A program made the translations under genes and the position numbers. Below, one piece after another: positions 1 to 64,000 of a stretch of 64,000 nt of DNA. Where the stretch lies: contig JASHNT010000081.1 of assembly GCA_030041495.1 (NCBI GenBank), forward strand, positions 1 through 64,000. The letters run 5' to 3'. The first letter of the stretch is position 1. Each line of letters starts with the position of its first letter. Under the pieces are notes generated by a model. It ran no database searches, had not been told where the DNA came from, and saw only the letters and a list, made by a program, of their open reading frames with translations. Source of the DNA: Bryobacteraceae bacterium. Its GTDB lineage: Bacteria; Acidobacteriota; Terriglobia; Bryobacterales; Bryobacteraceae.

Positions 1-491
1 TGCAGCCACGGGTTCTCTTGAATCGGCCGCCAACAGGCCAATCGCAGGCGTCCGCCCGCGGCAAGCCCGGTGCGAAGGTTAGAGAACGCGGCCACCGGAT
101 CGCCGAAGAACATGATCCCGAAGCGCGAAATCATGAGCTCCCCTGCGACTCCCTTCAGCGGAAGCTCCGCCGCGTCGCCGTGCAGAAACGTCGTATGCGG
201 AAATGCGCGCAATCGCTCTTGCGCCACGGCAATCATGGGCCCGGATAGGTCTAGAGCCACCACCCGTCCGGAAGGCCCGACTGCGCGCGCCAATTCAAGC
301 GTAGTCGCTCCGCAGCCTGAGCCAACATCAACGACCGTGGATCCCGGGAGCGGCGCAGCGAACTCGATCAGCGGCTTCAGTACCGGCTGAAGTACCAGAT
401 CCATCCGCTCCTGGTGAGAGGCCCAATACTCGCCGTCCGCGCCGTCCCAGCGGGTTCGTTGTTCGTCGTTGAAAGTTCGCGCAGGCGTCAT
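1..491 (-). CDS. Class I SAM-dependent methyltransferase (C-terminus off the window)
   Basis: Reading the minus strand from ATG at 491 gives 163 residues without a stop before the window edge. Residues 53-62 (VVDVGSGCGA) form the glycine-rich SAM-binding motif I. D81 sits at the end of the second strand, where the ribose hydroxyls are bound, and GDAAELP at 105-111 matches the adenine-binding region. The fold is therefore a Methyltransf_11/25-type enzyme. The substrate cannot be deduced because the C-terminal half is missing. It is divergent from the toxin-antitoxin gene starting at 542, with only 50 bases between them, so the two probably share a promoter region. Confidence 0.85.
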   Translation of the reverse strand, partial: MTPARTFNDEQRTRWDGADGEYWASHQERMDLVLQPVLKPLIEFAAPLPGSTVVDVGSGCGATTLELARAVGPSGRVVALDLSGPMIAVAQERLRAFPHTTFLHGDAAELPLKGVAGELMISRFGIMFFGDPVAAFSNLRTGLAAGGRLRLACWRPIQENPWL

Positions 492-529
492 CGCTTCTAT
501 TCTGACACCGAACCAACTGGTGGGAATGA

Positions 530-535
530 TACACT
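530..535 (+). promoter_or_regulatory. Candidate -10 box (TACACT) just before the antitoxin start
   Basis: TACACT fits TANNNT and ends 6 bases before the GTG at 542. No Shine-Dalgarno sequence precedes that GTG, so the transcript may be leaderless. No clear -35 was found. Confidence 0.3.
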
Positions 536-541
536 CGGGGC

Positions 542-745
542 GTGGATCGTGTTCAAGAAATCGAGGCCGCCATCAGCAGCCTTCCTCCCGACGAATTCCG
601 CCGCCTCACGGAATGGCTGTATGCTCTGGAACAGGTCCGTTGGGACGAGGATATGGGCCGCGACTCAGCCTCCGGGAAGCTCGATTTTCTCTTCGATGAA
701 CCCGAGCGGGAGCAAGACCTCCGCGAGTGGCCGCCCCGGAAGTGA
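542..745 (+). CDS. Small antitoxin-like protein of a type II toxin-antitoxin pair
   Basis: A 67-residue acidic protein starting at GTG 542. It begins with a helix rich in acidic and leucine residues (MDRVQEIEAAISSLPPDEF) and ends in a charged tail. This kind of short helical antitoxin is commonly found directly before RelE/ParE-type toxins. It is intact, and its stop codon overlaps the GTGA start of the toxin relic that follows, which is the usual coupling in such modules. It would be expected to bind and silence the toxin and possibly repress its own promoter, but no DNA-binding domain is obvious. Confidence 0.6.
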   Translation: MDRVQEIEAAISSLPPDEFRRLTEWLYALEQVRWDEDMGRDSASGKLDFLFDEPEREQDLREWPPRK

Positions 746-1007
746 ATTCCAACTGCACGAAGCGATTCTGGGACCTTTTCAACGCCCTCCCCAAAGAAGT
801 TCAGGATCTGGCGGTCAAGAGCTACCATCTTTGGTGCAACGACCCGAATCATCCGTCTCTGCACTTCCGCAGATTGCAGGGCAGCCCGGACCGGTTCACC
901 GTCCGCATTGGGAATCACCATCGCGCCCTGGCCAGTTTCGAGGGGATACGATTACGTGGGTCTGGATCGGCACGCATGCTGAATATGATCGGCTGGCTCG
1001 CTACTGA
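742..1007 (+). pseudogene. RelE/ParE-type toxin broken by a one-base deletion
   Basis: From GTG 742 (or GTG 727) the frame reads CTKRFWDLFNALPKEVQDLA, then a stretch ending RFTVRIGNHHRALASFEG, the core of a RelE/ParE-superfamily mRNA-cleaving toxin. At the GGGG run 942-945 it slips. The expected ending (GDTITWVWIGTHAEYDRL, then ARY and stop at 1007) is present intact in the neighbouring frame. One extra G would restore a toxin of about 88-93 residues. As it stands, the annotated frame runs on to 1086 with unrelated residues. Either the toxin is inactivated while its antitoxin survives, or this is a homopolymer sequencing error. Confidence 0.75.
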
Positions 1008-1023
1008 GCCCCAGGGCCGCAGG

Positions 1024-1443
1024 TCAGTCAGGAGCATCGAGCCCGACGACCCATTCCGAAATAGCCTCCCCGCCCGGGCTGAATGAACGATGCTCGGGGA
1101 CAGCGCCATAGGGGTAGTCTTGGTCGAACTTCGCGCCTATGACCGCCGATAGCAGAAGCCGGTTACGCACCACGGCGTGATCACCCCTGTTATAGAGAAC
1201 CCACCAAACGCCCCAAACCTCACACGCTGGACCGACAGCCCACAAAGAGGTGATTAAACAAGACTTCGAAGCGCCCCTGCGCAGCCGGTCGATACCTTCC
1301 TCCCACTGTTGCTCGTATCGCTCGGCGCTCCACAGTGCTAGTGAAGATTCGAAATCCTCGATAAACTGATCCAACACGATCTGGCCGCGCGCAAGGCCCG
1401 GTTCGTAGCAGGTCTTGTTTGTAAAGCGAATCTTAAGCGGCAT
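1024..1443 (-). CDS. Small cytosolic protein resembling CDI immunity proteins (tentative)
   Basis: A 139-residue protein without signal peptide or membrane segment. The central part, with RYEQQWEEGIDRL followed by SCLITSLW and a tryptophan-rich strand (EVWGVWWVLY), resembles a group of short proteins annotated as contact-dependent growth inhibition immunity proteins. I rely on pattern memory only, so the family call is weak. No CdiA-like toxin is nearby. The gene lies 18 bases downstream of ccmD on the same strand and may simply ride on that operon's transcript. The product looks like a genuine protein because the opposite frames are less plausible. Confidence 0.5.
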   Translation of the reverse strand: MPLKIRFTNKTCYEPGLARGQIVLDQFIEDFESSLALWSAERYEQQWEEGIDRLRRGASKSCLITSLWAVGPACEVWGVWWVLYNRGDHAVVRNRLLLSAVIGAKFDQDYPYGAVPEHRSFSPGGEAISEWVVGLDAPD

Positions 1444-1461
1444 TAGCCGGCACCGGAAAGC

Positions 1462-1620
1462 TCAACCTTTCTTCTCGGTTTCCCCCGCCATCTTACGCAC
1501 CCGGTCGAGCTCCTTCCGAAGCTTCCGCCCGCGAGCGTCCATCAGGAACACGTAAATCAGAATAATGATCAGGAAGGCCGCGAAGCCGGCGGCCACATCC
1601 ATCAGCTCACGATATCCCAA
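1462..1620 (-). CDS. ccmD: CcmD-like small heme-exporter subunit
   Basis: A 52-residue protein starting at TTG 1620. It has one membrane span (residues about 9-26, AAGFAAFLIIILIYVFLM) followed by a basic cytoplasmic tail rich in R and K, the layout of CcmD. In System I cytochrome c maturation CcmD holds the CcmABC complex together and helps release heme-loaded CcmE. The TTG start is favoured because GGGGAG lies about 6 bases before it; an in-frame ATG at 1602 would give 46 residues. It is the last ccm gene of the operon, 32 bases after ccmC. Family membership rests on size, topology and position, since CcmD sequences are poorly conserved. Confidence 0.75.
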   Translation of the reverse strand: MGYRELMDVAAGFAAFLIIILIYVFLMDARGRKLRKELDRVRKMAGETEKKG

Positions 1621-1652
1621 GCGTCTCTCCCCTCAGTAAGAGTGCACGTGCC

Positions 1653-2336
1653 CTAGTACGAGTGCACCTGCCGCCGCAAAGCGTCGATCTCCCGCGACAT
1701 CTCGGCCTGTTCCATCCGCACCATCGCCAGCAGGATGCCCAGGCACAGCGTGCTGCCCCACGCCAGCAACACCGGATACATGATTCCCGGGCCGAACCCC
1801 CCACCGCCGCGGAACCCGAACACTGCCGAAGGATGTTGTGTGCGGTACCAGTCGATCGACTTGTACACGAACAGCACGATCATGCATCCGAAGATCGAAA
1901 GCACGGCCGAGAGGCGAGCCCGGGTGCTGGGCTCCTCCACCGACGTCCGCAGCATCAAATAGCCCGCGTACACCAGCCAGCACAGCAGCATCGAAGTCAG
2001 CCGGGCGTCCCAGGCCCACCAGACGCCCCACGCGTAGCGGGCCCAGATCGATCCCATTACCAAACCCGTAGTCGCAAACAGCAGCGCAATCTCATTCACT
2101 CCGGCCGCGAAGGAATCATATTTGAAATTGCCGGTCTTCAGATATAGGATGCTCGCCGCCAGCCCCAGGAAGAAACCGCTGAAAGCGGTGATGAAACTGC
2201 CCACGTGGAAATAGAAGTTCTGATACGCGCCCACTCCCTGCACTTCCAGAGGGAGCGTGGTCGCCACCAGGTATACAACCCAGAAAGCCAGCGCAGCGGA
2301 CACCACCGCCAATCCATATTTAAGTTGTTGCGCCAT
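1653..2336 (-). CDS. ccmC: CcmC, heme-handling membrane protein of cytochrome c maturation
   Basis: A 227-residue polytopic membrane protein. The tryptophan-rich WWD signature is clear at residues 103-115 (WGVWWAWDARLTS), flanked by the two conserved histidines expected to ligate heme: H44 (YFHV) and H168 (WYRTQHP). CcmC presents heme to CcmE on the outer face of the inner membrane. I start at ATG 2336 (MAQQLK), one base after the ccmB stop with GGTGG upstream, rather than at the in-frame start at 2354, which lies inside ccmB. A glycine-rich loop (FRGGGGFGPG) follows the second histidine. Confidence 0.93.
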   Translation of the reverse strand: MAQQLKYGLAVVSAALAFWVVYLVATTLPLEVQGVGAYQNFYFHVGSFITAFSGFFLGLAASILYLKTGNFKYDSFAAGVNEIALLFATTGLVMGSIWARYAWGVWWAWDARLTSMLLCWLVYAGYLMLRTSVEEPSTRARLSAVLSIFGCMIVLFVYKSIDWYRTQHPSAVFGFRGGGGFGPGIMYPVLLAWGSTLCLGILLAMVRMEQAEMSREIDALRRQVHSY

Positions 2337-2337
2337 A

Positions 2338-3018
2338 TTAACCCACCAAAACAAAATCGATCAGTATTACAGCCACGGAAGTAAAGATGATATCGAAGCT
2401 CACCAGGATTTTCAGTGCACCATCGTCGACGCGCAGCGGATCGCCGTGCAGCAAGCCCCCGGTGAGCGAGATCGCTGCGAGCAAGGCCGGCACCAGCGCC
2501 GGATAAATCATGACCGGCAGCATCAGCTCCCGCAGCCGCAGATTCACGGTGATCGCGCTGAAGAAAGTGCCCATCGCCGCCATCGGCCACGTCCCCAGCA
2601 CAATCACCAGCAACAAACTCGCCAGATGCTCCAGCACGTTCACGTGATAGAAGATGCCGAACGCGGCGAGGGAAAGAATTTCGATCGCCAGCAGCAGCGC
2701 GAAATTTGCCAGAGTCTTACCGAGGAACAGAGCGCTCTGAGGGATGGGAGCAGCCAGTAGCGCATCCAGGCAATCGTTCTGCAACTCTCGCGCGAAGGTC
2801 CGGTTCAATGCCAGCGCCGCCGCGAAGGAATACACCATCCATAGCAGGCCCCCGGCCAGTTCATCGATCTTGATGTCCGGATTCTCCGGATCGAAGGCGA
2901 AGCTGAACAGCACCAGGATGGTGATGGAGAACGCCAGGCTGGCGTTGATCGCCTCGCGGGTGCGGAATTCGCTCCGAAGATCCTTGGCCGCGATGGTCCA
3001 CATTTGACGCAAGTACAC
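2338..3018 (-). CDS. ccmB: CcmB, ABC transporter membrane subunit for cytochrome c maturation
   Basis: A 226-residue protein with about six predicted membrane spans, starting at GTG 3018 six bases after the ccmA stop; ATG 3003 is an alternative start. The N-terminal KDLRSEFRTREAINA and the following FAFDPENP segment are typical of CcmB. Together with CcmA it forms the ABC module whose ATP hydrolysis drives release of holo-CcmE. It is tightly packed between ccmA and ccmC. Confidence 0.92.
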   Translation of the reverse strand: MYLRQMWTIAAKDLRSEFRTREAINASLAFSITILVLFSFAFDPENPDIKIDELAGGLLWMVYSFAAALALNRTFARELQNDCLDALLAAPIPQSALFLGKTLANFALLLAIEILSLAAFGIFYHVNVLEHLASLLLVIVLGTWPMAAMGTFFSAITVNLRLRELMLPVMIYPALVPALLAAISLTGGLLHGDPLRVDDGALKILVSFDIIFTSVAVILIDFVLVG

Positions 3019-3024
3019 GGCCTT

Positions 3025-3726
3025 TTACGCCTCTCCATACGTCCGGTACAGCCAGCCCGTATCGTCCAGCATCTCCTGCCGCCGCTCGCCCGCGTACACG
3101 ATTTGTCCGCGCTGAATCATAGCGACGTGCGTGGCCAGCTCCAGGGCCTCGCGCAGTTGGTGGGTCGACATGATGACGGTGCGCCCGCGCGCGTGCATCT
3201 CATTCAGCAGCGATTGCAGAACCGCGATGGCGCGATCGTCCAGCGCGGTGAACGGCTCATCCAGAATCAGGATCTCCGGATCGTGCAGGAACACGCGAGC
3301 CACCGCCAGCCTCTGGCGCATCCCGCGCGAAAATTCGCGCGCCAACCCGTCGCGAACGCGTTCCAGGCCGGTGCGCCCCAGCATTTCTTCCACTCGCTTT
3401 TCCGGGTTCGCCACGCCGTATAGCTTCGCGAACAAGCTCAAATTCTCGGCTGCAGATAATTCTTCGTACAGCGAGATCCCGTGCCCCAGCACTCCGATCT
3501 TGCGCCGCGTCGCTTCCCGCCGCACGTCCGCGCCTTCAATGGTCACCGAGCCGCGTGAGGGTTTCGACAACCCGGCGAGAATCCGCAACAAAGTGGTTTT
3601 CCCTGCGCCATTGCGCCCCAGCAGAGCCAGCGTTGAGCCTGCATTCACCTGGAGCACGATGTCGCGCAGGGCGGGGAAGTCGCCGTAGTATTTCCAGACG
3701 CCGCTGACTTCCAGCGCGGCGCTCAT
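3025..3726 (-). CDS. ccmA: CcmA, ATP-binding subunit of the heme-release ABC complex
   Basis: A 233-residue ABC ATPase. The Walker A motif is GRNGAGKT (residues 37-44), the signature is FSRGMRQRL, and Walker B is EILILDEP. The frame is open further upstream to 4026, but ATG 3726 (MSAALEVSG) is the proper start: it gives the family length and lies 16 bases after the preceding gene's stop. CcmA couples ATP hydrolysis to transfer of heme-CcmE away from CcmCD. Confidence 0.92.
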   Translation of the reverse strand: MSAALEVSGVWKYYGDFPALRDIVLQVNAGSTLALLGRNGAGKTTLLRILAGLSKPSRGSVTIEGADVRREATRRKIGVLGHGISLYEELSAAENLSLFAKLYGVANPEKRVEEMLGRTGLERVRDGLAREFSRGMRQRLAVARVFLHDPEILILDEPFTALDDRAIAVLQSLLNEMHARGRTVIMSTHQLREALELATHVAMIQRGQIVYAGERRQEMLDDTGWLYRTYGEA

Positions 3727-3742
3727 TTCACTGGCGCGCCAC

Positions 3743-4753
3743 TCAAACGGAGCTTCTCCGATAAAGTAGCGTGCCTCCCAGAGCCAGAATTCCAAACGCG
3801 AGGCCGAGCACCCATGGCAGCCGCTCATAAATCCGAGCCTGGCCCGCCATCGGCTTGGGCGATCCTCCGTCGTCTCCGTCGTCCGAGGATGAGGATGCGC
3901 TCTCCTGCGCCGCTTGCAAGGAACCCACGCCTTCCACGCCGACTTCGTACGCCGCGCCGGATTTCGCCGACACTTCGTAAACATGCGCTCGCGGCCCGCC
4001 TTGCCCGAGTTGCTTGATGCCGTCATCTTTCAGATCCGGCCCGCTCAGCTTCACCGATTCCGCCGAGACCATGATCACTTGCCCGGTCCCCAGTGCTCTC
4101 TCGGTGAACTGGATTGCGGGAGGCAACGCGTAGGAGACGTCGTACTCGGTTTGTCCCGGCTTGATGGGATAACTTTCCTTATACACGTCCGCCGGCGAAG
4201 CCTTCTCCGGACTCCGCGTGATGGGCATGCCGTTCGGCGCGCTGATGGTCACTTTGGCGTTCGCCGCCGCGCCCTTCGGCAAATAAAACTCGATGGATCC
4301 TTTTTGCGGATCGGAGAAGGTCGTGTTGCCCGAATTCTGCACCAGGAATGTCTCGCTGATGCGCAGCGCGTCGTCGGCTGGTTCGACCACAATGAGGTGC
4401 TGCTGGGCGAGCTGCGGCGAGGTTTTGCTGGTCGCCTCATACACGCTCAGCTTGATGCCGGTCGAAGGAGTGCCCGGAGGAACAACCTGGTTGTACTCGA
4501 CGTTCTGATAGGTTGCGCGCAGCAGAGCCGGCGGAGGCGGCAGATCTTTCGCGATTTTGAACGATCCATCCGCCCCCGTTTTAGCGGTCGCCAGCGTCTC
4601 CATTCCGTTTTCGCCGGGATGGATCAGCTCAACTTGGACGCCCGCTTGCGGTTGGCCGGTTGTCGCGTTGGTGACGGTGCCGTCGATTTGCGCCAATAGC
4701 GGCAGCGCCCCGACGGCAAACCAAACGAGGCGTAGCCTCCGGAGGCTCTTCAT
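3743..4753 (-). CDS. Secreted, membrane-anchored carboxypeptidase-regulatory-like protein in the ccm operon
   Basis: A 336-residue protein with an N-terminal signal peptide (MKSLRRLRLVWFAVGALPLL), then a carboxypeptidase-regulatory-like beta-sandwich (IDGTVTNATTGQPQAGVQVE, residues about 23-95). A second beta-rich region of about 180 residues follows, then an acidic Ser/Asp linker (SSSSDDGDDGG) and a C-terminal membrane span (WVLGLAFGILALGGTLLY) with a short basic tail. It is therefore likely periplasmic and tethered to the inner membrane. Its ATG overlaps the stop of the gene before it (ATGA), so it is translationally coupled to the ccm genes. A role in cytochrome maturation is inferred from position only. 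Confidence 0.75.
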   Translation of the reverse strand: MKSLRRLRLVWFAVGALPLLAQIDGTVTNATTGQPQAGVQVELIHPGENGMETLATAKTGADGSFKIAKDLPPPPALLRATYQNVEYNQVVPPGTPSTGIKLSVYEATSKTSPQLAQQHLIVVEPADDALRISETFLVQNSGNTTFSDPQKGSIEFYLPKGAAANAKVTISAPNGMPITRSPEKASPADVYKESYPIKPGQTEYDVSYALPPAIQFTERALGTGQVIMVSAESVKLSGPDLKDDGIKQLGQGGPRAHVYEVSAKSGAAYEVGVEGVGSLQAAQESASSSSDDGDDGGSPKPMAGQARIYERLPWVLGLAFGILALGGTLLYRRSSV

Positions 4754-5172
4754 GAGGACATCGCCTTTCCGCACTCGCCGCAAAACTTCATGGCCCTGGC
4801 GAACTTCGCTCCGCAATGCGGGCACACGGTCCCGGTCTCCGCTTTGGGCTCCGGCGCGGGCTTCGCCGCAGCCGGTGGAGCTGCGGGTTGGGAAGAAGGC
4901 GGCTGGCCGCCCGTGATTTTGTTCATCTCCCCGATTACTTGCGCGAGTTCCTTCTGCAAGCCCAGCTTGGTCTGCTGATAATCTTCGTCCGAAAGTTTCC
5001 CCACGCGATATTCAAATTGCAGGTCGCGCAGGTTTTCGTAAATCGCGGCCTTGCGCTCCTCCAGGTGCTTAGTGGGAGACACCGGCTCCGGCGCAGGAAT
5101 GTCCTTCATGCGCACGAACAGCACGAAAAAAACCGTGGCGGCTACTACCGCCATCACTGATGCCAACATCAT
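4750..5172 (-). CDS. CcmI-like N-terminal domain fused to a zinc ribbon
   Basis: A 140-residue protein beginning with one membrane span (LASVMAVVAATVFFVLFV). A helical stretch follows (ENLRDLQFEYRVGKLSDEDY) of the kind that follows the first membrane spans in CcmI, then a Pro/Ala-rich linker and a C-terminal zinc ribbon with CPHC and CGEC pairs. In the operon it sits exactly where ccmI would be. Its ATG overlaps the ccmH stop (ATGA at 5169-5172) and its own stop overlaps the next ATG. CcmI normally carries TPR repeats that bind apocytochrome; here these are replaced by a zinc ribbon. Function is inferred from position. Confidence 0.7.
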   Translation of the reverse strand: MMLASVMAVVAATVFFVLFVRMKDIPAPEPVSPTKHLEERKAAIYENLRDLQFEYRVGKLSDEDYQQTKLGLQKELAQVIGEMNKITGGQPPSSQPAAPPAAAKPAPEPKAETGTVCPHCGAKFARAMKFCGECGKAMSS

Positions 5173-5648
5173 TCGTCGAGTTTGTCGAGATCTTTCTCGA
5201 TCTGCTCCAGTACCGCCGGATCCACGGGAGCTCCCGGGGACGCCGCGGCCGTCCGCCTGGTATATCGCCGGATCACCATGATCACCAGCAACAGTCCAAC
5301 CGCTACCGCCGCCCAGGGACCCAGATTCCCCGCCGCCCCGGGGTGCACCACCAGCACGTCCGGCCCTTGTTCCTTGACGTAGGTGTCCAGGATCTGTTGC
5401 TCCGTCATGCCCGAATTCATCATGTTGAAGATCCGGATCTTGTTCATCTTGCAGACCGGGCACGGATACGGCGGCATGGTGCAGGCGATTTCCTGCTTGC
5501 AGCCGCAACTGCATTTGAGCTTGGCCGCGATCGCGTTCACCGCGTGGCTGTCCCACTCCGATGCGCTCTGCGCCAGAGCCACGGCGGCCAGCAACGCCAC
5601 CAGGAACGCTGTCTTCAGGGGCTTCGCCCTAATCCTTAACAACCTCAT
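5169..5648 (-). CDS. ccmH: CcmH-type thiol protein with an altered cysteine motif
   Basis: A 159-residue secreted protein with a signal peptide, a conserved CcmH core, and a C-terminal membrane span (AAVAVGLLLVIMVIRRY). CcmH proteins carry an LRCxxC redox motif that reduces apocytochrome cysteines. Here the corresponding site is LKCSCGC (C46, C48, C50), followed by C56 and CPVC (C63, C66), giving six cysteines. The rest of the domain (IRIFNMMNSGMTEQQILDTY) matches the CcmH helical bundle. The start overlaps the end of ccmF by 20 bases. The cysteine pattern may bind a metal rather than cycle a single disulfide. Confidence 0.85.
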   Translation of the reverse strand: MRLLRIRAKPLKTAFLVALLAAVALAQSASEWDSHAVNAIAAKLKCSCGCKQEIACTMPPYPCPVCKMNKIRIFNMMNSGMTEQQILDTYVKEQGPDVLVVHPGAAGNLGPWAAVAVGLLLVIMVIRRYTRRTAAASPGAPVDPAVLEQIEKDLDKLDE

Positions 5649-7650
5649 GCTTTCCCATCCCCACCACTTCCGTCCGCGCGAAAATCAGCTTCTGTTTGCT
5701 CGGCGTCAGGCAGATCAGAGTGCCGAACAGCACCACGAAATACCCGATCCACACCCAGCTTACCAGCGAGTTCACGTAGCTCTTCAAAACCACCTTGTTC
5801 TCGTCGTCCTCTGCCGTCCGGAAGTTGACGTACAGGTCTTCGTTCAGCCGGTGCCGGATCGCGACCTCAGTGTCCTGCTGGTTGGAGGCGATGTACAGCC
5901 GCCGCTCCGGATGCATTACACCCAGATCCTCGCCGTTCTTCGATACCGCCAGATCCAGCCGGGTCCAGCGATAATTCGGATTCGCGCCGTTCTCGAGCGC
6001 CGCAACCTTCAGCGTGTAATTACCGACGTGCGTGGATTGCCCGATGTTGAGCTCGGCGTCATTATCGGTCGAGAACGCCTGGCCGGTGAAGCCGATGAAA
6101 ATGATCACCACGCCAACGTGCACGATGTAGCCGCCGTAGCGCCGGGTGTTGCGATGCGTCAGCTCCACCATCGACATCAGCAGGCCATTGCCGCCTTTGG
6201 CGTTGATCGCCGCGGCTCCTTTATAGAACTCGATGGCCACCGTGGTTACTACGAAGGTGCACAGCATAAACGACATCAGCGCGTACAAGGAGCGCACCCC
6301 GAAGACCGCCAGGATCACGGCCATGCTCACGCCCGCGATGGCCGGCCACATAAACGCGCGCTTCAGACTTTCAGTTGAGCTCTTGCGCCAAGCGATCAGC
6401 GGACCGGTTCCGGTCAGCAGCAGCAGGAACAGCGCGATCGGCACATTGATGCCGTCGAAAAACTCCTTGCCGACGGTGATCTTCGATCCCGAAACCGCTT
6501 CCGAGATCACCGGAAACAGCGTGCCCCACAGGATCGCGAAGCAGGCGGCGAGCAGCACCAGGTTGTTGAACATGAAGCTGGACTCGCGCGAAAGGACGCT
6601 TTCGAGCTTCATCTCGCTCTTCAGGTAATCCAGACGGCTCAGGATCAGCCACGCCGTCAATGCGATGCCCACGCCGAGGAACCAATAGAAGTACTGGGCC
6701 AGCGGCCCGTTAACCCCGAACGCGTGCACCGATTGCGCCATGCCGGTGCGGGTAAGGGTAGTTCCAAAGATGGGCAGCCAGAACGTGATGCTCACGAGAG
6801 AGACGTTCCAGACCTTCATCATGCCCTTCTTTTCCTGCATCATCACGGAATGCAGAAACGCCGTTGCGGTGATCCACGGCAGCAGGCTCGCGTTCTCCAC
6901 CGGGTCCCAGCCCCAATAGCCGCCCCAGCCCAAGATCGAGTACGCCCAATTCATTCCCAGCAGAATGCCGGTGGTCTGAAACATCCACACCGTCAAAGTC
7001 CAGCGGCGCGTGGTGTGGATCCACTCCTCCCCCGGCTGCTTGGTGATCAGCGAGGCCATCGCGAATGCGAATGGAACCACGAATCCGATGTAGCCCAGAT
7101 AAAGGATGGGCGGATGGATCACCATGGTCCAGTATTGGAGCAGCGGATTCAGGCCCTGGCCGTCGGGAACCTCCATCAGATCCAGCACGCGGCGTCCGGC
7201 CCACCAGACTTTGAACGGACTTTCGATGAACGCGTTCAGGCTCAGGAAGAAGGTCTGCACCGTCGCGATGATGGCGATGACGTACGGCATCATGTTGCGG
7301 TACTTGCGCCGGTTCTGCCACGTCACCACCACCGCGTAGCTGGCCAGCAGCCAGCTCCACAGCAGCAGCGAGCCTTCCATGCCGCCCCACAGCGCGGTGA
7401 CCTTATAAACCGGCCGCATCGCCAGGTTGCTGTTTTCGTAGACGTGGGTCAGGCGGAAGTCGCCGGTAAACAGCGCGTACAGCAGCAGCCCCACCGCGGT
7501 CGACAGCAAAGCCCAGATGCAGTACACCGCCCGTTCCGCGCTCACGTTCAGCAGAGGACGCTTGGCCCACTTGCCGACTAAGGACGCAACAACGGCGTAA
7601 ATCGCAAAGCAGAAAGCCAGCAGGATTGCAAGCGCGCCTACGTTTTCCAT
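5629..7650 (-). CDS. ccmF: CcmF, cytochrome c heme lyase
   Basis: A 673-residue polytopic protein. The WWD heme-binding motif is at residues 242-250 (WGGYWGWDP) with ENASLLPW following, and conserved histidines include H179 (VIHPPILYLGY) and H267. Length fits CcmF. In System I it takes heme from CcmE and ligates it to the CXXCH cysteines of the apocytochrome together with CcmH. It lies 37 bases after ccmE. The periplasmic loop near the C-terminus (NGEDLGVMHPERRLY) is typical of CcmF. Confidence 0.95.
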   Translation of the reverse strand: MENVGALAILLAFCFAIYAVVASLVGKWAKRPLLNVSAERAVYCIWALLSTAVGLLLYALFTGDFRLTHVYENSNLAMRPVYKVTALWGGMEGSLLLWSWLLASYAVVVTWQNRRKYRNMMPYVIAIIATVQTFFLSLNAFIESPFKVWWAGRRVLDLMEVPDGQGLNPLLQYWTMVIHPPILYLGYIGFVVPFAFAMASLITKQPGEEWIHTTRRWTLTVWMFQTTGILLGMNWAYSILGWGGYWGWDPVENASLLPWITATAFLHSVMMQEKKGMMKVWNVSLVSITFWLPIFGTTLTRTGMAQSVHAFGVNGPLAQYFYWFLGVGIALTAWLILSRLDYLKSEMKLESVLSRESSFMFNNLVLLAACFAILWGTLFPVISEAVSGSKITVGKEFFDGINVPIALFLLLLTGTGPLIAWRKSSTESLKRAFMWPAIAGVSMAVILAVFGVRSLYALMSFMLCTFVVTTVAIEFYKGAAAINAKGGNGLLMSMVELTHRNTRRYGGYIVHVGVVIIFIGFTGQAFSTDNDAELNIGQSTHVGNYTLKVAALENGANPNYRWTRLDLAVSKNGEDLGVMHPERRLYIASNQQDTEVAIRHRLNEDLYVNFRTAEDDENKVVLKSYVNSLVSWVWIGYFVVLFGTLICLTPSKQKLIFARTEVVGMGKHEVVKD

Positions 7651-7687
7651 GGTGTTTGAGAACCTAAAGCCCAGAATCTATCAGGAA

Positions 7688-8119
7688 CTATGTCTTGTTT
7701 GTGGAAGCGCTCAGCTTGGGCGGCGCGGCCTCATACTTGGACGCGCACTTGGCCTGCAGCTTGTTGGCACGGAACACACCGTCCGCGCCCATCTGCCCGC
7801 TCGCCACTGCTTCGGCATGATCCTTGAAAGTATCCGGCAAGTCGCTGCCGGTGTAGACCACCTTGAGTTGCTCCCCAGGATCCGGGCCTTCCTTCTCTAC
7901 AAGCACGAAGCTCGTGGTCTGGCCCATCGAAACAATCGAGCCTTCCTTCACATGCCCGTCCACCTGCAAATGCCTGGATCGCGCCTTCGCGTCCATCTGC
8001 TTCAACTCCGGAATCTTGACGAAATACTCCGCGCTCTGCTTGGTGGAGCTGACACCTAACCACACGCAGGTCGCCAGGATCGCCGCGACGGGGATTCCGA
8101 ACTTGAGGTAGCGATTCAT
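7688..8119 (-). CDS. ccmE: CcmE heme chaperone, cysteine (CxxxY) variant
   Basis: A 143-residue protein with one N-terminal membrane anchor and an OB-fold domain (RHLQVDGHVKEGSIV, FVLVEKEG, VVYTGSDLPDTFKD). In most CcmE proteins heme is bound covalently by a histidine in HxxxY. Here the aligned motif is CASKY (C125 to Y129), so a cysteine replaces the histidine, as described for the archaeal and Desulfovibrio type. I start at ATG 8119, which has AAGGAG about 9 bases upstream; an in-frame start at 8137 lacks one. It is the first gene of the ccm operon. Confidence 0.92.
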   Translation of the reverse strand: MNRYLKFGIPVAAILATCVWLGVSSTKQSAEYFVKIPELKQMDAKARSRHLQVDGHVKEGSIVSMGQTTSFVLVEKEGPDPGEQLKVVYTGSDLPDTFKDHAEAVASGQMGADGVFRANKLQAKCASKYEAAPPKLSASTNKT

Positions 8120-8582
8120 TCCAGGCACTCCTTCCACGTCCCTACTGCTCTATGAAAAATGACCATCCTCAGTATACCGCGCACAACAGCAGGCCGGTCC
8201 GCTGAGTCGATTCGCGCACATCACTCGCTGGTGAGTCATTCCACCCAGCTTTCCATCCCAACCACCAAGGTTTCGACCCGCCCGTAAAGTCTGCCCGTGC
8301 CTGCCTAATGCAGTTCACTCGCCATTGGCGATCTCCTTGGGCTAAGGACCTCCAACAATGTCCCCGCTTACTTCATTGAGAGGATGTCGAAAGACTCGTT
8401 CGCCCGCCTGTGCCTCTCCCTTACAAAATCCCGTCCCGGCGGGATTCACAACATTGGAGGAGTGGCCTAAAATATCCGAACACACTAGCGAGGGCTTTGG
8501 ACGGCTGCCGATCTCACCGGATGCTAACACCTTCTGGCCCGTTTTGAGGATAAAAATCGGTTACCGATTCTAAAAAGGCGGC
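8120..8582 (+). other. Intergenic region between ccmE and the first GloVer gene
   Basis: About 460 bases without a credible gene; the short frames here lack ribosome sites and family resemblance. It must hold the promoters for the two divergent units. A perfect 7-base inverted repeat (AATCCCG...CGGGATT) lies near 8427-8446, without a T-run, so it is not a terminator. Confidence 0.5.
8171..8176 (-). promoter_or_regulatory. Candidate -10 box (TATACT) for the ccm operon
   Basis: On the minus strand TATACT lies about 50 bases before the ccmE ATG, leaving a short leader that contains the AAGGAG ribosome site. No convincing -35 element was seen at the right distance. Confidence 0.4.
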
Positions 8583-10697
8583 ATGGGGTTGAGTGCGGAA
8601 ATGAGATGGCGCATCGCGGCAGTCGTGTTAATGGCGGCGTCTTGTGCCTGGGCGCAAACGCAGACGTACACGGAGTCCGTGCTCTACAGCTTTTGCAGCG
8701 AGGGCGGCTCGTCATGCACGGACGGAGTCGCCCCCACCGGCATCGTTCAGGGCACTGACGGCAATCTTTACGGATTGGCGTTGCAGGCGGGTGCCGGGTA
8801 TTCCAATAATTGCAATTCGCCACTTGTGACCGGAGCATGTGGCACTGTGTTTAAGATCACTCCGTCCGGCACATATACCGTCCTTCACAGTTTCTGCGCG
8901 CAAGGCAGTTTCTTGAACTGTCCGGACGGCTTTGCGCCGGAGGGCAGCCTGATTCAAGCAAGCGACGGGAATTTTTACGGAATAACCTCCGCGGGAGGAA
9001 GCGGTCCGGCTGCCAACTGCGTTGCCTCCGTCAACTCTGCCGCGTTCGGAATGATCGAAGTCGGCGGGTGCGGAACTGTTTTCAAGATCACGCCCTCTGG
9101 TTCTCTAACCACGCTGTACAGCTTCTGCACCCAAGCTGGCACTGCATGTCCGGACGGGTTCAATCCTGACGCAGGAGTCGTGGAAGGGAGCGATGGGAAT
9201 TTCTACGGCACCACTAGCTACGGCGGAGCCAATGGTGAAGGCACTGTATTCAAGCTAACCCCCTCCGGCGTCCTGACGACCCTGTACAGCTTTTGCAGTC
9301 AGAGCACGGGAGACACTTCCGTTCCGACGAATTGTATCGACGGAGCCAACCCCGGCGGCCTGACGCTCGGTACCGATGGCAACTTTTACGGCACCACCCA
9401 AAACGGCGGAACGTTCAACCTCGGAAGCCGATGGGGCACGATCTTCAAGATCACGCCGGCCGGGGCGCTTACGGTGCTGTACAGCTTCTGCACGCCGGAC
9501 TGCTCCAGCGGGTTCGGTCCCGGAAATCTCGTAGAGGGGGTTGACGGGAATTTCTACGGGTTCACCAGCTTCTATGGCGCCGGAAGCGGTGGAACGATCT
9601 TCCAAATGACGCCGGCCGGTGTGTTCACAGTAATCTATCCACTCTGCCTTTTGGCCAACTGCGCCGATGGGAACTTCCCCGACGATCTCTTGCAGGCCAG
9701 TGACGGCAATTTCTACGGCGTCACCCTCGCGGGCGGAGCAAACAATGAAGGAACCGTGTTCACGGTAGCGGTCACAGGCAGTTCCGGTTTCCTGACGACG
9801 CTTTACAGCTTCTGCACCCAGGGGGGATCCAATTGTACGGATGGGGAGTCGCCGGGAGCCATCATTCAGAGCACGGATGGCAATTTTTATGGCGCCTCCT
9901 TTGGGGGCGCTAACGATGACGGAGCTCTCTTTAAGCTCGCGGTATCGCCGGCGGAACCTATCGCTACATTCGGGACGGCGGCCAATGGCGCAACCTATAT
10001 CTCGGGGGGACTGGTTCCGGGATCGTGGGCGCAGATCAAAGGTACGGATCTGAGCAGCACGACTCGTATCTGGGACGCGGCGGATTTTGCGGGCCTCGGC
10101 AATAATCTGCCGACGAAATTGAGCGGCATCCAGGTGATGGTCAACAACATTGCCGCTCCGGTCTACTACATCAGCCCAGGACAAATTAGTTTTCAGGTGC
10201 CTTCAGGCGTGAGCGGAAACGCCTCCGTCGAGGTGATCAACAACGGCGTGACGAGCAACTCGTTAACGGCGTCGGCGGCCACCAGCTCGCCGGGAATTTT
10301 TCCGGTGATCGAGAACGGCGTGAATTATCCGGCAGGAGTCTTCCTGGACGGGGAATACGTGGGCGATCCTTCGGTTCAAGGATTCCGCAACGCGAAACCG
10401 GGCGACGTGATCCAGCTTTATGCCACAGGACTCGCATCAAGCCCCGCGGGAGTGATCCCGAGCCAACAGACGCTGAACGGAGTGACCGTGACTATCGGCT
10501 CGACCGTCATCCCGGCGGATTTCGCGGGACTGGTCGCCGCCGGGGAATTCCAGATTAATTTCACGATCCCGCAGTCGTTCGCCAATCAGCCGGCGGGATC
10601 GTACCCGATCTCCGTCCAGCTCGCCGGAGTTTCTTCTCCCACGACTATCAATACCAGCCCGCCTGAACAGATCGTGATCCCGATCCAGCCTCAATAG
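8583..10697 (+). CDS. Secreted seven-repeat GloVer protein with TIGR03437 C-terminal domain (copy 1)
   Basis: A 704-residue protein with a signal peptide ending near CAWAQ. Seven repeats follow, each built on GNFYG plus a GTVFKITPSG-like strand and a LYSFC turn, the pattern known as the Gloeo/Verruco (TIGR03803) repeat. From about residue 463 comes a TIGR03437 domain (AANGATYISGGLVPGSWAQI, VYYISPGQISFQVP), characteristic of Solibacter-like acidobacteria. Seven repeats suggest one seven-bladed beta-propeller. Almost every repeat has a cysteine pair. The protein is probably exported and displayed; its ligand is unknown. The next copy starts 6 bases after the stop. Confidence 0.85.
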   Translation: MGLSAEMRWRIAAVVLMAASCAWAQTQTYTESVLYSFCSEGGSSCTDGVAPTGIVQGTDGNLYGLALQAGAGYSNNCNSPLVTGACGTVFKITPSGTYTVLHSFCAQGSFLNCPDGFAPEGSLIQASDGNFYGITSAGGSGPAANCVASVNSAAFGMIEVGGCGTVFKITPSGSLTTLYSFCTQAGTACPDGFNPDAGVVEGSDGNFYGTTSYGGANGEGTVFKLTPSGVLTTLYSFCSQSTGDTSVPTNCIDGANPGGLTLGTDGNFYGTTQNGGTFNLGSRWGTIFKITPAGALTVLYSFCTPDCSSGFGPGNLVEGVDGNFYGFTSFYGAGSGGTIFQMTPAGVFTVIYPLCLLANCADGNFPDDLLQASDGNFYGVTLAGGANNEGTVFTVAVTGSSGFLTTLYSFCTQGGSNCTDGESPGAIIQSTDGNFYGASFGGANDDGALFKLAVSPAEPIATFGTAANGATYISGGLVPGSWAQIKGTDLSSTTRIWDAADFAGLGNNLPTKLSGIQVMVNNIAAPVYYISPGQISFQVPSGVSGNASVEVINNGVTSNSLTASAATSSPGIFPVIENGVNYPAGVFLDGEYVGDPSVQGFRNAKPGDVIQLYATGLASSPAGVIPSQQTLNGVTVTIGSTVIPADFAGLVAAGEFQINFTIPQSFANQPAGSYPISVQLAGVSSPTTINTSPPEQIVIPIQPQ
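9970..10697 (+). repeat. Near-identical direct repeat, copy A (TIGR03437 coding DNA)
   Basis: The DNA coding the C-terminal domain of GloVer copy 1 matches 14338-15062 with few differences, many of them at third codon positions. The longest almost unbroken stretch is about 10066-10318 against 14437-14689. Confidence 0.8.
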
Positions 10698-10703
10698 ACT
10701 CCT

Positions 10704-12548
10704 ATGCGAATCCAAACGATGCTTCTTCTCCGCTGTTGCTTATTCGGGGCGATGGCGATCATCTCGTGGGCGCAGACCCTCACCACGCTCGTAACTTTAC
10801 ATGGGACTGACGGAGGGGGGTTCTCTGGGCAACTCGTGCAGGGTGCCGATGGAAATTTCTATGGAACCACCTCCGGCGGCCTGACCATTGGCGAAGGCAC
10901 GATTTTCGAAATCACTCCGGGAGGAACGCTGACAACCCTGTACAGCTTCGGCTCCCAGGCGGGCGACGGCTCCCACCCTGAAGCCGGGCTGATCCAAGCC
11001 ACGGATGGAAATTTCTATGGGACAACCTCCCTTGGCGGCACCTATGGCAACGGCACGGTCTTCAAAATCACTCCGGGAGGGACGCTGACAACCTTGTACA
11101 GCTTCGGCTCCCAGGCGACCGACGGTTCCTCCGCTCAAGCCGAGCTGATCCAAGCCACGGATGGAAATTTCTATGGAACAACCAGCGAAGGCGGAACTAA
11201 TGGTCACGGTACTGTTTTCAAAATCACGCCCGGCGGAACGCTGACGACCTTGTATAGCTTTAATGGTACTGACGGTAGCTTTCCCGAGGCTAGGTTGATT
11301 CAAGCCACAGATGGGAACTTTTACAGCACAACCGATGTCGGTGGCGCTTCTAACTTCGGCACGGTCTTCAAAATTACTCCGGGCGGAATGCTGACGACCC
11401 TTTACACCTTCATCGGTGCCACCGACGGTGGACTTCCCAACGCTGGGCTGATTCAGGCCACGGATGGCAATTTTTATGGGATAACCGACGGGGGCTGCCT
11501 TAGTGCCTTCGGCGGCACGGTCTTCAAAATCACGCTAGGTGGAATGCTGACGACCCTGCATTGCTTCACTGGGGCCGACGGTTCCTCTCCCAGGGCAGGT
11601 ATGATCCAGGCCACGGACGGGAACTTTTATGGAACAACCTATGAGGGTGGCGCCGTTGACGAGGGCACGATTTTCGAAGTCACTCCGGGAGGGACGCTGA
11701 CAACCCTGTACAGCTTCGGCTCCCAAGCGGGCGACGGCGCCTACCCCGCCTTTAACGCGCTGACTCAGGGGATTGACGGAAACTTGTACGGGACCACCCC
11801 TTCCACTCTTTTCGAGCTGCAACTAGCGCTTCCGCCCGCAATCACCGTGGTCCAGAATGCCGAAGGCGGTGCTTCCACCATTGCGCCCAACACCTGGGTC
11901 ACGCTTAAGGGGTCGAATCTCGCGCCTCCGGGCGATTCGCGCACCTGGCAAAGCTCAGATTTCGTGAACAATCAAATGCCCACGCAGTTGGATGGCGTCA
12001 GCGTTACGTTGAACGGCGAAAACGCCTACGTCGATTACATCAGCCCCTCGCAGATCAACATCCTCACGCCGCCAGATCTCGCATCGGGGACCGTTCAAGT
12101 CGAGGCCGCGACCTTTGGGGGAACCAGCGCGACCTTTGCCGGCCAGGCGCAGGCCGAATCACCGTCATTCTTTATCTTCGGCGGCGGTCCCTATGTTGCC
12201 GCGACCCACGCGGATGGGAGCCTGGTCGGCCCCGACAGTCTGTATCCCGGCCAGAGCACGCCCGCTCAGCCAGGCGAAACAATTGTGCTCTACGCCAATG
12301 GATTTGGAGCGACCTCGACGCCAGTGGTGAGTGGATCGGAGATGCAATCGGGGAGTTTGAATCCGCTGCCCGCGGTTTCCATCGGCGGAAATCCGGCAAC
12401 GGTGCAATTCGCCGGCTTGATTTCACCCGGCCTGTTTCAATTCAACGTGGTGGTGCCCGCATCCACGCCCGCCGGGGACAACGCCCTCTCGGCCACTTAC
12501 GGCAATCTGGCCACGCAATCCGGCGTGCTGGTTACGGTAGGGCCATGA
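10704..12548 (+). CDS. Secreted seven-repeat GloVer protein with TIGR03437 domain (copy 2)
   Basis: A 614-residue paralogue of its neighbours: signal peptide (MRIQTMLLLRCCLFGAMAII), seven GNFYG repeats separated by near-identical FKITPGGTLTTLYSFG segments, then a TIGR03437 domain from about residue 380 (VDYISPSQINILTP, GETIVLYANGFG). Unlike copies 1 and 3, its repeats have no cysteine pairs and are more alike, with several ATDGNFYGTT blocks, which suggests recent internal duplication. It is probably cotranscribed with copy 1. No function is known for this architecture. Confidence 0.85.
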   Translation: MRIQTMLLLRCCLFGAMAIISWAQTLTTLVTLHGTDGGGFSGQLVQGADGNFYGTTSGGLTIGEGTIFEITPGGTLTTLYSFGSQAGDGSHPEAGLIQATDGNFYGTTSLGGTYGNGTVFKITPGGTLTTLYSFGSQATDGSSAQAELIQATDGNFYGTTSEGGTNGHGTVFKITPGGTLTTLYSFNGTDGSFPEARLIQATDGNFYSTTDVGGASNFGTVFKITPGGMLTTLYTFIGATDGGLPNAGLIQATDGNFYGITDGGCLSAFGGTVFKITLGGMLTTLHCFTGADGSSPRAGMIQATDGNFYGTTYEGGAVDEGTIFEVTPGGTLTTLYSFGSQAGDGAYPAFNALTQGIDGNLYGTTPSTLFELQLALPPAITVVQNAEGGASTIAPNTWVTLKGSNLAPPGDSRTWQSSDFVNNQMPTQLDGVSVTLNGENAYVDYISPSQINILTPPDLASGTVQVEAATFGGTSATFAGQAQAESPSFFIFGGGPYVAATHADGSLVGPDSLYPGQSTPAQPGETIVLYANGFGATSTPVVSGSEMQSGSLNPLPAVSIGGNPATVQFAGLISPGLFQFNVVVPASTPAGDNALSATYGNLATQSGVLVTVGP

Positions 12549-12950
12549 GGAGGGAGGCTTGAGGGCTAGCCGGCGTTGCTCACAAGACGATTGGGCGAGT
12601 CACGGCAGTCAGGAGATTGGTATAAGTCTGGAATTGCAGAAAACGACACACCGCAGATGTAAGGGTATTGGCTTGATCCGGAAGCCGTTGACGACGCCCG
12701 CTCCCTGACCGGTTCAGTCGGGATAGACCTCATGGAGGAGCGATTGAAGATACAGGAGCACGTTGCCATGCGTCCATGTAGAGCAGTCTGCCTAACGGGA
12801 AGCCTACTTCCGGCGTGTCTGGCTCGGGCATTGTCGGCCCCGGGGCCGGCACCGTATTTGGGCATCGCCGTCAGCATACGTCGCGGGTTCGATTATTTCA
12901 GCTTTAGCCTGAGCAGCAGCACGAGCGACAACCTCGGCTACGGCGGCGGC
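12549..12950 (+). other. Region between GloVer copies 2 and 3, no clear gene
   Basis: About 400 bases. The frame of copy 3 is open back to an ATG at 12732, but residues translated from 12732-12950 have no resemblance to the other copies and precede a normal signal peptide. I therefore treat this stretch as leader or intergenic DNA. Confidence 0.4.
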
Positions 12951-15062
12951 TTGCGAATCCGAACCATAGTGCTTTTGCTGCTGTCGCTTGCCGTTGGCGC
13001 GACACGGGTACACGCGCAAACACAAACCTACACGTACTCCGTGCTCTACAACTTCTGTACCCAACCGGAGTGTAGCGATGGAATCTATCCGGCCGGCGTG
13101 GTGCTAGGTAGCGACGGGAATTTCTACGGCATGGCGCTCGCCGGAGGAAGCGGCAACTTCCTGTACTGTAATGCGGGGATCAACATGGGCACCTGCGGCA
13201 CAGTGTTCAAAATCACGCCCTCCGGCGTGCTGACCACGCTCTATAACTTCTGCACGCAGGGCGGCCCGAATTGCACCGACGGCTTCAACCCGCAAGGCAA
13301 GCTTGTCGAAGGCAGTGATGGCAACTTCTACGGCATGACGGCCGCGGGAGGCAGCGGTAACGGGGCCAATTGCCTCGCGCCGGACGGTAGCGGGATAGGC
13401 GGTTGCGGCACCGTGTTCAAGATCACACCGTCCGGCGTCCTCACCACGCTCTATAGCTTCTGTACACAGGGCGGCGCGAACTGCACCGACGGCTTTTGTC
13501 CGCAAGCCAGTCTTGTCGAAGGCAGCGATGGCAACTTCTATGGCACCACCCTGCTGGGCGGAGCGAACGGAGAGGGGACGGTGTTTCGCATCACGCCCTC
13601 CGGCAATCTCACCACCTTGTACAATTTCTGCAGCCAGAGCGACGGCAGTCCGGCTGCGCCGGCGGATTGCGCCGATGGATCCCGACCCGTCAATCTTGTG
13701 CTCGGCAGCGACGGCAACTTCTACGGCATCACGCTCAATGGCGGCATGCTCGTCCTTGGGGGGCGGTTCGGCACGGTTTATAGAATGTCTCCCTCAGGCT
13801 CTCTTACCACCCTATATTCTTTCTGCACTCCGGATAGTTGCGTCACCGGCGAGGGTCCTCAAGTTCTCATCGCCGGCAGTGACGGCAATTTCTACGGCCT
13901 CGCGGGATCGGCGGGAAACTTTGCGGCGAGTTCCCCGCCGGGCGGCTCCGGAACCGCCTTCGAGGTCACTCCCTCCGGCGCTTTTTCGCTGCTCTACTCT
14001 TTCTGTAACCTCACCAATTGCTCGGATGGGAGTAACCCAGGAAATCTCCTGCAAGGGAGCGACGGCAATTTCTACGGCCTTACGCTCCTGGGCGGCGCCA
14101 ACGACAACGGCACGGTGTTCAAGCTCACCCCATCCGGGACGTTGACGACTCTTTACAATTTCTGTAGCCAAGGCGGCGACAACTGCACCGACGGAACTTT
14201 TCCGATCAGCTTGCTGCAAGGAAGCGACGGCAACTTCTATGGCACGGCGCAATATGGGGGAGCCTTGGTCGAACCTGCTGGCGGAGGGGTTCTGTTCAAG
14301 CTCTCTGTTTCTCCCGCCGCGCCTGTGCTCAGCTCCGGAACGGCGGCCAACGGCGCAACGTATATCTCCGGCGGACTGGTTCCGGGATCGTGGGCGCAAG
14401 TGAAGGGAACGGACCTAAGCAGCGTCACTCGTATCTGGGACGCGGCGGATTTTGCGGGCCTCGGCAATAATCTGCCGACGAAATTGAGCGGCATCCAGGT
14501 GATGGTCAACAACATTGCCGCTCCGGTCTACTACATCAGTCCAGGGCAAATTAGTTTTCAGGTGCCTTCAGGCGTGAGCGGAAACGCCTCCGTCGAGGTG
14601 ATCAACAACGGCGTGACGAGCAACTCGTTAACGGCGTCGGCGTCCACCAGCTCGCCGGGAATTTTTCCGGTGATCGAAAACGGCCTCAATTATCCGGCCG
14701 GAGTGTTCCCGGACGGCGAATACGTGGGCGATCCTTCGGTTCAAGGATTCCGCAACGCCAAACCGGGCGACGTGATCCAGCTTTATGCCACGGGGCTCGC
14801 CGCGACTCCCGCGGGAGTGATCCCCAGCCAACAGACGCTGAGTGGCGTAACGGTGACCATTGGCTCGACCGTCATCCCCGCCGATTTCGCGGGATTGGTG
14901 ACCGCCGGAGAATTCCAGATCAATTTCACCATCCCGCAGTCGTTTGCTAACCAGCCGGCGGGATCGTACCCGATTTCCCTCCAGGTCGCCGGAGTTTCTT
15001 CTCCCACGACCATCAATACCAGCCCGCCGGAGCAGATCGTCATCCCGATCCAGCCTCAGTGA
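12951..15062 (+). CDS. Secreted seven-repeat GloVer protein with TIGR03437 domain (copy 3)
   Basis: The third paralogue. I start at TTG 12951, where a standard signal peptide begins (RIRTIVLLLLSLAVGATRVHA), giving 703 residues, nearly the same length as copy 1. ATG 12732 would add 73 residues of unlikely sequence ahead of it. Seven GSDGNFYG repeats with cysteine pairs are followed by a TIGR03437 domain. Its last 700 bases or so are nearly identical at the DNA level to the end of copy 1, although the repeat regions differ. That fits gene conversion or a recent partial duplication. Confidence 0.8.
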   Translation: MRIRTIVLLLLSLAVGATRVHAQTQTYTYSVLYNFCTQPECSDGIYPAGVVLGSDGNFYGMALAGGSGNFLYCNAGINMGTCGTVFKITPSGVLTTLYNFCTQGGPNCTDGFNPQGKLVEGSDGNFYGMTAAGGSGNGANCLAPDGSGIGGCGTVFKITPSGVLTTLYSFCTQGGANCTDGFCPQASLVEGSDGNFYGTTLLGGANGEGTVFRITPSGNLTTLYNFCSQSDGSPAAPADCADGSRPVNLVLGSDGNFYGITLNGGMLVLGGRFGTVYRMSPSGSLTTLYSFCTPDSCVTGEGPQVLIAGSDGNFYGLAGSAGNFAASSPPGGSGTAFEVTPSGAFSLLYSFCNLTNCSDGSNPGNLLQGSDGNFYGLTLLGGANDNGTVFKLTPSGTLTTLYNFCSQGGDNCTDGTFPISLLQGSDGNFYGTAQYGGALVEPAGGGVLFKLSVSPAAPVLSSGTAANGATYISGGLVPGSWAQVKGTDLSSVTRIWDAADFAGLGNNLPTKLSGIQVMVNNIAAPVYYISPGQISFQVPSGVSGNASVEVINNGVTSNSLTASASTSSPGIFPVIENGLNYPAGVFPDGEYVGDPSVQGFRNAKPGDVIQLYATGLAATPAGVIPSQQTLSGVTVTIGSTVIPADFAGLVTAGEFQINFTIPQSFANQPAGSYPISLQVAGVSSPTTINTSPPEQIVIPIQPQ
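14338..15062 (+). repeat. Near-identical direct repeat, copy B (TIGR03437 coding DNA)
   Basis: Partner of 9970-10697. Copy 2, lying between them, has a clearly different C-terminal domain, so the similarity is specific to the outer pair. Confidence 0.8.
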
Positions 15063-15181
15063 AAGGCAAGCCCGTTGGTTCCCTCGCCCGCTCAAGAAGT
15101 GTCCCAATCTTGCAGACTCGTGTCCGATCGCGTTGGGTTGCGCGCAATCGCCACGGCCCGCCGCGCCCGCGATAAGCGCGA

Positions 15182-15187
15182 TATACT
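15182..15187 (+). promoter_or_regulatory. Candidate -10 box (TATACT) for the gene at 15231
   Basis: TATACT precedes a leader of about 37 bases that includes GGAGG shortly before ATG 15231. No clear -35 was found. Confidence 0.35.
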
Positions 15188-15230
15188 TGGATGCAGTCGC
15201 CGCAAGGCATAATCACTGGAGGATTACAGC

Positions 15231-15779
15231 ATGAAGCGCGCAGTTTCGATTGTTCTGCCCATCTTGGCGGTATTCGTGGGCGCGTACGCCCAGGACCAAT
15301 CTGCCATCGATAAGGCTCTTATGGCCGCTCCGGCCAACCTGAAGAAAGACGCCACCGTGGTCAAGTGGAAGGCCGGAACCGAATATACCTACGACACCGT
15401 TCGTGAGGGAACCAATGACTTGGTTTGCTACGACGAGTCGGGCCTGCCCGGCGAAGGAGCCTTCAAGGTCGAGTGCACCATGAAGGGCAACCTTCCTCGC
15501 GTGGCTCAGAATCTGAAGTTCGAAGCCATCACCGACCGCAAGGAGCGCCAGGAAGCTCTGGACAAGGCCGAAAAAGACGGCACCCGCGTTAAGCCGGTGT
15601 TCGGATCGGTTTGGTATCACGCCATGGGCAACGAGGCCAGCCCTCGTTATCACATGACCATCGCCGTTCCCGGCGCGACCTCCGCGTCGATGGGTCTGCC
15701 GGATAACGGCAAGCAGGGCGGCGTGTGGATCATGAACGCCGGCACTTCCACGGCTCACCTGATGACGCCGGGCGAATAA
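15231..15779 (+). CDS. Secreted protein of unknown function
   Basis: A 182-residue protein with a signal peptide (MKRAVSIVLPILAVFVGAYA) and GGAGG upstream of its ATG. The mature part starts with ALMAAPANLKKDATVVKWK, then VCYDESG and VECTMKG, each with one cysteine that could pair. The C-terminal half (WYHAMGNEASPRYHMTIAVP) is rich in histidine and aromatic residues. I recognise this as a type common in acidobacterial secretomes but know no function. The next small secreted protein follows after 31 bases. Confidence 0.7.
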   Translation: MKRAVSIVLPILAVFVGAYAQDQSAIDKALMAAPANLKKDATVVKWKAGTEYTYDTVREGTNDLVCYDESGLPGEGAFKVECTMKGNLPRVAQNLKFEAITDRKERQEALDKAEKDGTRVKPVFGSVWYHAMGNEASPRYHMTIAVPGATSASMGLPDNGKQGGVWIMNAGTSTAHLMTPGE

Positions 15780-15810
15780 TCGCCGCACCCTTTTCCTTAG
15801 GCGGCTTTTC

Positions 15811-16137
15811 ATGAGGCGTTTGTTGTTCGGCTTGGTGCTGGTCGGCGCCTTGGCCGCGCAGCCCGGCAAACGTAGCTTTAACGGCACGATTACCGACAGC
15901 ATGTGCGCCAACGCCGACCATTCCAGCATGCGCATGGGACCGAACGACGCCGAGTGCACGAAGGCGTGCGTAGCCCTGCACGACGCGCTGTACGTGCTGT
16001 GGGACGGCAAGGAAGCCTACACGCTCAGCGATCAGAAGATCCCCGAAAAATTTGCTGGAGCAAAGGTGACCGTCGCCGGCAGACTCGACGCCAAGACCAA
16101 GACGATCCAGGTTACCGCGATGGCCGCGGCGAAGTAG
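15811..16137 (+). CDS. Small secreted DUF5818-like protein
   Basis: A 108-residue protein with a signal peptide. The mature part has two cysteines around a conserved block (DSMCANADHSSM and ECTKACV), followed by a predicted OB-like beta barrel (LSDQKIPEKFAGAKVTVAGR). This matches small exported acidobacterial proteins I associate with DUF5818; the family call is from memory. Two histidines and two methionines near the first cysteine could bind metal. Probably cotranscribed with the gene at 15231. Confidence 0.6.
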   Translation: MRRLLFGLVLVGALAAQPGKRSFNGTITDSMCANADHSSMRMGPNDAECTKACVALHDALYVLWDGKEAYTLSDQKIPEKFAGAKVTVAGRLDAKTKTIQVTAMAAAK

Positions 16138-16168
16138 GCTCTGCCATCCATTGCGTTAACCTTTGGAA

Positions 16169-18235
16169 ATGGCCAAGCTCCTTTTCTCCCTCCGGGCCCT
16201 ACCCATCCTTTGCTTAGCAGCGTTTCTTGCGCTCACCGAGGCCTGCAACCGTCAGCCGCAGCTTTCCTCCGGACTCGACCTGGGAGGCATGGACGAATCC
16301 CTCCCTCCGGGTGACGATTTCAACGCCTACTCGAACGGTGGATGGGCGCGCGTTACGCCGATTCCGCCAGATAAGTCGGCTTACGGCTCAGGCTCCATTC
16401 TCGCGGATAAAACCCGGCAGCAGCTACTCGACCTGATTCAGGGTGCATCCAAAGCGGGCGCTTCGTCCGACCCGGTGACGCAGCGGGTCGGCGACTTCTA
16501 TTCCAGCTTCATGGATGAAGCCGCCATCGAATCGAAGGGCATCTCGCCGCTCAAGCCTGAGCTCGACTCCATTGCCGCCATCGCCGACCGTACCGCGCTC
16601 GCCCGATTTATCGGTTCCCATCTCCGCGCCGATGTCGACGCCCTCAACGACACCAATTTCGAGACCATGAATCTCTTTGGTCTGTGGATCACGCAAGGTC
16701 TCGCCGACCCCGGCCACACCTATCCATACCTGCTTCAGGGGGGACTGGGGATGCCGGACCGCGATTACTATGTCTCTCAATCGCCCCAGATGGCCGCCTT
16801 GCGGATGCAATATCAGTCGCACATCGAAGCCATGTTCCGGCTGGCCGGCTACTCCGATCCCACGGCACGCGCCGCCCGAGTCTTTGCCCTTGAGACTGGG
16901 ATCGCCCGGGTACACGCCACGCGCACCGAATCCGAGGACGTCAACTCCGCAGTGGTCTGGAAACGCGAAGAAATCGCCATGAAGGCGCCGGGTTTGGATT
17001 GGGCCGCGCTGCTGGAAGCAGCGGGGGTAAAAGATGAACCCGCCATCATCGCGTGGCAGCCCAAGGCTATCGCGGGGATCTCCGCACTGGCCGATTCGCA
17101 GCCGCTCGATTCCTGGAAGGACCTGCTGGCTTTCCATGCGATCGAAGAGGCCGCGAATTTTCTTCCCCGAGCCTACGTCCAGGAACATTTCGATTTCTTC
17201 GGCAAGGAGCTCAATGGAACGCCGCAAATGCGCCCGCGTTGGCAGCGTGGCATCGACTTCGCCAGCGGCGCGTTGGGCGACGACGTGGGCAAGCTCTACG
17301 TCGACAAATTCTTTCCCGCCGAAACCAAGGCTAAGGTTGAGGCGATGGTCGCGGATCTGATCCAGGCCTTCGGCCGCCGCATCGACGCGCTGACCTGGAT
17401 GTCGCCCCAAACCAAAATTAAGGCGAAAGCCAAACTAGCGACCTTGAAAGTCGGCGTCGGCTATCCCGACAAATGGCAGGACGATTCCGGCCTCCAGGTG
17501 GTCAGAGGCGATGCGCTCGGCAACCTCGAGCGCGCGGAGTTATTCCGCTACCGTCGTCAGCTTGCCAAAATCGGCCAGCCGATCGATCGCGGGGAGTGGT
17601 GGATGACTCCGCAAACCGTCAACGCGGTCAATCTTCCGCTGCAGAATGCGCTGAATTTCCCTGCCGCCATCCTTCAGCCGCCGTATTTCGACGCCAGCGC
17701 CGACGCCGCCCACAACTACGGCGCCATGGGAGCCATTATCGGCCACGAAATCAGCCACAGCTTCGACGACCAGGGCAGCCAGTTCGATGCGGAGGGCCGG
17801 CTTTCGAATTGGTGGACGCCGGCGGATTTCGCTCACTTCAAGGCTTCCGGCGAAGCTCTCGCCAGACAATTTGACTCCTATTGCCCGTTCGCGGATCTTT
17901 GCGTGAACGGCCATCAGACGCTCAGCGAAAACATCGCCGACGTGGCCGGACTCATGACCTCTTACGATGCCTACCAGCTTTCGCTCGAAGGCAAGCCGGA
18001 CGTGGTTCGGGATGGGCTCACCGGCGATCAGCGCTTCTTCCTGAGCTTCGCGCAATCCTGGCGCGAGAAGATTCGCGACGCCGCACTCCGCGCCCAGATC
18101 GCCACCGATGGCCACGCCCCGGAACAATACCGCGCCGACACGGTTCGTAATCTCGATCAATGGTACCCGGCGTTCTACCTGCAGCCGGGCCAGAAGCTGT
18201 ACCTGGCTCCGCGCGATCGCGTCCACGTGTGGTAG
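16169..18235 (+). CDS. M13-family zinc metallopeptidase (neprilysin/PepO-like), exported
   Basis: A 688-residue exported peptidase. The zinc site is HEISH (H526-H530), with the third ligand E587 in SENIADVAGL, the M13 arrangement. SFDDQGSQFD and the C-terminal DTVRNLDQWYPAF block are typical too. The signal sequence ends in a possible lipobox (LTEAC), so the enzyme may be a lipoprotein, though the fit is weak. A TTG two codons upstream (16163) is an alternative start. M13 enzymes cleave oligopeptides of limited size. It follows the small secreted proteins on the same strand but does not obviously form an operon with them. Confidence 0.9.
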   Translation: MAKLLFSLRALPILCLAAFLALTEACNRQPQLSSGLDLGGMDESLPPGDDFNAYSNGGWARVTPIPPDKSAYGSGSILADKTRQQLLDLIQGASKAGASSDPVTQRVGDFYSSFMDEAAIESKGISPLKPELDSIAAIADRTALARFIGSHLRADVDALNDTNFETMNLFGLWITQGLADPGHTYPYLLQGGLGMPDRDYYVSQSPQMAALRMQYQSHIEAMFRLAGYSDPTARAARVFALETGIARVHATRTESEDVNSAVVWKREEIAMKAPGLDWAALLEAAGVKDEPAIIAWQPKAIAGISALADSQPLDSWKDLLAFHAIEEAANFLPRAYVQEHFDFFGKELNGTPQMRPRWQRGIDFASGALGDDVGKLYVDKFFPAETKAKVEAMVADLIQAFGRRIDALTWMSPQTKIKAKAKLATLKVGVGYPDKWQDDSGLQVVRGDALGNLERAELFRYRRQLAKIGQPIDRGEWWMTPQTVNAVNLPLQNALNFPAAILQPPYFDASADAAHNYGAMGAIIGHEISHSFDDQGSQFDAEGRLSNWWTPADFAHFKASGEALARQFDSYCPFADLCVNGHQTLSENIADVAGLMTSYDAYQLSLEGKPDVVRDGLTGDQRFFLSFAQSWREKIRDAALRAQIATDGHAPEQYRADTVRNLDQWYPAFYLQPGQKLYLAPRDRVHVW

Positions 18236-18258
18236 AGTGCATTGGCGCGCCTAGGAGC

Positions 18259-18819
18259 TCATTTGCATCGCTCGGCGGGCCGCTTCTCGCGCCATTTTCT
18301 ATGGCAGTTGGCGCACGCCTCGGTCAGCGTGTCGGAGGCAGCGATCATGTTGTCCTGGTTCTTGGATTGGGCGGCTGTGTAAGCCTTTATGCCGGCATCG
18401 CGAAGCTGTTGAACGAATTTCAGCCAATCCGGATTATTCATCGGAACGGGCACTCCATTCGCGCACTTTCGTCCGGGGATTAAAAGCAGATTTGAGGCGT
18501 CGGTCAGAGCCAGTGCCGCGTTCTCCACTGCCTGCCAACCTCCAAAGGTGCTGACCAAGGGATCGGTCGCCAGCGAAGGGTCCTGGCCGGGCGCGGCTTT
18601 GGCGTCCGCGGGATTGTCGTTTTGCGAGGAAAAAACCACGTTGGACGCCGGATACAGAACGCCCCGCATCAGTTGATTCAGATTGGATAGAACCTGCATC
18701 CCGTGGGATTGAACCTGCGCCGCGGGCTGAGCCGGTTCCGGAGCTTTCGAAGGCGCTTGCGCCAGAGAAGGTCCCGAAAGCGACAGCATGACGGCCAGAG
18801 CCAGAACGATTCTATGCAT
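18259..18819 (-). CDS. Exported monoheme cytochrome c'-like protein
   Basis: A 186-residue protein with a signal peptide (MHRIVLALAVMLSLSGPSLA). One heme c site, CANCH, lies close to the C-terminus and is followed by RKWREKR. A long helical region before it and a C-terminal CXXCH are the layout of cytochrome c' and c556 four-helix proteins. It would need the Ccm system encoded earlier in this window for heme attachment. It is convergent with the M13 gene, 23 bases apart. Confidence 0.75.
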   Translation of the reverse strand: MHRIVLALAVMLSLSGPSLAQAPSKAPEPAQPAAQVQSHGMQVLSNLNQLMRGVLYPASNVVFSSQNDNPADAKAAPGQDPSLATDPLVSTFGGWQAVENAALALTDASNLLLIPGRKCANGVPVPMNNPDWLKFVQQLRDAGIKAYTAAQSKNQDNMIAASDTLTEACANCHRKWREKRPAERCK

Positions 18820-18825
18820 TCGATC

Positions 18826-18831
18826 ATTCTA
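18826..18831 (-). promoter_or_regulatory. Candidate -10 box (TAGAAT) just before the cytochrome gene
   Basis: TAGAAT on the minus strand ends 6 bases before ATG 18819, with no Shine-Dalgarno sequence between, consistent with a leaderless transcript. Confidence 0.35.
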
Positions 18832-18856
18832 GTCTCGCGCGCGCGGATTTGCTCGC

Positions 18857-19963
18857 CTATGCCTTGCTCGCCCGCACGGCCTCGGTGGCGATCGGGGGCT
18901 GCTCGTTTTCGAGCACCTCGCTCAAAACGGCCAGGTCGTTCTGGACGTTGAGTTCGGCGATGATTTGAACCAGGCTGGGGTCAAATTGCCTCCCGCTCTC
19001 CTCTTGCAGCAAGGCCAGCGCCTCGGCAGGGCTTCTGGCCTCCTTGTAAGGACGCGCGTGCGTGATGACGTCGTAAACATCCGCGATGCTGACGATCCTG
19101 GCCTCCACCGGAATCGCTTCTCCCGCGAGCCCATAGTAGCCTGAGCCATCCCACCGTTCATGGTGATACAGCGCGATGCGCTCCGCCATTTGAAGCGTGG
19201 GAAACGCGCTGCCCGAAAGAATGATCCGCCCGATATCGGTGTGCCGTTTGATCTGCGCGTATTCCTCGCTGGTGAGTTTGGCCGGCTTGAGCAGGATTCC
19301 GTCGGGAATCCCGATCTTACCGATGTCGTGCAACGGAGCCGCCCTGCGCAACAGCTCTATTTCCTCAGCAGGCAAACCCGCGGCGCGCCCCAGCAATGCT
19401 GCCAATTGACCCACGCGCTGCGCATGTTGCCCGGTGCAATCGTCGCGATATTCCGCCGCCAGGGCCAGCCGTTGTAGGAGCTCCAGTTGCGCCCGCTCCA
19501 GATCTTGCGTGCGCTCGCGCACTTTTTGTTCGAGGGTTTCGTTGTGCTTACGAAGCTCCACGTGCAACCATCGCGTCTCCAGTAAATTGTAAATGCGCAA
19601 CAACGTCTCCGACACGTCCAGAGGTTTGCTCAGGAAATCTTTGGCGCCGGCCCGCAGCGCCTCCTGCCGCACGGAGCGCCCGTTTTCCGCGGTCAAAACC
19701 AACGTCGGAACGAACTCACCAGCCGGAATTCTTGAGCGCATCTGCTTCAGAAAGGACAGGCCGTCCAGATTCGGCATTCTCCAATCCAGCGCGACCAGAT
19801 CGGGCTGTGTTTCGTCTAGAGCCGCCAGAGCCTTGCGTGCATCGGTGAAGCTGGTCCATTGCCGGTAGCCCGCTTCCTTCAGGATGCGCTCCATCAGCAA
19901 GAGATTGGACACCTGATCGTCAATCAGGAAGATCCGGCTGTTCTGAAGGATCGCTTTGTCCAT
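18857..19963 (-). CDS. Response regulator with HD-GYP-type phosphodiesterase domain
   Basis: A 368-residue protein: receiver domain (acid pocket D15/D16, phosphoacceptor D60 in ALDWRMP, K113 region FLSKP), a coiled linker at about 135-165, and an HD-GYP domain with HDIGKIGIP (H212, D213) and HHERWDGSGYY. HD-GYP proteins hydrolyse cyclic di-GMP. The name-giving GYP triplet reads GYY (275-277) here. I start at ATG 19963, which has AGAGGT upstream; the frame is open to 20011. It lies 4 bases after the hybrid kinase gene, so that kinase is the likely phosphodonor. Confidence 0.9.
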   Translation of the reverse strand: MDKAILQNSRIFLIDDQVSNLLLMERILKEAGYRQWTSFTDARKALAALDETQPDLVALDWRMPNLDGLSFLKQMRSRIPAGEFVPTLVLTAENGRSVRQEALRAGAKDFLSKPLDVSETLLRIYNLLETRWLHVELRKHNETLEQKVRERTQDLERAQLELLQRLALAAEYRDDCTGQHAQRVGQLAALLGRAAGLPAEEIELLRRAAPLHDIGKIGIPDGILLKPAKLTSEEYAQIKRHTDIGRIILSGSAFPTLQMAERIALYHHERWDGSGYYGLAGEAIPVEARIVSIADVYDVITHARPYKEARSPAEALALLQEESGRQFDPSLVQIIAELNVQNDLAVLSEVLENEQPPIATEAVRASKA

Positions 19964-19967
19964 CGCG

Positions 19968-22223
19968 TTACCTCTTTTCCGGACCCGCGTCCCCGGCGTG
20001 CGACAAGGCATTGGCCGCGGGCACCTCGCGCGCCAGTGCGGCCAGGTCGGTTTTCGCTACCAGCTCCTGCAGTACCGCGCGAAGTTCGCGCAGCTTGGGC
20101 GGCTTGTTCAAAACCTGATCGACGTTCGGAGGGATGTCTCCCTGTTCAGTCAGACGCTGCCCCCAGCCGGTCAGCAGGATCACTGGAGTGAGCGGGCTGG
20201 CTGCCTTGACCGCGGCGGAAACCTTGCGCCCGTCCACATAGGGCATGCCGAGGTCGGTAATCACGAGTGCAAACGGCTCGCCGCTCGAAACCGTTTCTTG
20301 GAAAGTTTCGATGCCTTCTTTTCCGCCGTTCGCCGTGGTAACCAGGTGACCGTCAGTCTCGAGCGCATCGCGCAGTGCCTTGATCAACAGAGGATCGTCA
20401 TCCACCACCAGAATCCGCAGGCGCGTCAGCACCGGCCCGGCGTCGACGCCCTTCTGTGCACCGCCCTCGCCAGGCGCGGCCACCGGAAACAGCATCCGCA
20501 TGGTGGTCCCTTTCCCGACGACGCTGTCAATTTCGATCTCGGCGTTATGCCGCTGCGCGATGCCATACACCATGGCTAGCCCTAAGCCGGTGCCGCGCTG
20601 CCCCTTGGTGGTGAAGAAGGGCTCCAGGCAACGGCGTCGCGTGGTTTCGTCCATGCCGACCCCGGTGTCTGAGACTTCCAGAATCACATGGGGCGTCTTG
20701 GAGCCACGACTGGCAGTCCTGCCGCGCAGCGTCAGCGTGCCCCCTTCCGGCATTGCATCCACGGCGTTGAACACCAGATTCGTCAACGCTTCGCGGATCT
20801 CGCTCTCCACGCCGGCCACGGGAGGCAAACTTTGCGGCAAGTCCTGCTGCAACTGAATCACGATTCCGCGTCGCTGCGGGATGTCGCTCCAGCGCGCCCG
20901 CGTCAGATCCAGCACCTGCTTGGCGAGCTTGCTCAAATTGACGGAGGAGAGCACCATCTGCGGCTCGGCCTGGCGATAGAACTCGCGCATGCGTGCGACC
21001 GTGTGCGCGACGTCCTCCACGGACCGCTGCGTGGTTTCCAGGTACTTGCGAGTCTGCTCGCTGAGATTCGGCTCGTTCTCCAGCAGAATCTCGGTGTAGA
21101 TGGCCACCGGCGAAAGTGCGTTATTGATATCGTGGGCGATTCCGCTGGCCATTTGCCCCAGCGCGCGCAGCCGCTCCTGCTGCAGGATGGTTTGCTGGGT
21201 TTGGCGCAAATCGTCGTAGGCCCGCTGCAGCGCTTCATAGACCTGCGCCTGGTGGGACGCCAGCGCCACATGCTCGCAAAGCTGCCTGAGGAATTCGCAC
21301 TCGCCGCTCGCGAAGCTGTTCGGTTCGTGGCGGCCCGCAAGCACCACGCCGAAGACGTGGCTCTCCACCTGAAGCGGCGCGAAAACCACGGACCGCAACC
21401 CTCCCTGCGCCAGGATTTGCGGAAACTTGAAATCGACCTCCCTCACGTCCGGCTCATACACCAACTGCCCCTGCACACATCGCGACAACCCGTTCTGGCC
21501 GACCTCGATGTGCGACTCCTCGGTCATCGCAAGCTTCACCGCCAGTTCCTCGCTATGGACTCCGACCCGCGCCACGGTCAAGGTTTCCGTGGTCGCGTCG
21601 TAGAGACACACGCAACCGAAATCGATCGGCAGACTATCCTCTAACCGCCGGATGACCACTTGATAGACGCTGGCCAAGTCCTGCCGTTCGCTGATGGCGC
21701 GCGTGATCTGGTCCAGCAGATTCAGCCGCCCTAATTGTGTATGGAGCCGGTTTTCGGTCGCCTTATGCTGCTCCACTTCCGATTCGAGGGCCTTGACCGC
21801 TGTCGCCAGTTCCTGAGTCCGCTCCTGAACCCGGACGTCGAGCTCATCCTTGGCTCGCCCTAAGGCGTGCCGGATCCGCCTTTGCGCGTGCGCCACGCCG
21901 CTGATTCCCAGCGAGAGCGCCAACAACAGGATCAACCGGCTTGGGTCGAGCGCCGGAAAATGGTGCCCCGGCGTTGTCATCCAGGGAAGGGCCACCATAA
22001 TCAGCAAGGTCGCCACACCTCCTGCCACATAGCCGCCCCACCAAGCCAGCACAAAAACCGCGATCAAATACAAGAACGCGTACGGAAAATCGAGCCGCTC
22101 CGGAATCACCAGTTGAAGAACGGCCTGCGTCGCCAGAACCAGAACAATCGCCGCCACGGCCAAGGCCGCCTGAACCAGCGGCGAGTGCGGCGTTTTAAGG
22201 TTCTTTTTGAGGAAGGCAAGCAT
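19968..22223 (-). CDS. Membrane hybrid histidine kinase (KdpD-like spans, GAF, kinase, receiver)
   Basis: A 751-residue protein. It starts with a cluster of membrane spans (residues about 17-110), then a coiled coil, a GAF domain (about 165-315), a HisKA domain with phosphorylated H364 in GIAHDINNALSP, and a HATPase domain (LVFNAVDAMPEGG, DTGVGMDE, GTGLGLAMVYG). A C-terminal receiver carries D657 in VITDLGMPYVDG. I start at ATG 22223, seven bases after the receptor gene; a GTG at 22253 would overlap that gene. With the HD-GYP protein downstream it forms a phosphorelay probably acting on cyclic di-GMP. Confidence 0.92.
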   Translation of the reverse strand: MLAFLKKNLKTPHSPLVQAALAVAAIVLVLATQAVLQLVIPERLDFPYAFLYLIAVFVLAWWGGYVAGGVATLLIMVALPWMTTPGHHFPALDPSRLILLLALSLGISGVAHAQRRIRHALGRAKDELDVRVQERTQELATAVKALESEVEQHKATENRLHTQLGRLNLLDQITRAISERQDLASVYQVVIRRLEDSLPIDFGCVCLYDATTETLTVARVGVHSEELAVKLAMTEESHIEVGQNGLSRCVQGQLVYEPDVREVDFKFPQILAQGGLRSVVFAPLQVESHVFGVVLAGRHEPNSFASGECEFLRQLCEHVALASHQAQVYEALQRAYDDLRQTQQTILQQERLRALGQMASGIAHDINNALSPVAIYTEILLENEPNLSEQTRKYLETTQRSVEDVAHTVARMREFYRQAEPQMVLSSVNLSKLAKQVLDLTRARWSDIPQRRGIVIQLQQDLPQSLPPVAGVESEIREALTNLVFNAVDAMPEGGTLTLRGRTASRGSKTPHVILEVSDTGVGMDETTRRRCLEPFFTTKGQRGTGLGLAMVYGIAQRHNAEIEIDSVVGKGTTMRMLFPVAAPGEGGAQKGVDAGPVLTRLRILVVDDDPLLIKALRDALETDGHLVTTANGGKEGIETFQETVSSGEPFALVITDLGMPYVDGRKVSAAVKAASPLTPVILLTGWGQRLTEQGDIPPNVDQVLNKPPKLRELRAVLQELVAKTDLAALAREVPAANALSHAGDAGPEKR

Positions 22224-22230
22224 ATGACCT

Positions 22231-25200
22231 CTAGAACTGAAGGCGTGCACCAAGCTGCATCACGCGAGCCGGGCCGGCTGAAGTGATCGAACCAACCGCG
22301 GGCGAGTCCAGCGAATTCACCGGGACTCCGAGATTGGTGTGGTTCAAGGAATTAAACACCTCCCATCGGAGCTGCAACCTTCGCGACTCGGATGCCCCGA
22401 GGTAAAACGACTTGGCGAGGGCGGCATCCATCGTCTCGCTTCCAGGGGCGCGCAGAATATTGCGCCCGGCATCGCCGTAGGCGGCCGGCGTCGGAATCAC
22501 GAACTCCGCGGGGTTGAACCATTCGTCCACCGACCGCTCATCGGCCGGCAGCGCGGGGTTCCCCACCACGTTGGGGCGGCAATTATCGCCTTCCGCGTTG
22601 ATATCGGCGCAATTGATCAAAACGCTGAAAGGTGGTCCGGAGGAAACTTGAAACACGCTGCTCAACTGCCATCCTCCGGCCACGCCGTGAACTACGGAGG
22701 AGAAGCCGGTAGATCCGGCCCGCCCGGTGAAAGGGATCGCCCATAGCCAGCTTCCGGTCAGCACGTTGGTCCGGTCGAAACTGGATAAGCCCCGCTCCGC
22801 CGCGAGATCGTTGGGATTCTGCGGATACTGGCCGGCCGAAGCTGAATCGTCCGTTCCATTGCTTTGGTTGTCGATCGATTTCGACCACGTGTACGCAGCT
22901 AGAAACGACAAGCCGCGCGAGAACCGCTGCTCGATCTTGGTCTGAAGGCCGTTGTAGGAGGAGTGGGCGTTGTTGCCGATTTCTTCCACCGTGCCCAACG
23001 CAGCGCCGTAAGGTTGCCTTGTCGTGGGATTGGTCGCGCCGGGCGGAGCGGCGTTGATATCGGACGTGCTGAGCAGATCCACTCCGCTGGTCCCGACGTA
23101 CGCCGTCTCCAGCATCATGGAGTTGGTGAGCGCCCGCTGAATACCGAAGCTCCACGTCTGCGAGTACTGGTTCCCATCGGTGGGAGCAAGATAGCGCTGA
23201 TTGCCGGATGGCGCGTCGACTGATGGCATCGCCAGGGCCGGCAAGCCTTGGCTCAAAGTGCGGGTCGGCGGCGTGAAAGGAAATTCGATCGTGTTGGCGA
23301 GGTAGTAATAGGGGATGTTGAACTCGGTGCTGTTGAGAATCCCCGCGGACCCTACCGGATCGATGTAGCCGATGCCATAGCCCGCGCGCAGAACCGTCTT
23401 GTAATCGGAGCCCAGCGCCCACGCCAGCCCGACCCTCGGTGCAACATCGCCGTAATCGGTGTTGCGCAAACGCGGATTCGTGTCTTGTCCGGCAAGCAGA
23501 ATCGTTCCCGTCGCCGGATCGAAGTTCGAAAGGCGATTGTACCGTTCCCGGGCGTATGGCATGATGTCGTAACGCGCGCCCAGATTGAGCGTGAGCCTGG
23601 AATTGACCTTGAAATCGTCCTGCGCGAAAAAACCGTAGCGGGGCGTGATCAGATCCACCAGTCCCGGAGGGAATTCGTCATGCAGAATTTCGTACGGAGC
23701 GCCCAGCAGGAAACTCGCGAATGCATTGCCCGCGGTGGGATTGGTTAGTGTGCTGGTGCTCAGATTGAGGAACGCGTAATAGCCACGCCCGTAAACCAGG
23801 TAGCCGGTGCTGCCCGAATCGTAGCCTCCATCGAATCCAAAGCGGAAAGAATGGCGGCCCTTGACCCAGATCAATTTCTCGCTGTAGGTCCAGTCGGTCA
23901 CGTTCAGCGTCAGCGGAGTCAGCACGCTGTCGCCGGCGGTGAACAGTCCGGAGACCACCAAACCCGGCAATCCGGAAGTCTGCGGGCTGAGATTCACTCC
24001 CGGAATTCCGAACTGGCTCGCCAGATTCTCGCCGTAATCCTGCTGCGTCAGCGACAGCGTCTGGCGATTCAACCCGATCCGGATTTCGTTGATCAGCGTG
24101 GGCGTGAACTGATAGGTGTTGCCGATGCCGGTGTTCTGGTTGCGCGATAGTTCGGTTCCGGCGCCGGTCGGCGGTCCGCCTAGCGGCAAACCAAACAAGG
24201 AAGGGATGTCGGCATCGGTGTTCTGGAAAGATTGCCGGACGAAAGCGCTGTTGCTCGTGGAGAACTGATGATCCAGGCGGACATCGAAAGATGCGACATT
24301 GGATGTGTCCGTGCGCGTTACGGCGTAGTTGTTGAAGGGGAGCGGCTGGCCGTCGGCTCCGAACTGGTTCGGCTCCGGCAGCAGAGCCGTGATGTTCGCG
24401 GCCGCTGGATCGAAGCGGGTCAGCGGGATCGTATTATTCGGAAATTGGGTCCGCGCGGGAAAGCCACTGTCGGGATCGTAGACCGGTATCTGTTTGCCGG
24501 CGCTGCTAAGAAAATCTGAAAAATCCCCTTGGCGTTGGTCGTCCAGGGGAACCGAAGTGACCATCGGGTCGCCGCTATGCGTCAGCGTGCCTTGATAGTC
24601 GGCGAAAAGAAACGTCTTCTCCTTGCGCAGCGGACCGCCCACCGATCCGCCGAACTGGTTATAGCGAAGCGGCGTGTTGGCTTGGCCGGTTGCATTGGAA
24701 AAGAAATTCGCGGCATCGAGGTCGTCGTTGCGGAAAAACTCGAACAACGAACCGTGCCATTGGCTGGTGCCCGACTTCGATTCCAGGTTGATCACGCCCC
24801 CGGCCACGTTGCCGTATTCGGCCGAGTACGCTCCGGATTGCACGGAGAACTCACGCACGGCTTCGAGCGGGATGTTGAAATCGTTGCCACGGCCCTCTCC
24901 GGATAAAGTTGTGGAGATTCCATCGACCAGATAAAGATTCGCCTTGTCGCGTTGGCCATTCACGTTGACCGGGTTGGGCGAGCCCGATTCATCCGGCGCG
25001 CCGGCGACAACCCCTCCGCTCAGTACGATGAGTTGCTGCCAGTTCCGTCCGTTGAGCGGGATCTCCGAGACGGTCTGGCTCGCGACCACTTGTGAAATCT
25101 GGGCATTTTCGGTCGACAGCAACTGCTCTCCGCTGGCCTGTACCTGGACCGATTCGCTCACCTCTCCCACCTTCAGACCGAAATCGACGCGCACCGTTTG

Positions 25201-25521
25201 ATTCACTTGTAGAAGTACCGGACCGAACTGTTCGGACTTGAATCCCGATTTTGTGGCCGTCAACAAATACGAGCCGGGGATCAGAGAAGGAGAGAGGTAC
25301 AAGCCGTCCGCGTTCGACTCGGTGGCGAATTCCGCTCCCGTGTCCTGCGATTGAATGACGATCTTGGCGGAATCGATAACCGCGCCGGACGGGTCCTTCA
25401 CTTCACCGCGAAACACTCCGCCGGTGATCTGCGCTCTTGCCGCCCCGGCAAGGAAGACCATGGTGAAGAAAAACCGGATCACTACAGTGATGCCTAGTCT
25501 CAGCGGGACAGCGCTCCGCAT
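22231..25521 (-). CDS. Oar-like TonB-dependent outer-membrane receptor
   Basis: A 1,096-residue protein with a signal peptide, an N-terminal carboxypeptidase-regulatory-like domain (FRGEVKDPSGAVIDSAKI, about residues 38-115), a plug domain (EIPLNGRNWQQLI, NLYLVDGIS) and a long C-terminal beta barrel ending in an aromatic residue (GARLQF). Such Oar-type receptors are expanded in acidobacteria and are thought to import large substrates using TonB energy. GGGAGGAATT precedes the ATG, an excellent ribosome site. Its stop is seven bases from a hybrid kinase gene, an uncommon partnership. Confidence 0.92.
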   Translation of the reverse strand: MRSAVPLRLGITVVIRFFFTMVFLAGAARAQITGGVFRGEVKDPSGAVIDSAKIVIQSQDTGAEFATESNADGLYLSPSLIPGSYLLTATKSGFKSEQFGPVLLQVNQTVRVDFGLKVGEVSESVQVQASGEQLLSTENAQISQVVASQTVSEIPLNGRNWQQLIVLSGGVVAGAPDESGSPNPVNVNGQRDKANLYLVDGISTTLSGEGRGNDFNIPLEAVREFSVQSGAYSAEYGNVAGGVINLESKSGTSQWHGSLFEFFRNDDLDAANFFSNATGQANTPLRYNQFGGSVGGPLRKEKTFLFADYQGTLTHSGDPMVTSVPLDDQRQGDFSDFLSSAGKQIPVYDPDSGFPARTQFPNNTIPLTRFDPAAANITALLPEPNQFGADGQPLPFNNYAVTRTDTSNVASFDVRLDHQFSTSNSAFVRQSFQNTDADIPSLFGLPLGGPPTGAGTELSRNQNTGIGNTYQFTPTLINEIRIGLNRQTLSLTQQDYGENLASQFGIPGVNLSPQTSGLPGLVVSGLFTAGDSVLTPLTLNVTDWTYSEKLIWVKGRHSFRFGFDGGYDSGSTGYLVYGRGYYAFLNLSTSTLTNPTAGNAFASFLLGAPYEILHDEFPPGLVDLITPRYGFFAQDDFKVNSRLTLNLGARYDIMPYARERYNRLSNFDPATGTILLAGQDTNPRLRNTDYGDVAPRVGLAWALGSDYKTVLRAGYGIGYIDPVGSAGILNSTEFNIPYYYLANTIEFPFTPPTRTLSQGLPALAMPSVDAPSGNQRYLAPTDGNQYSQTWSFGIQRALTNSMMLETAYVGTSGVDLLSTSDINAAPPGATNPTTRQPYGAALGTVEEIGNNAHSSYNGLQTKIEQRFSRGLSFLAAYTWSKSIDNQSNGTDDSASAGQYPQNPNDLAAERGLSSFDRTNVLTGSWLWAIPFTGRAGSTGFSSVVHGVAGGWQLSSVFQVSSGPPFSVLINCADINAEGDNCRPNVVGNPALPADERSVDEWFNPAEFVIPTPAAYGDAGRNILRAPGSETMDAALAKSFYLGASESRRLQLRWEVFNSLNHTNLGVPVNSLDSPAVGSITSAGPARVMQLGARLQF

Positions 25522-25761
25522 AATTCCTCCCTGAGGATTCTCGCCGCAAGCGGCTTAAGATCATGAAGCTTGGCCTTTAATCGGATTAGTTCTAAGGAAG
25601 CTTTAGCAGGCATATAACCCTGCCGCCGTTCAGCCCTCGGAACTCACCGATCGGCATATCCGGCATGATGTAAAGCCGTTCTAAAGGATTGCCGATGAAT
25701 GGAATTGCCAGGTTCAAGAAAGCCGGTTGCCGGGGGACAGCCGACACGGAGGTGACAGGCT

Positions 25762-26958
25762 GTGAGCACTGCGAGCCTTAACGATTCTCGAATTCTCATC
25801 GTCGATGATCAAACCGACAATCTCCGCGTCCTGGCCACAGTACTAGAGCTCAAGGGGTACCGCAATCTTCGTTGCCTCGAAGACTCCCGCTGCGTGGTAC
25901 CGGTTTTCAAGGAGTATCAACCCGACCTAGTCATGCTGGATCTCCACATGCCCCATCTGGACGGAGTTGCGGTGATGGACCAGCTCCGGGAGTTGATCAG
26001 CAAAGACGACTATCTTCCAATCCTGGTTCTGACCGGCGATGGCACCTCCGCCGCGCGGGAAAGAGCGCTGAGTCACGGTGCCCACGACTTCATCTCCAAG
26101 CCTCTGAATCGCACGGAGGTGCAGCTTCGAGTTAAGAATCTTCTGCAGACGCGGCATCTCCATCTGCAGTTGAAGGCGCACAATGCATCGCTCGAGGAAT
26201 CCAACCGCCGCTTGCGCGAGACGCAATCGCAACTGGTGCAGAGCGAGAAAATGGCGTCGCTCGGCCAGCTTGTGGCCGGAATCGCCCACGAGATCAACAA
26301 TCCCTTGGCGTTCGTCATCAACGGCCTGTTTCTGGTCCAGGAGGGACTCGATCGCATCGCCAAAGAACCCGAGGAAAGTCTCTCGTCCGCCGTGCGAGGC
26401 CGCGTCGGCAACATGCGAGCCAATCTTCGCGACGCCTGTTACGGGATCGAACGGGTAAAGGATCTGGTGTCCAAGTTGCGGACGTTCTCCCGGCTGGACG
26501 AGGGCAAGTTCAAATCCGTCGATATTCACGAAAGCATCGAGTCGGTGCTGCTGATCCTGCGTCACAAGCTGGAGGACCGCGTCCAAATCGAGCGCGAGTT
26601 TAACGGCCCCGCGACGCTCGCCTGCCACCCCGGCGAGCTCAATCAAGTCTTGATGAACGTAATTGCCAACGCCATCGACTCGATAGAGGGACCCGGCAAC
26701 GTCACCATCTCGACCGCCTGGCAGGACGGACATTTCGTCATCAAGGTCCGCGACACAGGCCGCGGTATCCCGGAGGAGATCCGGCCCAAAGTTTTCGAAC
26801 CGTTCTTCACCACCAAACCGGTGGGCAGCGGCACCGGACTCGGGTTGGCGATTTCCTACGGCATCATGCAGGCCCACCAGGGCTCCATCGACTTCTCGAG
26901 TGAGCCCGGAAAAGGCACGGAGTTCGTGCTGACGATTCCGGCGAACCTGGAGGCGTGA
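25762..26958 (+). CDS. Receiver-histidine kinase hybrid, soluble
   Basis: A 398-residue protein: N-terminal receiver (D60 in LVMLDLHMP), short coiled linker, HisKA with H176 in [13 protein letters not shown], and HATPase ([32 protein letters not shown]). It has no membrane segment, so it is a cytoplasmic kinase that can be switched by phosphotransfer onto its own receiver. It starts at GTG 25762 with GGAGGTG about 7 bases before. Its stop overlaps the GTG of the next signalling gene (GTGA). Divergent from the Oar receptor, with about 240 bases between. Confidence 0.92.
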
Positions 26959-29006
26959 AGAACCCTAAAGATATGGAACCGGACCCCAAAGCCCAGGTGT
27001 TGGTGGTTGACGATGAGCCGAAAATCCTCGACTCCCTCTGCCACTTGCTTGAGGAGAGCTTCACGGTTGTAACCAGCGGAAACGCGCTGGCGGCGCTGGA
27101 CCTTTTGCGTCTCGCGCCTTTTTCCGTCATCCTGGCCGATCAACGGATGCCGGGCCTGACTGGAGACCAGTTCTTAGCCAAGGCGCAGGAACTTTCCGAC
27201 GCCAGCCGCATTTTGATCACCGGATATACGGACATTGAGGCGTTGGTCCGGGCGGTGAACCAGGGGCAGATCCACACCTACGTCTCCAAGCCGTGGGATC
27301 CGATGCGGCTGCGAATGACGGTCTTGGAGGCGGCGCGGCATTCCCACGAGCTCACGCAGCAGAAGCGCGCGGTGGAGCAGCTTGGCCAGCAACAGAGGGC
27401 GCTGGCTCTCTCCGAAGCGGCGCTGCGGCAACAAACCAAGCTCCTTCAGTCCATCCTGGGTAGCATGGGCGAAGGTGTGATGGTCACCGACGAGAACGGG
27501 AAAATGGTGCTGTTGAACCCCGCGGCTGAGGCGATGGTCGGGCCCCAATCGGTCGACGTCCCCGTGGAGCGTCGGGCGGAACAATTCGGCATCTTCTGGC
27601 CCGGCACCAATACTCTTTATCCAGCCAGCGAACTCCCGTTAGCCAGAGCCTTGCGCGGACAAGCTGTCGACGGAGTGCAGCTCTATATTCGCAACGAACA
27701 AAAACCGGAGGGCATGCACGTCAGCGTCAATGTGCGGCCTCTGCACGACGACGACGGCAACCGGGGCGGCGCAGTGGCTGTGATTCACGACATCACCAGC
27801 GCCCGGCGCTCGGAGACACTCCTCTTAAGAGCCAAACTGGAAGCCGATCGCGCCAATCGCGCCAAGAGCGAATTCCTTTCGCGCATGAGCCACGAGCTCC
27901 GCACCCCTCTGAACTCCATTCTTGGTTTTGCTCAGGTTCTCGAGATGGGAGATTTGGAACCCGATGAACAAGGGCCGGTGGAACAGATCCTCAAAGGGGG
28001 CCGGCATCTTTTGACGCTGATCAACGAAGTGCTCGATGTCGCGCGCATCGAATCGGGGCGCATGGCGTTATCGCTCGAACCGGTTCATGTAGCCGAAGTG
28101 ATGCATGAGGCGCTGGATTTGGTTCGTCCGCTCGCCGGCCAGCGTGGCATCGCCATCGAGGAGAATCCCCTCAAATGCGGCTATGTCCTGGCAGACCGGC
28201 AACGCCTGCGCCAGGTGCTGCTCAATCTGCTTTCGAACGCGATCAAGTACAACGTGGAAGGCGGGCGGGTTTCCGTCGCGTGCCAAGGGCGAGAAAAAAA
28301 CCGCGTTCGCGTCACCGTGTCAGACACCGGTCCCGGCATGTCAGCCGAGCAGCGCGAGAAACTTTTCCACCCGTTCGAACGCCTGGTGGGCGACTCATCG
28401 CCGGTCGAAGGCACCGGCCTGGGGCTGGCTCTGAGCAAGGGGCTGGTCGAGGCGATGAAAGGTGCGATCGGCGTCGACAGCGCGCCTGGGAAGGGCAGCA
28501 CATTTTGGATTGATCTGGTTGCCGCGGAGCGTCCTGAAGGTGTCTGGGTGGATCTCGACGCGGCACAGTTGGCCGAGCCCGTACCTCCGGCCGCCCGCCG
28601 TGTGGTGCTGTATATCGAAGACAATCCCGCAAACCTTGCGCTCATGGAACGCATCATCGGATTGAGGGAGGGCGTGTCCATGTTGAGCGCAGCCCAGGGC
28701 CGGCTGGGCGTGGACCTAGCTCGGGCGCATCGTCCCGATCTGGTCCTGCTCGATTTGCACTTGCCGGACATGCCGGGCTTAGAAGTTCTGCGCGAGCTGC
28801 GCGCCGCAGAGGACACCAGCGGGATTCCCGTAGTGGTTGTCAGCGCCGATGCAACTTCCCGGCACGCCCAGGAACTCCTGACAGCGGGTGCACAATTTTA
28901 CATGACCAAACCCCTGGATGTCCCTTCCATGTTGCGTCTGTTGGACGAAACACTGCGCTCGACGCAAGGCGAACCGGCGGTTCCCGACTTAGAAACGCTT
29001 CGCTGA
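26955..29006 (+). CDS. Receiver-PAS-histidine kinase-receiver protein
   Basis: A 683-residue cytoplasmic signalling protein starting at GTG 26955. Domains in order: receiver 1 (D62 in ILADQRMPG, RpfG-like), coiled segment, PAS (ILGSMGEGVMVTDENGKMV, about 155-275), HisKA with H313 in SRMSHELRTPLNSI, HATPase (LLSNAIKYNVEGG, GTGLGLALSKGL), and receiver 2 (D600 in LVLLDLHLPD). The double receiver suggests a branch point in a phosphorelay shared with the kinase upstream. Its end overlaps the convergent VOC gene by 18 bases. Confidence 0.92.
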   Translation: MKNPKDMEPDPKAQVLVVDDEPKILDSLCHLLEESFTVVTSGNALAALDLLRLAPFSVILADQRMPGLTGDQFLAKAQELSDASRILITGYTDIEALVRAVNQGQIHTYVSKPWDPMRLRMTVLEAARHSHELTQQKRAVEQLGQQQRALALSEAALRQQTKLLQSILGSMGEGVMVTDENGKMVLLNPAAEAMVGPQSVDVPVERRAEQFGIFWPGTNTLYPASELPLARALRGQAVDGVQLYIRNEQKPEGMHVSVNVRPLHDDDGNRGGAVAVIHDITSARRSETLLLRAKLEADRANRAKSEFLSRMSHELRTPLNSILGFAQVLEMGDLEPDEQGPVEQILKGGRHLLTLINEVLDVARIESGRMALSLEPVHVAEVMHEALDLVRPLAGQRGIAIEENPLKCGYVLADRQRLRQVLLNLLSNAIKYNVEGGRVSVACQGREKNRVRVTVSDTGPGMSAEQREKLFHPFERLVGDSSPVEGTGLGLALSKGLVEAMKGAIGVDSAPGKGSTFWIDLVAAERPEGVWVDLDAAQLAEPVPPAARRVVLYIEDNPANLALMERIIGLREGVSMLSAAQGRLGVDLARAHRPDLVLLDLHLPDMPGLEVLRELRAAEDTSGIPVVVVSADATSRHAQELLTAGAQFYMTKPLDVPSMLRLLDETLRSTQGEPAVPDLETLR

Positions 29007-30053
29007 GCCGGGCTGCCATAGCATGATGTATCCGCCGTCGTCCGAATCGCGGATCAACACAGCGCGGCCGCCGTGGTATTTGACAATGCCGCCATCGGAG
29101 ACGGTGATCGCGCCGTTCGCCTTCGCTCTCGCCCAGGCGGTTTCGATATTGCTGACCTGGAAGCCGGAACAATTGGCGTTGATGTCCTGGAATTTCACCG
29201 GTGGAGGCGTCTTGCCCTTGTTCATGGCAAAATACACCAGTTCGATGCGCAGGTTGTTGTTGGTGTTCGCCTGCGGATACCAGCCATTCTGCATGACCTG
29301 CGCCGCGGCGAGGTTTTCGATCGGCGGATAATCGCCGCCTAATGCCTTCATGTAAAAATCGCGCGCTTTTTCGGGATCCATAACGTTCGAGGCGTAGTGA
29401 TTGAAGCCGGCCTGCTTGCCCAGACGATCGATGTTTTGAGCTGTGGCAGAGGAGTTGGAAACAGTAGGCCGCGCCGGCGCATCGCCCGGCTTCGGAATCG
29501 GCTTTCCGAAATATTCAATGGTCAGCCCGTCTGGATCCTCGATGAAGGCATAACGGCGAAAACCGCCGTTCTGATGGCGGGGATTGGGAAGACCCTGCAT
29601 TTCGGGCATCCTCAGCAAGCCCTTGGCGTCCAGCTTGTCCAGCAAGTCGCTGACACTGCCATCTACCGTCAGGTCGATGTGGCTGGCTAACAAATCCCAG
29701 GAACGAAGCATGCTCCAGTCCTGGCGATTCCCCCGGTATTGACGCAGCACCAGAGTGAAGGGGACATCCGACACGGAGCTTTGAACCTGCATAATCGCCG
29801 TCCGCGATTCCGCGCCCGGCGTATTGGCCAGTTTGTTCAGCTCTTTGTCGACGGTCCATCCGCTCGGCCCCTCGACCACCTTAAAATCGATGGCCTCGAA
29901 GAATTTGATGGATCGCTCCAGGTCGGAAACCTGGTGGCCGACGAAAGCCAGCCCCACAATATCGGAAGGCCGAGCCGCGGCTTGCGCGAACAGAGAGGAC
30001 GCGGTCAAGGCCACGGCCAGAGCGCACAACAACGCTGTTTTGGTTGGTTTCAT
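28989..30053 (-). CDS. Exported protein with two VOC (glyoxalase-like) domains
   Basis: A 354-residue protein with a signal peptide (MKPTKTALLCALAVALTASS) and two vicinal-oxygen-chelate domains, about residues 31-185 (GLAFVGHQVSDLERSIKFFE to GLTIEYFGKPIP) and 212-350 (NHYASNVMDPEKARDFYMKA to GGYIMLWQPG). One pair of VOC modules can form a complete metal site. Candidate ligands are H40, E180, H215 and a C-terminal residue. The reaction is unknown; VOC enzymes include lyases, dioxygenases and resistance proteins. An exported VOC protein is typical of acidobacteria. Confidence 0.8.
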   Translation of the reverse strand: MKPTKTALLCALAVALTASSLFAQAAARPSDIVGLAFVGHQVSDLERSIKFFEAIDFKVVEGPSGWTVDKELNKLANTPGAESRTAIMQVQSSVSDVPFTLVLRQYRGNRQDWSMLRSWDLLASHIDLTVDGSVSDLLDKLDAKGLLRMPEMQGLPNPRHQNGGFRRYAFIEDPDGLTIEYFGKPIPKPGDAPARPTVSNSSATAQNIDRLGKQAGFNHYASNVMDPEKARDFYMKALGGDYPPIENLAAAQVMQNGWYPQANTNNNLRIELVYFAMNKGKTPPPVKFQDINANCSGFQVSNIETAWARAKANGAITVSDGGIVKYHGGRAVLIRDSDDGGYIMLWQPGSAKRF

Positions 30054-30079
30054 GGTGTCACCATTTTCAAGCTATTAGC

Positions 30080-30440
30080 TTACACCGCCAGCAGCGCGTC
30101 GGCTTCGTCGTAGCCCGCCGGCGGCCCGATTCCTTCCCTCGATGCCCCCCGCCGCAAGCAGCGCCCTGTGCGTCCTTTGCGTTCAGGGGTGCGCCAAGAG
30201 CGATCAGTTCCTAGACCACCTCCGGGCAGATGCGCCACGCCGCAACATGCAGAGCCGTACTGCTCCGGGAGATGCCGTGATATCCATCGCCTTCGCGATA
30301 AATCGCACCGGTGCCTACGCCGAGGTCCATCAGGTTGCGCACGCCTGCCAGTTTCGTTCAAAGACGAACCTACAGGAAGGAACGGCCCTTTGCGCGGACT
30401 GGATGTGCCCTGCGCGCTTCGGTCTTCACTGTAACATCCC
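30080..30440 (-). pseudogene. Relic of an ankyrin-repeat gene
   Basis: No single frame is intact, but two minus-strand frames together show an ankyrin gene. One reads NLMDLGVGTGAIYREGDGYH, then STALHVAAWRICPEVV, a TAG stop, then ELIALGAPLNAKDAQGA. Another frame nearer the end reads LRRGASREGIGPPAGYDEAD, then ALLAV and stop at 30080. These are consecutive parts of an ankyrin-repeat family I recognise. The piece between them is missing, so the gene carries a stop, a frame change and a deletion. Confidence 0.6.
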
Positions 30441-30519
30441 TCCAAACCAGACAGAGCGGCCCGTTCAATCTGGATATAGAATTGTCAGAACGGGTGCGTG
30501 GTAATCCATAGGAGGAAGT

Positions 30520-31983
30520 ATGCTCAATAAGACTTTTGGCGCCGCCATCTGCCTCGCGTTGCTAAGCGGGAGCGCCGGCGCACAAGATGCGAAGACCGTT
30601 ATCGCCAACGCGCAAAAGGCCCTCGGCGATCTCAAATCCATCACGTATTCGGGAACCGCCAAGGACGTCGCGTTCCAGCAGTGCGGAGCCAACGCCGCCG
30701 ACATGACCTGCCGTGGCACGCACGATCCCATGCGGCCCATCAACGACTACGTCCGCGTGATCGATCTCACCCTCCCCGCGTCGCGGGCCACGGGCACAAC
30801 CAATAACATCGGCGCGGGCGGCTCGACCACCGTGATGCCGGGAGTCTTCTTCCAGGGGATCACCGCGCAGCAGGCCGACGTTTCGCAGCCCTGGGCCAAC
30901 TCGCTCGAACTTTACATCACGCCGTGGGGCTTTCTCAAAGGCGCGGCCGACAATAACGCCGCCGTGAGCCACAAGAAGGTCGACGGCAAGAACTACACCG
31001 TCCTCACCTGGAGCCCGACCGTCAAAGCCCCCTCCGGCAAAAGCTACACCGTCAACGGCTACATTGACGACAAGAACACGGTCGATCGTGTCGAAACCTG
31101 GCTCGGCGAAAACATCATGGGTGACATGCACATCCTCGCCGTCTACTCCGGCTGGAAGGATTTCGGCGGAGTGCTCGCGCCCTCGAAGATCGTGCAAACG
31201 CGCGGTGGCTGGCCGTTTTTCGAAGTCGACGTGACGGCGGCCAAGGCCAATCCTCCGGATGTCGCCACGCTGGTTCCCGCGCCTCCGGCTCGCGGAGGCA
31301 GGGGTGGTGGCGGTGGAGCTCCCGCGCCTCTCGTCGTCACTTCGGAAAAACTTGGCGACCAGCTTTATCGCCTCACCACCGGCCCGGGCAGTTATGACTC
31401 CGTGATTGTCGGCTTCAAGGATTACGTCATGATGCTCGAAGCCGGCCAATCCGAACAGCGCGCCCTCGCTTATATCGCGGAGACCAAGAAGCTGATCCCC
31501 AACAAGCCCATCCGTTACGTCTTTAACACCCACCCCCACTCCGATCACACCGGAGGGCTGCCCACTCTGGTCGCCGAAGGGGCCATCGTCATCACGCAGA
31601 AGAATAACGTCGAGTTTCTGGATCGCGCCCTCAACACACCGCGCACTCTTCTCAATGACACGCTCGCGCAGCATCCGCGCAAAGCCAAGATCGAAGCGGT
31701 CGATGAGAAGAAGGTTTACTCCGACGGCACCCGCGTGGTGGAGATGTATCACGTCGCCCCCGTGCCGCATTCCAACGGACTGATGATCGCCTTTATTCCG
31801 AAAGAGAAGATCCTGTTCCAGGGCGATTTTTCGGTGACTCCCGGTGAACCCGCCAACGATCACGTCAAAGCGCTGGTCCCGATTCTCGAAAGACTGAACA
31901 TCGACTTCGATCGCTACATCAATGTCCACACCTCCGCCCAAGCCCAATACAAGGCCGATGTGTGGCACGCCGTGGGAAAGTAG
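30520..31983 (+). CDS. Exported metallo-beta-lactamase-fold protein with long N-terminal domain
   Basis: A 487-residue protein with a signal peptide and GGAGG well placed before ATG. Residues about 22-245 form an N-terminal domain without a clear family (ANAQKALGDLKSITYSGTAK). A Gly/Pro linker (PPARGGRGGGGGAPAP) leads to an MBL fold with HPHSDHTGG (H338, H340, D342, H343), VAPVPHSNG and ILFQGDFS, the metal-binding set of this superfamily. It lies 54 bases before a PQQ alcohol dehydrogenase on the same strand, so both may act in periplasmic alcohol or ester oxidation; that link is inferred. Confidence 0.85.
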   Translation: MLNKTFGAAICLALLSGSAGAQDAKTVIANAQKALGDLKSITYSGTAKDVAFQQCGANAADMTCRGTHDPMRPINDYVRVIDLTLPASRATGTTNNIGAGGSTTVMPGVFFQGITAQQADVSQPWANSLELYITPWGFLKGAADNNAAVSHKKVDGKNYTVLTWSPTVKAPSGKSYTVNGYIDDKNTVDRVETWLGENIMGDMHILAVYSGWKDFGGVLAPSKIVQTRGGWPFFEVDVTAAKANPPDVATLVPAPPARGGRGGGGGAPAPLVVTSEKLGDQLYRLTTGPGSYDSVIVGFKDYVMMLEAGQSEQRALAYIAETKKLIPNKPIRYVFNTHPHSDHTGGLPTLVAEGAIVITQKNNVEFLDRALNTPRTLLNDTLAQHPRKAKIEAVDEKKVYSDGTRVVEMYHVAPVPHSNGLMIAFIPKEKILFQGDFSVTPGEPANDHVKALVPILERLNIDFDRYINVHTSAQAQYKADVWHAVGK

Positions 31984-32037
31984 AAGCTGTAGGGAAGCAG
32001 CCGTAAAAGAGAAAATCCCGGATAAAGGAGTGTTCGC

Positions 32038-33903
32038 TTGAAACGAACCACCTGGTTGGTGGGCGGGCTGTTTGCCGCCTCTGTGTTGATGACAAATCTA
32101 AGCGCGCAGCAGTCGCGCACGGTCGACGCCGCGACGCTGAAAGCCGCGGGAACAACGAATGACCCGATGTCCGGCTCCTGGCTGAGCTACGGCCGCACGC
32201 AAGGAGAGACGCGCTACAGCCCGCTGAACCAGATCGATACATCGAACGCCGCCAAGCTCGGCCCGGCGTGGACCTACACGGTGGGCGCGGGCGGCGGCAA
32301 TCAAGAGGGCACACCTCTGGTCTGGAACAACACCATCTACGGCATCACGAGCTGGAGCGTGGTGTTCGCCCTCGACGCCCGCACCGGCAAACAGCTCTGG
32401 CGCTGGGACCCGGAAGTCAACCAGGGAGCGGTTCGTCCCAAGCTGTGCTGTGGCATTGTGAATCGCGGCCTCGCGATTTCGAACGGCATGATCTTCGCGC
32501 CGGTGATCGACGGGCGCTTGACGGCTCTGGACGCAATGACCGGTGAAGTGAAATGGGAAGCCCGGCTGGGCTACACGCAGAACTGGGTTTCCGTCACCAT
32601 GGCTCCGCGCGTGGCCGGAGACAAAGTGGTAATCGGAGTGGCCGGCGGCGACCATCCCGTGCGCGGATTCATCGACGCCTATGACATTGCCACAGGCCAT
32701 CGCGCCTGGCGCTTTTACACCGTTCCCGGCGACCCCTCCAAAGGCTTCGAAGACGATTCGCAGCGCGAAGCCGCCAAAACCTGGGGCGGCGATTTCTGGA
32801 AGGGCGGCGGCGGCGGAGCCGTGTGGGACGGCATGGCCTACGATCCCGACCTCAACCTTATTTACGTCGGCACCGGCAATGCCGAGCCGTGGGTCGAGAA
32901 ATTCCGCGGCATGAACAAGGGGAAGGACGATCTCTATACCTGCTCCATCCTCGCGCTGGATGTGAAAACCGGCAAGCTGAAGTGGCATTACCAGGTGGTC
33001 CCGGAAGACAACTGGGATTACGATGCCGTGCAGCAATTGATGCTATTGGATCTCAACATCAAGGGCCGCACGCGCAAGGTGCTGATGCAGGCCCCCAAGG
33101 ACGGATTCTTCTATATCCTTGACCGCGCCACCGGTGAGTTGCTCTCCGCCCAGCCCTTCGTGCAAGTGAGCTGGGCCAGGGGCGTCGATCTCAAGACCGG
33201 CCGCCCGCAGGTGATTCCCGAAGCGTTCTACGACAAGACTCCGATCACGCTCTACCCAACAGCCGGCGGCGCTCACAACTGGTCGCCCATGTCCTACAAT
33301 CCGGCCACCGGCTTCGTGTACATTCCGGCGACGTATGGAAACTGGACCTTCGTCGCGGGCGATGAAGTGATTGCGCTGCAAACCGGACACACGGGCCTCG
33401 GCCAGGTGCGCGGTACTCCGGTCGTTCCGCCGACGTGGGGTCCGGAGCCGCTCCAAGGCCAGCGCGGCGTGCTGGAAGCCTGGGATCCGGCGAACTCCAG
33501 GATCGCCTGGCGCATCCCGGGCGGAGGCGGCATCGGCGGCGGAACTGTGACCACCGCGGGCAACCTCGTCTTCCAGGTGATCAATGACGGGCGCTTCCGC
33601 GCGTTGTCCGCCGATAAGGGCGAAATCCTGTACGAGGTCCAGACCAATCGCAACGGCATGGCTCCGCCCATCACTTATATGGTGGACGGCAAGCAATACG
33701 TCGCGTTCATGGGCGGAATGGGACGGCCTGCGCCCGTGGTCGGCGCGAACGACGCGAAAGTCGACGGCGCGCCGATGCTGTTCGTCTTCGAGATCGGCGG
33801 CACCGCGGCGTTGCCCGCGCCCGCTCCTCCTCCGCAGTTCGGCTTTGGCCCGCCGCCGACGGCAGCCCCGAAACCCGCGGCGGCCGAGGCTCCGCACAAC
33901 TAG
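32038..33903 (+). CDS. PQQ-dependent alcohol dehydrogenase, exported
   Basis: A 621-residue periplasmic quinoprotein with a signal peptide, starting at TTG 32038 behind AAGGAG. It has the eight-bladed propeller of the methanol/ethanol dehydrogenase type, the vicinal cysteine pair C137-C138 (KLCCGIVNRG) that packs on PQQ, and the catalytic aspartate D327 in EDNWDYDAV. A second aspartate two positions on (D329) is the feature associated with lanthanide-dependent enzymes. There is no heme c domain; the C-terminus is a Pro/Ala-rich tail (PAPAPPPQFGFGPPP). The end of the gene is duplicated at 35373-35503. Confidence 0.92.
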   Translation: MKRTTWLVGGLFAASVLMTNLSAQQSRTVDAATLKAAGTTNDPMSGSWLSYGRTQGETRYSPLNQIDTSNAAKLGPAWTYTVGAGGGNQEGTPLVWNNTIYGITSWSVVFALDARTGKQLWRWDPEVNQGAVRPKLCCGIVNRGLAISNGMIFAPVIDGRLTALDAMTGEVKWEARLGYTQNWVSVTMAPRVAGDKVVIGVAGGDHPVRGFIDAYDIATGHRAWRFYTVPGDPSKGFEDDSQREAAKTWGGDFWKGGGGGAVWDGMAYDPDLNLIYVGTGNAEPWVEKFRGMNKGKDDLYTCSILALDVKTGKLKWHYQVVPEDNWDYDAVQQLMLLDLNIKGRTRKVLMQAPKDGFFYILDRATGELLSAQPFVQVSWARGVDLKTGRPQVIPEAFYDKTPITLYPTAGGAHNWSPMSYNPATGFVYIPATYGNWTFVAGDEVIALQTGHTGLGQVRGTPVVPPTWGPEPLQGQRGVLEAWDPANSRIAWRIPGGGGIGGGTVTTAGNLVFQVINDGRFRALSADKGEILYEVQTNRNGMAPPITYMVDGKQYVAFMGGMGRPAPVVGANDAKVDGAPMLFVFEIGGTAALPAPAPPPQFGFGPPPTAAPKPAAAEAPHN

Positions 33904-33982
33904 GGCTCCGACTCAGAAAAGGATTTGGTGCCCGGGGTGGGACTTGAACCCACACTCTCCTTGCGGAAAGAGGGATTTTAAG
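33772..33982. repeat. Direct repeat, left copy (PQQ-ADH tail plus tRNA-Leu 3' half)
   Basis: Matches 35373-35577. The coding part (33772-33907) differs from the right copy at only three bases. The spacer before the tRNA differs, and the tRNA part differs at one base. The match stops exactly at the 5' edge of the anticodon loop. Confidence 0.9.
33926..33982 (-). pseudogene. tRNA-Leu 3' half (anticodon loop to CCA), attachment-site remnant
   Basis: Reading the minus strand, this contains the anticodon loop, anticodon 3' strand, variable arm, T arm, acceptor 3' strand and CCA of the tRNA-Leu at 35521-35609, with one base changed. The 5' half is absent. This is what is left beside an element that integrates into a tRNA anticodon loop. 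Confidence 0.85.
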
Positions 33983-34147
33983 GCGATAAACGGGCATCCC
34001 GCGCTATCCGCGTTCCTCACCGAAGCTCCCGTTGTGTCGTAACCTAGCCGCCCTCTCCGGGTCTGTCGTTCTGCCTCATTTTGGCCTGTCCTGGGGAGTT
34101 CGCACACATTTGGCACACCCTAAAAGGGCTACACAGCCCCGCCCAAA

Positions 34148-34282
34148 TCAGTGCCGCAGATGCTGGGAAAGCAAGGCGTAAGCGCCAACCAGGGCTAGAG
34201 CCAGTATGAAGGCCCGGATGAAGATCAAGTCTAGAATGTCGAAGACCTGCTTGACTATTTTGGGCGCTCGGCTTAGAGTCAT
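34148..34282 (-). CDS. 44-residue single-pass membrane protein in the tRNA insertion
   Basis: Starts at ATG 34282, overlapping the stop of the 294-aa gene as ATGA, and ends at TGA 34148. The short N-terminus (MTLSRAPKIVKQVFDI) is followed by one strongly hydrophobic segment (LIFIRAFILALALVGAYALL) and a basic end (SQHLRH). The overlap implies coupled translation with its partner. I know no family for it. Short membrane proteins paired with a larger soluble protein occur in phage, toxin and defence cassettes, but no function can be assigned here. Confidence 0.6.
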   Translation of the reverse strand: MTLSRAPKIVKQVFDILDLIFIRAFILALALVGAYALLSQHLRH

Positions 34283-35163
34283 TTCTTCCGCTCCGCGACC
34301 TGCTTCCCTGGGTCTAGGACGTTAGCGAGAGCGAGCGCCTTTTCGCTCTCTTTTGTAATCTTGCGGGCGGCTTCTTCTGTTTGTTTCAGCAGTGCATCTA
34401 ACAAGTCAGGCAGACGCGTAATACCAACTACTCGTAGGGCCCTTGGAGCTTGGCCGAAGAGCCAGGTTTTCTCATCGTCTAGTTCATCTGGCTGATCGTA
34501 GCGGCCTTTTCTTTGCCGTAACGTGAGGCCCCATTTGTCGTTGACGTGGGCGTATCCGATTTCATCCGACCACCAGTGGCCGTTCCACTCTCCGCTGGCC
34601 AGCTTGACCCACGCGGACACGCCCAGATTCAACCCTTGAAGAAGGGAATCCCACGTCGCTCCTGCACGAGAAAGCTCCGCCGAGGCCGCATTAATCTCAG
34701 CGGCTGCAAGGGCGAGTTTTACATAGGAGCCTTGAACCTTCTCGGCAAGACGCGAGTCAAGCGTTGGAGAACTCCTACTGGCAGCTTGACTCGTAGCCGT
34801 GGCCTGCGCCGTCTTAACGGTCTCCACCAAATCCGAAAGTTCCCGAGACAGGTCTGTCGTCGTAACCTGCCTGATAGCGTCTACGATTGACGTATCAGGC
34901 GAAAAGGCTTCGAGCTGTGTCGTCAGGTATGGGTTTGAAGGAACGGCCCCCGAAAGCGACGTGGGAGCCCCATAAACGGTCCCACTATTTAAGGGCTGTT
35001 CGGCGGGGGGCTCCGGCGGCTTCAACATTTCGGTAGGAGACGTTAATGGCCTTAAAGGTTCGATAGGGGGCCTCAGCGGCTTTAACGGTCCTGGCTTTTG
35101 ATTTTGTTGGGTCTTCTCGTCCTTAGGCTTCGCGGACGGACCCTTGGGAGGGTTGAACTGCAT
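34279..35163 (-). CDS. Unknown protein, proline-rich N-terminus and helical C-terminus
   Basis: A 294-residue protein starting at ATG 35163, chosen because GGAG stands five bases before it; the frame is open to 35235. Residues 1-60 are rich in proline and lysine with PxxP repeats (LKPLRPPIEPLRPL, LKPPEPP). A helical region of about 85-160 follows. Next comes a tryptophan-rich segment (WVKLASGEWNGHWWSDEIGY) and a charged C-terminal helix. There is no signal peptide or membrane span, and I recognise no family. It is the main cargo of the tRNA-Leu insertion and is coupled to the small membrane protein after it. Confidence 0.7.
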   Translation of the reverse strand: MQFNPPKGPSAKPKDEKTQQNQKPGPLKPLRPPIEPLRPLTSPTEMLKPPEPPAEQPLNSGTVYGAPTSLSGAVPSNPYLTTQLEAFSPDTSIVDAIRQVTTTDLSRELSDLVETVKTAQATATSQAASRSSPTLDSRLAEKVQGSYVKLALAAAEINAASAELSRAGATWDSLLQGLNLGVSAWVKLASGEWNGHWWSDEIGYAHVNDKWGLTLRQRKGRYDQPDELDDEKTWLFGQAPRALRVVGITRLPDLLDALLKQTEEAARKITKESEKALALANVLDPGKQVAERKK

Positions 35164-35372
35164 AGCGTCTCCTTCAATCGGATAGATTGCGCTTACGTCG
35201 GTATTCCACGACGGCTTGGTCCTTCGGGTTTTCACCGATTCAGGCTGGGCACCGAACCAAACAACTAAATGCTATCACAAGACCGCAATCGCGGCGAGGA
35301 TTTTACGAGGAGAGCCGCGTCGATTGGGTACTCTAGTTAAGTTAGCCTGCGGGGGGCGTAGTCCGGGTCGCT
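35164..35372. other. Leader of the insertion genes, no gene seen
   Basis: About 200 bases between the 294-aa gene and the right direct repeat. It probably holds the promoter of the two cargo genes on the minus strand. No clear promoter pair could be fixed by eye. Confidence 0.35.
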
Positions 35373-35577
35373 CCGATGCTGTTCGTGTTCGAGGTCGGCG
35401 GCGCCGCGGCGTTGCCCGCGCCCGCTCCTCCTCCGCAGTTCGGCTTTGGCCCGCCGCCGACGGCAGCCCCGAAACCCGCGGCGGCCGAGGCTCCGCACAA
35501 CTAGGGCTCACGATGATACTTGGTGCCCGGGGTGGGACTTGAACCCACACTCTCCTTGCGGAAAAAGGGATTTTAAG
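35373..35577. repeat. Direct repeat, right copy (truncated PQQ-ADH tail plus tRNA-Leu 3' half)
   Basis: Partner of 33772-33982. It begins abruptly within the PQQ dehydrogenase frame and keeps its stop codon. The three differences change one codon silently and two conservatively (I to V, T to A), as in a homologous gene from a relative rather than random decay. Confidence 0.9.
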
Positions 35578-35609
35578 TCCCTTGCGTCTGCCGATTTCGC
35601 CACCCGGGC
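35521..35609 (-). tRNA. tRNA-Leu (anticodon TAA)
   Basis: A complete class II tRNA on the minus strand: 7-bp acceptor stem GCCCGGG/CCCGGGC, D arm, anticodon stem AGGGA/TCCCT with loop CTTAAAA (anticodon TAA, reading UUA), long variable arm (CCGCAAGG), T arm with GGTTCAAGTCC, and encoded CCA. The gene is functional in form even though an element has integrated at its anticodon loop, because the element restores the 3' half. Confidence 0.95.
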
Positions 35610-35655
35610 CGATTGAAAATGAAGTAGCTTGGCGACCCCTCTATTTTAGGACGCT

Positions 35656-36528
35656 TCAGTTGCTGCAGCTCCGGCGGCATTTCTCCGGCAGAACAAACTT
35701 GTCCTTGATCTTGTCGCGATACTCGGGGTACATCGTTTCCGCGCCGCCCATCGCGGCTTCTTTCGGAATGCCGTAGATCTTGGTCATTTCATCCGTCATC
35801 GGGTTCTCGCCGGGAAGGTAATGCGGAACCCGGCCCTCCGGCACGCCTTCGTCGCCGACGATGCACGGCGGTCCGCCGATCGCCACCGGGTTCGCGGAAA
35901 GATTGTAGGACTTCGTGATCATATACGGCTCGGTCAGATAAACCGGATCGACCATCAACATGGTCAGCGTCAGTAAATCCCCGTGACGCCGGAAATGAGT
36001 GGTTATCGTGGCCTGATCGCTGCTGGGCGCTCCGTTGCGCCGGATGTAGTCGGTCTTGAGGTGAGTGGTGGTGGCGATCAATTCATTGCCGTTCCACACG
36101 CCCGTGGTGAAGCCGGTTTGATCGTGCCCAGCGTGGGGGACGGGGTGTGGACGCCCATCCATCCAAATGATCATCGGCGGCCGATCCTCCCACGCGCCAA
36201 TCATCCATGCGAGGGGTCGGCCGGTGAGGGGATCGGCTTCGGCCCAAATCCTCAGGCCGAACGGCCCCCCGGCAATGTACCACTGCGTATGAAACCAGCA
36301 GATGCGCTCCGGCATGGAGATGACCGACTGTTCAAAGCTCAAGGCCTTGGCGCGGCCCGCGTCGTTGAAGGGAACCCCGGCCCAGTCGTCCGGGCTCGGG
36401 CCAGGGCCCCGTTCCATAGCGTCCTCGTCGTTAATGGCGGCCCAGGACCCCGAGAAGTCGATTTCCGAGAAGGCGGGCGCTGCCAGCAACAGCGTCCCTA
36501 AAGCCAAGCGCAATCCGACGTAGTTCAT
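35656..36528 (-). CDS. Exported protein of unknown function
   Basis: A 290-residue protein with a signal peptide (MNYVGLRLALGTLLLAAPAF) and the IDFSGSWAA start common in exported acidobacterial proteins. The body is rich in Trp, His and Pro (WFHTQWYIAGGPFGLRIW, HPVPHAGHDQTGF) and the C-terminus holds two cysteines (EKCRRSC). It resembles lipocalin-like beta proteins found in these genomes, but no function is known to me. A TAGGAT box lies 12 bases before the start. Confidence 0.65.
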   Translation of the reverse strand: MNYVGLRLALGTLLLAAPAFSEIDFSGSWAAINDEDAMERGPGPSPDDWAGVPFNDAGRAKALSFEQSVISMPERICWFHTQWYIAGGPFGLRIWAEADPLTGRPLAWMIGAWEDRPPMIIWMDGRPHPVPHAGHDQTGFTTGVWNGNELIATTTHLKTDYIRRNGAPSSDQATITTHFRRHGDLLTLTMLMVDPVYLTEPYMITKSYNLSANPVAIGGPPCIVGDEGVPEGRVPHYLPGENPMTDEMTKIYGIPKEAAMGGAETMYPEYRDKIKDKFVLPEKCRRSCSN

Positions 36529-36700
36529 GTGCCCAGTAACATCCTACTATGCTTCAGAAAACGTGTCCCATTCCATTGATTCCGACGGATAATCGACGGA
36601 ACCAGACCGGTATTCAACTGTGCCCAGCTCCGATTTCCTTTAGAATCAGCGCTTGGTTTTGGTCCCCCGCCTGCCGTGCAAAGCTTTAGGGAACTTGTGA

Positions 36701-37861
36701 ATGCTTCAGAGCCTGTTAATCACTGACGACCGCGAGGCTGCCGAACTGATTGCGCGCGCCATCCGGCAGTTGCCTGAAATCCATCTCGAGCAGATTCTCT
36801 GCCCCTCCCCAACCCACTACCAGCTAACCCGGGCATTGAACACCCTGAGGCTCGACGTGCTCTTCCTCGATCTTGCATCCCACCAGGTTCAACTGGTGTG
36901 CGAGGAGACGGCCCGGAAATCAGCCAAAACCGCGATCGCCGGTTTCTCGATGGACCGGCTCGCCCGGCACGACAGCGCGACGGCGCATCATCTGACATGG
37001 CCCTTTTCGAGTGCCAGCCTTCGCGACGCCGTCCAGCGGGCGGTTCGCTCGGCTTCCGGCATGCCGCTCCCGGGCGTGTATTGCTTTATTCCGGCAAAAG
37101 GCGGCGCTGGAGCGACAACGATTACCGTAAATCTGGCCTGCCATCTCGTCTCTTCTCTTGGCAAGAGCGTTCTGGTAGCCGAGGCAGACCTCCGATCGGG
37201 AACGATGGCGGACTGGCTCGGAACGAAAGCTTCTCAGTCGATGGCCCAGACGCTGGCTTGCGCGGACAGTTGCATGTCGCTGATCTGGCCTCGGCACGTA
37301 TCGCGCAAGTACGGGGTGGATTGGATGCTGACGGATCGCGAACCAAGCCTCGTGAAGCCCACTTGGGGAGATTACCGGCAACTGTTGACCTTCGCCTCCA
37401 CGCGCTACGATTACGCCTTCGTCGATCTCCCGGCCGCCCTGGATGAAGATGCCTGGGAAGCGGCTCTTATCTCTCGCAAGGCTTTTGTGGTGACCACGCC
37501 TGAGGTGCTGTCGCTGCGCCTTGCGGGGCAGCGGATCGCGGAGCTGGAAGCCTTCGGCGTTCCCAAGTCGCGGGTCGAGGTGCTGGTGAATCGGGCACAG
37601 CGTGGCGACGCTATCGGCATAAATCAGATCCGCGAAACTCTGGCCTGCGAAATCGGCGGCGTCTTCCCCAACGATTACCCTGTAGTCAATAGGTCGATTG
37701 CGGCCAGAACGTTTGTCGACAGCGGAAGCAAGCTCGGCCGCGCGTATAATGCGTTCGCGGCAGCCTTGGCCGGGCATACGAGGCCAGAGCTGGCGCTCGC
37801 GGCTAAGCCCTCCCTGCTTGGGTTTCTGAGCTCGCCCAGACGCAACCCCGTCCGGGTTTGA
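36701..37861 (+). CDS. cpaE: CpaE/TadZ-like MinD-family ATPase with receiver-like N-terminus
   Basis: A 386-residue protein. Residues 1-115 resemble a degenerate receiver domain (LLITDDREAAELIARAI, LDVLFLDLASHQVQ), then a deviant Walker A, KGGAGATT (133-140), and MinD-type motifs (VLVAEADLRSGTMADWLG, YDYAFVDLPA). CpaE/TadZ localises the Tad pilus machine at the pole. No other tad or cpa gene is in the window, so this copy is an orphan or its partners lie elsewhere. AGGGA lies 9 bases before ATG. Confidence 0.8.
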   Translation: MLQSLLITDDREAAELIARAIRQLPEIHLEQILCPSPTHYQLTRALNTLRLDVLFLDLASHQVQLVCEETARKSAKTAIAGFSMDRLARHDSATAHHLTWPFSSASLRDAVQRAVRSASGMPLPGVYCFIPAKGGAGATTITVNLACHLVSSLGKSVLVAEADLRSGTMADWLGTKASQSMAQTLACADSCMSLIWPRHVSRKYGVDWMLTDREPSLVKPTWGDYRQLLTFASTRYDYAFVDLPAALDEDAWEAALISRKAFVVTTPEVLSLRLAGQRIAELEAFGVPKSRVEVLVNRAQRGDAIGINQIRETLACEIGGVFPNDYPVVNRSIAARTFVDSGSKLGRAYNAFAAALAGHTRPELALAAKPSLLGFLSSPRRNPVRV

Positions 37862-37937
37862 ATTTCACCGCCGCCGGCTGGCATCGCTTCGCCGCGGGAT
37901 AATCGCTCGCAGTCCTTTGGTATATGCTTTAGGAAGC

Positions 37938-40391
37938 GTGTCCCCTTCTACTCGGAAATTCATGGGCGCGGCTGTCGCCGCCGGTTTTGCGCTATTTCTC
38001 GCCGGGCGAGTGCGCCTCGGCGCGGCGCCTCCTCAAGTTGCCGTGGCATCGCTGTCCGCGAGCTCCGCGCAGGAGATTGCCACGCATCGGGCCATGCTCG
38101 ATCAGTACTGCGTGGTCTGCCACAACCAGAAGTTGAAGACGGCCGGGTTGATGCTCGACAAGATGGACCTCAGTCAGGTCCCGGAGGGCGCGCAGACGTG
38201 GGAAAAGGTGATCCTCAAGCTGCGGGGAGGCATGATGCCGCCGCAAGGGCACCCGCGCCCCGGTTCCGATCAGGTGTATTCGTTCCTGAACTGGCTGGAG
38301 ACCGGCATCGATAACGCTCCCAACGCCCGCACCGAGCCCGGCCGAGCCACCGTTCATCGCCTCAACCGCACCGAATACGGCAACGCCATCCGCGACCTGC
38401 TGCATCTGGACGTCAACGTCGCCGACCTGCTGCCGGCCGACGATGAAGCCGACGGATTCGACAACATCGCCGACGTGCTGAAAGTGTCGCCGTCGCTACT
38501 GGAGCAGTATCTTTCCGCCTCGACCAAGATTGCAGCGGTTGCGGTGGGCGATCCGGGGACGCTGCCCGTGAGCCACGTGTTCCAGGTCCCTCCGGATCTG
38601 GCGCAGGAGGGCCACATTGAGGGCCTGCCGCTCGGCACGCGCGGAGGCATTCTCATCCATCAGAATTTCCCCCTCGACGCCGACTACGAGTTCAGCGTGG
38701 CTCTGATCCAGAACATCGTCGGCTACGTGACAGGCCTCGAATATCCGCACAAGCTCGAGATCAGCATTGACGGTAACCGCGTGTTCCTCGCTCCGGTGGG
38801 CGGCGAGGAAGATAACAAGATGTCCGACGCGAATCTGGGAATCGCCAAGGATACCCTGGACGCGCGCCTCAAGACCAAGGTGCACGTCACGGCCGGTCCG
38901 CATGATGTGGCTGTCGCGTTCCTGCGCAAGGATTCCGCGGAATCGGACGAGCCTTTACAGCCCTTCACCCGCGATCTGGACCTGCAGAACATGAACGGCA
39001 TTCCCCTGATCGACCATGTGCAGATTACCGGGCCGTTCGATGCGAAGGGTCCGGGCGACACGCCCGGCCGCCGGCGCATCTTCACCTGCACGCCCGCCTC
39101 CGCTTCTGACGAAACGCAGTGCGCCAAGCAGATTCTTTCCACTCTGGCGCGCCGCGCCTATCGCGGGCCGGTTTCCGATAAGGATATGGAGACGCTGCTC
39201 AGCTTCTATCAGTCCGGCCGCAATCATTCCACCTTCGATTACGGAATCGAGAACGCTCTGCGGCTGATTCTGGCGAGCCCGCGCTTCATCTTCCGCTCTC
39301 AGCCCGACCCGGCCGGCGTCGCGCCCGGCTCCGTGTACCGGATCAACGATGTCGAGCTGGCCTCGCGCCTTTCTTTCTTCCTGTGGAGCAGCGTCCCGGA
39401 CGATCAGCTTTTGGACGTGGCGATGCAAGGCAAATTGAGGGACCCGGCGGTGCTGGAGCAGCAGGTCAAGCGCATGCTGGCGGATCCAAAAGCCGACGCC
39501 TTGACCACCAACTTCGCGGAGCAGTGGCTGTTCTTGCGCAATGTACAGAGCGCCTCGCCCAACGAGGACGATTTTCCGAATTTCGACGACAACCTGCGCC
39601 AGGCCATGCGCAAGGAAACCGAACTCTTTTTTGAGAGCATTGTGCGCGAGGATCACAACGTTCTGGATCTGCTGAATGCGGATTATACGTTCGTGAATGA
39701 CCGGCTGGCCAAGCATTACGGTATTCCGGATATTTACGGTAGCCAGTTCCGCCGGGTCACTCTCACCGATGAGAATCGGCGCGGGCTGCTGGGACAGGCC
39801 AGCATCTTGACGGTGACTTCGCAGCCCAACCGCACCTCGCCGGTGCTGCGCGGCAAATGGATCATGGAGAATTTGATGGGCACTCCTCCACCCGCGCCGC
39901 CGCCGAATGTTCCGCCTTTGAAGGAAAACGACGAGGGAGCGAAGGCGCAATCGGTGCGGGCTCTACTGGAACTGCATCGCAAGAACCCTCCCTGCTCCAC
40001 CTGTCACGCCGTGCTGGACCCGCTCGGCTTCTCACTCGAGAATTTCGACGCGATCGGCGAGTGGCGCACCCGCGACGCCAGCGGCCCGGTGGATGCTTCC
40101 GGTCAATTGGCCGACGGCACGCCTGTGAGCGGCCCCGTGGCTCTGCGCAAGGTGCTGATGAAGCACCCCGAGCAGTTCGTGCGCACGCTGGTCAGCAAAC
40201 TGATGACCTACGGGCTGGGGCGCGAATTGGAATATTACGACATGCCCACCGTGCGCACCATCGAACGCCAGGCCTCCGCGGACAACTACCGCTTCTCTTC
40301 GCTGATTCTGGGAATCGTCAAGAGCACGGAGTTCCAGATGCAACGCGCCCAGCCGCCTCTTTCGGGCAGCGCACTGGCCCAGGCGCGGTAG
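37938..40391 (+). CDS. Large exported cytochrome-type protein with DUF1587/1595/1592/1588/1585
   Basis: About 817 residues from GTG 37938; TTG 37917 or ATG 37962 are alternative starts. After the signal sequence comes a heme c site (CVVCH). DUF1587 (HRLNRTEYGNAIRDLL), DUF1595 (RRAYRGPVSDKDMETLL), DUF1592 (LASRLSFFLWSSVPDD), DUF1588 with a second CXXCH (PPCSTCHAVLDPLGF) and DUF1585 follow. This multi-domain set is known from planctomycetes and acidobacteria and is usually next to a DUF1552 gene. No such neighbour is present here. The role is unknown, probably periplasmic redox chemistry. Confidence 0.85.
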   Translation: MSPSTRKFMGAAVAAGFALFLAGRVRLGAAPPQVAVASLSASSAQEIATHRAMLDQYCVVCHNQKLKTAGLMLDKMDLSQVPEGAQTWEKVILKLRGGMMPPQGHPRPGSDQVYSFLNWLETGIDNAPNARTEPGRATVHRLNRTEYGNAIRDLLHLDVNVADLLPADDEADGFDNIADVLKVSPSLLEQYLSASTKIAAVAVGDPGTLPVSHVFQVPPDLAQEGHIEGLPLGTRGGILIHQNFPLDADYEFSVALIQNIVGYVTGLEYPHKLEISIDGNRVFLAPVGGEEDNKMSDANLGIAKDTLDARLKTKVHVTAGPHDVAVAFLRKDSAESDEPLQPFTRDLDLQNMNGIPLIDHVQITGPFDAKGPGDTPGRRRIFTCTPASASDETQCAKQILSTLARRAYRGPVSDKDMETLLSFYQSGRNHSTFDYGIENALRLILASPRFIFRSQPDPAGVAPGSVYRINDVELASRLSFFLWSSVPDDQLLDVAMQGKLRDPAVLEQQVKRMLADPKADALTTNFAEQWLFLRNVQSASPNEDDFPNFDDNLRQAMRKETELFFESIVREDHNVLDLLNADYTFVNDRLAKHYGIPDIYGSQFRRVTLTDENRRGLLGQASILTVTSQPNRTSPVLRGKWIMENLMGTPPPAPPPNVPPLKENDEGAKAQSVRALLELHRKNPPCSTCHAVLDPLGFSLENFDAIGEWRTRDASGPVDASGQLADGTPVSGPVALRKVLMKHPEQFVRTLVSKLMTYGLGRELEYYDMPTVRTIERQASADNYRFSSLILGIVKSTEFQMQRAQPPLSGSALAQAR

Positions 40392-40398
40392 CGTCTCG

Positions 40399-41361
40399 CT
40401 AGTCCACCTTTAACGTGATCTTGCCGATGTGCTGGCTGGATGCCAATCGTTGATGCGCCTTAGACGCATCTTCAAGTGCATAGACACTGTCGATCACCGG
40501 CTTGATCTGGCCGCTCGCAATTAGCGGCCACGCGCGTTGTTCGAGAGCCTGAGCGATCTGCGCCTTGCGCTCGATGGTTTGCGGACGCAGACCGGAGCCG
40601 GTCAGCGTAAGCTGGCGGCCCATGATCAATGCCAGATCGACTTCCGCCTTGGCCGATTCCATAAAGTTGATGTAGACCAGCCGTCCGAAGCGATTCAGGA
40701 TCCGCAGATTCTTGGCCGTATAAGAGCCGCCGACCATGTCCAGAATCACATCCACATCTAACTTGGCCTCGCGCAGTTCCTTTTCAAAATCTGAAGCTCG
40801 GTAGTTGATGGCGACGTCCGCACCGAGCTTGCGGCACTCCTCGCATTTTTCTTCTGAACCCGCAGTGACAAACACGCGCGAGCCGAGAGTCTTAGCGAGC
40901 TGGATCGCCGTAGTGCCGATGCCACTGGAGCCTCCGTGCACCAGCAGCGACTCGCCGGGCTTGAGCGCGCCGATATCGAACACATCCAGCCAGACAGTGA
41001 AGAATGTTTCGGGCAACGAGGCGGCTTGCGCCAAATCCAGGCCCTGCGGAATCGGCAGGCACTGCACAGCGGGAGTGACGGCGTATTCGGCGTAGCCCCC
41101 GCCGGTGAGCAGAGCGCAAACTTGATCGCCGGTTTTCCAGCGCTGAGCTCCCGGGCCGAGCGCTTCGATCGCGCCCGCGACCTCTAAGCCCGGAATCGAC
41201 GACATTCCCGGCCGCAAGGCATAGCGCCCAGCCACCTGCAAAAGGTCGGCGCGATTGATTCCCGCCGCCGCGACCTTGATCAAAACCTCGCCCGGACCGG
41301 GAGCGGGGATGGGAGCTTCAGCGATCTTGAGCTCGCCCGAATGGATTTCGATTTGCCGCAT
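40399..41361 (-). CDS. NAD(P)H quinone oxidoreductase of the zinc-free MDR family
   Basis: A 320-residue medium-chain dehydrogenase/reductase. The nucleotide-binding site is HGGSSGIGTTAIQLAK, and AAGINRADLLQVAGRY and QHIGKITLKV are typical of the PIG3/Qor group. No structural zinc cysteines are present, consistent with quinone or enone reduction by NADPH. It is the last gene of a long minus-strand run, five bases after bluB. Confidence 0.88.
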   Translation of the reverse strand: MRQIEIHSGELKIAEAPIPAPGPGEVLIKVAAAGINRADLLQVAGRYALRPGMSSIPGLEVAGAIEALGPGAQRWKTGDQVCALLTGGGYAEYAVTPAVQCLPIPQGLDLAQAASLPETFFTVWLDVFDIGALKPGESLLVHGGSSGIGTTAIQLAKTLGSRVFVTAGSEEKCEECRKLGADVAINYRASDFEKELREAKLDVDVILDMVGGSYTAKNLRILNRFGRLVYINFMESAKAEVDLALIMGRQLTLTGSGLRPQTIERKAQIAQALEQRAWPLIASGQIKPVIDSVYALEDASKAHQRLASSQHIGKITLKVD

Positions 41362-41366
41362 GCGGA

Positions 41367-42077
41367 TTAAAGCCCCAAAGCCGCGGCGCGCTGCCGGTCG
41401 CGCACACCCCAGCGGTCGAAATGAATCAGATTCTCGATGCGTTCACGCGTCTCCCAGCCGCGCTCTTCCAGCTCCGGCCGCTCACCGAATTCCGAAACAT
41501 AGCCGAGGCACAGGTACGCGACGGGAATCACGTGCTCCGGGATGCCGAGAGTCGAGCGGAGCTGCTCCAGATCCAGGATGCTGACCCAGCCTGCACCCAA
41601 GCCCTCGGCGCGAGCGGCCAACCACAGATTCTGCACTGCGCAGACCGTCGAATAAACGGCAGTCGCTGGAATCGACTGGCGGCCGAGGCCCGCGCCGCGC
41701 TGGCGCTGCTGATCGCAGGTAATGCACAGATTGACGGGTGCTTCTACAATCGCGGCAAGCTTGAGCGAATCGTACAATGCACGGCGATCGTCGGAATACC
41801 CAGCCGCGGCCTGTGCGTTGGCTCGCTCGAAATTGCTCTGCACGGCGCGGCGAACGGATTCATCGCGAATCACGATAAAATCCCAGGGCTGCATGAACCC
41901 GACCGAAGGCGCGTGATGCGCGGCATTTAAAACGCGCGCCAGCACCGCATCGGGAATCGGGCGCGGAAGGAAATGCGAGCGCACGTCGCGGCGTTCATGA
42001 ATCGCCCGGTAAACCCCGCGCTGCTCGTCTTTAGAGAATTCAGAGCAAGAAACCTCGGATTGGGCTGGCTCGGGCAC
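41367..42077 (-). CDS. bluB: BluB, 5,6-dimethylbenzimidazole synthase
   Basis: A 236-residue flavin nitroreductase-fold protein with the BluB signature region (YRAIHERRDVRSHFLPRPIP, NAAHHAPSVGFMQPWDF) and GAGWVSILD. BluB cleaves reduced FMN with oxygen to give the lower ligand of vitamin B12. It starts at GTG 42077, directly abutting the cpoB stop, so it is part of the tol-pal transcript. No other cobalamin gene is in the window. A general nitroreductase is the only alternative, and less likely. Confidence 0.88.
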   Translation of the reverse strand: MPEPAQSEVSCSEFSKDEQRGVYRAIHERRDVRSHFLPRPIPDAVLARVLNAAHHAPSVGFMQPWDFIVIRDESVRRAVQSNFERANAQAAAGYSDDRRALYDSLKLAAIVEAPVNLCITCDQQRQRGAGLGRQSIPATAVYSTVCAVQNLWLAARAEGLGAGWVSILDLEQLRSTLGIPEHVIPVAYLCLGYVSEFGERPELEERGWETRERIENLIHFDRWGVRDRQRAAALGL

Positions 42078-43016
42078 CTACTTCGTTGCGCCGCGCCCGC
42101 GGCTCCTGGCGCCGGCTCCGGACAGTTTCCGGATCTCGCTCTGCGCCGCGCCCACATTCTCGTTGGCCGGGTACTTATCGACGAACGACCGGAACGCCTC
42201 CAACGCCTCCTTCTTGTGTCCTCCGGCTTCCAGCGCCCGCGCCTTCTGGTAAAGCGCATCTTGCGACTGGTTGTTGCTCGGATAATGGTCGATCACCGCC
42301 TGGAATGCGTCGGCGGCGCTATCGTAATCTTTCGCGCGGTTGAGATAAATCAGCCCGATCATATAGCCGGCCATCGGAGACCAGGAGTCCATGGGGAAGT
42401 ACTTCGTATATTCGGCGAGTTCCGTCAGCGCCATCTCATCTCTGTTGGCCAGATAGTCCCGCTCTGCGTCGCCTTGGAGGCTGGCCGGCGTAACGCCCGG
42501 AGGAACGCCGTTGGGGTTGGCTGCTGCGCCATTATCGGGGACGTTGCCGGCCGGCGGAGGCGGCGCAGGCGCAGGCTGGTTGAGCGTGCTGACCTTGTCG
42601 GTAAGGTCGCTGAGGCGCTTGTCAATTTTGCCGAGCCGGTCGCTCATCGCACCGAAGCTGGTGTTGAGTTGATCCACGGTGGTGGACAAGCCATCTATGC
42701 GCGCTCCCAGCCCCGCGCTAATGGCCTGCGACATCTTGCCCTGCTGGTCGGCCAGCTCGTTGCTGAGCGCGGTTTTCAGCGCCGTCATGTCCTGCGAAGC
42801 TTGGTTCGCCGCCATCGCGGCTTGCTGCACCAGCGCGTGCAAATCCTCAATCTCCTTGGCCTGTGCGGCCTGCGTTTTTTGCAGATCGCGCACCCTTTCG
42901 CCCACGTCAGCGATATCGCGCTGGATCTCCAATAGTTCGTCGTCCCGCTTATCCGCGGGCGCCAAGGCAGGGCTAGCGAGCAGCGCCAGCAACATCAGGC
43001 TGAGAATGTTTCGCAT
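42078..43016 (-). CDS. cpoB: CpoB/YbgF, periplasmic Tol-Pal coordinator
   Basis: A 312-residue protein with a signal peptide, a coiled coil (residues about 25-145), a Pro-rich linker (PAPAPPPPAG) and C-terminal TPR-type repeats (ERDYLANRDEMALTELAEYT, KDYDSAADAFQAVIDHYP, GHKKEALEAFRSFVDKYP). This is the YbgF layout: N-terminal trimerisation coil and TPR domain that binds TolA. It follows pal, as in most tol operons. The coil is longer than in E. coli. Confidence 0.9.
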   Translation of the reverse strand: MRNILSLMLLALLASPALAPADKRDDELLEIQRDIADVGERVRDLQKTQAAQAKEIEDLHALVQQAAMAANQASQDMTALKTALSNELADQQGKMSQAISAGLGARIDGLSTTVDQLNTSFGAMSDRLGKIDKRLSDLTDKVSTLNQPAPAPPPPAGNVPDNGAAANPNGVPPGVTPASLQGDAERDYLANRDEMALTELAEYTKYFPMDSWSPMAGYMIGLIYLNRAKDYDSAADAFQAVIDHYPSNNQSQDALYQKARALEAGGHKKEALEAFRSFVDKYPANENVGAAQSEIRKLSGAGARSRGRGATK

Positions 43017-43106
43017 CAGTTGTGACCTCCTGAGCCTCGATCCTTAACCAAAAATCTTTGGGAGGCGGCGGGTCAGTACGTCCCGCCGCCCCGCTTGCGA
43101 ACTTTC

Positions 43107-43910
43107 CTACTGCGCCGGCGCCAGATGGGCGCGCCGGTTGCGCTGATAACAATCTTCGGACTCTTCGGTGCAAACCGGGCGCTCCTTGCCGTAACTGATG
43201 ACGCGGATTTTGCTTTCGGGCAAGCCCAGGCTCACCAGGAAATCCTTGGCTGAAGTTGCCCGGCGATCGCCCAAGCCGAGGTTGTATTCAGCCGAACCGC
43301 GCTCGTCGCAGTGCCCTTCGATCACCACGCTGAAGTTGGGATCGGCGGCGAAGATTTGTTTCAATAGATCGGCGTCGCGCGTCAGGGCCTGGCGGGCGTC
43401 ATCGCGGACATCGCTCTTGTCGTAATCGAAATAGGCGTCCTGCGCATCGCGGCTCAGCATCTCCGCTCCGGAAATAACCGGCGCGGGCGGAGGTGGAGGA
43501 GGCGGCGGTGCGGGAACCGTTACGTTCACCGTCACTGAGCGCATGTCCATGCCTCCCGCGCTGCGCGCCGTCAGCGAATAAGTGGTGGTATTGGCCGGAA
43601 ACACCTGGCGCGTACCGTTGGCGGCAACCGCTCCCAGTCCCTGGTCGATCGAGATATCCGTCGCGTTGGCTACCGACCAGCTCAGCGTCGCAGGCTGGCC
43701 GCGCTGGATGGTCTCGGGTTCCACGGTGAAGCTATTGATGCGTGCGGCCTGGGGTTTGGGTGGCGGAGGAGCCGGCGCCGTTCCGGTGGTGGGCGCAGGC
43801 GGAGGCGGCGGAGGAGGAGCAGGCGCGCTCTTCTTATGGCATCCGGCCGCTACGATCAGCAAACTCGCGCAGAACGCCGCTGTCGGCAGCGTTCTCTGAT
43901 TCATTCGCAT
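43107..43910 (-). CDS. pal: Pal, peptidoglycan-associated lipoprotein with an extra Ig-like domain
   Basis: A 267-residue lipoprotein: lipobox LIVAAGC, poly-Pro stretch, an Ig-like domain of about 65 residues (FTVEPETIQRGQPATLSWSV to YSLTARSAGG), a second poly-Pro linker, then an OmpA/Pal domain (FDYDKSDVRDDARQALTRDA, EGHCDERGSAEYNLGLGDRR). The OmpA domain binds peptidoglycan and TolB. Standard Pal lacks the Ig-like insert. I start at ATG 43910, with GGAGG 11 bases upstream; a second ATG lies at 43904. Confidence 0.9.
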   Translation of the reverse strand: MRMNQRTLPTAAFCASLLIVAAGCHKKSAPAPPPPPPPAPTTGTAPAPPPPKPQAARINSFTVEPETIQRGQPATLSWSVANATDISIDQGLGAVAANGTRQVFPANTTTYSLTARSAGGMDMRSVTVNVTVPAPPPPPPPPAPVISGAEMLSRDAQDAYFDYDKSDVRDDARQALTRDADLLKQIFAADPNFSVVIEGHCDERGSAEYNLGLGDRRATSAKDFLVSLGLPESKIRVISYGKERPVCTEESEDCYQRNRRAHLAPAQ

Positions 43911-43998
43911 TCTTATTTTGGCCTCCTGGAGTGTTCCAGCCGCTGGAAACCAAAGGCATCCGTTAGACCGCACGCCGGACCCCGGCTCCAGTCAGATT

Positions 43999-45411
43999 TT
44001 AGTTTATCCCTTTCGTCCATACAGGCTCCAGGTTATTTCCCTTCGTGGTGAGTTGTTGCACGTGGGTGCCGTTAGCCAGCATGGTGAAAATCTGCGTGAC
44101 GCGGTTGCGCTTGGAGGAAAACGCCAGATGCAGGCCGTCGGGGGCCCAACTGGGGTTTTCGTTATCGCCGGTATCGTGAGTGAGCTGATCCCATTTTCCG
44201 CTGACCATGTCCATGATGAAAATATTGTATTGGCCGTAGGTGAAGCCGCGAGTCCAGGAAAACGCGACATATTGCCCGTCCGGCCGCCAGCAGGGATTGG
44301 CGACTTCGCCGGTTCCGTCGGTGAGCATGTGCGCGCCGCTGCCGTCGATGTTCATCTCCCAAAGCTGCGGATGGCCGGTGCGGCCCGAGATGAACACCAC
44401 TTCCGTGCCGGTCTTGGGATTCACCTTGGGCTCGACCTCGACCGCGTTGGCGTGCGAAAGCTGCATCAATTCTCCGCCCTGCAAATTGGACATGTAGATC
44501 TTGGGGTCCTTTTCCGCACCTATTTTCGTCGCGAAAAGAACGTGCTTACCGTCGGGAGTAAATTCCGGCGTTGCCACGATAGAAGACACCGGATTGTAGA
44601 AATTCAGCCGCCGGTCGGGGTCGAGGGAATGGATCATGATGATCGGGTTGCCGTCAACCACGTAGCTGCCCTCCACCTTCTGCGGATAGCTGGTGAAAGC
44701 GAACATCTTTCCGTCCGGGGAGACAGCCGGCTGCGACGAGAGGCTCTTATAAAAGGTAAGTTGGCGCTGGTTGGATCCATCGTATTCCATCTCCCAAATC
44801 TCCTTGACCCCGACTGTGGTTCCATCCGGCAACCGGCGCGCTGGAACGCTGCGGTCTGACACAAAGAAGATTTTCGTCCCGGCCAGGCTCTTGGCGCCGA
44901 ACTGCGCCAGGATGTCAGCGGCGTATTGACGAGCCACGTCGCGTGCGCCGTTTTCATCCAGCGTGCTGGCGTAGCGCTTGGCGAACAGGCTCGCCTGCGC
45001 GGGTGACGGCTGGCCGACGTTGTAGAGATTGCCCAGCAGCAGGAACTGCCCGTTCTGCTCCGCTGTGTAGCCGAAGGCGAGGTCGTTGGCTTCCACCGGA
45101 GGCTGCGACCAATCCGTGAGCTTGGCGGAGCCGGACGTAAAATCTTCGGGACGCTGCGGGATGTTTAAAGGGTAGAGGCTCTTGCCCACCAGTTTTACAA
45201 CTCCGCCGTTGTCCAATTCATTCCACAGCGTGTCATTGAACACCTGCATGAATTTGTCCGCGCCGCCGGAACCGCGAAAATCGGGGACGGCCAGTTTGAG
45301 CTGTTCGCCTTCCTTAATGACGCCGTTAAAATTCGCGTTCTGCGCGGTCAGGACCAACGCGCCGGCGGCGGCCAATACAGTCAGGAGCGCTAGAAGAGTT
45401 TTAGGTTTCAT
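43999..45411 (-). CDS. tolB: TolB, periplasmic beta-propeller of the Tol-Pal system
   Basis: A 470-residue protein with a signal peptide, an N-terminal TolB domain (LAVPDFRGSGGADKFMQVFN) and a WD40-like beta-propeller with repeated PAVSPDGKMFAFTS, PEFTPDGKHVLFAT and PSWAPDGLHLAFSS motifs. TolB links Pal with TolA during outer-membrane constriction. It overlaps tolA as ATGA. Confidence 0.92.
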   Translation of the reverse strand: MKPKTLLALLTVLAAAGALVLTAQNANFNGVIKEGEQLKLAVPDFRGSGGADKFMQVFNDTLWNELDNGGVVKLVGKSLYPLNIPQRPEDFTSGSAKLTDWSQPPVEANDLAFGYTAEQNGQFLLLGNLYNVGQPSPAQASLFAKRYASTLDENGARDVARQYAADILAQFGAKSLAGTKIFFVSDRSVPARRLPDGTTVGVKEIWEMEYDGSNQRQLTFYKSLSSQPAVSPDGKMFAFTSYPQKVEGSYVVDGNPIIMIHSLDPDRRLNFYNPVSSIVATPEFTPDGKHVLFATKIGAEKDPKIYMSNLQGGELMQLSHANAVEVEPKVNPKTGTEVVFISGRTGHPQLWEMNIDGSGAHMLTDGTGEVANPCWRPDGQYVAFSWTRGFTYGQYNIFIMDMVSGKWDQLTHDTGDNENPSWAPDGLHLAFSSKRNRVTQIFTMLANGTHVQQLTTKGNNLEPVWTKGIN

Positions 45412-46190
45412 CGTTTCAACTCAAACCAGAATTCGACCGAAGCTGTGTTGTGCGGAAAACCTGCCGGTAACGGCGGCAGCGGATTGGAATCGAGAATCGC
45501 CCGCTGCACGGAGGCGTCCAGAGGAGGAATGTTGCTGCTTTGTAAAATGTGAAGATTGCGAACCGACCCATCGCGCGACAGATCGAAGGTGGCGATCACC
45601 GTGGGCGCAGTATGAATGCTCTGATCCACCGTGTCGGTGTGCCAGTGCGAGGCGACCAATTGTTGAATCTGCGTTCCATAGGCCGAAAATTGGTCGCCAA
45701 AGGTGTTGTGCGCTCCTGGGCTGATGCGGCCGGAGCCGGTGACGGCGAACTCAGGGCTGGACAGTGCCGGAGCGGTCTTGCTGGTCAACTTGTAGGGATC
45801 GAGTTGGCTGAACTTTTTGATATGACTTTGCTCGCTGGCAATGTCGGCCAGCTTCTTTTTCGGCGCCTTCATCTTGAGCGGCACCGCATTGGGCGCGGGA
45901 ATTTCCTTCTTGGCCCGCTCCACCGGCTTGGGCGGCGTTTGAGGAGCCTCGGATTCCGTATCCGTGGCCAGCCGATTTTCGGGGCCGTGAGTCTGTAGAG
46001 GAATCGTGTTCACGGCCTCGATGCCGACCGCCGATCCGCCGGCGTCTTTCGAGCCGAAGGTTTCCGTGTGCCCCTGCAGCCAATTCGCAAGGAGCACTCC
46101 GCCGATCACCACGACGTGCAGCGTCAGCGCGGCGAAAAACCACCGGCCCATGCGCTCGTGCTGCAGCAGGATTTCGCCCGGAGCGGTCAC
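45408..46190 (-). CDS. tolA: TolA/TonB-type energy-transducing protein
   Basis: A 260-residue protein starting at GTG 46190, which overlaps the tolR stop (GTGA); the frame is open further up to 46280. One membrane span (WFFAALTLHVVVIGGVLLAN) is followed by a Lys/Pro-rich periplasmic stretch and a C-terminal TonB-like domain (TVIATFDLSRDGSVRNLHIL, SVQRAILDSNPLPPLPAG). Between tolR and tolB it acts as TolA, carrying energy from TolQR to the outer membrane, although its C-terminal fold is closer to TonB. Confidence 0.85.
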   Translation of the reverse strand: MTAPGEILLQHERMGRWFFAALTLHVVVIGGVLLANWLQGHTETFGSKDAGGSAVGIEAVNTIPLQTHGPENRLATDTESEAPQTPPKPVERAKKEIPAPNAVPLKMKAPKKKLADIASEQSHIKKFSQLDPYKLTSKTAPALSSPEFAVTGSGRISPGAHNTFGDQFSAYGTQIQQLVASHWHTDTVDQSIHTAPTVIATFDLSRDGSVRNLHILQSSNIPPLDASVQRAILDSNPLPPLPAGFPHNTASVEFWFELKR

Positions 46191-46636
46191 TTGTTCGGCA
46201 GCTCCATTTCCTTCACCACCACCTGGATGCCCAGATGAGAGTCTTTCAACGCCGCCATCACCTGCACCGGCAGATCCCACTGCGCGCGCTTGTCGACTTC
46301 CAGGTATACATTCTTCTGATTGGGGAAGCGCTGAGCGATTTGCGCGCCCAGCGCATTAATGTTGATCGGCTTGTCGTTCAGGTACAGATTGCTGCCGCGC
46401 GACACTTGCACGATAGGGAGATCTTCGACGGTCTCCTTCACTTGCTTTACCTCGGGAACCTGGATATCCAGGCCGGACTGCATCGCCTGCGCGGTCACCA
46501 TGAAGATGATCAGCAGTACTAAGACAACGTCCACCAACGGGACCACGTTCATCTCGGAAAGAGTGCCGATGGAGGCAGACCTGCGCCCGCGCGGCCTTGT
46601 CCCGCTTCCGTTGCCGTTGGGGATCGCAAAAGCCAT
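46187..46636 (-). CDS. tolR: TolR/ExbD-type proton-channel partner
   Basis: A 149-residue protein with one N-terminal span containing the functional aspartate (EMNVVPLVDVVLVLLIIFMV) and an ExbD-type periplasmic domain (VQVSRGSNLYLNDKPI). With TolQ it forms the motor driven by proton flow. The N-terminal cytoplasmic part is Gly/Arg-rich. Confidence 0.92.
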   Translation of the reverse strand: MAFAIPNGNGSGTRPRGRRSASIGTLSEMNVVPLVDVVLVLLIIFMVTAQAMQSGLDIQVPEVKQVKETVEDLPIVQVSRGSNLYLNDKPININALGAQIAQRFPNQKNVYLEVDKRAQWDLPVQVMAALKDSHLGIQVVVKEMELPNK

Positions 46637-46663
46637 AACTTAGGTATCTACTCCCGTAGATGT

Positions 46664-47350
46664 CTAATCCTCGACATTCCGTTCCGTTAGATTGAGGAAC
46701 TCTAACGAAAAATCGTCCATCCTCGCGCCGATCTCGCGAATCCGGTTTCCAAACAAATTGTAGAAGATGCTGGCGGGAATGGCGGCGAACAGGCCCATGG
46801 CGGTAGCCAGCAACGCTCCCGCAATTCCAGGGCCGACGGCCCGCAAGCTCGTATTCCCGCTTAAGCCCAATCCCTGAAACGCGTCGATGATGCCGGTGAC
46901 GGTGCCGAACAGTCCGATGAAGGGGCTGACGCTGGCGATGGTCGCCAGCCAGTTCATGTTGCGCTCCAGCCGCGAGATCTCCTCGCTGATGCCGAGTTGT
47001 AACGTGCGCTCCAGCGAAGCCTGGTTGCTGATGCGGGATTTGGTGGCCATCTGCCGGCACACTTCGCTATAACCGAAGTCAAACACGCCCACCAGAGGCG
47101 CGGCGCGGAATTGTTCGCTGGCTGCCGCTACGGCGTCCAGGCGCGTCGCTTTGCGGAACGCGCGCAAGAAGCGGCGGTTCGATTTTTGGGCTCCGCGCAG
47201 CATCACCCACTTGGAAAGAATCACCGTCCAGGAAAGCAGCGACGCCAGGGCGAGCAGCCCCATCACGGCATTCGGAATGATGCCGGAGGTTCGAACCAGT
47301 TGTAGAAAATCGACGTCGAGCCAGAGCTGGCTTACGTGTGGCGCTAGCAT
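46664..47350 (-). CDS. tolQ: TolQ/ExbB-type proton-channel protein
   Basis: A 228-residue protein with three membrane spans: an N-terminal one (VMGLLALASLLSWTVILSKW) and two C-terminal ones around the conserved SVSPFIGLFGTVTGIIDAFQ and GPGIAGALLATAMGLFAAIP blocks. It is the first gene of the tol operon. No clear Shine-Dalgarno sequence stands before ATG 47350. Confidence 0.93.
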   Translation of the reverse strand: MLAPHVSQLWLDVDFLQLVRTSGIIPNAVMGLLALASLLSWTVILSKWVMLRGAQKSNRRFLRAFRKATRLDAVAAASEQFRAAPLVGVFDFGYSEVCRQMATKSRISNQASLERTLQLGISEEISRLERNMNWLATIASVSPFIGLFGTVTGIIDAFQGLGLSGNTSLRAVGPGIAGALLATAMGLFAAIPASIFYNLFGNRIREIGARMDDFSLEFLNLTERNVED

Positions 47351-47361
47351 CCCCGCTTCTC

Positions 47362-47367
47362 ATTGTA
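47362..47367 (-). promoter_or_regulatory. Candidate -10 box (TACAAT) of the tol-pal operon
   Basis: TACAAT on the minus strand ends 11 bases before the tolQ ATG, so a transcript from it would have a leader of only a few bases. Confidence 0.4.
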
Positions 47368-47431
47368 AATGACAATGCCCGTAAACAGAAGTGGTTGGAA
47401 ATGTTTTATGCACCGGCCGCGGCGGGTTTCT

Positions 47432-47437
47432 TATAAT
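47432..47437 (+). promoter_or_regulatory. Candidate -10 box (TATAAT) of recN
   Basis: A perfect TATAAT ends 10 bases before GTG 47448. The predicted transcript would start about four bases before the start codon. No good -35 element was found. Confidence 0.45.
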
Positions 47438-47447
47438 CTGGAAAACT

Positions 47448-49124
47448 GTGCTGGTCGAGCTAAGTGTGGAAAACTACGCCGTGATTGAGCGCGTGCGCGT
47501 GCGCTTTCACCCCGGGCTCAACTTGCTCACCGGCGAAACCGGCAGCGGCAAGTCGATCGTAGTGGACGCTCTGGGGTTGCTGTTCGGCGGGCGGGCTTCG
47601 GCTGAAATCGTGCGCGCCGGCTCGGAACGGGCGCGCGTGTCTGGAATTTTCGAAATACGCTCCACACCCGCACTGGCAAGGCTTTTGGAGGATGCGGGCA
47701 TCGAGCCGGAGGACGGCGAACTGATCGTCGAGCGCGAGATTTCCTCCGGCGGAAAATCCCGCGCGCTGGTGTCCAACCGTCCGGTGACCGCGGCGCTGCT
47801 CAAGGAGTTGGCGCCCTTCCTCGGCGACATTCACGGCCAGCACGATCAGCAGCAACTTTTTTCTCCCGCCGTGCAGTGCGAGATGCTGGACGCTTTCGCC
47901 GCGAATGAGGAGTTGGCGAATACAGTCCGGACGGTATACGAAAAATGGCGCGCCGCGGCGGCCGAACTGGAAAAAATCGATCGCGTGGCCCAAGAGCAGC
48001 TCCGCATGACCGACCTGTGGAGTTTTCAACAGCGCGAAATCTCGAGCGTCGCGCCGAAGCCGGGGGAAGACGCCGAGCTCGAAGCCGAGCGGCGCGTGCT
48101 GCGCAATGTCGTGAAGCTCCAGGAATCGGCGGGCGCGGCCTACGCGGCTTTGTACGAGGATACGCACAGCGCTCTGGCGCAGCTTCGCACTGCAACCAAG
48201 CGCCTGGAGGAGATTGCGAAGATCGATGACAAGCTCGCGCAGGTCATCGCGGCGCTTCAGCCGGCTTCGATCGCCGCCGAAGAAGCCGCGCACAGCCTGC
48301 GGCATTACCTGGGTGCGCTCGAAGCCGATCCGGGAAGATTGGACGAGGTCGAAACGCGGCTGGCCGCCATCGAGAAGCTGAAACGCAAATACGGCGCGAC
48401 CATCGATGAGATCCTCGCGTTTCTCGATCAGGTGAATGCCGGCCTCGCCGCGGCGGAGAGTTCCGGTGAGCGCAAGGCAGCCCTCGAAAAAGACCTGGCT
48501 CGTCTCGCAACGCAGTATGAATCCGCAGCCGAAAAGCTTTCGGCGTCGCGCCGGGAAGCCGCCAAGCGCCTGAGCCAAAAGGTGGCTCGGGAGCTGGCCG
48601 CGCTGGCGATGGAAAAGGCGCGCGTCGAAATCGGCGTGGAACCGGCCGCGTGGTCTGAGCGTGGCGCGGACGCGGTCCGCTTTCTGATTTCGCCCAATCC
48701 GGGCGAGGATCCCAAGCCGCTCGAAAAGATCGCCTCCGGCGGCGAGCTGTCGCGCGTGGCTCTGGCACTCAAGAGCTGCACGGGAGGCGCGCGGCCGAAT
48801 CAAGCCGCGCCCCTCACCCTGGTCTTCGACGAGGTCGACGCAGGGGTTGGAGGCAGCGCCGCGGAAGCGGTCGGCCGGCGCTTGAAGGGATTGTCGCGCG
48901 GAGCCCAAGTCATCTGCGTGACCCACCTGCCGCAGATCGCCGGCTTCGCGGATCATCATTACTCGGTGGGAAAGCATACGCTCAAAGGCCGAACAGTCGC
49001 GGCTGTGGAGGAGCTCACCGGCGACGCCCGCACGCGCGAGATCGGGCGCATGCTCTCCGGCGAACGCGTCACGGCCGAGGCTCTCCGTCACGCCGAGCAA
49101 CTAATGAAACTCGCCGCGGAGTAA
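47448..49124 (+). CDS. recN: RecN, SMC-like DNA repair ATPase
   Basis: A 558-residue protein starting at GTG 47448 (MLVELSVENYAVIERV). It has Walker A GETGSGKS (29-36), HGQHDQQQL in the head, a long coiled-coil middle, the signature KIASGGELSRVALALK, Walker B LTLVFDEVDAGVGG and the CVTHLPQIAGFADHHY block, all typical of RecN. It promotes double-strand break repair. Family length agrees with this start; the frame is open upstream to 47391 without further similarity. Divergent from tolQ. Confidence 0.94.
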   Translation: MLVELSVENYAVIERVRVRFHPGLNLLTGETGSGKSIVVDALGLLFGGRASAEIVRAGSERARVSGIFEIRSTPALARLLEDAGIEPEDGELIVEREISSGGKSRALVSNRPVTAALLKELAPFLGDIHGQHDQQQLFSPAVQCEMLDAFAANEELANTVRTVYEKWRAAAAELEKIDRVAQEQLRMTDLWSFQQREISSVAPKPGEDAELEAERRVLRNVVKLQESAGAAYAALYEDTHSALAQLRTATKRLEEIAKIDDKLAQVIAALQPASIAAEEAAHSLRHYLGALEADPGRLDEVETRLAAIEKLKRKYGATIDEILAFLDQVNAGLAAAESSGERKAALEKDLARLATQYESAAEKLSASRREAAKRLSQKVARELAALAMEKARVEIGVEPAAWSERGADAVRFLISPNPGEDPKPLEKIASGGELSRVALALKSCTGGARPNQAAPLTLVFDEVDAGVGGSAAEAVGRRLKGLSRGAQVICVTHLPQIAGFADHHYSVGKHTLKGRTVAAVEELTGDARTREIGRMLSGERVTAEALRHAEQLMKLAAE

Positions 49125-49146
49125 TAGACGCGACACAACCTCCCGC

Positions 49147-49152
49147 TACAAT
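49147..49152 (+). promoter_or_regulatory. Candidate promoter (TACAAT) of the S1/P1 nuclease gene
   Basis: TACAAT ends 9 bases before ATG 49162, with TAGACG (49125-49130) as a possible -35 at a 16-base spacing. The GGGGG between the box and ATG could also serve as a ribosome site. Confidence 0.4.
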
Positions 49153-49161
49153 AAGGGGGCA

Positions 49162-50049
49162 ATGCGTCGATTCCTCCCCGCTCTGCTCCTGCTCACCCTG
49201 CCCCTCACTCCTTCGCTCCGGGCCTGGAACGCGACCGGGCACCGGGTCATCGCGGCCATCGCTTACGATCACCTCACACCGCAGGCCAAGACGCGCGTGG
49301 ATGAGTTGCTCAAGCAACATCCCGACTTCGCCAATCTGCCTTCGCGCGAAGCGTTCCTCGCTGCGTCCGTGTGGCCGGACGCGATCCGCAACGATCCGCG
49401 GTTTTACGATGACACCGCAGCGAATCCCAAGCCCACGCCGCTGCTCGCCGGTTTCCCGAGCATGGCTCGCCACACCAATTGGCACTATATCGACCTTCCG
49501 TTTTCGCCCGACGGCACGCCGCTCGAGCAGCCCAAGAAGCCGAATGCGCTGGTGGAGCTGCGGCGAATCCTGAAGGAGCCGTCACTCACGGCTTATGATT
49601 TGCCGTGGCTCATTCATCTCACTGGCGACGTGCATCAACCGCTGCATTGTACTAGCCGATTCACCAAGCAACTTCCGCACGGCGACCAGGGCGGTAATCT
49701 GGTATTCGTTACACCCGGACGCAATCTGCACAGCCTGTGGGATGGATTGGCCGGGACCGAAATAAGCGATGAATTTGTCAATCGCTTCGCGACGGGAGTG
49801 ACCGCGGAGCTGGTTCGGGGCAAGGGTCCGAATCCGCGTTTGTCGCACGATCCAAAGCGCTGGATTGACGAGGGTTTTGCGCTCGCGCAGCATGACGTCT
49901 ACACCTTCGGACCGGCCTCCGGCTCGCGCGAAAATCCCGTCGAATTGCCCGAAAATTACGAAGCAGGCGCCCGTCGGATAGCGCGGGTTCAATTGGCGAA
50001 GGCGGGCTTCCGCCTGGCGGCAATTTTAAACGCCAAGTTGGGCCGGTAG
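49162..50049 (+). CDS. Exported S1/P1-type zinc nuclease
   Basis: A 295-residue protein. Signal cleavage before W22 exposes WNATGHRV; in this family the N-terminal tryptophan itself binds zinc, with H27. Other ligands are visible in SVWPDAIR, HYIDLPF and HLTGDVHQPLHC, and GDQGGN and HSLWDGL also match the family. It should degrade single-stranded DNA and RNA in the periplasm or outside, and may recover phosphate or nucleosides. Confidence 0.92.
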   Translation: MRRFLPALLLLTLPLTPSLRAWNATGHRVIAAIAYDHLTPQAKTRVDELLKQHPDFANLPSREAFLAASVWPDAIRNDPRFYDDTAANPKPTPLLAGFPSMARHTNWHYIDLPFSPDGTPLEQPKKPNALVELRRILKEPSLTAYDLPWLIHLTGDVHQPLHCTSRFTKQLPHGDQGGNLVFVTPGRNLHSLWDGLAGTEISDEFVNRFATGVTAELVRGKGPNPRLSHDPKRWIDEGFALAQHDVYTFGPASGSRENPVELPENYEAGARRIARVQLAKAGFRLAAILNAKLGR

Positions 50050-50194
50050 ACCACCCGTCAATCAAAAAGTAACAAAACAAGGCGCTTGTACTGGAGCTTC
50101 ACAAAGCGCGTTCTATCCCCTTCGTTCCTAAGGCATCAATTTGCGATCGAAAGCTTGCGACAGCACTGTACAGAAGGCCAGCACGGTGATACTA

Positions 50195-50363
50195 TAGAGG
50201 CGTCCAGTTGTGGAACCTTCCAAGGTTCAACGCGTCTCTTTCTCTTAAGGGAGCGATTTACCGACTGCCCGGTGAATCCCCCAAAAGTTCGGCGCGCTAC
50301 GACCTCGCGGTAGTGGTGGGCCGGCCGGTGAGTATCTTCCTCCGAGTACTCACCGGCTTTTTT
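50195..50363 (+). ncRNA. Candidate structured leader or small RNA ahead of sthA
   Basis: Between the nuclease and transhydrogenase genes, about 170 bases fold into successive hairpins: GAACC/GGTTC at 50213-50228, ACCG/CGGT near 50259-50272, CTAC/GTAG near 50297-50313, and a strong terminator. TACTAT at 50190-50195 may be its -10. It could be a free sRNA or a regulated leader of sthA. It does not match 6S RNA, SRP RNA or tmRNA by eye, nor the NAD+-I motif. Confidence 0.4.
50324..50363 (+). terminator. Strong intrinsic terminator
   Basis: An 11-bp perfect stem, GCCGGTGAGTA (50324-50334) with TACTCACCGGC (50347-50357), a 12-base loop and six T residues directly after. It ends the unit that starts upstream and lies 71 bases before the sthA start. 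Confidence 0.85.
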
Positions 50364-50419
50364 ATTCCCCACCTTCCTATTTTCCCGGCGTTTTTTATTT
50401 CGCTGCAGTGACCAGCGTC

Positions 50420-50425
50420 TATACT
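50420..50425 (+). promoter_or_regulatory. Candidate -10 box (TATACT) of sthA
   Basis: TATACT ends 9 bases before ATG 50435 and lies after the terminator, so sthA can have its own nearly leaderless transcript. Confidence 0.4.
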
Positions 50426-50434
50426 GGCAGTTGA

Positions 50435-51823
50435 ATGCAGACCTTTGACATGATCGTCGTGGGCTCCGGCCCGGCAGGCCAGCGGGCGGCGATCCAGGCC
50501 GCGAAATCCGGCCGCCGCGTCGCCGTCGTGGAAAAACGCGAGGTGGTGGGCGGGACCTCGGTCAACACCGGAACGATTCCCTCCAAGACCATGCGCGAGG
50601 CCGTGTTGCACCTGTCCGGCTACGGATACGAGAGCATCTACGGCATGAACTACCGCGTCAAGGAAAAGATCACCATGGCGGACCTGGCTTTCCGGGTCCA
50701 GCACGTGATCAAGACCGAGATTGACGTCACTATCGCGCAGCTCTCGCGCAACAACATCGAGATGTTGTTCGGCTGCGCTACCTTCATCGACCCGCACACC
50801 CTGCGAGTGGAAGGCGCGCGCGGCTCCGGTGAATATGCGGCCGAAAACATCGTTATCGCGGTCGGCACCAAGCCGGCTGTCTCGCCCAAAGTGCCGATGA
50901 ACGGGAGGACCATCCTTAACAGCGACCAGGTTCTCCAGATGCAGGAGATCCCCAAGACGCTGATCGTTGTCGGGGGCGGCGTGATCGGCGTCGAATATAC
51001 CTGCATGTTCGCGACGTTGGGCGTGCGCGTGATCCTGGTGGAGCGCCGTCCGCGCCTGCTGGAGTTCGCCGACGTGGAAATGGTGGAAGCTCTTTCCTAC
51101 CACCTGCGCGACAGCCGCGTGACCATGCGCCTGAACGAAGAGGTCGCCAGCGTGGAGGAAGCGGCGGACTCCTGCGTGGTCGCCAATCTTCAGAGCAAGA
51201 AAAAGATCAGCGGCGATGCACTGTTGTACGCGGTCGGGCGGCAGGGCAACGTGGAGGAGTTAAACCTGGCGGCAGCAGGCCTCGAAGCCGACGCGCGAGG
51301 GCGCATCCAGGTCGACGCGGATTACCGGACCACGCAGCCGCATATTTTCGCCGTCGGCGACGTGATCGGTTTCCCCAGCCTGGCATCGGTGTCGATGGAG
51401 CAGGGACGCATCGCGGCGGCGCGCGCTTATAAAATTAACGCGCAGTCGAATCCAGCCACTTACCCCTATGGCATCTATACGATACCGGAGATCTCCTTTA
51501 TCGGTAAAACCGAAGAGCAGCTCACCGATGAAGACGTGCCATACGAAGTTGGCGTGGCCTACTACCGCGAAATCGCCCGCGGACAGATTCGCGGCGACAC
51601 CACCGGGCGTCTCAAGCTGATTTTTCATCGCGAAACGCACGATCTCCTGGGGGTCCATATCATTGGAGACGGCGCGGCGGAATTGTTGCACATCGGGCAG
51701 GCGGTGATGATCCTGAACGGCAAGGTGGATTATTTCGTCGACACCGTGTTCAACTACCCGACGTTGGCGGAATGTTACAAAGCCGCGGCTTTTAACGGCC
51801 TGAACAAGCTCTCGCGCATCTAA
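50435..51823 (+). CDS. sthA: Soluble pyridine nucleotide transhydrogenase
   Basis: A 462-residue flavoprotein of the pyridine nucleotide-disulfide reductase family. The FAD site is GSGPAGQRAAIQAAK. The usual redox cysteines are replaced: GGTSVNTGTIPSKTMRE has S42 and T47 where lipoamide dehydrogenase has two cysteines. This is the hallmark of SthA/UdhA, which transfers hydride between NADPH and NAD+. The NAD(P) site is VVGGGVIGVEYTCMFATLG. The C-terminus (HIIGDGAAELLHIGQAVM) fits as well. A ROK gene follows after 17 bases. Confidence 0.93.
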   Translation: MQTFDMIVVGSGPAGQRAAIQAAKSGRRVAVVEKREVVGGTSVNTGTIPSKTMREAVLHLSGYGYESIYGMNYRVKEKITMADLAFRVQHVIKTEIDVTIAQLSRNNIEMLFGCATFIDPHTLRVEGARGSGEYAAENIVIAVGTKPAVSPKVPMNGRTILNSDQVLQMQEIPKTLIVVGGGVIGVEYTCMFATLGVRVILVERRPRLLEFADVEMVEALSYHLRDSRVTMRLNEEVASVEEAADSCVVANLQSKKKISGDALLYAVGRQGNVEELNLAAAGLEADARGRIQVDADYRTTQPHIFAVGDVIGFPSLASVSMEQGRIAAARAYKINAQSNPATYPYGIYTIPEISFIGKTEEQLTDEDVPYEVGVAYYREIARGQIRGDTTGRLKLIFHRETHDLLGVHIIGDGAAELLHIGQAVMILNGKVDYFVDTVFNYPTLAECYKAAAFNGLNKLSRI

Positions 51824-51840
51824 CCAGCAGGGAGGATTCC

Positions 51841-52746
51841 GTGCCGAGTTCGCATCGTTCGATCGGCCTGCTTATTACGGACCATATCGCTTCGGCGGGC
51901 GTAGAGGGCCATAACATTGCGGGCCAGATTCACCGCATCCGCGAGGAAGAAGGTGGCGACCCTCTTCGCAGCGCCCCTGCCGAAGAAATTGTCAATCTGC
52001 TGGTGCAAGAAGTGGCGGCTGGTTCCGGCGGCCAGGCGCTGGAGGCGATTGGTGTCGCGTTTCCAGGAATCGTGCGCGCGGGCGTGATCGAAGAGTCGCC
52101 CAATCTGCACCAGCTCAAAGGTCTCAACGCGGCGGCGGCTCTGCGTGACGCGCTGCTCTCGCGCGGCATCCGTGCGCGGCTAGCGGTTTCAAACGATGCC
52201 GACGCCGTAGCCGCCGGCCTTGCGGCCAGCCGCGGCGCAAGCGACAAACTGGTTCGCGTCTGGACCCTGGGCGAAGGCATCGGCTTCGGACACTTCCCGC
52301 CGGCCGATGGAGTGTGGGAGGGCGGACACACCGTGGTCTCGCTGGACCCGAACGAAAATTTTTGCGCCTGCGGCGGGCGAGGTCACCTGGAAGGGATCAT
52401 GGGGCATCGCGCCATGCGGCTGCGTTTCCTCGATCGCGAACCGGAGGAAGTTTTCGCGGCGGCACAACCGCACGGGGATGCGAGCCCCGACCCGCATTGT
52501 GTCGAGTTCGTGCTGCTGTGGCATCGGGCCCTGGCCGCGGCGACGGCCACCAGCATTCACCTGGAGGGCCCCGGCAAATTCTATATCACCGGTCCCAACG
52601 CGCGCTTCGTCAACGTCGGCTTTCTGAATCGCTGCGTACAAGAGATGGTGAAGTTGAGCCCGCTACAAAGCTACGTATTTGAAATCGTCCCTCCCAGCGA
52701 TGAACTGGGAATCCTGGGTGCGGCTCTGAGCGCACTCAAGAACTGA
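51841..52746 (+). CDS. ROK-family sugar kinase-like protein
   Basis: A 301-residue protein starting at GTG 51841 behind GGGAGG. It shows ROK-family blocks: an IGLLITD start, AIGVAFPGIVRAGVI, VSNDADAVAAGLAA, GEGIGFGHFPPADG and a zinc-site region ENFCACGGRGHLEG. The consensus phosphate-binding DxGxT is degenerate at the N-terminus (ITDHIASAG), and the third zinc cysteine is H. It is either a divergent glucokinase/NAGK-like enzyme or a non-catalytic sensor. Probably cotranscribed with sthA. Confidence 0.8.
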   Translation: MPSSHRSIGLLITDHIASAGVEGHNIAGQIHRIREEEGGDPLRSAPAEEIVNLLVQEVAAGSGGQALEAIGVAFPGIVRAGVIEESPNLHQLKGLNAAAALRDALLSRGIRARLAVSNDADAVAAGLAASRGASDKLVRVWTLGEGIGFGHFPPADGVWEGGHTVVSLDPNENFCACGGRGHLEGIMGHRAMRLRFLDREPEEVFAAAQPHGDASPDPHCVEFVLLWHRALAAATATSIHLEGPGKFYITGPNARFVNVGFLNRCVQEMVKLSPLQSYVFEIVPPSDELGILGAALSALKN

Positions 52747-52766
52747 AGATTCCCTCCCGTCTCTAT

Positions 52767-53576
52767 TTAAAGCGGCACCGCGGCCGTGCGGCGCGCAGCC
52801 GGTTCTTCGCGACGAATCGCGTTGCGAAGCGGCGCCCCAAGACTTTCGAACTCGATTTCGACTTCGTCGCCCTCGCCCGCCGCAACCGGCGTGAGATTCA
52901 GCAGGCGCTGGCCGAAGAAGTGGACGTGCACGTCGCCCGGCTGGCGGAAATCCGCAGCTTCGAAATGATCCGGCTCGACGGAAGCCAGAGCCAGAAGCAG
53001 CGGCACCTCGGCTGACAGCTCGTGCGAACCCGAGCTCAGCGCCGCGCCGTTCCCGGCGCGAATTCGTACCGTGCCATGAAGCCGGGGCAGCGCGGGGTCG
53101 AGAATCAACTCCGGGCCCAGGGCGCTCACCCGGCCGCGATGGCCTTGTGCGACGCCGATGCGCCGCGGCCATCCGTCGGGCGCGATCAGATACACGGCTG
53201 CGACATCGGGCGAACCTCCGGCCGGGAGCGAATCCCCATGCCCGCGCAAGCTTGCGCAGGAGGCGATGTAGCGCCACGGAGGACCCGCTGTCGAAACCAC
53301 GCACCGGCCCGGTTCCTCGGAATAGTCAAAGCACGGACGGAAGCGCCATGGCGTCTCCAGCCGGTGGACCTCGCCGTAATTGAGCACGATGCCCGACAAA
53401 TCCGTGCTCAACAGGTCGCGCAGTTTCCAGCCGGTCTCCAGCGCCGCCTGCGCAAACGCGTCGAGCGACCGGTACGTCGCCAGCAAATGAAGAGCGTCAT
53501 TGTCGACCAGCGCGGCGCGCCGGCCTTCGTCGGGATGCACCAACTGCACCAGACGCGTGGAGATGCCCGAAGACAC
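52767..53576 (-). CDS. AraD1/GguC-like protein (FAH-superfamily related)
   Basis: A 269-residue protein starting at GTG 53576. The N-terminus (TRLVQLVHPDEGRRAALVDN) and C-terminal blocks (PGDVHVHFFGQRLLNLTP, VEIEFESLGAPLRNAI) match the AraD1/GguC group, some members of which are 2-keto-3-deoxy-L-arabonate dehydratases. The metal-binding glutamates of FAH enzymes are not all obvious here. Convergent with the ROK gene. A catabolic role in sugar-acid breakdown is inferred. Confidence 0.65.
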   Translation of the reverse strand: MSSGISTRLVQLVHPDEGRRAALVDNDALHLLATYRSLDAFAQAALETGWKLRDLLSTDLSGIVLNYGEVHRLETPWRFRPCFDYSEEPGRCVVSTAGPPWRYIASCASLRGHGDSLPAGGSPDVAAVYLIAPDGWPRRIGVAQGHRGRVSALGPELILDPALPRLHGTVRIRAGNGAALSSGSHELSAEVPLLLALASVEPDHFEAADFRQPGDVHVHFFGQRLLNLTPVAAGEGDEVEIEFESLGAPLRNAIRREEPAARRTAAVPL

Positions 53577-53583
53577 CGGTACC

Positions 53584-53589
53584 AGCGTA
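53584..53589 (-). promoter_or_regulatory. Candidate -10 box (TACGCT) of the AraD1-like gene
   Basis: TACGCT on the minus strand ends 7 bases before GTG 53576, with no ribosome site between. Confidence 0.3.
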
Positions 53590-53620
53590 GCACTTGCTGC
53601 GAGCGGAGTTCAGACTGGGG

Positions 53621-53626
53621 TAGGCT
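53621..53626 (+). promoter_or_regulatory. Candidate -10 box (TAGGCT) of ilvE
   Basis: TAGGCT ends 6 bases before ATG 53633. AGGGAA touches the ATG too closely to act as a normal ribosome site. Confidence 0.3.
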
Positions 53627-53632
53627 AGGGAA

Positions 53633-54736
53633 ATGGGAGCCATAACGGAATCAAATATAGACATTGATTTTGCTGGCGCGGCCACGACGCCCCCGGTGGA
53701 TCTCGATTTGAGGCCGGATCATCTGGAGTTTGGGCGCGTGACGGCTCCACTGTGGTTTCGCGCGCGGTATCGCAACGCAGCCTGGGAGCGCGGACGGGTG
53801 GAACCGTGGAGCACCATCAACCTGCACCCGGCGGCCATCGTGCTGCACTACGCCCAATGCATCTTCGAAGGTTTGAAAGCCTACAAGCTGCCGGATGGAT
53901 CGGTGGCGTTGTTCCGCCCGGAGATGAACGCCCGGCGCATGAATCACTCCGCCGCGCGCATGGCCATGCCGGACGTTCCCGAACAATTGTTCCTGGACGG
54001 CATCCGCACGCTGGTGGATTGCCAACGGAAATGGATTCCGGATCCTCCCGGATCGCTCTACATCCGCCCGACCTTGATCGGCACGGAGCCGTGCATCGGC
54101 GTGCGCGCCAGCAGCGAATATTTGTTCTTCGTGATCGTCCTGCCGTCGGGAAGTTATTTTCCGCAGACGTTGAGCGGGAGCACCGGCACCGTGCGCGTGT
54201 TCGTTTCCGAAAGCGTGGGCCGGGCCGCGCGCGGAGGCACCGGCGATACCAAGGCGGGCGCCAACTATTCGGTGACCCTTCAGGTGATCGCCGCGGCGAA
54301 GAAGAAGGGCTGCGCGCAAGTCATGTTTTTGGATTCGCACGGCGAACGCACGGTGGAGGAGATGGGCGGCATGAACGTCTTCTTCCTGCGCGGCGGCACG
54401 CTGGTCACGCCGCCGCTCACCGGCACCCTGCTGGCCGGCATCACCCGCGATAGTCTGCTGAAGCTGGCGCCCACGCTCGGCGTGAAAGTGCGCGAAGAAC
54501 GGATCGCGTGGGACGAGCTGCTGGCGCACGTGAAATCCGGCCGGGTGAACGAGGCGTTTGCCTGCGGAACCGCGGCCGTGATCACCGGCATCGAATCGTT
54601 TGTACTCGAAAATGGGACTGAAGCCAAAGTGGGCGATGGTCAATGCGGCCCCGTCACTCACAAGCTATTCGACGCCCTCCGCAACATTCAATACGGCGTC
54701 TCGAAGGACCCATTCGGCTGGGTGGTTCCTGTCTAG
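53633..54736 (+). CDS. ilvE: Branched-chain amino acid aminotransferase
   Basis: A 367-residue PLP enzyme of fold type IV, BCAT group II (long form). The PLP lysine is K207 in GGTGDTKAGANYS. Other family blocks are LHYAQCIFEGLKAY, FRPEMNARRMNHSA, YIRPTLIGTEP, EEMGGMNVFF and CGTAAVITGI. It transfers amino groups between glutamate and the ketoacids of Val, Leu and Ile. It stands alone, divergent from the AraD1-like gene, with only 56 bases between the two starts. Confidence 0.94.
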   Translation: MGAITESNIDIDFAGAATTPPVDLDLRPDHLEFGRVTAPLWFRARYRNAAWERGRVEPWSTINLHPAAIVLHYAQCIFEGLKAYKLPDGSVALFRPEMNARRMNHSAARMAMPDVPEQLFLDGIRTLVDCQRKWIPDPPGSLYIRPTLIGTEPCIGVRASSEYLFFVIVLPSGSYFPQTLSGSTGTVRVFVSESVGRAARGGTGDTKAGANYSVTLQVIAAAKKKGCAQVMFLDSHGERTVEEMGGMNVFFLRGGTLVTPPLTGTLLAGITRDSLLKLAPTLGVKVREERIAWDELLAHVKSGRVNEAFACGTAAVITGIESFVLENGTEAKVGDGQCGPVTHKLFDALRNIQYGVSKDPFGWVVPV

Positions 54737-54865
54737 CCTGGGCGGTTCCTTGCGGCCGCATCTTCTAAAAGGGTGGCGTGTCTGCGCGTGTTGCCGGTCA
54801 CGCCGCTGGAACATCGAGCTTTCCCGTCACGTACTCACTAGAAGCGTCCTTGGGGCGCGAAGGAA

Positions 54866-56818
54866 ATGAAAGATACCCTCATGCGCAGACTTTATTCCTG
54901 CTTTGTTGTGGCAGTTTGTGGTTGGCTTTGGGCGGCGCTTCCGGCGGCGGCGCAAAGCGAGATTCGCATCGATCCGGCGCAGGGCCGTCTGGGTTGGCTG
55001 ACCAGGCCGTACCGGCAAAGGTACGTTCCTCCCATTGACCTCAACAACTCGTCGCGCCTGGACTCGCTGATTCGTGCGGGCAACCTGTATCTGACGGCGC
55101 CCGACGTGGTCGCGCTGGCGATCGAGAACAACCTCGACGTCGAGGTCCAGCGCTACGGTTCGCTGATGGCAAAAGAGGTGCTGCTGCGCTCTCAATCCGG
55201 AGGCGTGCTGCGCAGCGTCGGGCTGGGTGTCGCAGCGGGGCCGCAAAGCGTCAGTCTGCAGGGCGTCAGCCTGAACACAGGCGGCATTGCCGCCAGCACC
55301 GCGGGCAATGGAGTCAGCTCCGGCGGAGGCATCGTGACGCAGTTGGGTCCGTCCCTCCCCGCGCTCGATCCCACTGTCTCCGTGTTTGCCAATTTCGCGC
55401 ACACCACCAGTCCGGAGAGTAATACGTTTCTGGTGGGCGTGGATTCGCTGGTGTTGGGCACACGCTCATATCAAGCGCAGTATCTGCAGAATTGGGTGTT
55501 CGGGTTGACCGCGCAGTTGACTTACGCCAGCACCCGCACCAGCGTCAACAGCAGCAACTTTTTGCTGAATCCCTACACCTCCGGCGACCTGGATTTGCAG
55601 GTGACGCAGAACCTGCTGCAGGGCTTCGGTTCAGCGGTGAACGGCCGCAACATCCGCGTGCAAAAAAACAACATAAAAGTGATGGATCTGCAATTCCAGC
55701 AGCAGTTGATCACCACCGTTTCGGCCGTGCTCAATCTGTACTGGGACCTGGTCAGCTTCCGCGAGGACGTCCAGGCCCGGCAGCGCGAACTGGATGCCGC
55801 GCAACAGTTGCTCGACGATAATCGCAAACAGGTGGAGCTCGGCGCGCTGGCTGAGATCGAAATCACGCGCGCCGAAGCGCAGGTTTATTCCAGCCAACAG
55901 GACCTGCTCGTGTCGCAAACCAATCTGCTGCAACAGGAGACGATTCTCAAGAACGCCCTGGTGCGCGACGGCATCCAGCGCGCCAATCTGGCCAACGTGC
56001 GGGTGATTCCTCTGGACCGCATCGAGATTCCGCCTTCAGACAATTTGCAGCCTCTCGAGCAACTGGTGCAGCAGGCCACCGATAAGCGCGTGGAGGTCGG
56101 GATCGACAAGGTCGATATCGACAGCAACGAGAAAAACCTGGTGGGCATCAAGAACGGGCTCAAGCCAAGTCTGCAAGCCTTCGCCGAGTTGACCAACAAC
56201 GCGCTGGCCGGCCAGGCCGCCACGGCGGCGGCTGAGGCCCTGGCGTTTGCCGGGGGCTATGGAAATTTCTTGTCGCAGATTTTTGAGCGCCACTATCCGA
56301 ACTATTCCGCCGGCCTCTCGCTGAGCATCACGTTGCGCAACCGCGCGGCCCAGGCCGATTACACCACCAGCCTGCTGGAGTTGCGGCAGAATCAACTGAA
56401 TCTGCGCAAGGCGATCAACCAGGTTCGCGTGGACGTGGAAAACGCGGTGATCGGATTGCAGCAAGCCCGCGCGCGCTACAACGCGGCCGAAAAAGCCCGC
56501 GAGTTGCAGCAGCAGACCCTCGACGCGGATCAGGAGAAAATGCGCCTGGGCGCCACGACTCCCTATCAAGTGGTGCAGGACCAGCGCGATTTGGCCAGCG
56601 CCGCCAGCACCGAGGTGCAGGCTCTGGCGAATTACACGCACGCGCGCATCTCGTTCGACCAGGCCATGGGCACTACTCTCGAAGCCAATCACGTGTCCAT
56701 CGACGAAGCCAGGGCGGGCAAGGTATCGCGGCCGTCGATTCTGCCCGAGAATCTGCCTCCGGCCGATGCACCCACCACTCTGACCCTTCCCAACGCGGCG
56801 CCGGGAGGGACGAAATGA
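54866..56818 (+). CDS. TolC-family outer-membrane efflux protein (first of a pair)
   Basis: A 650-residue protein with a signal peptide ending near ALPAAAQ (start at ATG 54866 or 54881). It has two long helical coiled regions typical of OEP domains (VQARQRELDAAQQLLDDNRK, ELRQNQLNLRKAINQVRVDV) and a beta barrel. It differs from classical TolC by a long N-terminal part with Gly/Ser-rich loops. Its stop overlaps the next start (ATGA). No inner-membrane pump or adaptor is nearby, so the exported substrate is unknown. Confidence 0.85.
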   Translation: MKDTLMRRLYSCFVVAVCGWLWAALPAAAQSEIRIDPAQGRLGWLTRPYRQRYVPPIDLNNSSRLDSLIRAGNLYLTAPDVVALAIENNLDVEVQRYGSLMAKEVLLRSQSGGVLRSVGLGVAAGPQSVSLQGVSLNTGGIAASTAGNGVSSGGGIVTQLGPSLPALDPTVSVFANFAHTTSPESNTFLVGVDSLVLGTRSYQAQYLQNWVFGLTAQLTYASTRTSVNSSNFLLNPYTSGDLDLQVTQNLLQGFGSAVNGRNIRVQKNNIKVMDLQFQQQLITTVSAVLNLYWDLVSFREDVQARQRELDAAQQLLDDNRKQVELGALAEIEITRAEAQVYSSQQDLLVSQTNLLQQETILKNALVRDGIQRANLANVRVIPLDRIEIPPSDNLQPLEQLVQQATDKRVEVGIDKVDIDSNEKNLVGIKNGLKPSLQAFAELTNNALAGQAATAAAEALAFAGGYGNFLSQIFERHYPNYSAGLSLSITLRNRAAQADYTTSLLELRQNQLNLRKAINQVRVDVENAVIGLQQARARYNAAEKARELQQQTLDADQEKMRLGATTPYQVVQDQRDLASAASTEVQALANYTHARISFDQAMGTTLEANHVSIDEARAGKVSRPSILPENLPPADAPTTLTLPNAAPGGTK

Positions 56819-58755
56819 CCACCCGCTCCCGCCTACGCGTCGCAACGGCGCTAGCGTGCGCCTGTCTGACGGCTTCGCTCCCCGCGCAGCAGTCTTCCGG
56901 CCCGGCGCAGCAATCCACGGGCGAGGGCGCCATCGCTCCCGTGCGGCCGCAAAAGTCGATCTTCATTCGCCCCTCCCTGGCTCCGGATGTGCCGCCGGTG
57001 CGGTTGGGCAACTCCAGCCGGTTCTCCAGCCTGATCCGGGCCGGTATTTTGTACCTGACTGTGCAAGACGCCATCGCGCTGGCCCTGGAGAACAATATCG
57101 ACCTGGAAGTGGCTCGCTACAACCCGATCCTGGCGGATTGGAACCTGGAGCGGTCCGAAGCCGGCGGAGCTTTACCGGGCGTGCCGAGCGCGGCCGGCCA
57201 GGCCGGTTCGGTTGCAAACGGTCAAGGCGTCCTGGGTAGCCAGGCGGCAGCGGGACTAAGTAACGGAGGAGCCGGTGCTGCCGGGGGAAGCAGCAACGTG
57301 ACCATCTCTCAGATCGGCCCTGTGACCCAGGTGCTCGATCCGATCATTCAAGAGAGCAGCGTCTTCAGCCACACCACCGCGCCGCAACCTAACGCTACGC
57401 AGAGCATCACTTCCGTGCTGGTGGACACAACTCACGTTCACAACATCTCCATCCAGCAAGGATTTGTCAGCGGCGGCAGCGTCTCGCTGAGTTACAGCGA
57501 TCACTACCTGCAGGAGAACGCCGCTACCGACGAATTGAATCCCACGTCCGCGCCGAACCTGTCGCTCTCCATTCAGTACAACTTGCTGCGCGGTTTCGGC
57601 CAGGCCGTGGGCGCGCGCACCATCAACGTCAACAAGCTGAATGTGAAAATATCCGATCTCAACTTCCGCAATCAGTTGATCGGCACCGTCACCACAGTGC
57701 TGAATCAGTATTACGCCCTGGCTGCCGACTACGAAGATCTGCGCGCCAAGCAGAGCGCTCTGGACACCGCGCAGCAATTCGACCAAAATACCCGGCGCCA
57801 GGAAGACTTGGGCGCGTTGTCTTCGCTCGACGTGCTCACTGCCGATTCACAGGTGGCATCCGCGCAGAACGATCTGGCGTCGTCGCGCGCGACCCTTTTG
57901 CAGGATGAGCTGACGCTTAAGAACACGCTGAGCCGCACCGGCGCGATGGATCCGGCGCTGTCCTCGGCGCGCATCATCACTCTGGATCGCATCGTCGTGC
58001 CCGAGTCCGACAACCTTCCGCCACTTAATTCGCTGGTGGAGCAGGCGCTCAGCGCGCGCCCGGATCTGGAGGCCTTGCGCGACAACGTGACCTCGGCCGA
58101 GATCTCGGCGCTAGGCACCAAGAACGGCGTGCTGCCGGCCGCGGTGGCATTCGGCGGAGCCTCCAACGCCGGTCTGGCCGGGCCCGCGCCGTTCCCTCTC
58201 AAAGGCGATCCTCTGGTCGGCGGCATCGGAAGAGCCCTGGGCCAAGTCCTCGACCGCGACTTTCCGACCGAGCGCATCGGCGCCTTCGTGCAAGCCCCTA
58301 TTTACAACCGGCAGGCGCAGGCCGATTACGGCGTGGAGCAGTTGCAGCTCCGCCAGACCCAGCTCACCACGCAGAAATCCTTGAACCAGGTGATCGTGGA
58401 TATTTCCAACAACGTGATCGGGCTCCAGCAGGCGCGCGTCCGCTACGCGGCTGCGCTGAAGAACCGGGAGCTGCAACAGCAACTGCTCGACGCCGAGCAG
58501 CGCAAGTTCCTGCTGGGCGCTTCGACCCCTTACAACGTCACGCAACAGCAGCGGGATCTGGCCTCGGCCAACGGGAGCGTGCTCGCCGCACTCAGTGGCT
58601 ATAGCAACGCAAAGGTAGCTCTGGAGCAGGCTCTGGGAACTACCCTCGAAGAGAACCAGGTGTCGATCGATGAAGCGAAGTCCGGGAAAGTGGAGCGGCC
58701 GTCCACGCTGCCCGTGACTCTTCCCAGCCAGGAGCCCGTGCCGGCGAATCCCTGA
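56815..58755 (+). CDS. TolC-family outer-membrane efflux protein (second of a pair)
   Basis: A 646-residue paralogue of the preceding gene: same order of signal peptide, N-terminal NSSRFSSLIRAGILYLT block, Gly/Ala-rich loops, and OEP coils (KQSALDTAQQFDQNTRRQED, ALKNRELQQQLLDAEQRKFL). Both end in the same SIDEAKSGKVERPS-type tail. The tandem, overlapping arrangement implies a duplication and perhaps a mixed trimer. Confidence 0.85.
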   Translation: MTTRSRLRVATALACACLTASLPAQQSSGPAQQSTGEGAIAPVRPQKSIFIRPSLAPDVPPVRLGNSSRFSSLIRAGILYLTVQDAIALALENNIDLEVARYNPILADWNLERSEAGGALPGVPSAAGQAGSVANGQGVLGSQAAAGLSNGGAGAAGGSSNVTISQIGPVTQVLDPIIQESSVFSHTTAPQPNATQSITSVLVDTTHVHNISIQQGFVSGGSVSLSYSDHYLQENAATDELNPTSAPNLSLSIQYNLLRGFGQAVGARTINVNKLNVKISDLNFRNQLIGTVTTVLNQYYALAADYEDLRAKQSALDTAQQFDQNTRRQEDLGALSSLDVLTADSQVASAQNDLASSRATLLQDELTLKNTLSRTGAMDPALSSARIITLDRIVVPESDNLPPLNSLVEQALSARPDLEALRDNVTSAEISALGTKNGVLPAAVAFGGASNAGLAGPAPFPLKGDPLVGGIGRALGQVLDRDFPTERIGAFVQAPIYNRQAQADYGVEQLQLRQTQLTTQKSLNQVIVDISNNVIGLQQARVRYAAALKNRELQQQLLDAEQRKFLLGASTPYNVTQQQRDLASANGSVLAALSGYSNAKVALEQALGTTLEENQVSIDEAKSGKVERPSTLPVTLPSQEPVPANP

Positions 58756-58774
58756 CGTTTTTTAGAGAAGCCCG

Positions 58775-59470
58775 CTAGCCGCTAACGGGAACAGGCGCGC
58801 GCTTCGGCGGCGCCGGACGAGTCGGCGTGCGTTTCCGTTTGATCAGGCGGTAGCCAAGCAGCACCGCCAGAATCCCGCCGTACATCAACGGCAGGCGCAC
58901 GTCGGATTTCACCAGCAGGTAATAATGGATCACGCCGAGCGCGGCGCAAGCGTACACGATGCGGTGCAGCTTCTGCCACTTCTTGTAACCCATGCGGCGC
59001 ACCCATCCAGCGGTGGAAGTGATGGCCAGCGGCATCATCCCCAACAGCGCCGCCATGCCCACGGTGATGTACCAGCGCTTCAGGATGTCCTTCCACATCT
59101 CCGAAGGATCGAAAGCCTTATCCAGCCACGCCCACACCATCAAATGCGCCACCGCGTAGAAGAACGCGAACAGGCCCAGCATGCGGCGGAAGCGCGTCAA
59201 CTGCGGACGGTTCAAAAGATTCCGCAAGGGAGTAATCGAGAGTGTGATCAGCAGAAGGCGCAGTGTCCAGTCGCCGGTGTAATGGGTGATGAACTCGATC
59301 GGGTTGGGGCCAAGGTCCAGCCAGAAATGATGATTGGGCAGCGCGGCGGCGACCGAATCCGGAAGATCCATCAGTGCGGCCATCACCGGCAGCAGCAGCC
59401 GCACAAATGGGATCAGGCACAACACGAACAAGCCAGCTTTGGTCCATCGGCTGGACAGGAACTTCGTCAT
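58775..59470 (-). CDS. msrQ: MsrQ, heme-binding membrane subunit of methionine sulfoxide reductase
   Basis: A 231-residue membrane protein of the ferric-reductase-like family with six spans. Histidines for heme b are visible in FYAVAHLMVW, KLHRIVYAC and ALGVIHYYLL, and the basic C-terminal tail (YRLIKRKRTPTRP) fits. It passes quinol or flavin electrons to MsrP across the inner membrane. Located 12 bases after msrP. Confidence 0.92.
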   Translation of the reverse strand: MTKFLSSRWTKAGLFVLCLIPFVRLLLPVMAALMDLPDSVAAALPNHHFWLDLGPNPIEFITHYTGDWTLRLLLITLSITPLRNLLNRPQLTRFRRMLGLFAFFYAVAHLMVWAWLDKAFDPSEMWKDILKRWYITVGMAALLGMMPLAITSTAGWVRRMGYKKWQKLHRIVYACAALGVIHYYLLVKSDVRLPLMYGGILAVLLGYRLIKRKRTPTRPAPPKRAPVPVSG

Positions 59471-59482
59471 CGTTTCCCTAGG

Positions 59483-60424
59483 TTAGTAATTCTTGCGCAG
59501 GTCCATGAAGGCGTACATCGACGCGACCTGGTCGCCATAGCCGTTGAACTTGAGGGTCTTGCGCCGCGATAGCTCGCCCAGCCGCTCCTCGGTTGCCTGG
59601 CTCCAGCGGGGGTGATCGACCTCCGGATTCACGTTGGAATAGAAGCCATACTCACGCGCGTTGGCGATGTTCCAGGTGGTCGGCGGCATGTTCTCCACCA
59701 GGCTGATCTTGGCCAGCGACTTGATGCTCTTGAAGCCGTACTTCCACGGCACCACGATCCGCAACGGAGCTCCGTTCTGGTTAGGCAGAGTCTCGCCGAA
59801 CACGCCCACCGTCAACAAAGTGAGCGGATGCATGGCTTCGTCCTGACGCAATCCCTCCACATAAGGGAACGCGATGCCCGCTTCGCGCGGAGATAGCATC
59901 GCCTTGGAATCGTAGTAGCTCTGAAACGCGACGTACTTGAATTTGCTGTTCGGCTCGGCCCGTTTGATCAGGTTGCTCAGCGAGTAGCCGATCCAGGGAA
60001 CCACCACCGACCAGGCCTCCACGCAGCGCATGCGATAGATCCGCTCTTCGAGCGGCGCCACCTTCATAATGGCATCCAAATCGATGGTCTGCGGTTTGCC
60101 CGCGCCAGGCCCGTCGATGCGCACCTGCCACGGCGAAGGCACCTTCCAGCGCGGAGCGTAGCGCGACGGCTCGTCCTTGCCCGTGCCGAACTCGTAGAAG
60201 TTGTTGTAGCCCTCGATCGCGCGAACGTCGGAGACCTTGTCCGTAGCGATAAACTGCGGCTGCCCCTTGACGAAATCAAGCTTCGTGTTCGCCAAGGCCG
60301 GACGCGCCAGCGCCCCCGCCGCCACTGCACTCGCCGAAGCCGCCAGGAACCTTCGGCGATTCAGATAGACCTCCTTGGGAGATACGTCGGAATAGCGGAG
60401 GTCGGGCTGCTTGCGGATGATCAT
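59483..60424 (-). CDS. msrP: MsrP, molybdenum methionine sulfoxide reductase catalytic subunit
   Basis: A 313-residue periplasmic enzyme with a Tat signal (NRRRFLAASASAVAAGALA). The molybdenum-ligating cysteine is C134 in YRMRCVEAWSVVVPW. Conserved HPLTLLTVGVFG and NQNGAPLRIVVPWKYGFKSI blocks are present. It repairs oxidised methionines in envelope proteins. I start at ATG 60424; the frame is open 15 bases further. Confidence 0.94.
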   Translation of the reverse strand: MIIRKQPDLRYSDVSPKEVYLNRRRFLAASASAVAAGALARPALANTKLDFVKGQPQFIATDKVSDVRAIEGYNNFYEFGTGKDEPSRYAPRWKVPSPWQVRIDGPGAGKPQTIDLDAIMKVAPLEERIYRMRCVEAWSVVVPWIGYSLSNLIKRAEPNSKFKYVAFQSYYDSKAMLSPREAGIAFPYVEGLRQDEAMHPLTLLTVGVFGETLPNQNGAPLRIVVPWKYGFKSIKSLAKISLVENMPPTTWNIANAREYGFYSNVNPEVDHPRWSQATEERLGELSRRKTLKFNGYGDQVASMYAFMDLRKNY

Positions 60425-60494
60425 AAGGGAACGCCTCACTTAATACTCTACCTCCGAACGGCGGCGGCTGGAGATCCAGCCCCGGCGGGACTTC

Positions 60495-60500
60495 TATACT
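60495..60500 (+). promoter_or_regulatory. Candidate -10 box (TATACT) of the Pnkp-kinase gene
   Basis: TATACT ends 5 bases before GTG 60506 (8 before TTG 60509), leaving no room for a leader. Confidence 0.4.
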
Positions 60501-60505
60501 CGAAG

Positions 60506-61066
60506 GTGTTGAAGCTAACCATCCCCAAGTTCTCCCTGGTGCTCCTGATCGGCCCGGCCGGCTGCGGAAAGTCAACCTTCGCGAAGAACCATTTCAAACC
60601 AACCGAAGTGATTTCCTCCGATTTCTGCCGCGCTCTGGTCTCCGACGACGAGAACGATCAATCCGCTAGCGCCGGTGCCTTCGAGGTGCTGCACCTGATT
60701 GCCGCCAAGCGCTTGAGCGCCGGACGGCTCACCGTAATCGACGCGACCAATGTGCAGAAGAGAGCGCGCGCCTCCCTGCTGGCTCTGGCGCGGCGATATC
60801 ATCGTCCTGCCGTGGCGATTGTCTTCAATATGCCGGTCGAGATCTGCATCCAACAGGACCGGGCGCGGCCGAACCGTCGTGTCGGGCCGGAGGTGATTCG
60901 CAGGCAGGCGCAGGATTTGCACCGCTCGCTGCCCGGCCTGGAGAACGAAGGCTTTGCGCACGTCTACTTTGTGGAAAGCCCCGGTGAGGCAGGCGAAGCA
61001 ACCGTCCAGCGGCGGCATGGCGCCCGGGACAGAATGTTGCCTAGGCGCGCTAGCATGAAGGCATGA
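60506..61066 (+). CDS. Stand-alone polynucleotide kinase domain (truncated Pnkp)
   Basis: A 186-residue P-loop protein matching the kinase domain of bacterial Pnkp: Walker A GPAGCGKSTFAKNHF, SSDFCRALVSDDENDQ, AAKRLSAGRLTVIDATNVQ and a lid with RARPNRRVGPEVIRRQ. Full Pnkp has about 850 residues and continues with a phosphatase and a ligase-like domain. Here the protein ends within 20 residues of the kinase domain, and no trace of the other domains is seen downstream. It would phosphorylate 5' ends of RNA or DNA. Its stop overlaps the ATG of hicB. Confidence 0.82.
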   Translation: MLKLTIPKFSLVLLIGPAGCGKSTFAKNHFKPTEVISSDFCRALVSDDENDQSASAGAFEVLHLIAAKRLSAGRLTVIDATNVQKRARASLLALARRYHRPAVAIVFNMPVEICIQQDRARPNRRVGPEVIRRQAQDLHRSLPGLENEGFAHVYFVESPGEAGEATVQRRHGARDRMLPRRASMKA

Positions 61067-61272
61067 CCGAACCGGTCTTCGAAGTCACCCAGGAAGCTGA
61101 CGGCGGCTACTGCGCCGAGTGCCTGACTCACGACATTTTCACGCAGGCCGACACCTGGGACGAGCTGAGGGCTAACGTCCGCGAGGCCGTTCGAGCCTAT
61201 TTCGTCGATACAGGAGGCCCCGAACGCATCCGGCTTCACCTTGTCCGGGATGAAATTCTGACACACGTGTGA
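61063..61272 (+). CDS. HicB-type antitoxin
   Basis: A 69-residue protein with the HicB fold (FEVTQEADGGYCAECLTHDI, WDELRANVREAVRAYFVD). HicB proteins mask the HicA ribonuclease. Its frame is intact, and its start overlaps the preceding kinase stop (ATGA). The matching toxin, expected just after it, is present only as a decayed copy. It may also be a DUF1902-type solitary HicB. Confidence 0.75.
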   Translation: MTEPVFEVTQEADGGYCAECLTHDIFTQADTWDELRANVREAVRAYFVDTGGPERIRLHLVRDEILTHV

Positions 61273-61400
61273 AAACTCTTCGCAACTTCGCGGCGCAGAC
61301 CTAGCCGAGCGCCTCTGCTCGCGGTGGGGACGGAGGATTCTGGCGCAGGCGAGGGCATGCTCCCGCTGACGCGACAAACGGAAGCTCGCGGCCGGCAAGA
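61269..61400 (+). pseudogene. Decayed HicA toxin gene
   Basis: GTG 61269 overlaps the hicB stop in the normal HicBA manner and begins VKTLRNFAAQT, then hits a stop. In the next frame the sequence goes on LAERLCSRWGRRILAQ, the expected helix and strand of HicA, before another stop. One missing base near 61300 and later decay remove the GSH active-site region. This is read from fragments, so the call is moderate. Confidence 0.5.
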
Positions 61401-61403
61401 TGA

Positions 61404-61409
61404 TATAAT
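61404..61409 (+). promoter_or_regulatory. Candidate -10 box (TATAAT) of the MmgE/PrpD operon
   Basis: A perfect TATAAT is followed by a short leader with GAGAGGAGAGG before GTG 61434, a conventional arrangement unlike the leaderless cases nearby. Confidence 0.45.
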
Positions 61410-61433
61410 TCACGCCTTGCGAGAGGAGAGGAC

Positions 61434-62807
61434 GTGACGGCTCCGGCACAGGCACAATCGCTTTCGCGGCTACTCGCGCGGCGGGCGCGCGCGCTGCGCT
61501 TCGATCGGCTTCCCTCCGAGGCGGTCGCCGAGGTGAAAGTCGCGTTCCTGGATCTGCTAAGCTGCGCGTATGAATCGCTGGATCTCGCTCCCAGCCGGAG
61601 TGCGATCAAGCTGGCCGCGCAGGGGCAGGGCCACGCCGCCATCATCGGCACGGACTTCCAAGTGCCTCCGGGCGACGCGGCGTTTGCGAACGCCGTGCTC
61701 AGCCATGGACTGGTTCGCGAGGATATGCACACCGGTTCGGTCAGCCACTTGGGCGTGGTGATCTTCCCCGCTCTCCTGGCTTTGACGCGCGAGAAGAAAC
61801 TTAGCGGTCGCGATTTCGTTCTCGCCGCCGTCTGCGGGTACGAAACCGGAGCGGCGGTGGGCCGTGCGGTGATGGATCGCGAGACGGTCCGGCGGTTTCG
61901 GCCCACGGGAGTCACCGGACCTCTGGGAGCTGCGTTAGGCGGCTCGATTCTGCGCTCTCTGAGTGAAGACGCAATGGTCAGCGCGCTGGGTCTGGCGGCG
62001 AATACCACAGCGGGCTTCAATGAATGGCCGGCCTCGGGCGCGGATGACATGTTCTTCCACGCCGGATTCGCCGCGCGCAACGCCGTGACTTGCGTGGAGT
62101 TGGCCGAGGCTGGCGCGCACGCATCGGAACATGCGCTCGACGGAGCCTCGGGCTTGTTCGCGGCATTGGGCCGGCAGGATCGCGCCGCCGAGGTTCGCGC
62201 TTTCCTCGAAGGTCAACCGCTCGAAATCATGTCCGTCTATCACAAGCCGGCTCCGGCCTGCAATTACGCGCAGACGGCGTGCCAAGTGGCGCGCGGGCTG
62301 TTCGCCGAAGACGGCGTTCGCGCGAGCGACATCGAGGCCATCGCGGTACGCGTCTCCGCGGCGGCGCTGAACTATCCGGGCTGCAATGCGACGGGTCCAT
62401 TTGAGCGGGTTCTGCAAGCCAAGATGAGCATCCGATACTGCGTGGCCGCCACGCTCCTGCGGGGCGCGATCGAAGAAGCGAATTACCGGATGCTCAAGGA
62501 CCCGGAGGTGTTGCGGCTGATCGGCATCACGTCACTTGAAGAAGGCCCGGAATTCACCAGAGCCTATCCAGGAAAACAAGGCACGGAAGTGATTGTGAAA
62601 CTGCGCGACGGCCGCACCGTCCCCAAGCACATGGAGGACCTGGTTCCCGCAACCGAAACCGAGATCCGGATCCGCTTCCGCGCGGCTTGCTCGAACGTTC
62701 TGGGCGCGGATCGCGCCGGCGAAATCGAGCGAGCCGTCGATCGCATCGAGCGAATGGAAGACGTGAGCGGGCTGGAGGCACTTCTGGGAGGACAGCATGG
62801 TGGATGA
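61434..62807 (+). CDS. MmgE/PrpD-family protein
   Basis: A 457-residue protein starting at GTG 61434 behind a purine-rich ribosome site. It matches the MmgE/PrpD fold: KVAFLDLLSCAYESLD, NAVLSHGLVREDMHTGSVSH, RFRPTGVTGPLGAALG, SVYHKPAPACNYAQTA and RYCVAATLLRGAIEE. PrpD dehydrates 2-methylcitrate; other members are decarboxylases or isomerases of similar acids. No prpB or prpC is nearby, so the substrate is open. It is translationally coupled to the next gene. Confidence 0.88.
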   Translation: MTAPAQAQSLSRLLARRARALRFDRLPSEAVAEVKVAFLDLLSCAYESLDLAPSRSAIKLAAQGQGHAAIIGTDFQVPPGDAAFANAVLSHGLVREDMHTGSVSHLGVVIFPALLALTREKKLSGRDFVLAAVCGYETGAAVGRAVMDRETVRRFRPTGVTGPLGAALGGSILRSLSEDAMVSALGLAANTTAGFNEWPASGADDMFFHAGFAARNAVTCVELAEAGAHASEHALDGASGLFAALGRQDRAAEVRAFLEGQPLEIMSVYHKPAPACNYAQTACQVARGLFAEDGVRASDIEAIAVRVSAAALNYPGCNATGPFERVLQAKMSIRYCVAATLLRGAIEEANYRMLKDPEVLRLIGITSLEEGPEFTRAYPGKQGTEVIVKLRDGRTVPKHMEDLVPATETEIRIRFRAACSNVLGADRAGEIERAVDRIERMEDVSGLEALLGGQHGG

Positions 62808-63216
62808 AGCCACGGCTGTCTACATTCTGGAGATCAGAAAGTGCTTCGAAGATCTCAGGCAAGTAGCCGCGCAGATCGCCGGTGTGCTGGTGCTGGCTGA
62901 AGCGGGAGGCAAGAGCGCTACGCCTGACCATCCGATGCTCAAGGCCGCGGCGGAGTTGCATCGCGAGGCCGTCGATCAAGTGCGGAGCAAGCGGCCGTCT
63001 GGGGCGGCCCGGCCACATCACGAATTTTTGTCGCAGGCCGCGGAAGCGCTCGCGATTGCATTGGCTGCGGCGTCAGGCCGTCGAATGGAGACCTCCGCAA
63101 TTCTGCCCCCTGTGCGCGAAGCTTACAAATATCTCGAACGCGCGTCGAATGCCTTGCCCGGATTTTCCATGGTCGCCTTCGAACAAGGCTGCTGCGCCAT
63201 CCACATGAACTCATGA
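62797..63216 (+). CDS. Small helical protein of unknown function
   Basis: A 139-residue all-helical protein with no signal peptide. It starts 11 bases inside the MmgE/PrpD gene, and its stop overlaps the next ATG. Residues MVDEATAVYILEIRKCFEDL and the QAAEALAIALAAASG stretch suggest a four-helix bundle. Two adjacent cysteines (EQGCCAIH) lie near the end. No family is recognised; position suggests a subunit or chaperone for the flanking enzymes. Confidence 0.6.
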   Translation: MVDEATAVYILEIRKCFEDLRQVAAQIAGVLVLAEAGGKSATPDHPMLKAAAELHREAVDQVRSKRPSGAARPHHEFLSQAAEALAIALAAASGRRMETSAILPPVREAYKYLERASNALPGFSMVAFEQGCCAIHMNS

Positions 63217-64000
63217 ACCGATATTCAATCTGGGTGATGGAATTCGCCCACGTTCCCAACTACCATCTAAGCGGCTTGATTTATGGCGCGCACAATCAGG
63301 GCTATCGCCGGCTGCCCTACTGCTACATCGTCATTAAAGGCCAGGGGCAGGTAGCCATGGTCGATGTCGGCTACAATCACAAAGCTTACGGCGAGGTGCT
63401 CGCCAACATGTACGGCGTGCGCAACTGGCATCCGCCGCGCGAAGTGCTGGCCGAAGCGGGACTGAAACCCGAGGACGTCAGCAGCATCTTTATCACGCAC
63501 GCGCATTTCGATCACATGGGGAACATCGAGGATTTTCCCAATGCGACCTTCTATTTGCAGGAGCGCGAATTATCGAAGTGGGTGTGGGCGATGTCGCTCG
63601 AGCGGCGCTTCCGCTGGTTGATGCTGGGCATCGACCCCGGCGATATCCTGCGCGCCGTGGACTTGGCGCGGCAGCGTAGGCTGATGTGCGTGAACGGCGA
63701 CCGGGAAGACGTGCTGCCCGGCATCGACGTGCACGCGGCGTTTGACACGCACACTTGGGGATCGATGTGGGTCACCGTGCGCAACGGAGGCTCCGGCAAC
63801 GCGTGGGTGTTCTGCGGGGACTTGGCCTACACGATGGAAAATCTTCGCGGCGACGATCCGAACGATCCGCAGTACGTTCCAGTTGGGCTTGCCACCGGAA
63901 GCCAAGTGAACCTCATTATGGCTAGCGACGCGATGGTCAAAGCCGCTGGAGGCGATGTGACCCACGTCATCCCGCCGCACGAGGATCGGTTGAAGGATAT
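63213..64000 (+). CDS. MBL-fold hydrolase, lactonase-like (C-terminus off the window)
   Basis: Starts at ATG 63213, overlapping the previous stop as ATGA, and is open for 262 codons to the edge. HAHFDHMGN is the metal-binding motif, preceded by VAMVDVGYNH and followed by FCGDLAYT, the layout of N-acyl-homoserine lactonases and related MBL esterases. With MmgE/PrpD in the same unit it may open or hydrolyse a lactone or ester in a catabolic pathway. No signal peptide is seen. Confidence 0.85.
   Translation, partial: MNRYSIWVMEFAHVPNYHLSGLIYGAHNQGYRRLPYCYIVIKGQGQVAMVDVGYNHKAYGEVLANMYGVRNWHPPREVLAEAGLKPEDVSSIFITHAHFDHMGNIEDFPNATFYLQERELSKWVWAMSLERRFRWLMLGIDPGDILRAVDLARQRRLMCVNGDREDVLPGIDVHAAFDTHTWGSMWVTVRNGGSGNAWVFCGDLAYTMENLRGDDPNDPQYVPVGLATGSQVNLIMASDAMVKAAGGDVTHVIPPHEDRLKD

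Follow-up and report, generated by a model that had tools for sequence, protein, structure and literature searches.

Organization of the tRNA-Leu locus

The DNA analysed, referred to below as the window, is a stretch of 64,000 nucleotides of contig JASHNT010000081.1 from a Bryobacteraceae bacterium, the genome of which (G000) is a draft of 6.1 Mb in 144 contigs. The only tRNA gene predicted in the window by ARAGORN is tRNA-Leu(taa), located on the minus strand at 35521-35609 with its anticodon at base 35; a second complete tRNA-Leu was not found there. Along the locus, a gene encoding a pyrroloquinoline quinone (PQQ)-dependent dehydrogenase is followed by a spacer, a 3' half of the tRNA gene, an insert, a second copy of the tail of the dehydrogenase gene, another spacer and the full tRNA-Leu(TAA), as follows.

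32038-33903, plus strand: intact open reading frame of a PQQ-dependent dehydrogenase, 621 amino acids (Pfam PF01011, E = 2.2e-86)
33772-33908, plus strand: left dehydrogenase 3' tail, the gene's own end and 5 bases past the stop codon (repeat)
33909-33925, unstranded: left spacer, different from the right one (sequence comparison)
33926-33982, minus strand: displaced tRNA-Leu 3' half, tRNA bases 33-89, with the loop at 33976-33982 (98 % repeat of 35521-35577)
33983-35372, unstranded: insert, putative remnant of an integrative element (56.2 % G+C)
34148-34282, minus strand: open reading frame of 44 amino acids, hydrophobic, with a 4-base overlap with the 318-amino-acid frame (ORF list)
34279-35235, minus strand: open reading frame of 318 amino acids, C-terminal domain at approximately residues 154-313 (ORF list and homologue searches)
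35373-35509, plus strand: right dehydrogenase-tail copy, at the position of the integrase in a related element (repeat; gene order in G120)
35510-35520, unstranded: right spacer, unique in the window when taken together with the start of the tRNA (pattern search)
35521-35577, minus strand: tRNA-Leu 3' half, presumably supplied by the element, with the loop at 35571-35577 as the presumed crossover core (ARAGORN and repeat)
35578-35609, minus strand: tRNA-Leu(TAA) 5' half, bases 1-32, presumably that of the host (ARAGORN)

A repeat search of the window gave two direct repeats, one of 150 bases with 95 % identity (33759-33908 and 35360-35509) and one of 58 bases with 98 % identity (33925-33982 and 35520-35577). 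The clean part of the first (33772-33908 and 35373-35509) comprises 137 bases of the dehydrogenase tail with three differences, all of which lie within the first 31 bases, a clustering with a chance probability of 0.011. The spacers that follow, 17 bases on the left and 11 on the right, are unlike each other, with 106 identical bases adjoining them. The tRNA 3' halves differ at 1 of 57 bases, and the left one starts at base 33 of the tRNA, where the seven-base anticodon loop CTTAAAA begins (bases 33-39, counted by hand from the anticodon position given by ARAGORN). The initial annotation, that a tRNA-Leu 3' half and a full tRNA-Leu(TAA) flank an insert, that identity stops at the 5' edge of the anticodon loop and that the repeat continues into the dehydrogenase gene with a different spacer, was thus borne out.

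The insert itself consists of 1,390 bases with a G+C content of 56.2 %, compared with 62.1 and 61.2 % in the flanks. At its inner junction with the tail copy (35372/35373) no extended homology was seen by eye, only a few bases being in common with the gene. When positions 35360-35609 were searched against the same genome, the best 40 of 81 candidates contained only these two copies and one 27-base match on another contig, and a pattern scan of the 97-kb contig found no third copy of the tRNA half. An older island on the dehydrogenase side was also considered and is unsupported, no distal tRNA half having been found. Comparison of the dehydrogenase with viral contigs gave three stretches, none of which was confirmed.

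Content of the insert and a related element

No Pfam family was matched by either open reading frame of the insert. Against PHROG, the only matches had E-values of 0.15 and 0.5 for the 318-amino-acid protein and 0.3 for the 44-amino-acid protein; the former had no match in phage records, and the 26 stretches that it gave in viral contigs included none that was confirmed. The insert was unmatched by blastn among the loci fetched from other genomes. Relatives of the C-terminal domain of the 318-amino-acid protein were found in 8 of 200 genomes of the family; an alignment-based search of the order gave 9 of 257 genomes, the genome studied here being included in both counts.

This C-terminal domain is common to one gene of an element (in genome G120) and one gene of a plasmid. 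In G120, a tRNA-Ser(CGA) is followed by a Phage_integrase protein (tyrosine integrase, PF00589, E = 2.6e-10), the relative of the 318-amino-acid protein as the second gene after the tRNA, an open reading frame of 73 amino acids, a helix-turn-helix protein and an AEP-TOTE primase protein. At a distance of 13.2 kb, 22 bases of the tRNA-Ser 3' end are repeated, from which we infer an integrative element of this length. The 73-amino-acid frame resembles the 44-amino-acid frame of the window as judged by eye only. The G120 integrase lies between the tRNA and the relative frame, the very position taken by the dehydrogenase tail in the window. The content of the insert is therefore element-like, as the initial annotation had proposed, with the relative of its larger protein being the second gene of an integrase-bearing element.

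G120 is the one case seen in which a protein of this family is next to an integrase beside a tRNA. The other six of the seven context loci of such relatives (L099-L105) gave no match to three integrases in tblastn searches, and the plasmid relative, from Granulicella, is surrounded by other genes, none of them annotated as an integrase over the stretch covered; both observations weaken the interpretation of the insert as an element. The same three integrases gave no tblastn match in the window, nor was an integrase found in the insert by a motif scan, which is unreliable, as it missed even the G120 integrase. Elsewhere in the genome a distant integrase (C142), with 35 % identity to that of G120, adjoins tRNA-Phe and could act in trans.

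Origin of the insert and of the repeated gene tail

The preferred explanation of the window, to which a probability of about 0.4 is given, is that the insert is the decayed form of an integrative element that targeted a tRNA gene, accompanied by a copy of a host flank; it would have arrived through an aberrant circle from a close relative. Site-specific recombination within the seven bases of the anticodon loop would have placed an element in tRNA-Leu(TAA). The repeat geometry suggests that the right tRNA 3' half is that of the element, by which the gene was rebuilt, and that the left half is the displaced end of the host gene; the proposal of the initial annotation that integration took place at the anticodon loop is thereby supported. 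The integrase of the element would have been lost and its place taken by the 137 bases of dehydrogenase tail. We infer that in a very close relative the interior of the element was joined to the host gene beside the displaced end to give the aberrant circle, a process that would have dropped the integrase and carried the gene tail and tRNA half along. The circle may have entered the present genome at the loop, through the action in trans of an integrase, or through a single homologous crossover within the common tail; both routes would give the order of gene, half, element, gene tail and full tRNA. Circles of the kind formed in specialised transduction, and Campbell integration by a single crossover, place host flanks next to an element and leave direct repeats of the flank. 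For the window, such an event would be deduced from the arrangement, no circle or phage having been seen.

The interpretation as a decayed element is supported by the geometry of the repeats with the boundary at base 33, by the lower G+C content and by the gene order in G120, and also by a genome of the same genus, G012, in which two partial tRNA-Leu copies have an integrase fragment between them. Where the dehydrogenase genes of relatives had a matching tail, identity was 68-74 %, whereas the two copies in the window differ at 3 of 137 bases, so that a donor would have to be a very close strain. The bases at the three differing sites were read by eye against seven relatives. At site 1 the base of the right copy is present in all seven, at site 2 the base of the right copy is present in one (G018) and that of the left copy in none, and at site 3 the base of the left copy is present in all seven. 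Each copy consequently has one or more bases peculiar to it, and the right one is more than a recent duplicate of the left. These individual bases, together with the C142 integrase that could act in trans, support a circle from a close strain.

The initial annotation had suggested, as the source of the flank, a relative with the same dehydrogenase gene ahead of the same tRNA. Such a donor is possible, but no match joining the tRNA to the dehydrogenase tail was reported in the 236 other genomes of the family, none of which is of the same species (E ≤ 1e-12, best three candidates per genome; 180 of the 237 genomes had no match at this threshold), which weakens the case for a circle. The fetched flanks of ten dehydrogenase loci of relatives (L005-L014) contained no tRNA, two of them (L006 and L011) ending at a contig edge just past the gene. 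The annotation had called for a comparison with empty sites in related genomes: the fetched loci of seven members of the same genus (L073-L078 and L081) have one full tRNA-Leu(TAA) and no displaced half, but none lies beside the dehydrogenase. Downstream neighbours of the tRNA are common to G018, G021 and G022; one of these, a protein of 392 amino acids (an antiporter as judged by eye), was searched and has only a 31 % match in G000, and the flank in the window therefore appears lineage-specific.

The circle is further weakened by the unlike spacers, which beside near-identical blocks need an extra event, and by the inner junction, which has no extended homology. The unlike spacers are explained directly if a normal integration was followed by loss of the integrase region and the break was filled from the nearby dehydrogenase tail as a templated insertion, the right spacer then being, with the same tentative standing, the last 11 bases of the element itself. 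The abrupt ends of the block, the inner junction and the fact that the integrase is missing exactly there fit such a repair patch, which is a tentative but serious alternative. At site 1, where all seven relatives have the base of the right copy, it requires that the left gene changed later; site 2, with a single relative, points in the same direction. For the join between insert and gene tail the circle is preferred, the repair patch being almost as likely.

Two further explanations dispense with a donor circle. If the stretch from the gene tail through the tRNA half to the element had been duplicated locally in tandem, and the second copy then excised precisely, the same order of parts would result without any donor. 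The initial annotation had named such a duplication as an outcome that would overturn its proposal, and it is considered unlikely, since it predicts identical spacers, whereas those observed are unlike although 106 neighbouring bases are identical. An assembly chimera of two strains could be imagined in a draft of this many contigs, with two alleles of one block on one contig; the few bases that the join at 35372/35373 has in common with the gene were judged too little for a jump by the assembler, and this explanation is regarded as still more improbable than the duplication. The decayed element with a flank brought by a circle is retained as the preferred reading, and the window then serves as an illustration of an integrative element that has lost its integrase and come to stand beside a copied end of a host gene.

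tRNA-Leu genes in related genomes

A full-length intronless match to the tRNA of the window, with 89-100 % identity, is present in 13 of 23 genomes of the genus, that of the window included. A second form of tRNA-Leu, with an intron of 209-237 bases in the anticodon loop, was found in 23 of 237 genomes of the family, representing 15 of 76 genera (E ≤ 1e-30), two of the matches being partial. One copy of the intron, tested in a permissive search, scored 37.2 bits (E = 5.5e-8) with the group I model RF00028, below the gathering score of 50, and the intron was missed by Rfam at the gathering level.

Upstream of the intron-bearing tRNA, 11 of the 23 carriers have a 5' half of the native type, and in the other 12 none was found within the flank of up to 1.5 kb that was searched. 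The half ends at base 39, the last base of the loop, in nine of the 11, at base 35 in G165 and at base 41 in G006; the break thus lies within the seven-base loop at base 33 in the window and at base 39 in nine of the 11 relatives. The gap between the half and the intron-bearing tRNA is 43-55 bases in ten genomes. In G006 it is occupied by an integrase of 439 amino acids (PF14659 above and PF00589 below the cut-off), and further along this contig, beyond the intron-bearing tRNA, lies an N-6 DNA methylase gene; a 3' half was not found on the contig.

Beyond the intron-bearing tRNA, a native-type 3' half is present in G113, G028, G165 and G004, with 3.8-8.9 kb between the halves; in G004 an RND efflux operon lies in this interval. 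The corresponding stretches of approximately 4-9 kb (L199, L200, L204 and L062, respectively) gave no match to three integrases. The conventional interpretation, in which the loci of relatives are small islands carrying a 5' fragment of the tRNA, was rejected for the intron class, because of the native-type 3' half beyond the intron-bearing tRNA in these four genomes and because the intron-bearing tRNA differs from the native 5' half. The same interpretation is not rejected for the intronless CAA class described below. Among the matches listed, a full-length intronless copy with at least 83 % identity was present in 3 of the 23 carriers (G010, G015 and G029).

Several further arrangements were observed at tRNA-Leu. 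In G029 (L198:7099-7508) a full intronless tRNA-Leu is followed after 5 bases by an intron-bearing tRNA-Leu match without its first 8 bases, with a displaced 3' half approximately 4 kb beyond the pair. The two partial copies in G012 (L063:7383-9872) are 2.4 kb apart, the fragment between them being the C-terminal part of an integrase, and the right end of the element reappears, as judged by eye, at the edge of contig C277, which suggests tandem elements. C-terminal integrase fragments related to that of G012 lie at most about 110 bases before the 5' end of tRNA-Leu in G004, G055, G141 and G214 (L062:5472-5639, L187, L212 and L214), hinting at elements on the 5' side of tRNA-Leu as well.

An integrase clade adjacent to tRNA-Leu

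In G006 the tyrosine integrase, with the tRNA-Leu 5' half and the intron-bearing tRNA-Leu on either side, is found at L065:5880-7593. With this integrase as query, 363 relatives were found in the genome collection, and the best 80 loci (L215-L294) were examined, of which six extend less than 450 bases downstream and three at most 350 bases upstream. A tRNA-Leu 5' half was present within 400 bases upstream of the integrase in 56 of the 80 and the pair of group I intron motifs within 700 bases downstream in 36; 30 loci had both and 18 neither. The rest of the same loci (approximately 644 kb, both strands) gave one intron match and two half matches as background. ARAGORN predicted an intron-bearing tRNA-Leu(taa) in 28 of the 80 (counted by hand). 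By record title, the loci with the intron motif span more than one phylum, including Acidobacteria, Alphaproteobacteria and Binataceae.

Downstream of the integrase, 14 of the 44 loci without the intron motif have an intronless tRNA-Leu (12 CAA, one TAA and one TAG). Seven of the 80 integrases directly follow a complete tRNA-Arg, -Met or -Phe, so not every member of the clade targets tRNA-Leu. Displaced-half distances of approximately 1.5-1.8 kb (L221, L225, L226, L274 and L283) were left out, since at that distance the match can be the 3' end of the carried tRNA itself; L234 (6.3 kb) was also not used. Within the genus of the window, an integrase of the G006 type was found in G006 alone of the 23 genomes (E ≤ 1e-10), and the other carriers in the genus thus hold the intron-bearing tRNA without the integrase.

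Taken together, the observations favour, on balance, a joint reading in which a widespread integrase clade targets the tRNA-Leu gene at its anticodon loop. The elements would destroy the gene and carry a complete tRNA-Leu beside the integrase; where the carried tRNA is of the UAA type it holds a group I intron in the same loop, so that it would no longer be a target, and the host would come to rely on the element as its source of an essential tRNA. The same seven-base core would also be occupied by the insert in the window, which rebuilds the tRNA gene in the usual manner. The elements thus seem to solve the problem of a broken tRNA by bringing an intron-protected substitute. That introns may shield tRNA genes from integration is a general idea from archaeal work. 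The idea of replacement is weakened by the 15 genus genomes without an intron copy: a close full-length match is likewise missing from four of them (G003, G011, G017 and G020), of which two are at least 94 % complete.

If true, the joint reading would explain the spread between phyla of tRNA group I introns too short for a homing enzyme, and would provide both a route of mobility for bacterial tRNA group I introns and a case of host dependence on a mobile element. The pattern at tRNA-Leu in relatives is more surprising than the feature of the window and is not a property of the window itself, because G000 has neither a match to the intron-bearing tRNA (E ≤ 1e-30) nor an integrase of the clade (E ≤ 1e-10).

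Comparison with known systems

Among the islands described with Islander, the anticodon loop is one named crossover sub-site, and 159 of 3,919 islands have a 5' fragment (PMC4383910). The window resembles the islands as presented there in having a full tRNA and a displaced 3' fragment in the same orientation with a crossover in the anticodon loop; it differs in that no integrase was found in the insert, which is only about 1.4 kb, and in that the tail of a host gene is repeated together with the tRNA fragment. Of the features by which Islander defines an island, the window has the complete tRNA and the same-orientation fragment flanking an insert, but no integrase was found inside, and it is therefore classed as a remnant and not as a member.

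In archaea, integrated elements have been linked to fragmented and intron-bearing tRNA genes (PMC3293823). As described in that source, the archaeal case is similar in that integration into a tRNA gene is tied to genes of both kinds, and different in that it concerns tRNA-Thr, whereas here the gene is a bacterial tRNA-Leu and the intron of the relatives, which resembles group I, adjoins an integrase. In the literature searched, mostly abstracts, no description was found of integrase elements with a replacement intron-bearing tRNA, which is weak evidence of novelty.

Other features of the genome

PQQ-dependent dehydrogenases form a large set of paralogues in G000, with 25 matches at E ≤ 1e-50. 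Further along the window, positions 37917-40391 encode a protein with five domains of planctomycete type (DUF1592, DUF1588, DUF1585, DUF1587 and DUF1595), and its gene is adjoined by an AAA/ParA-like gene at 36701-37861.
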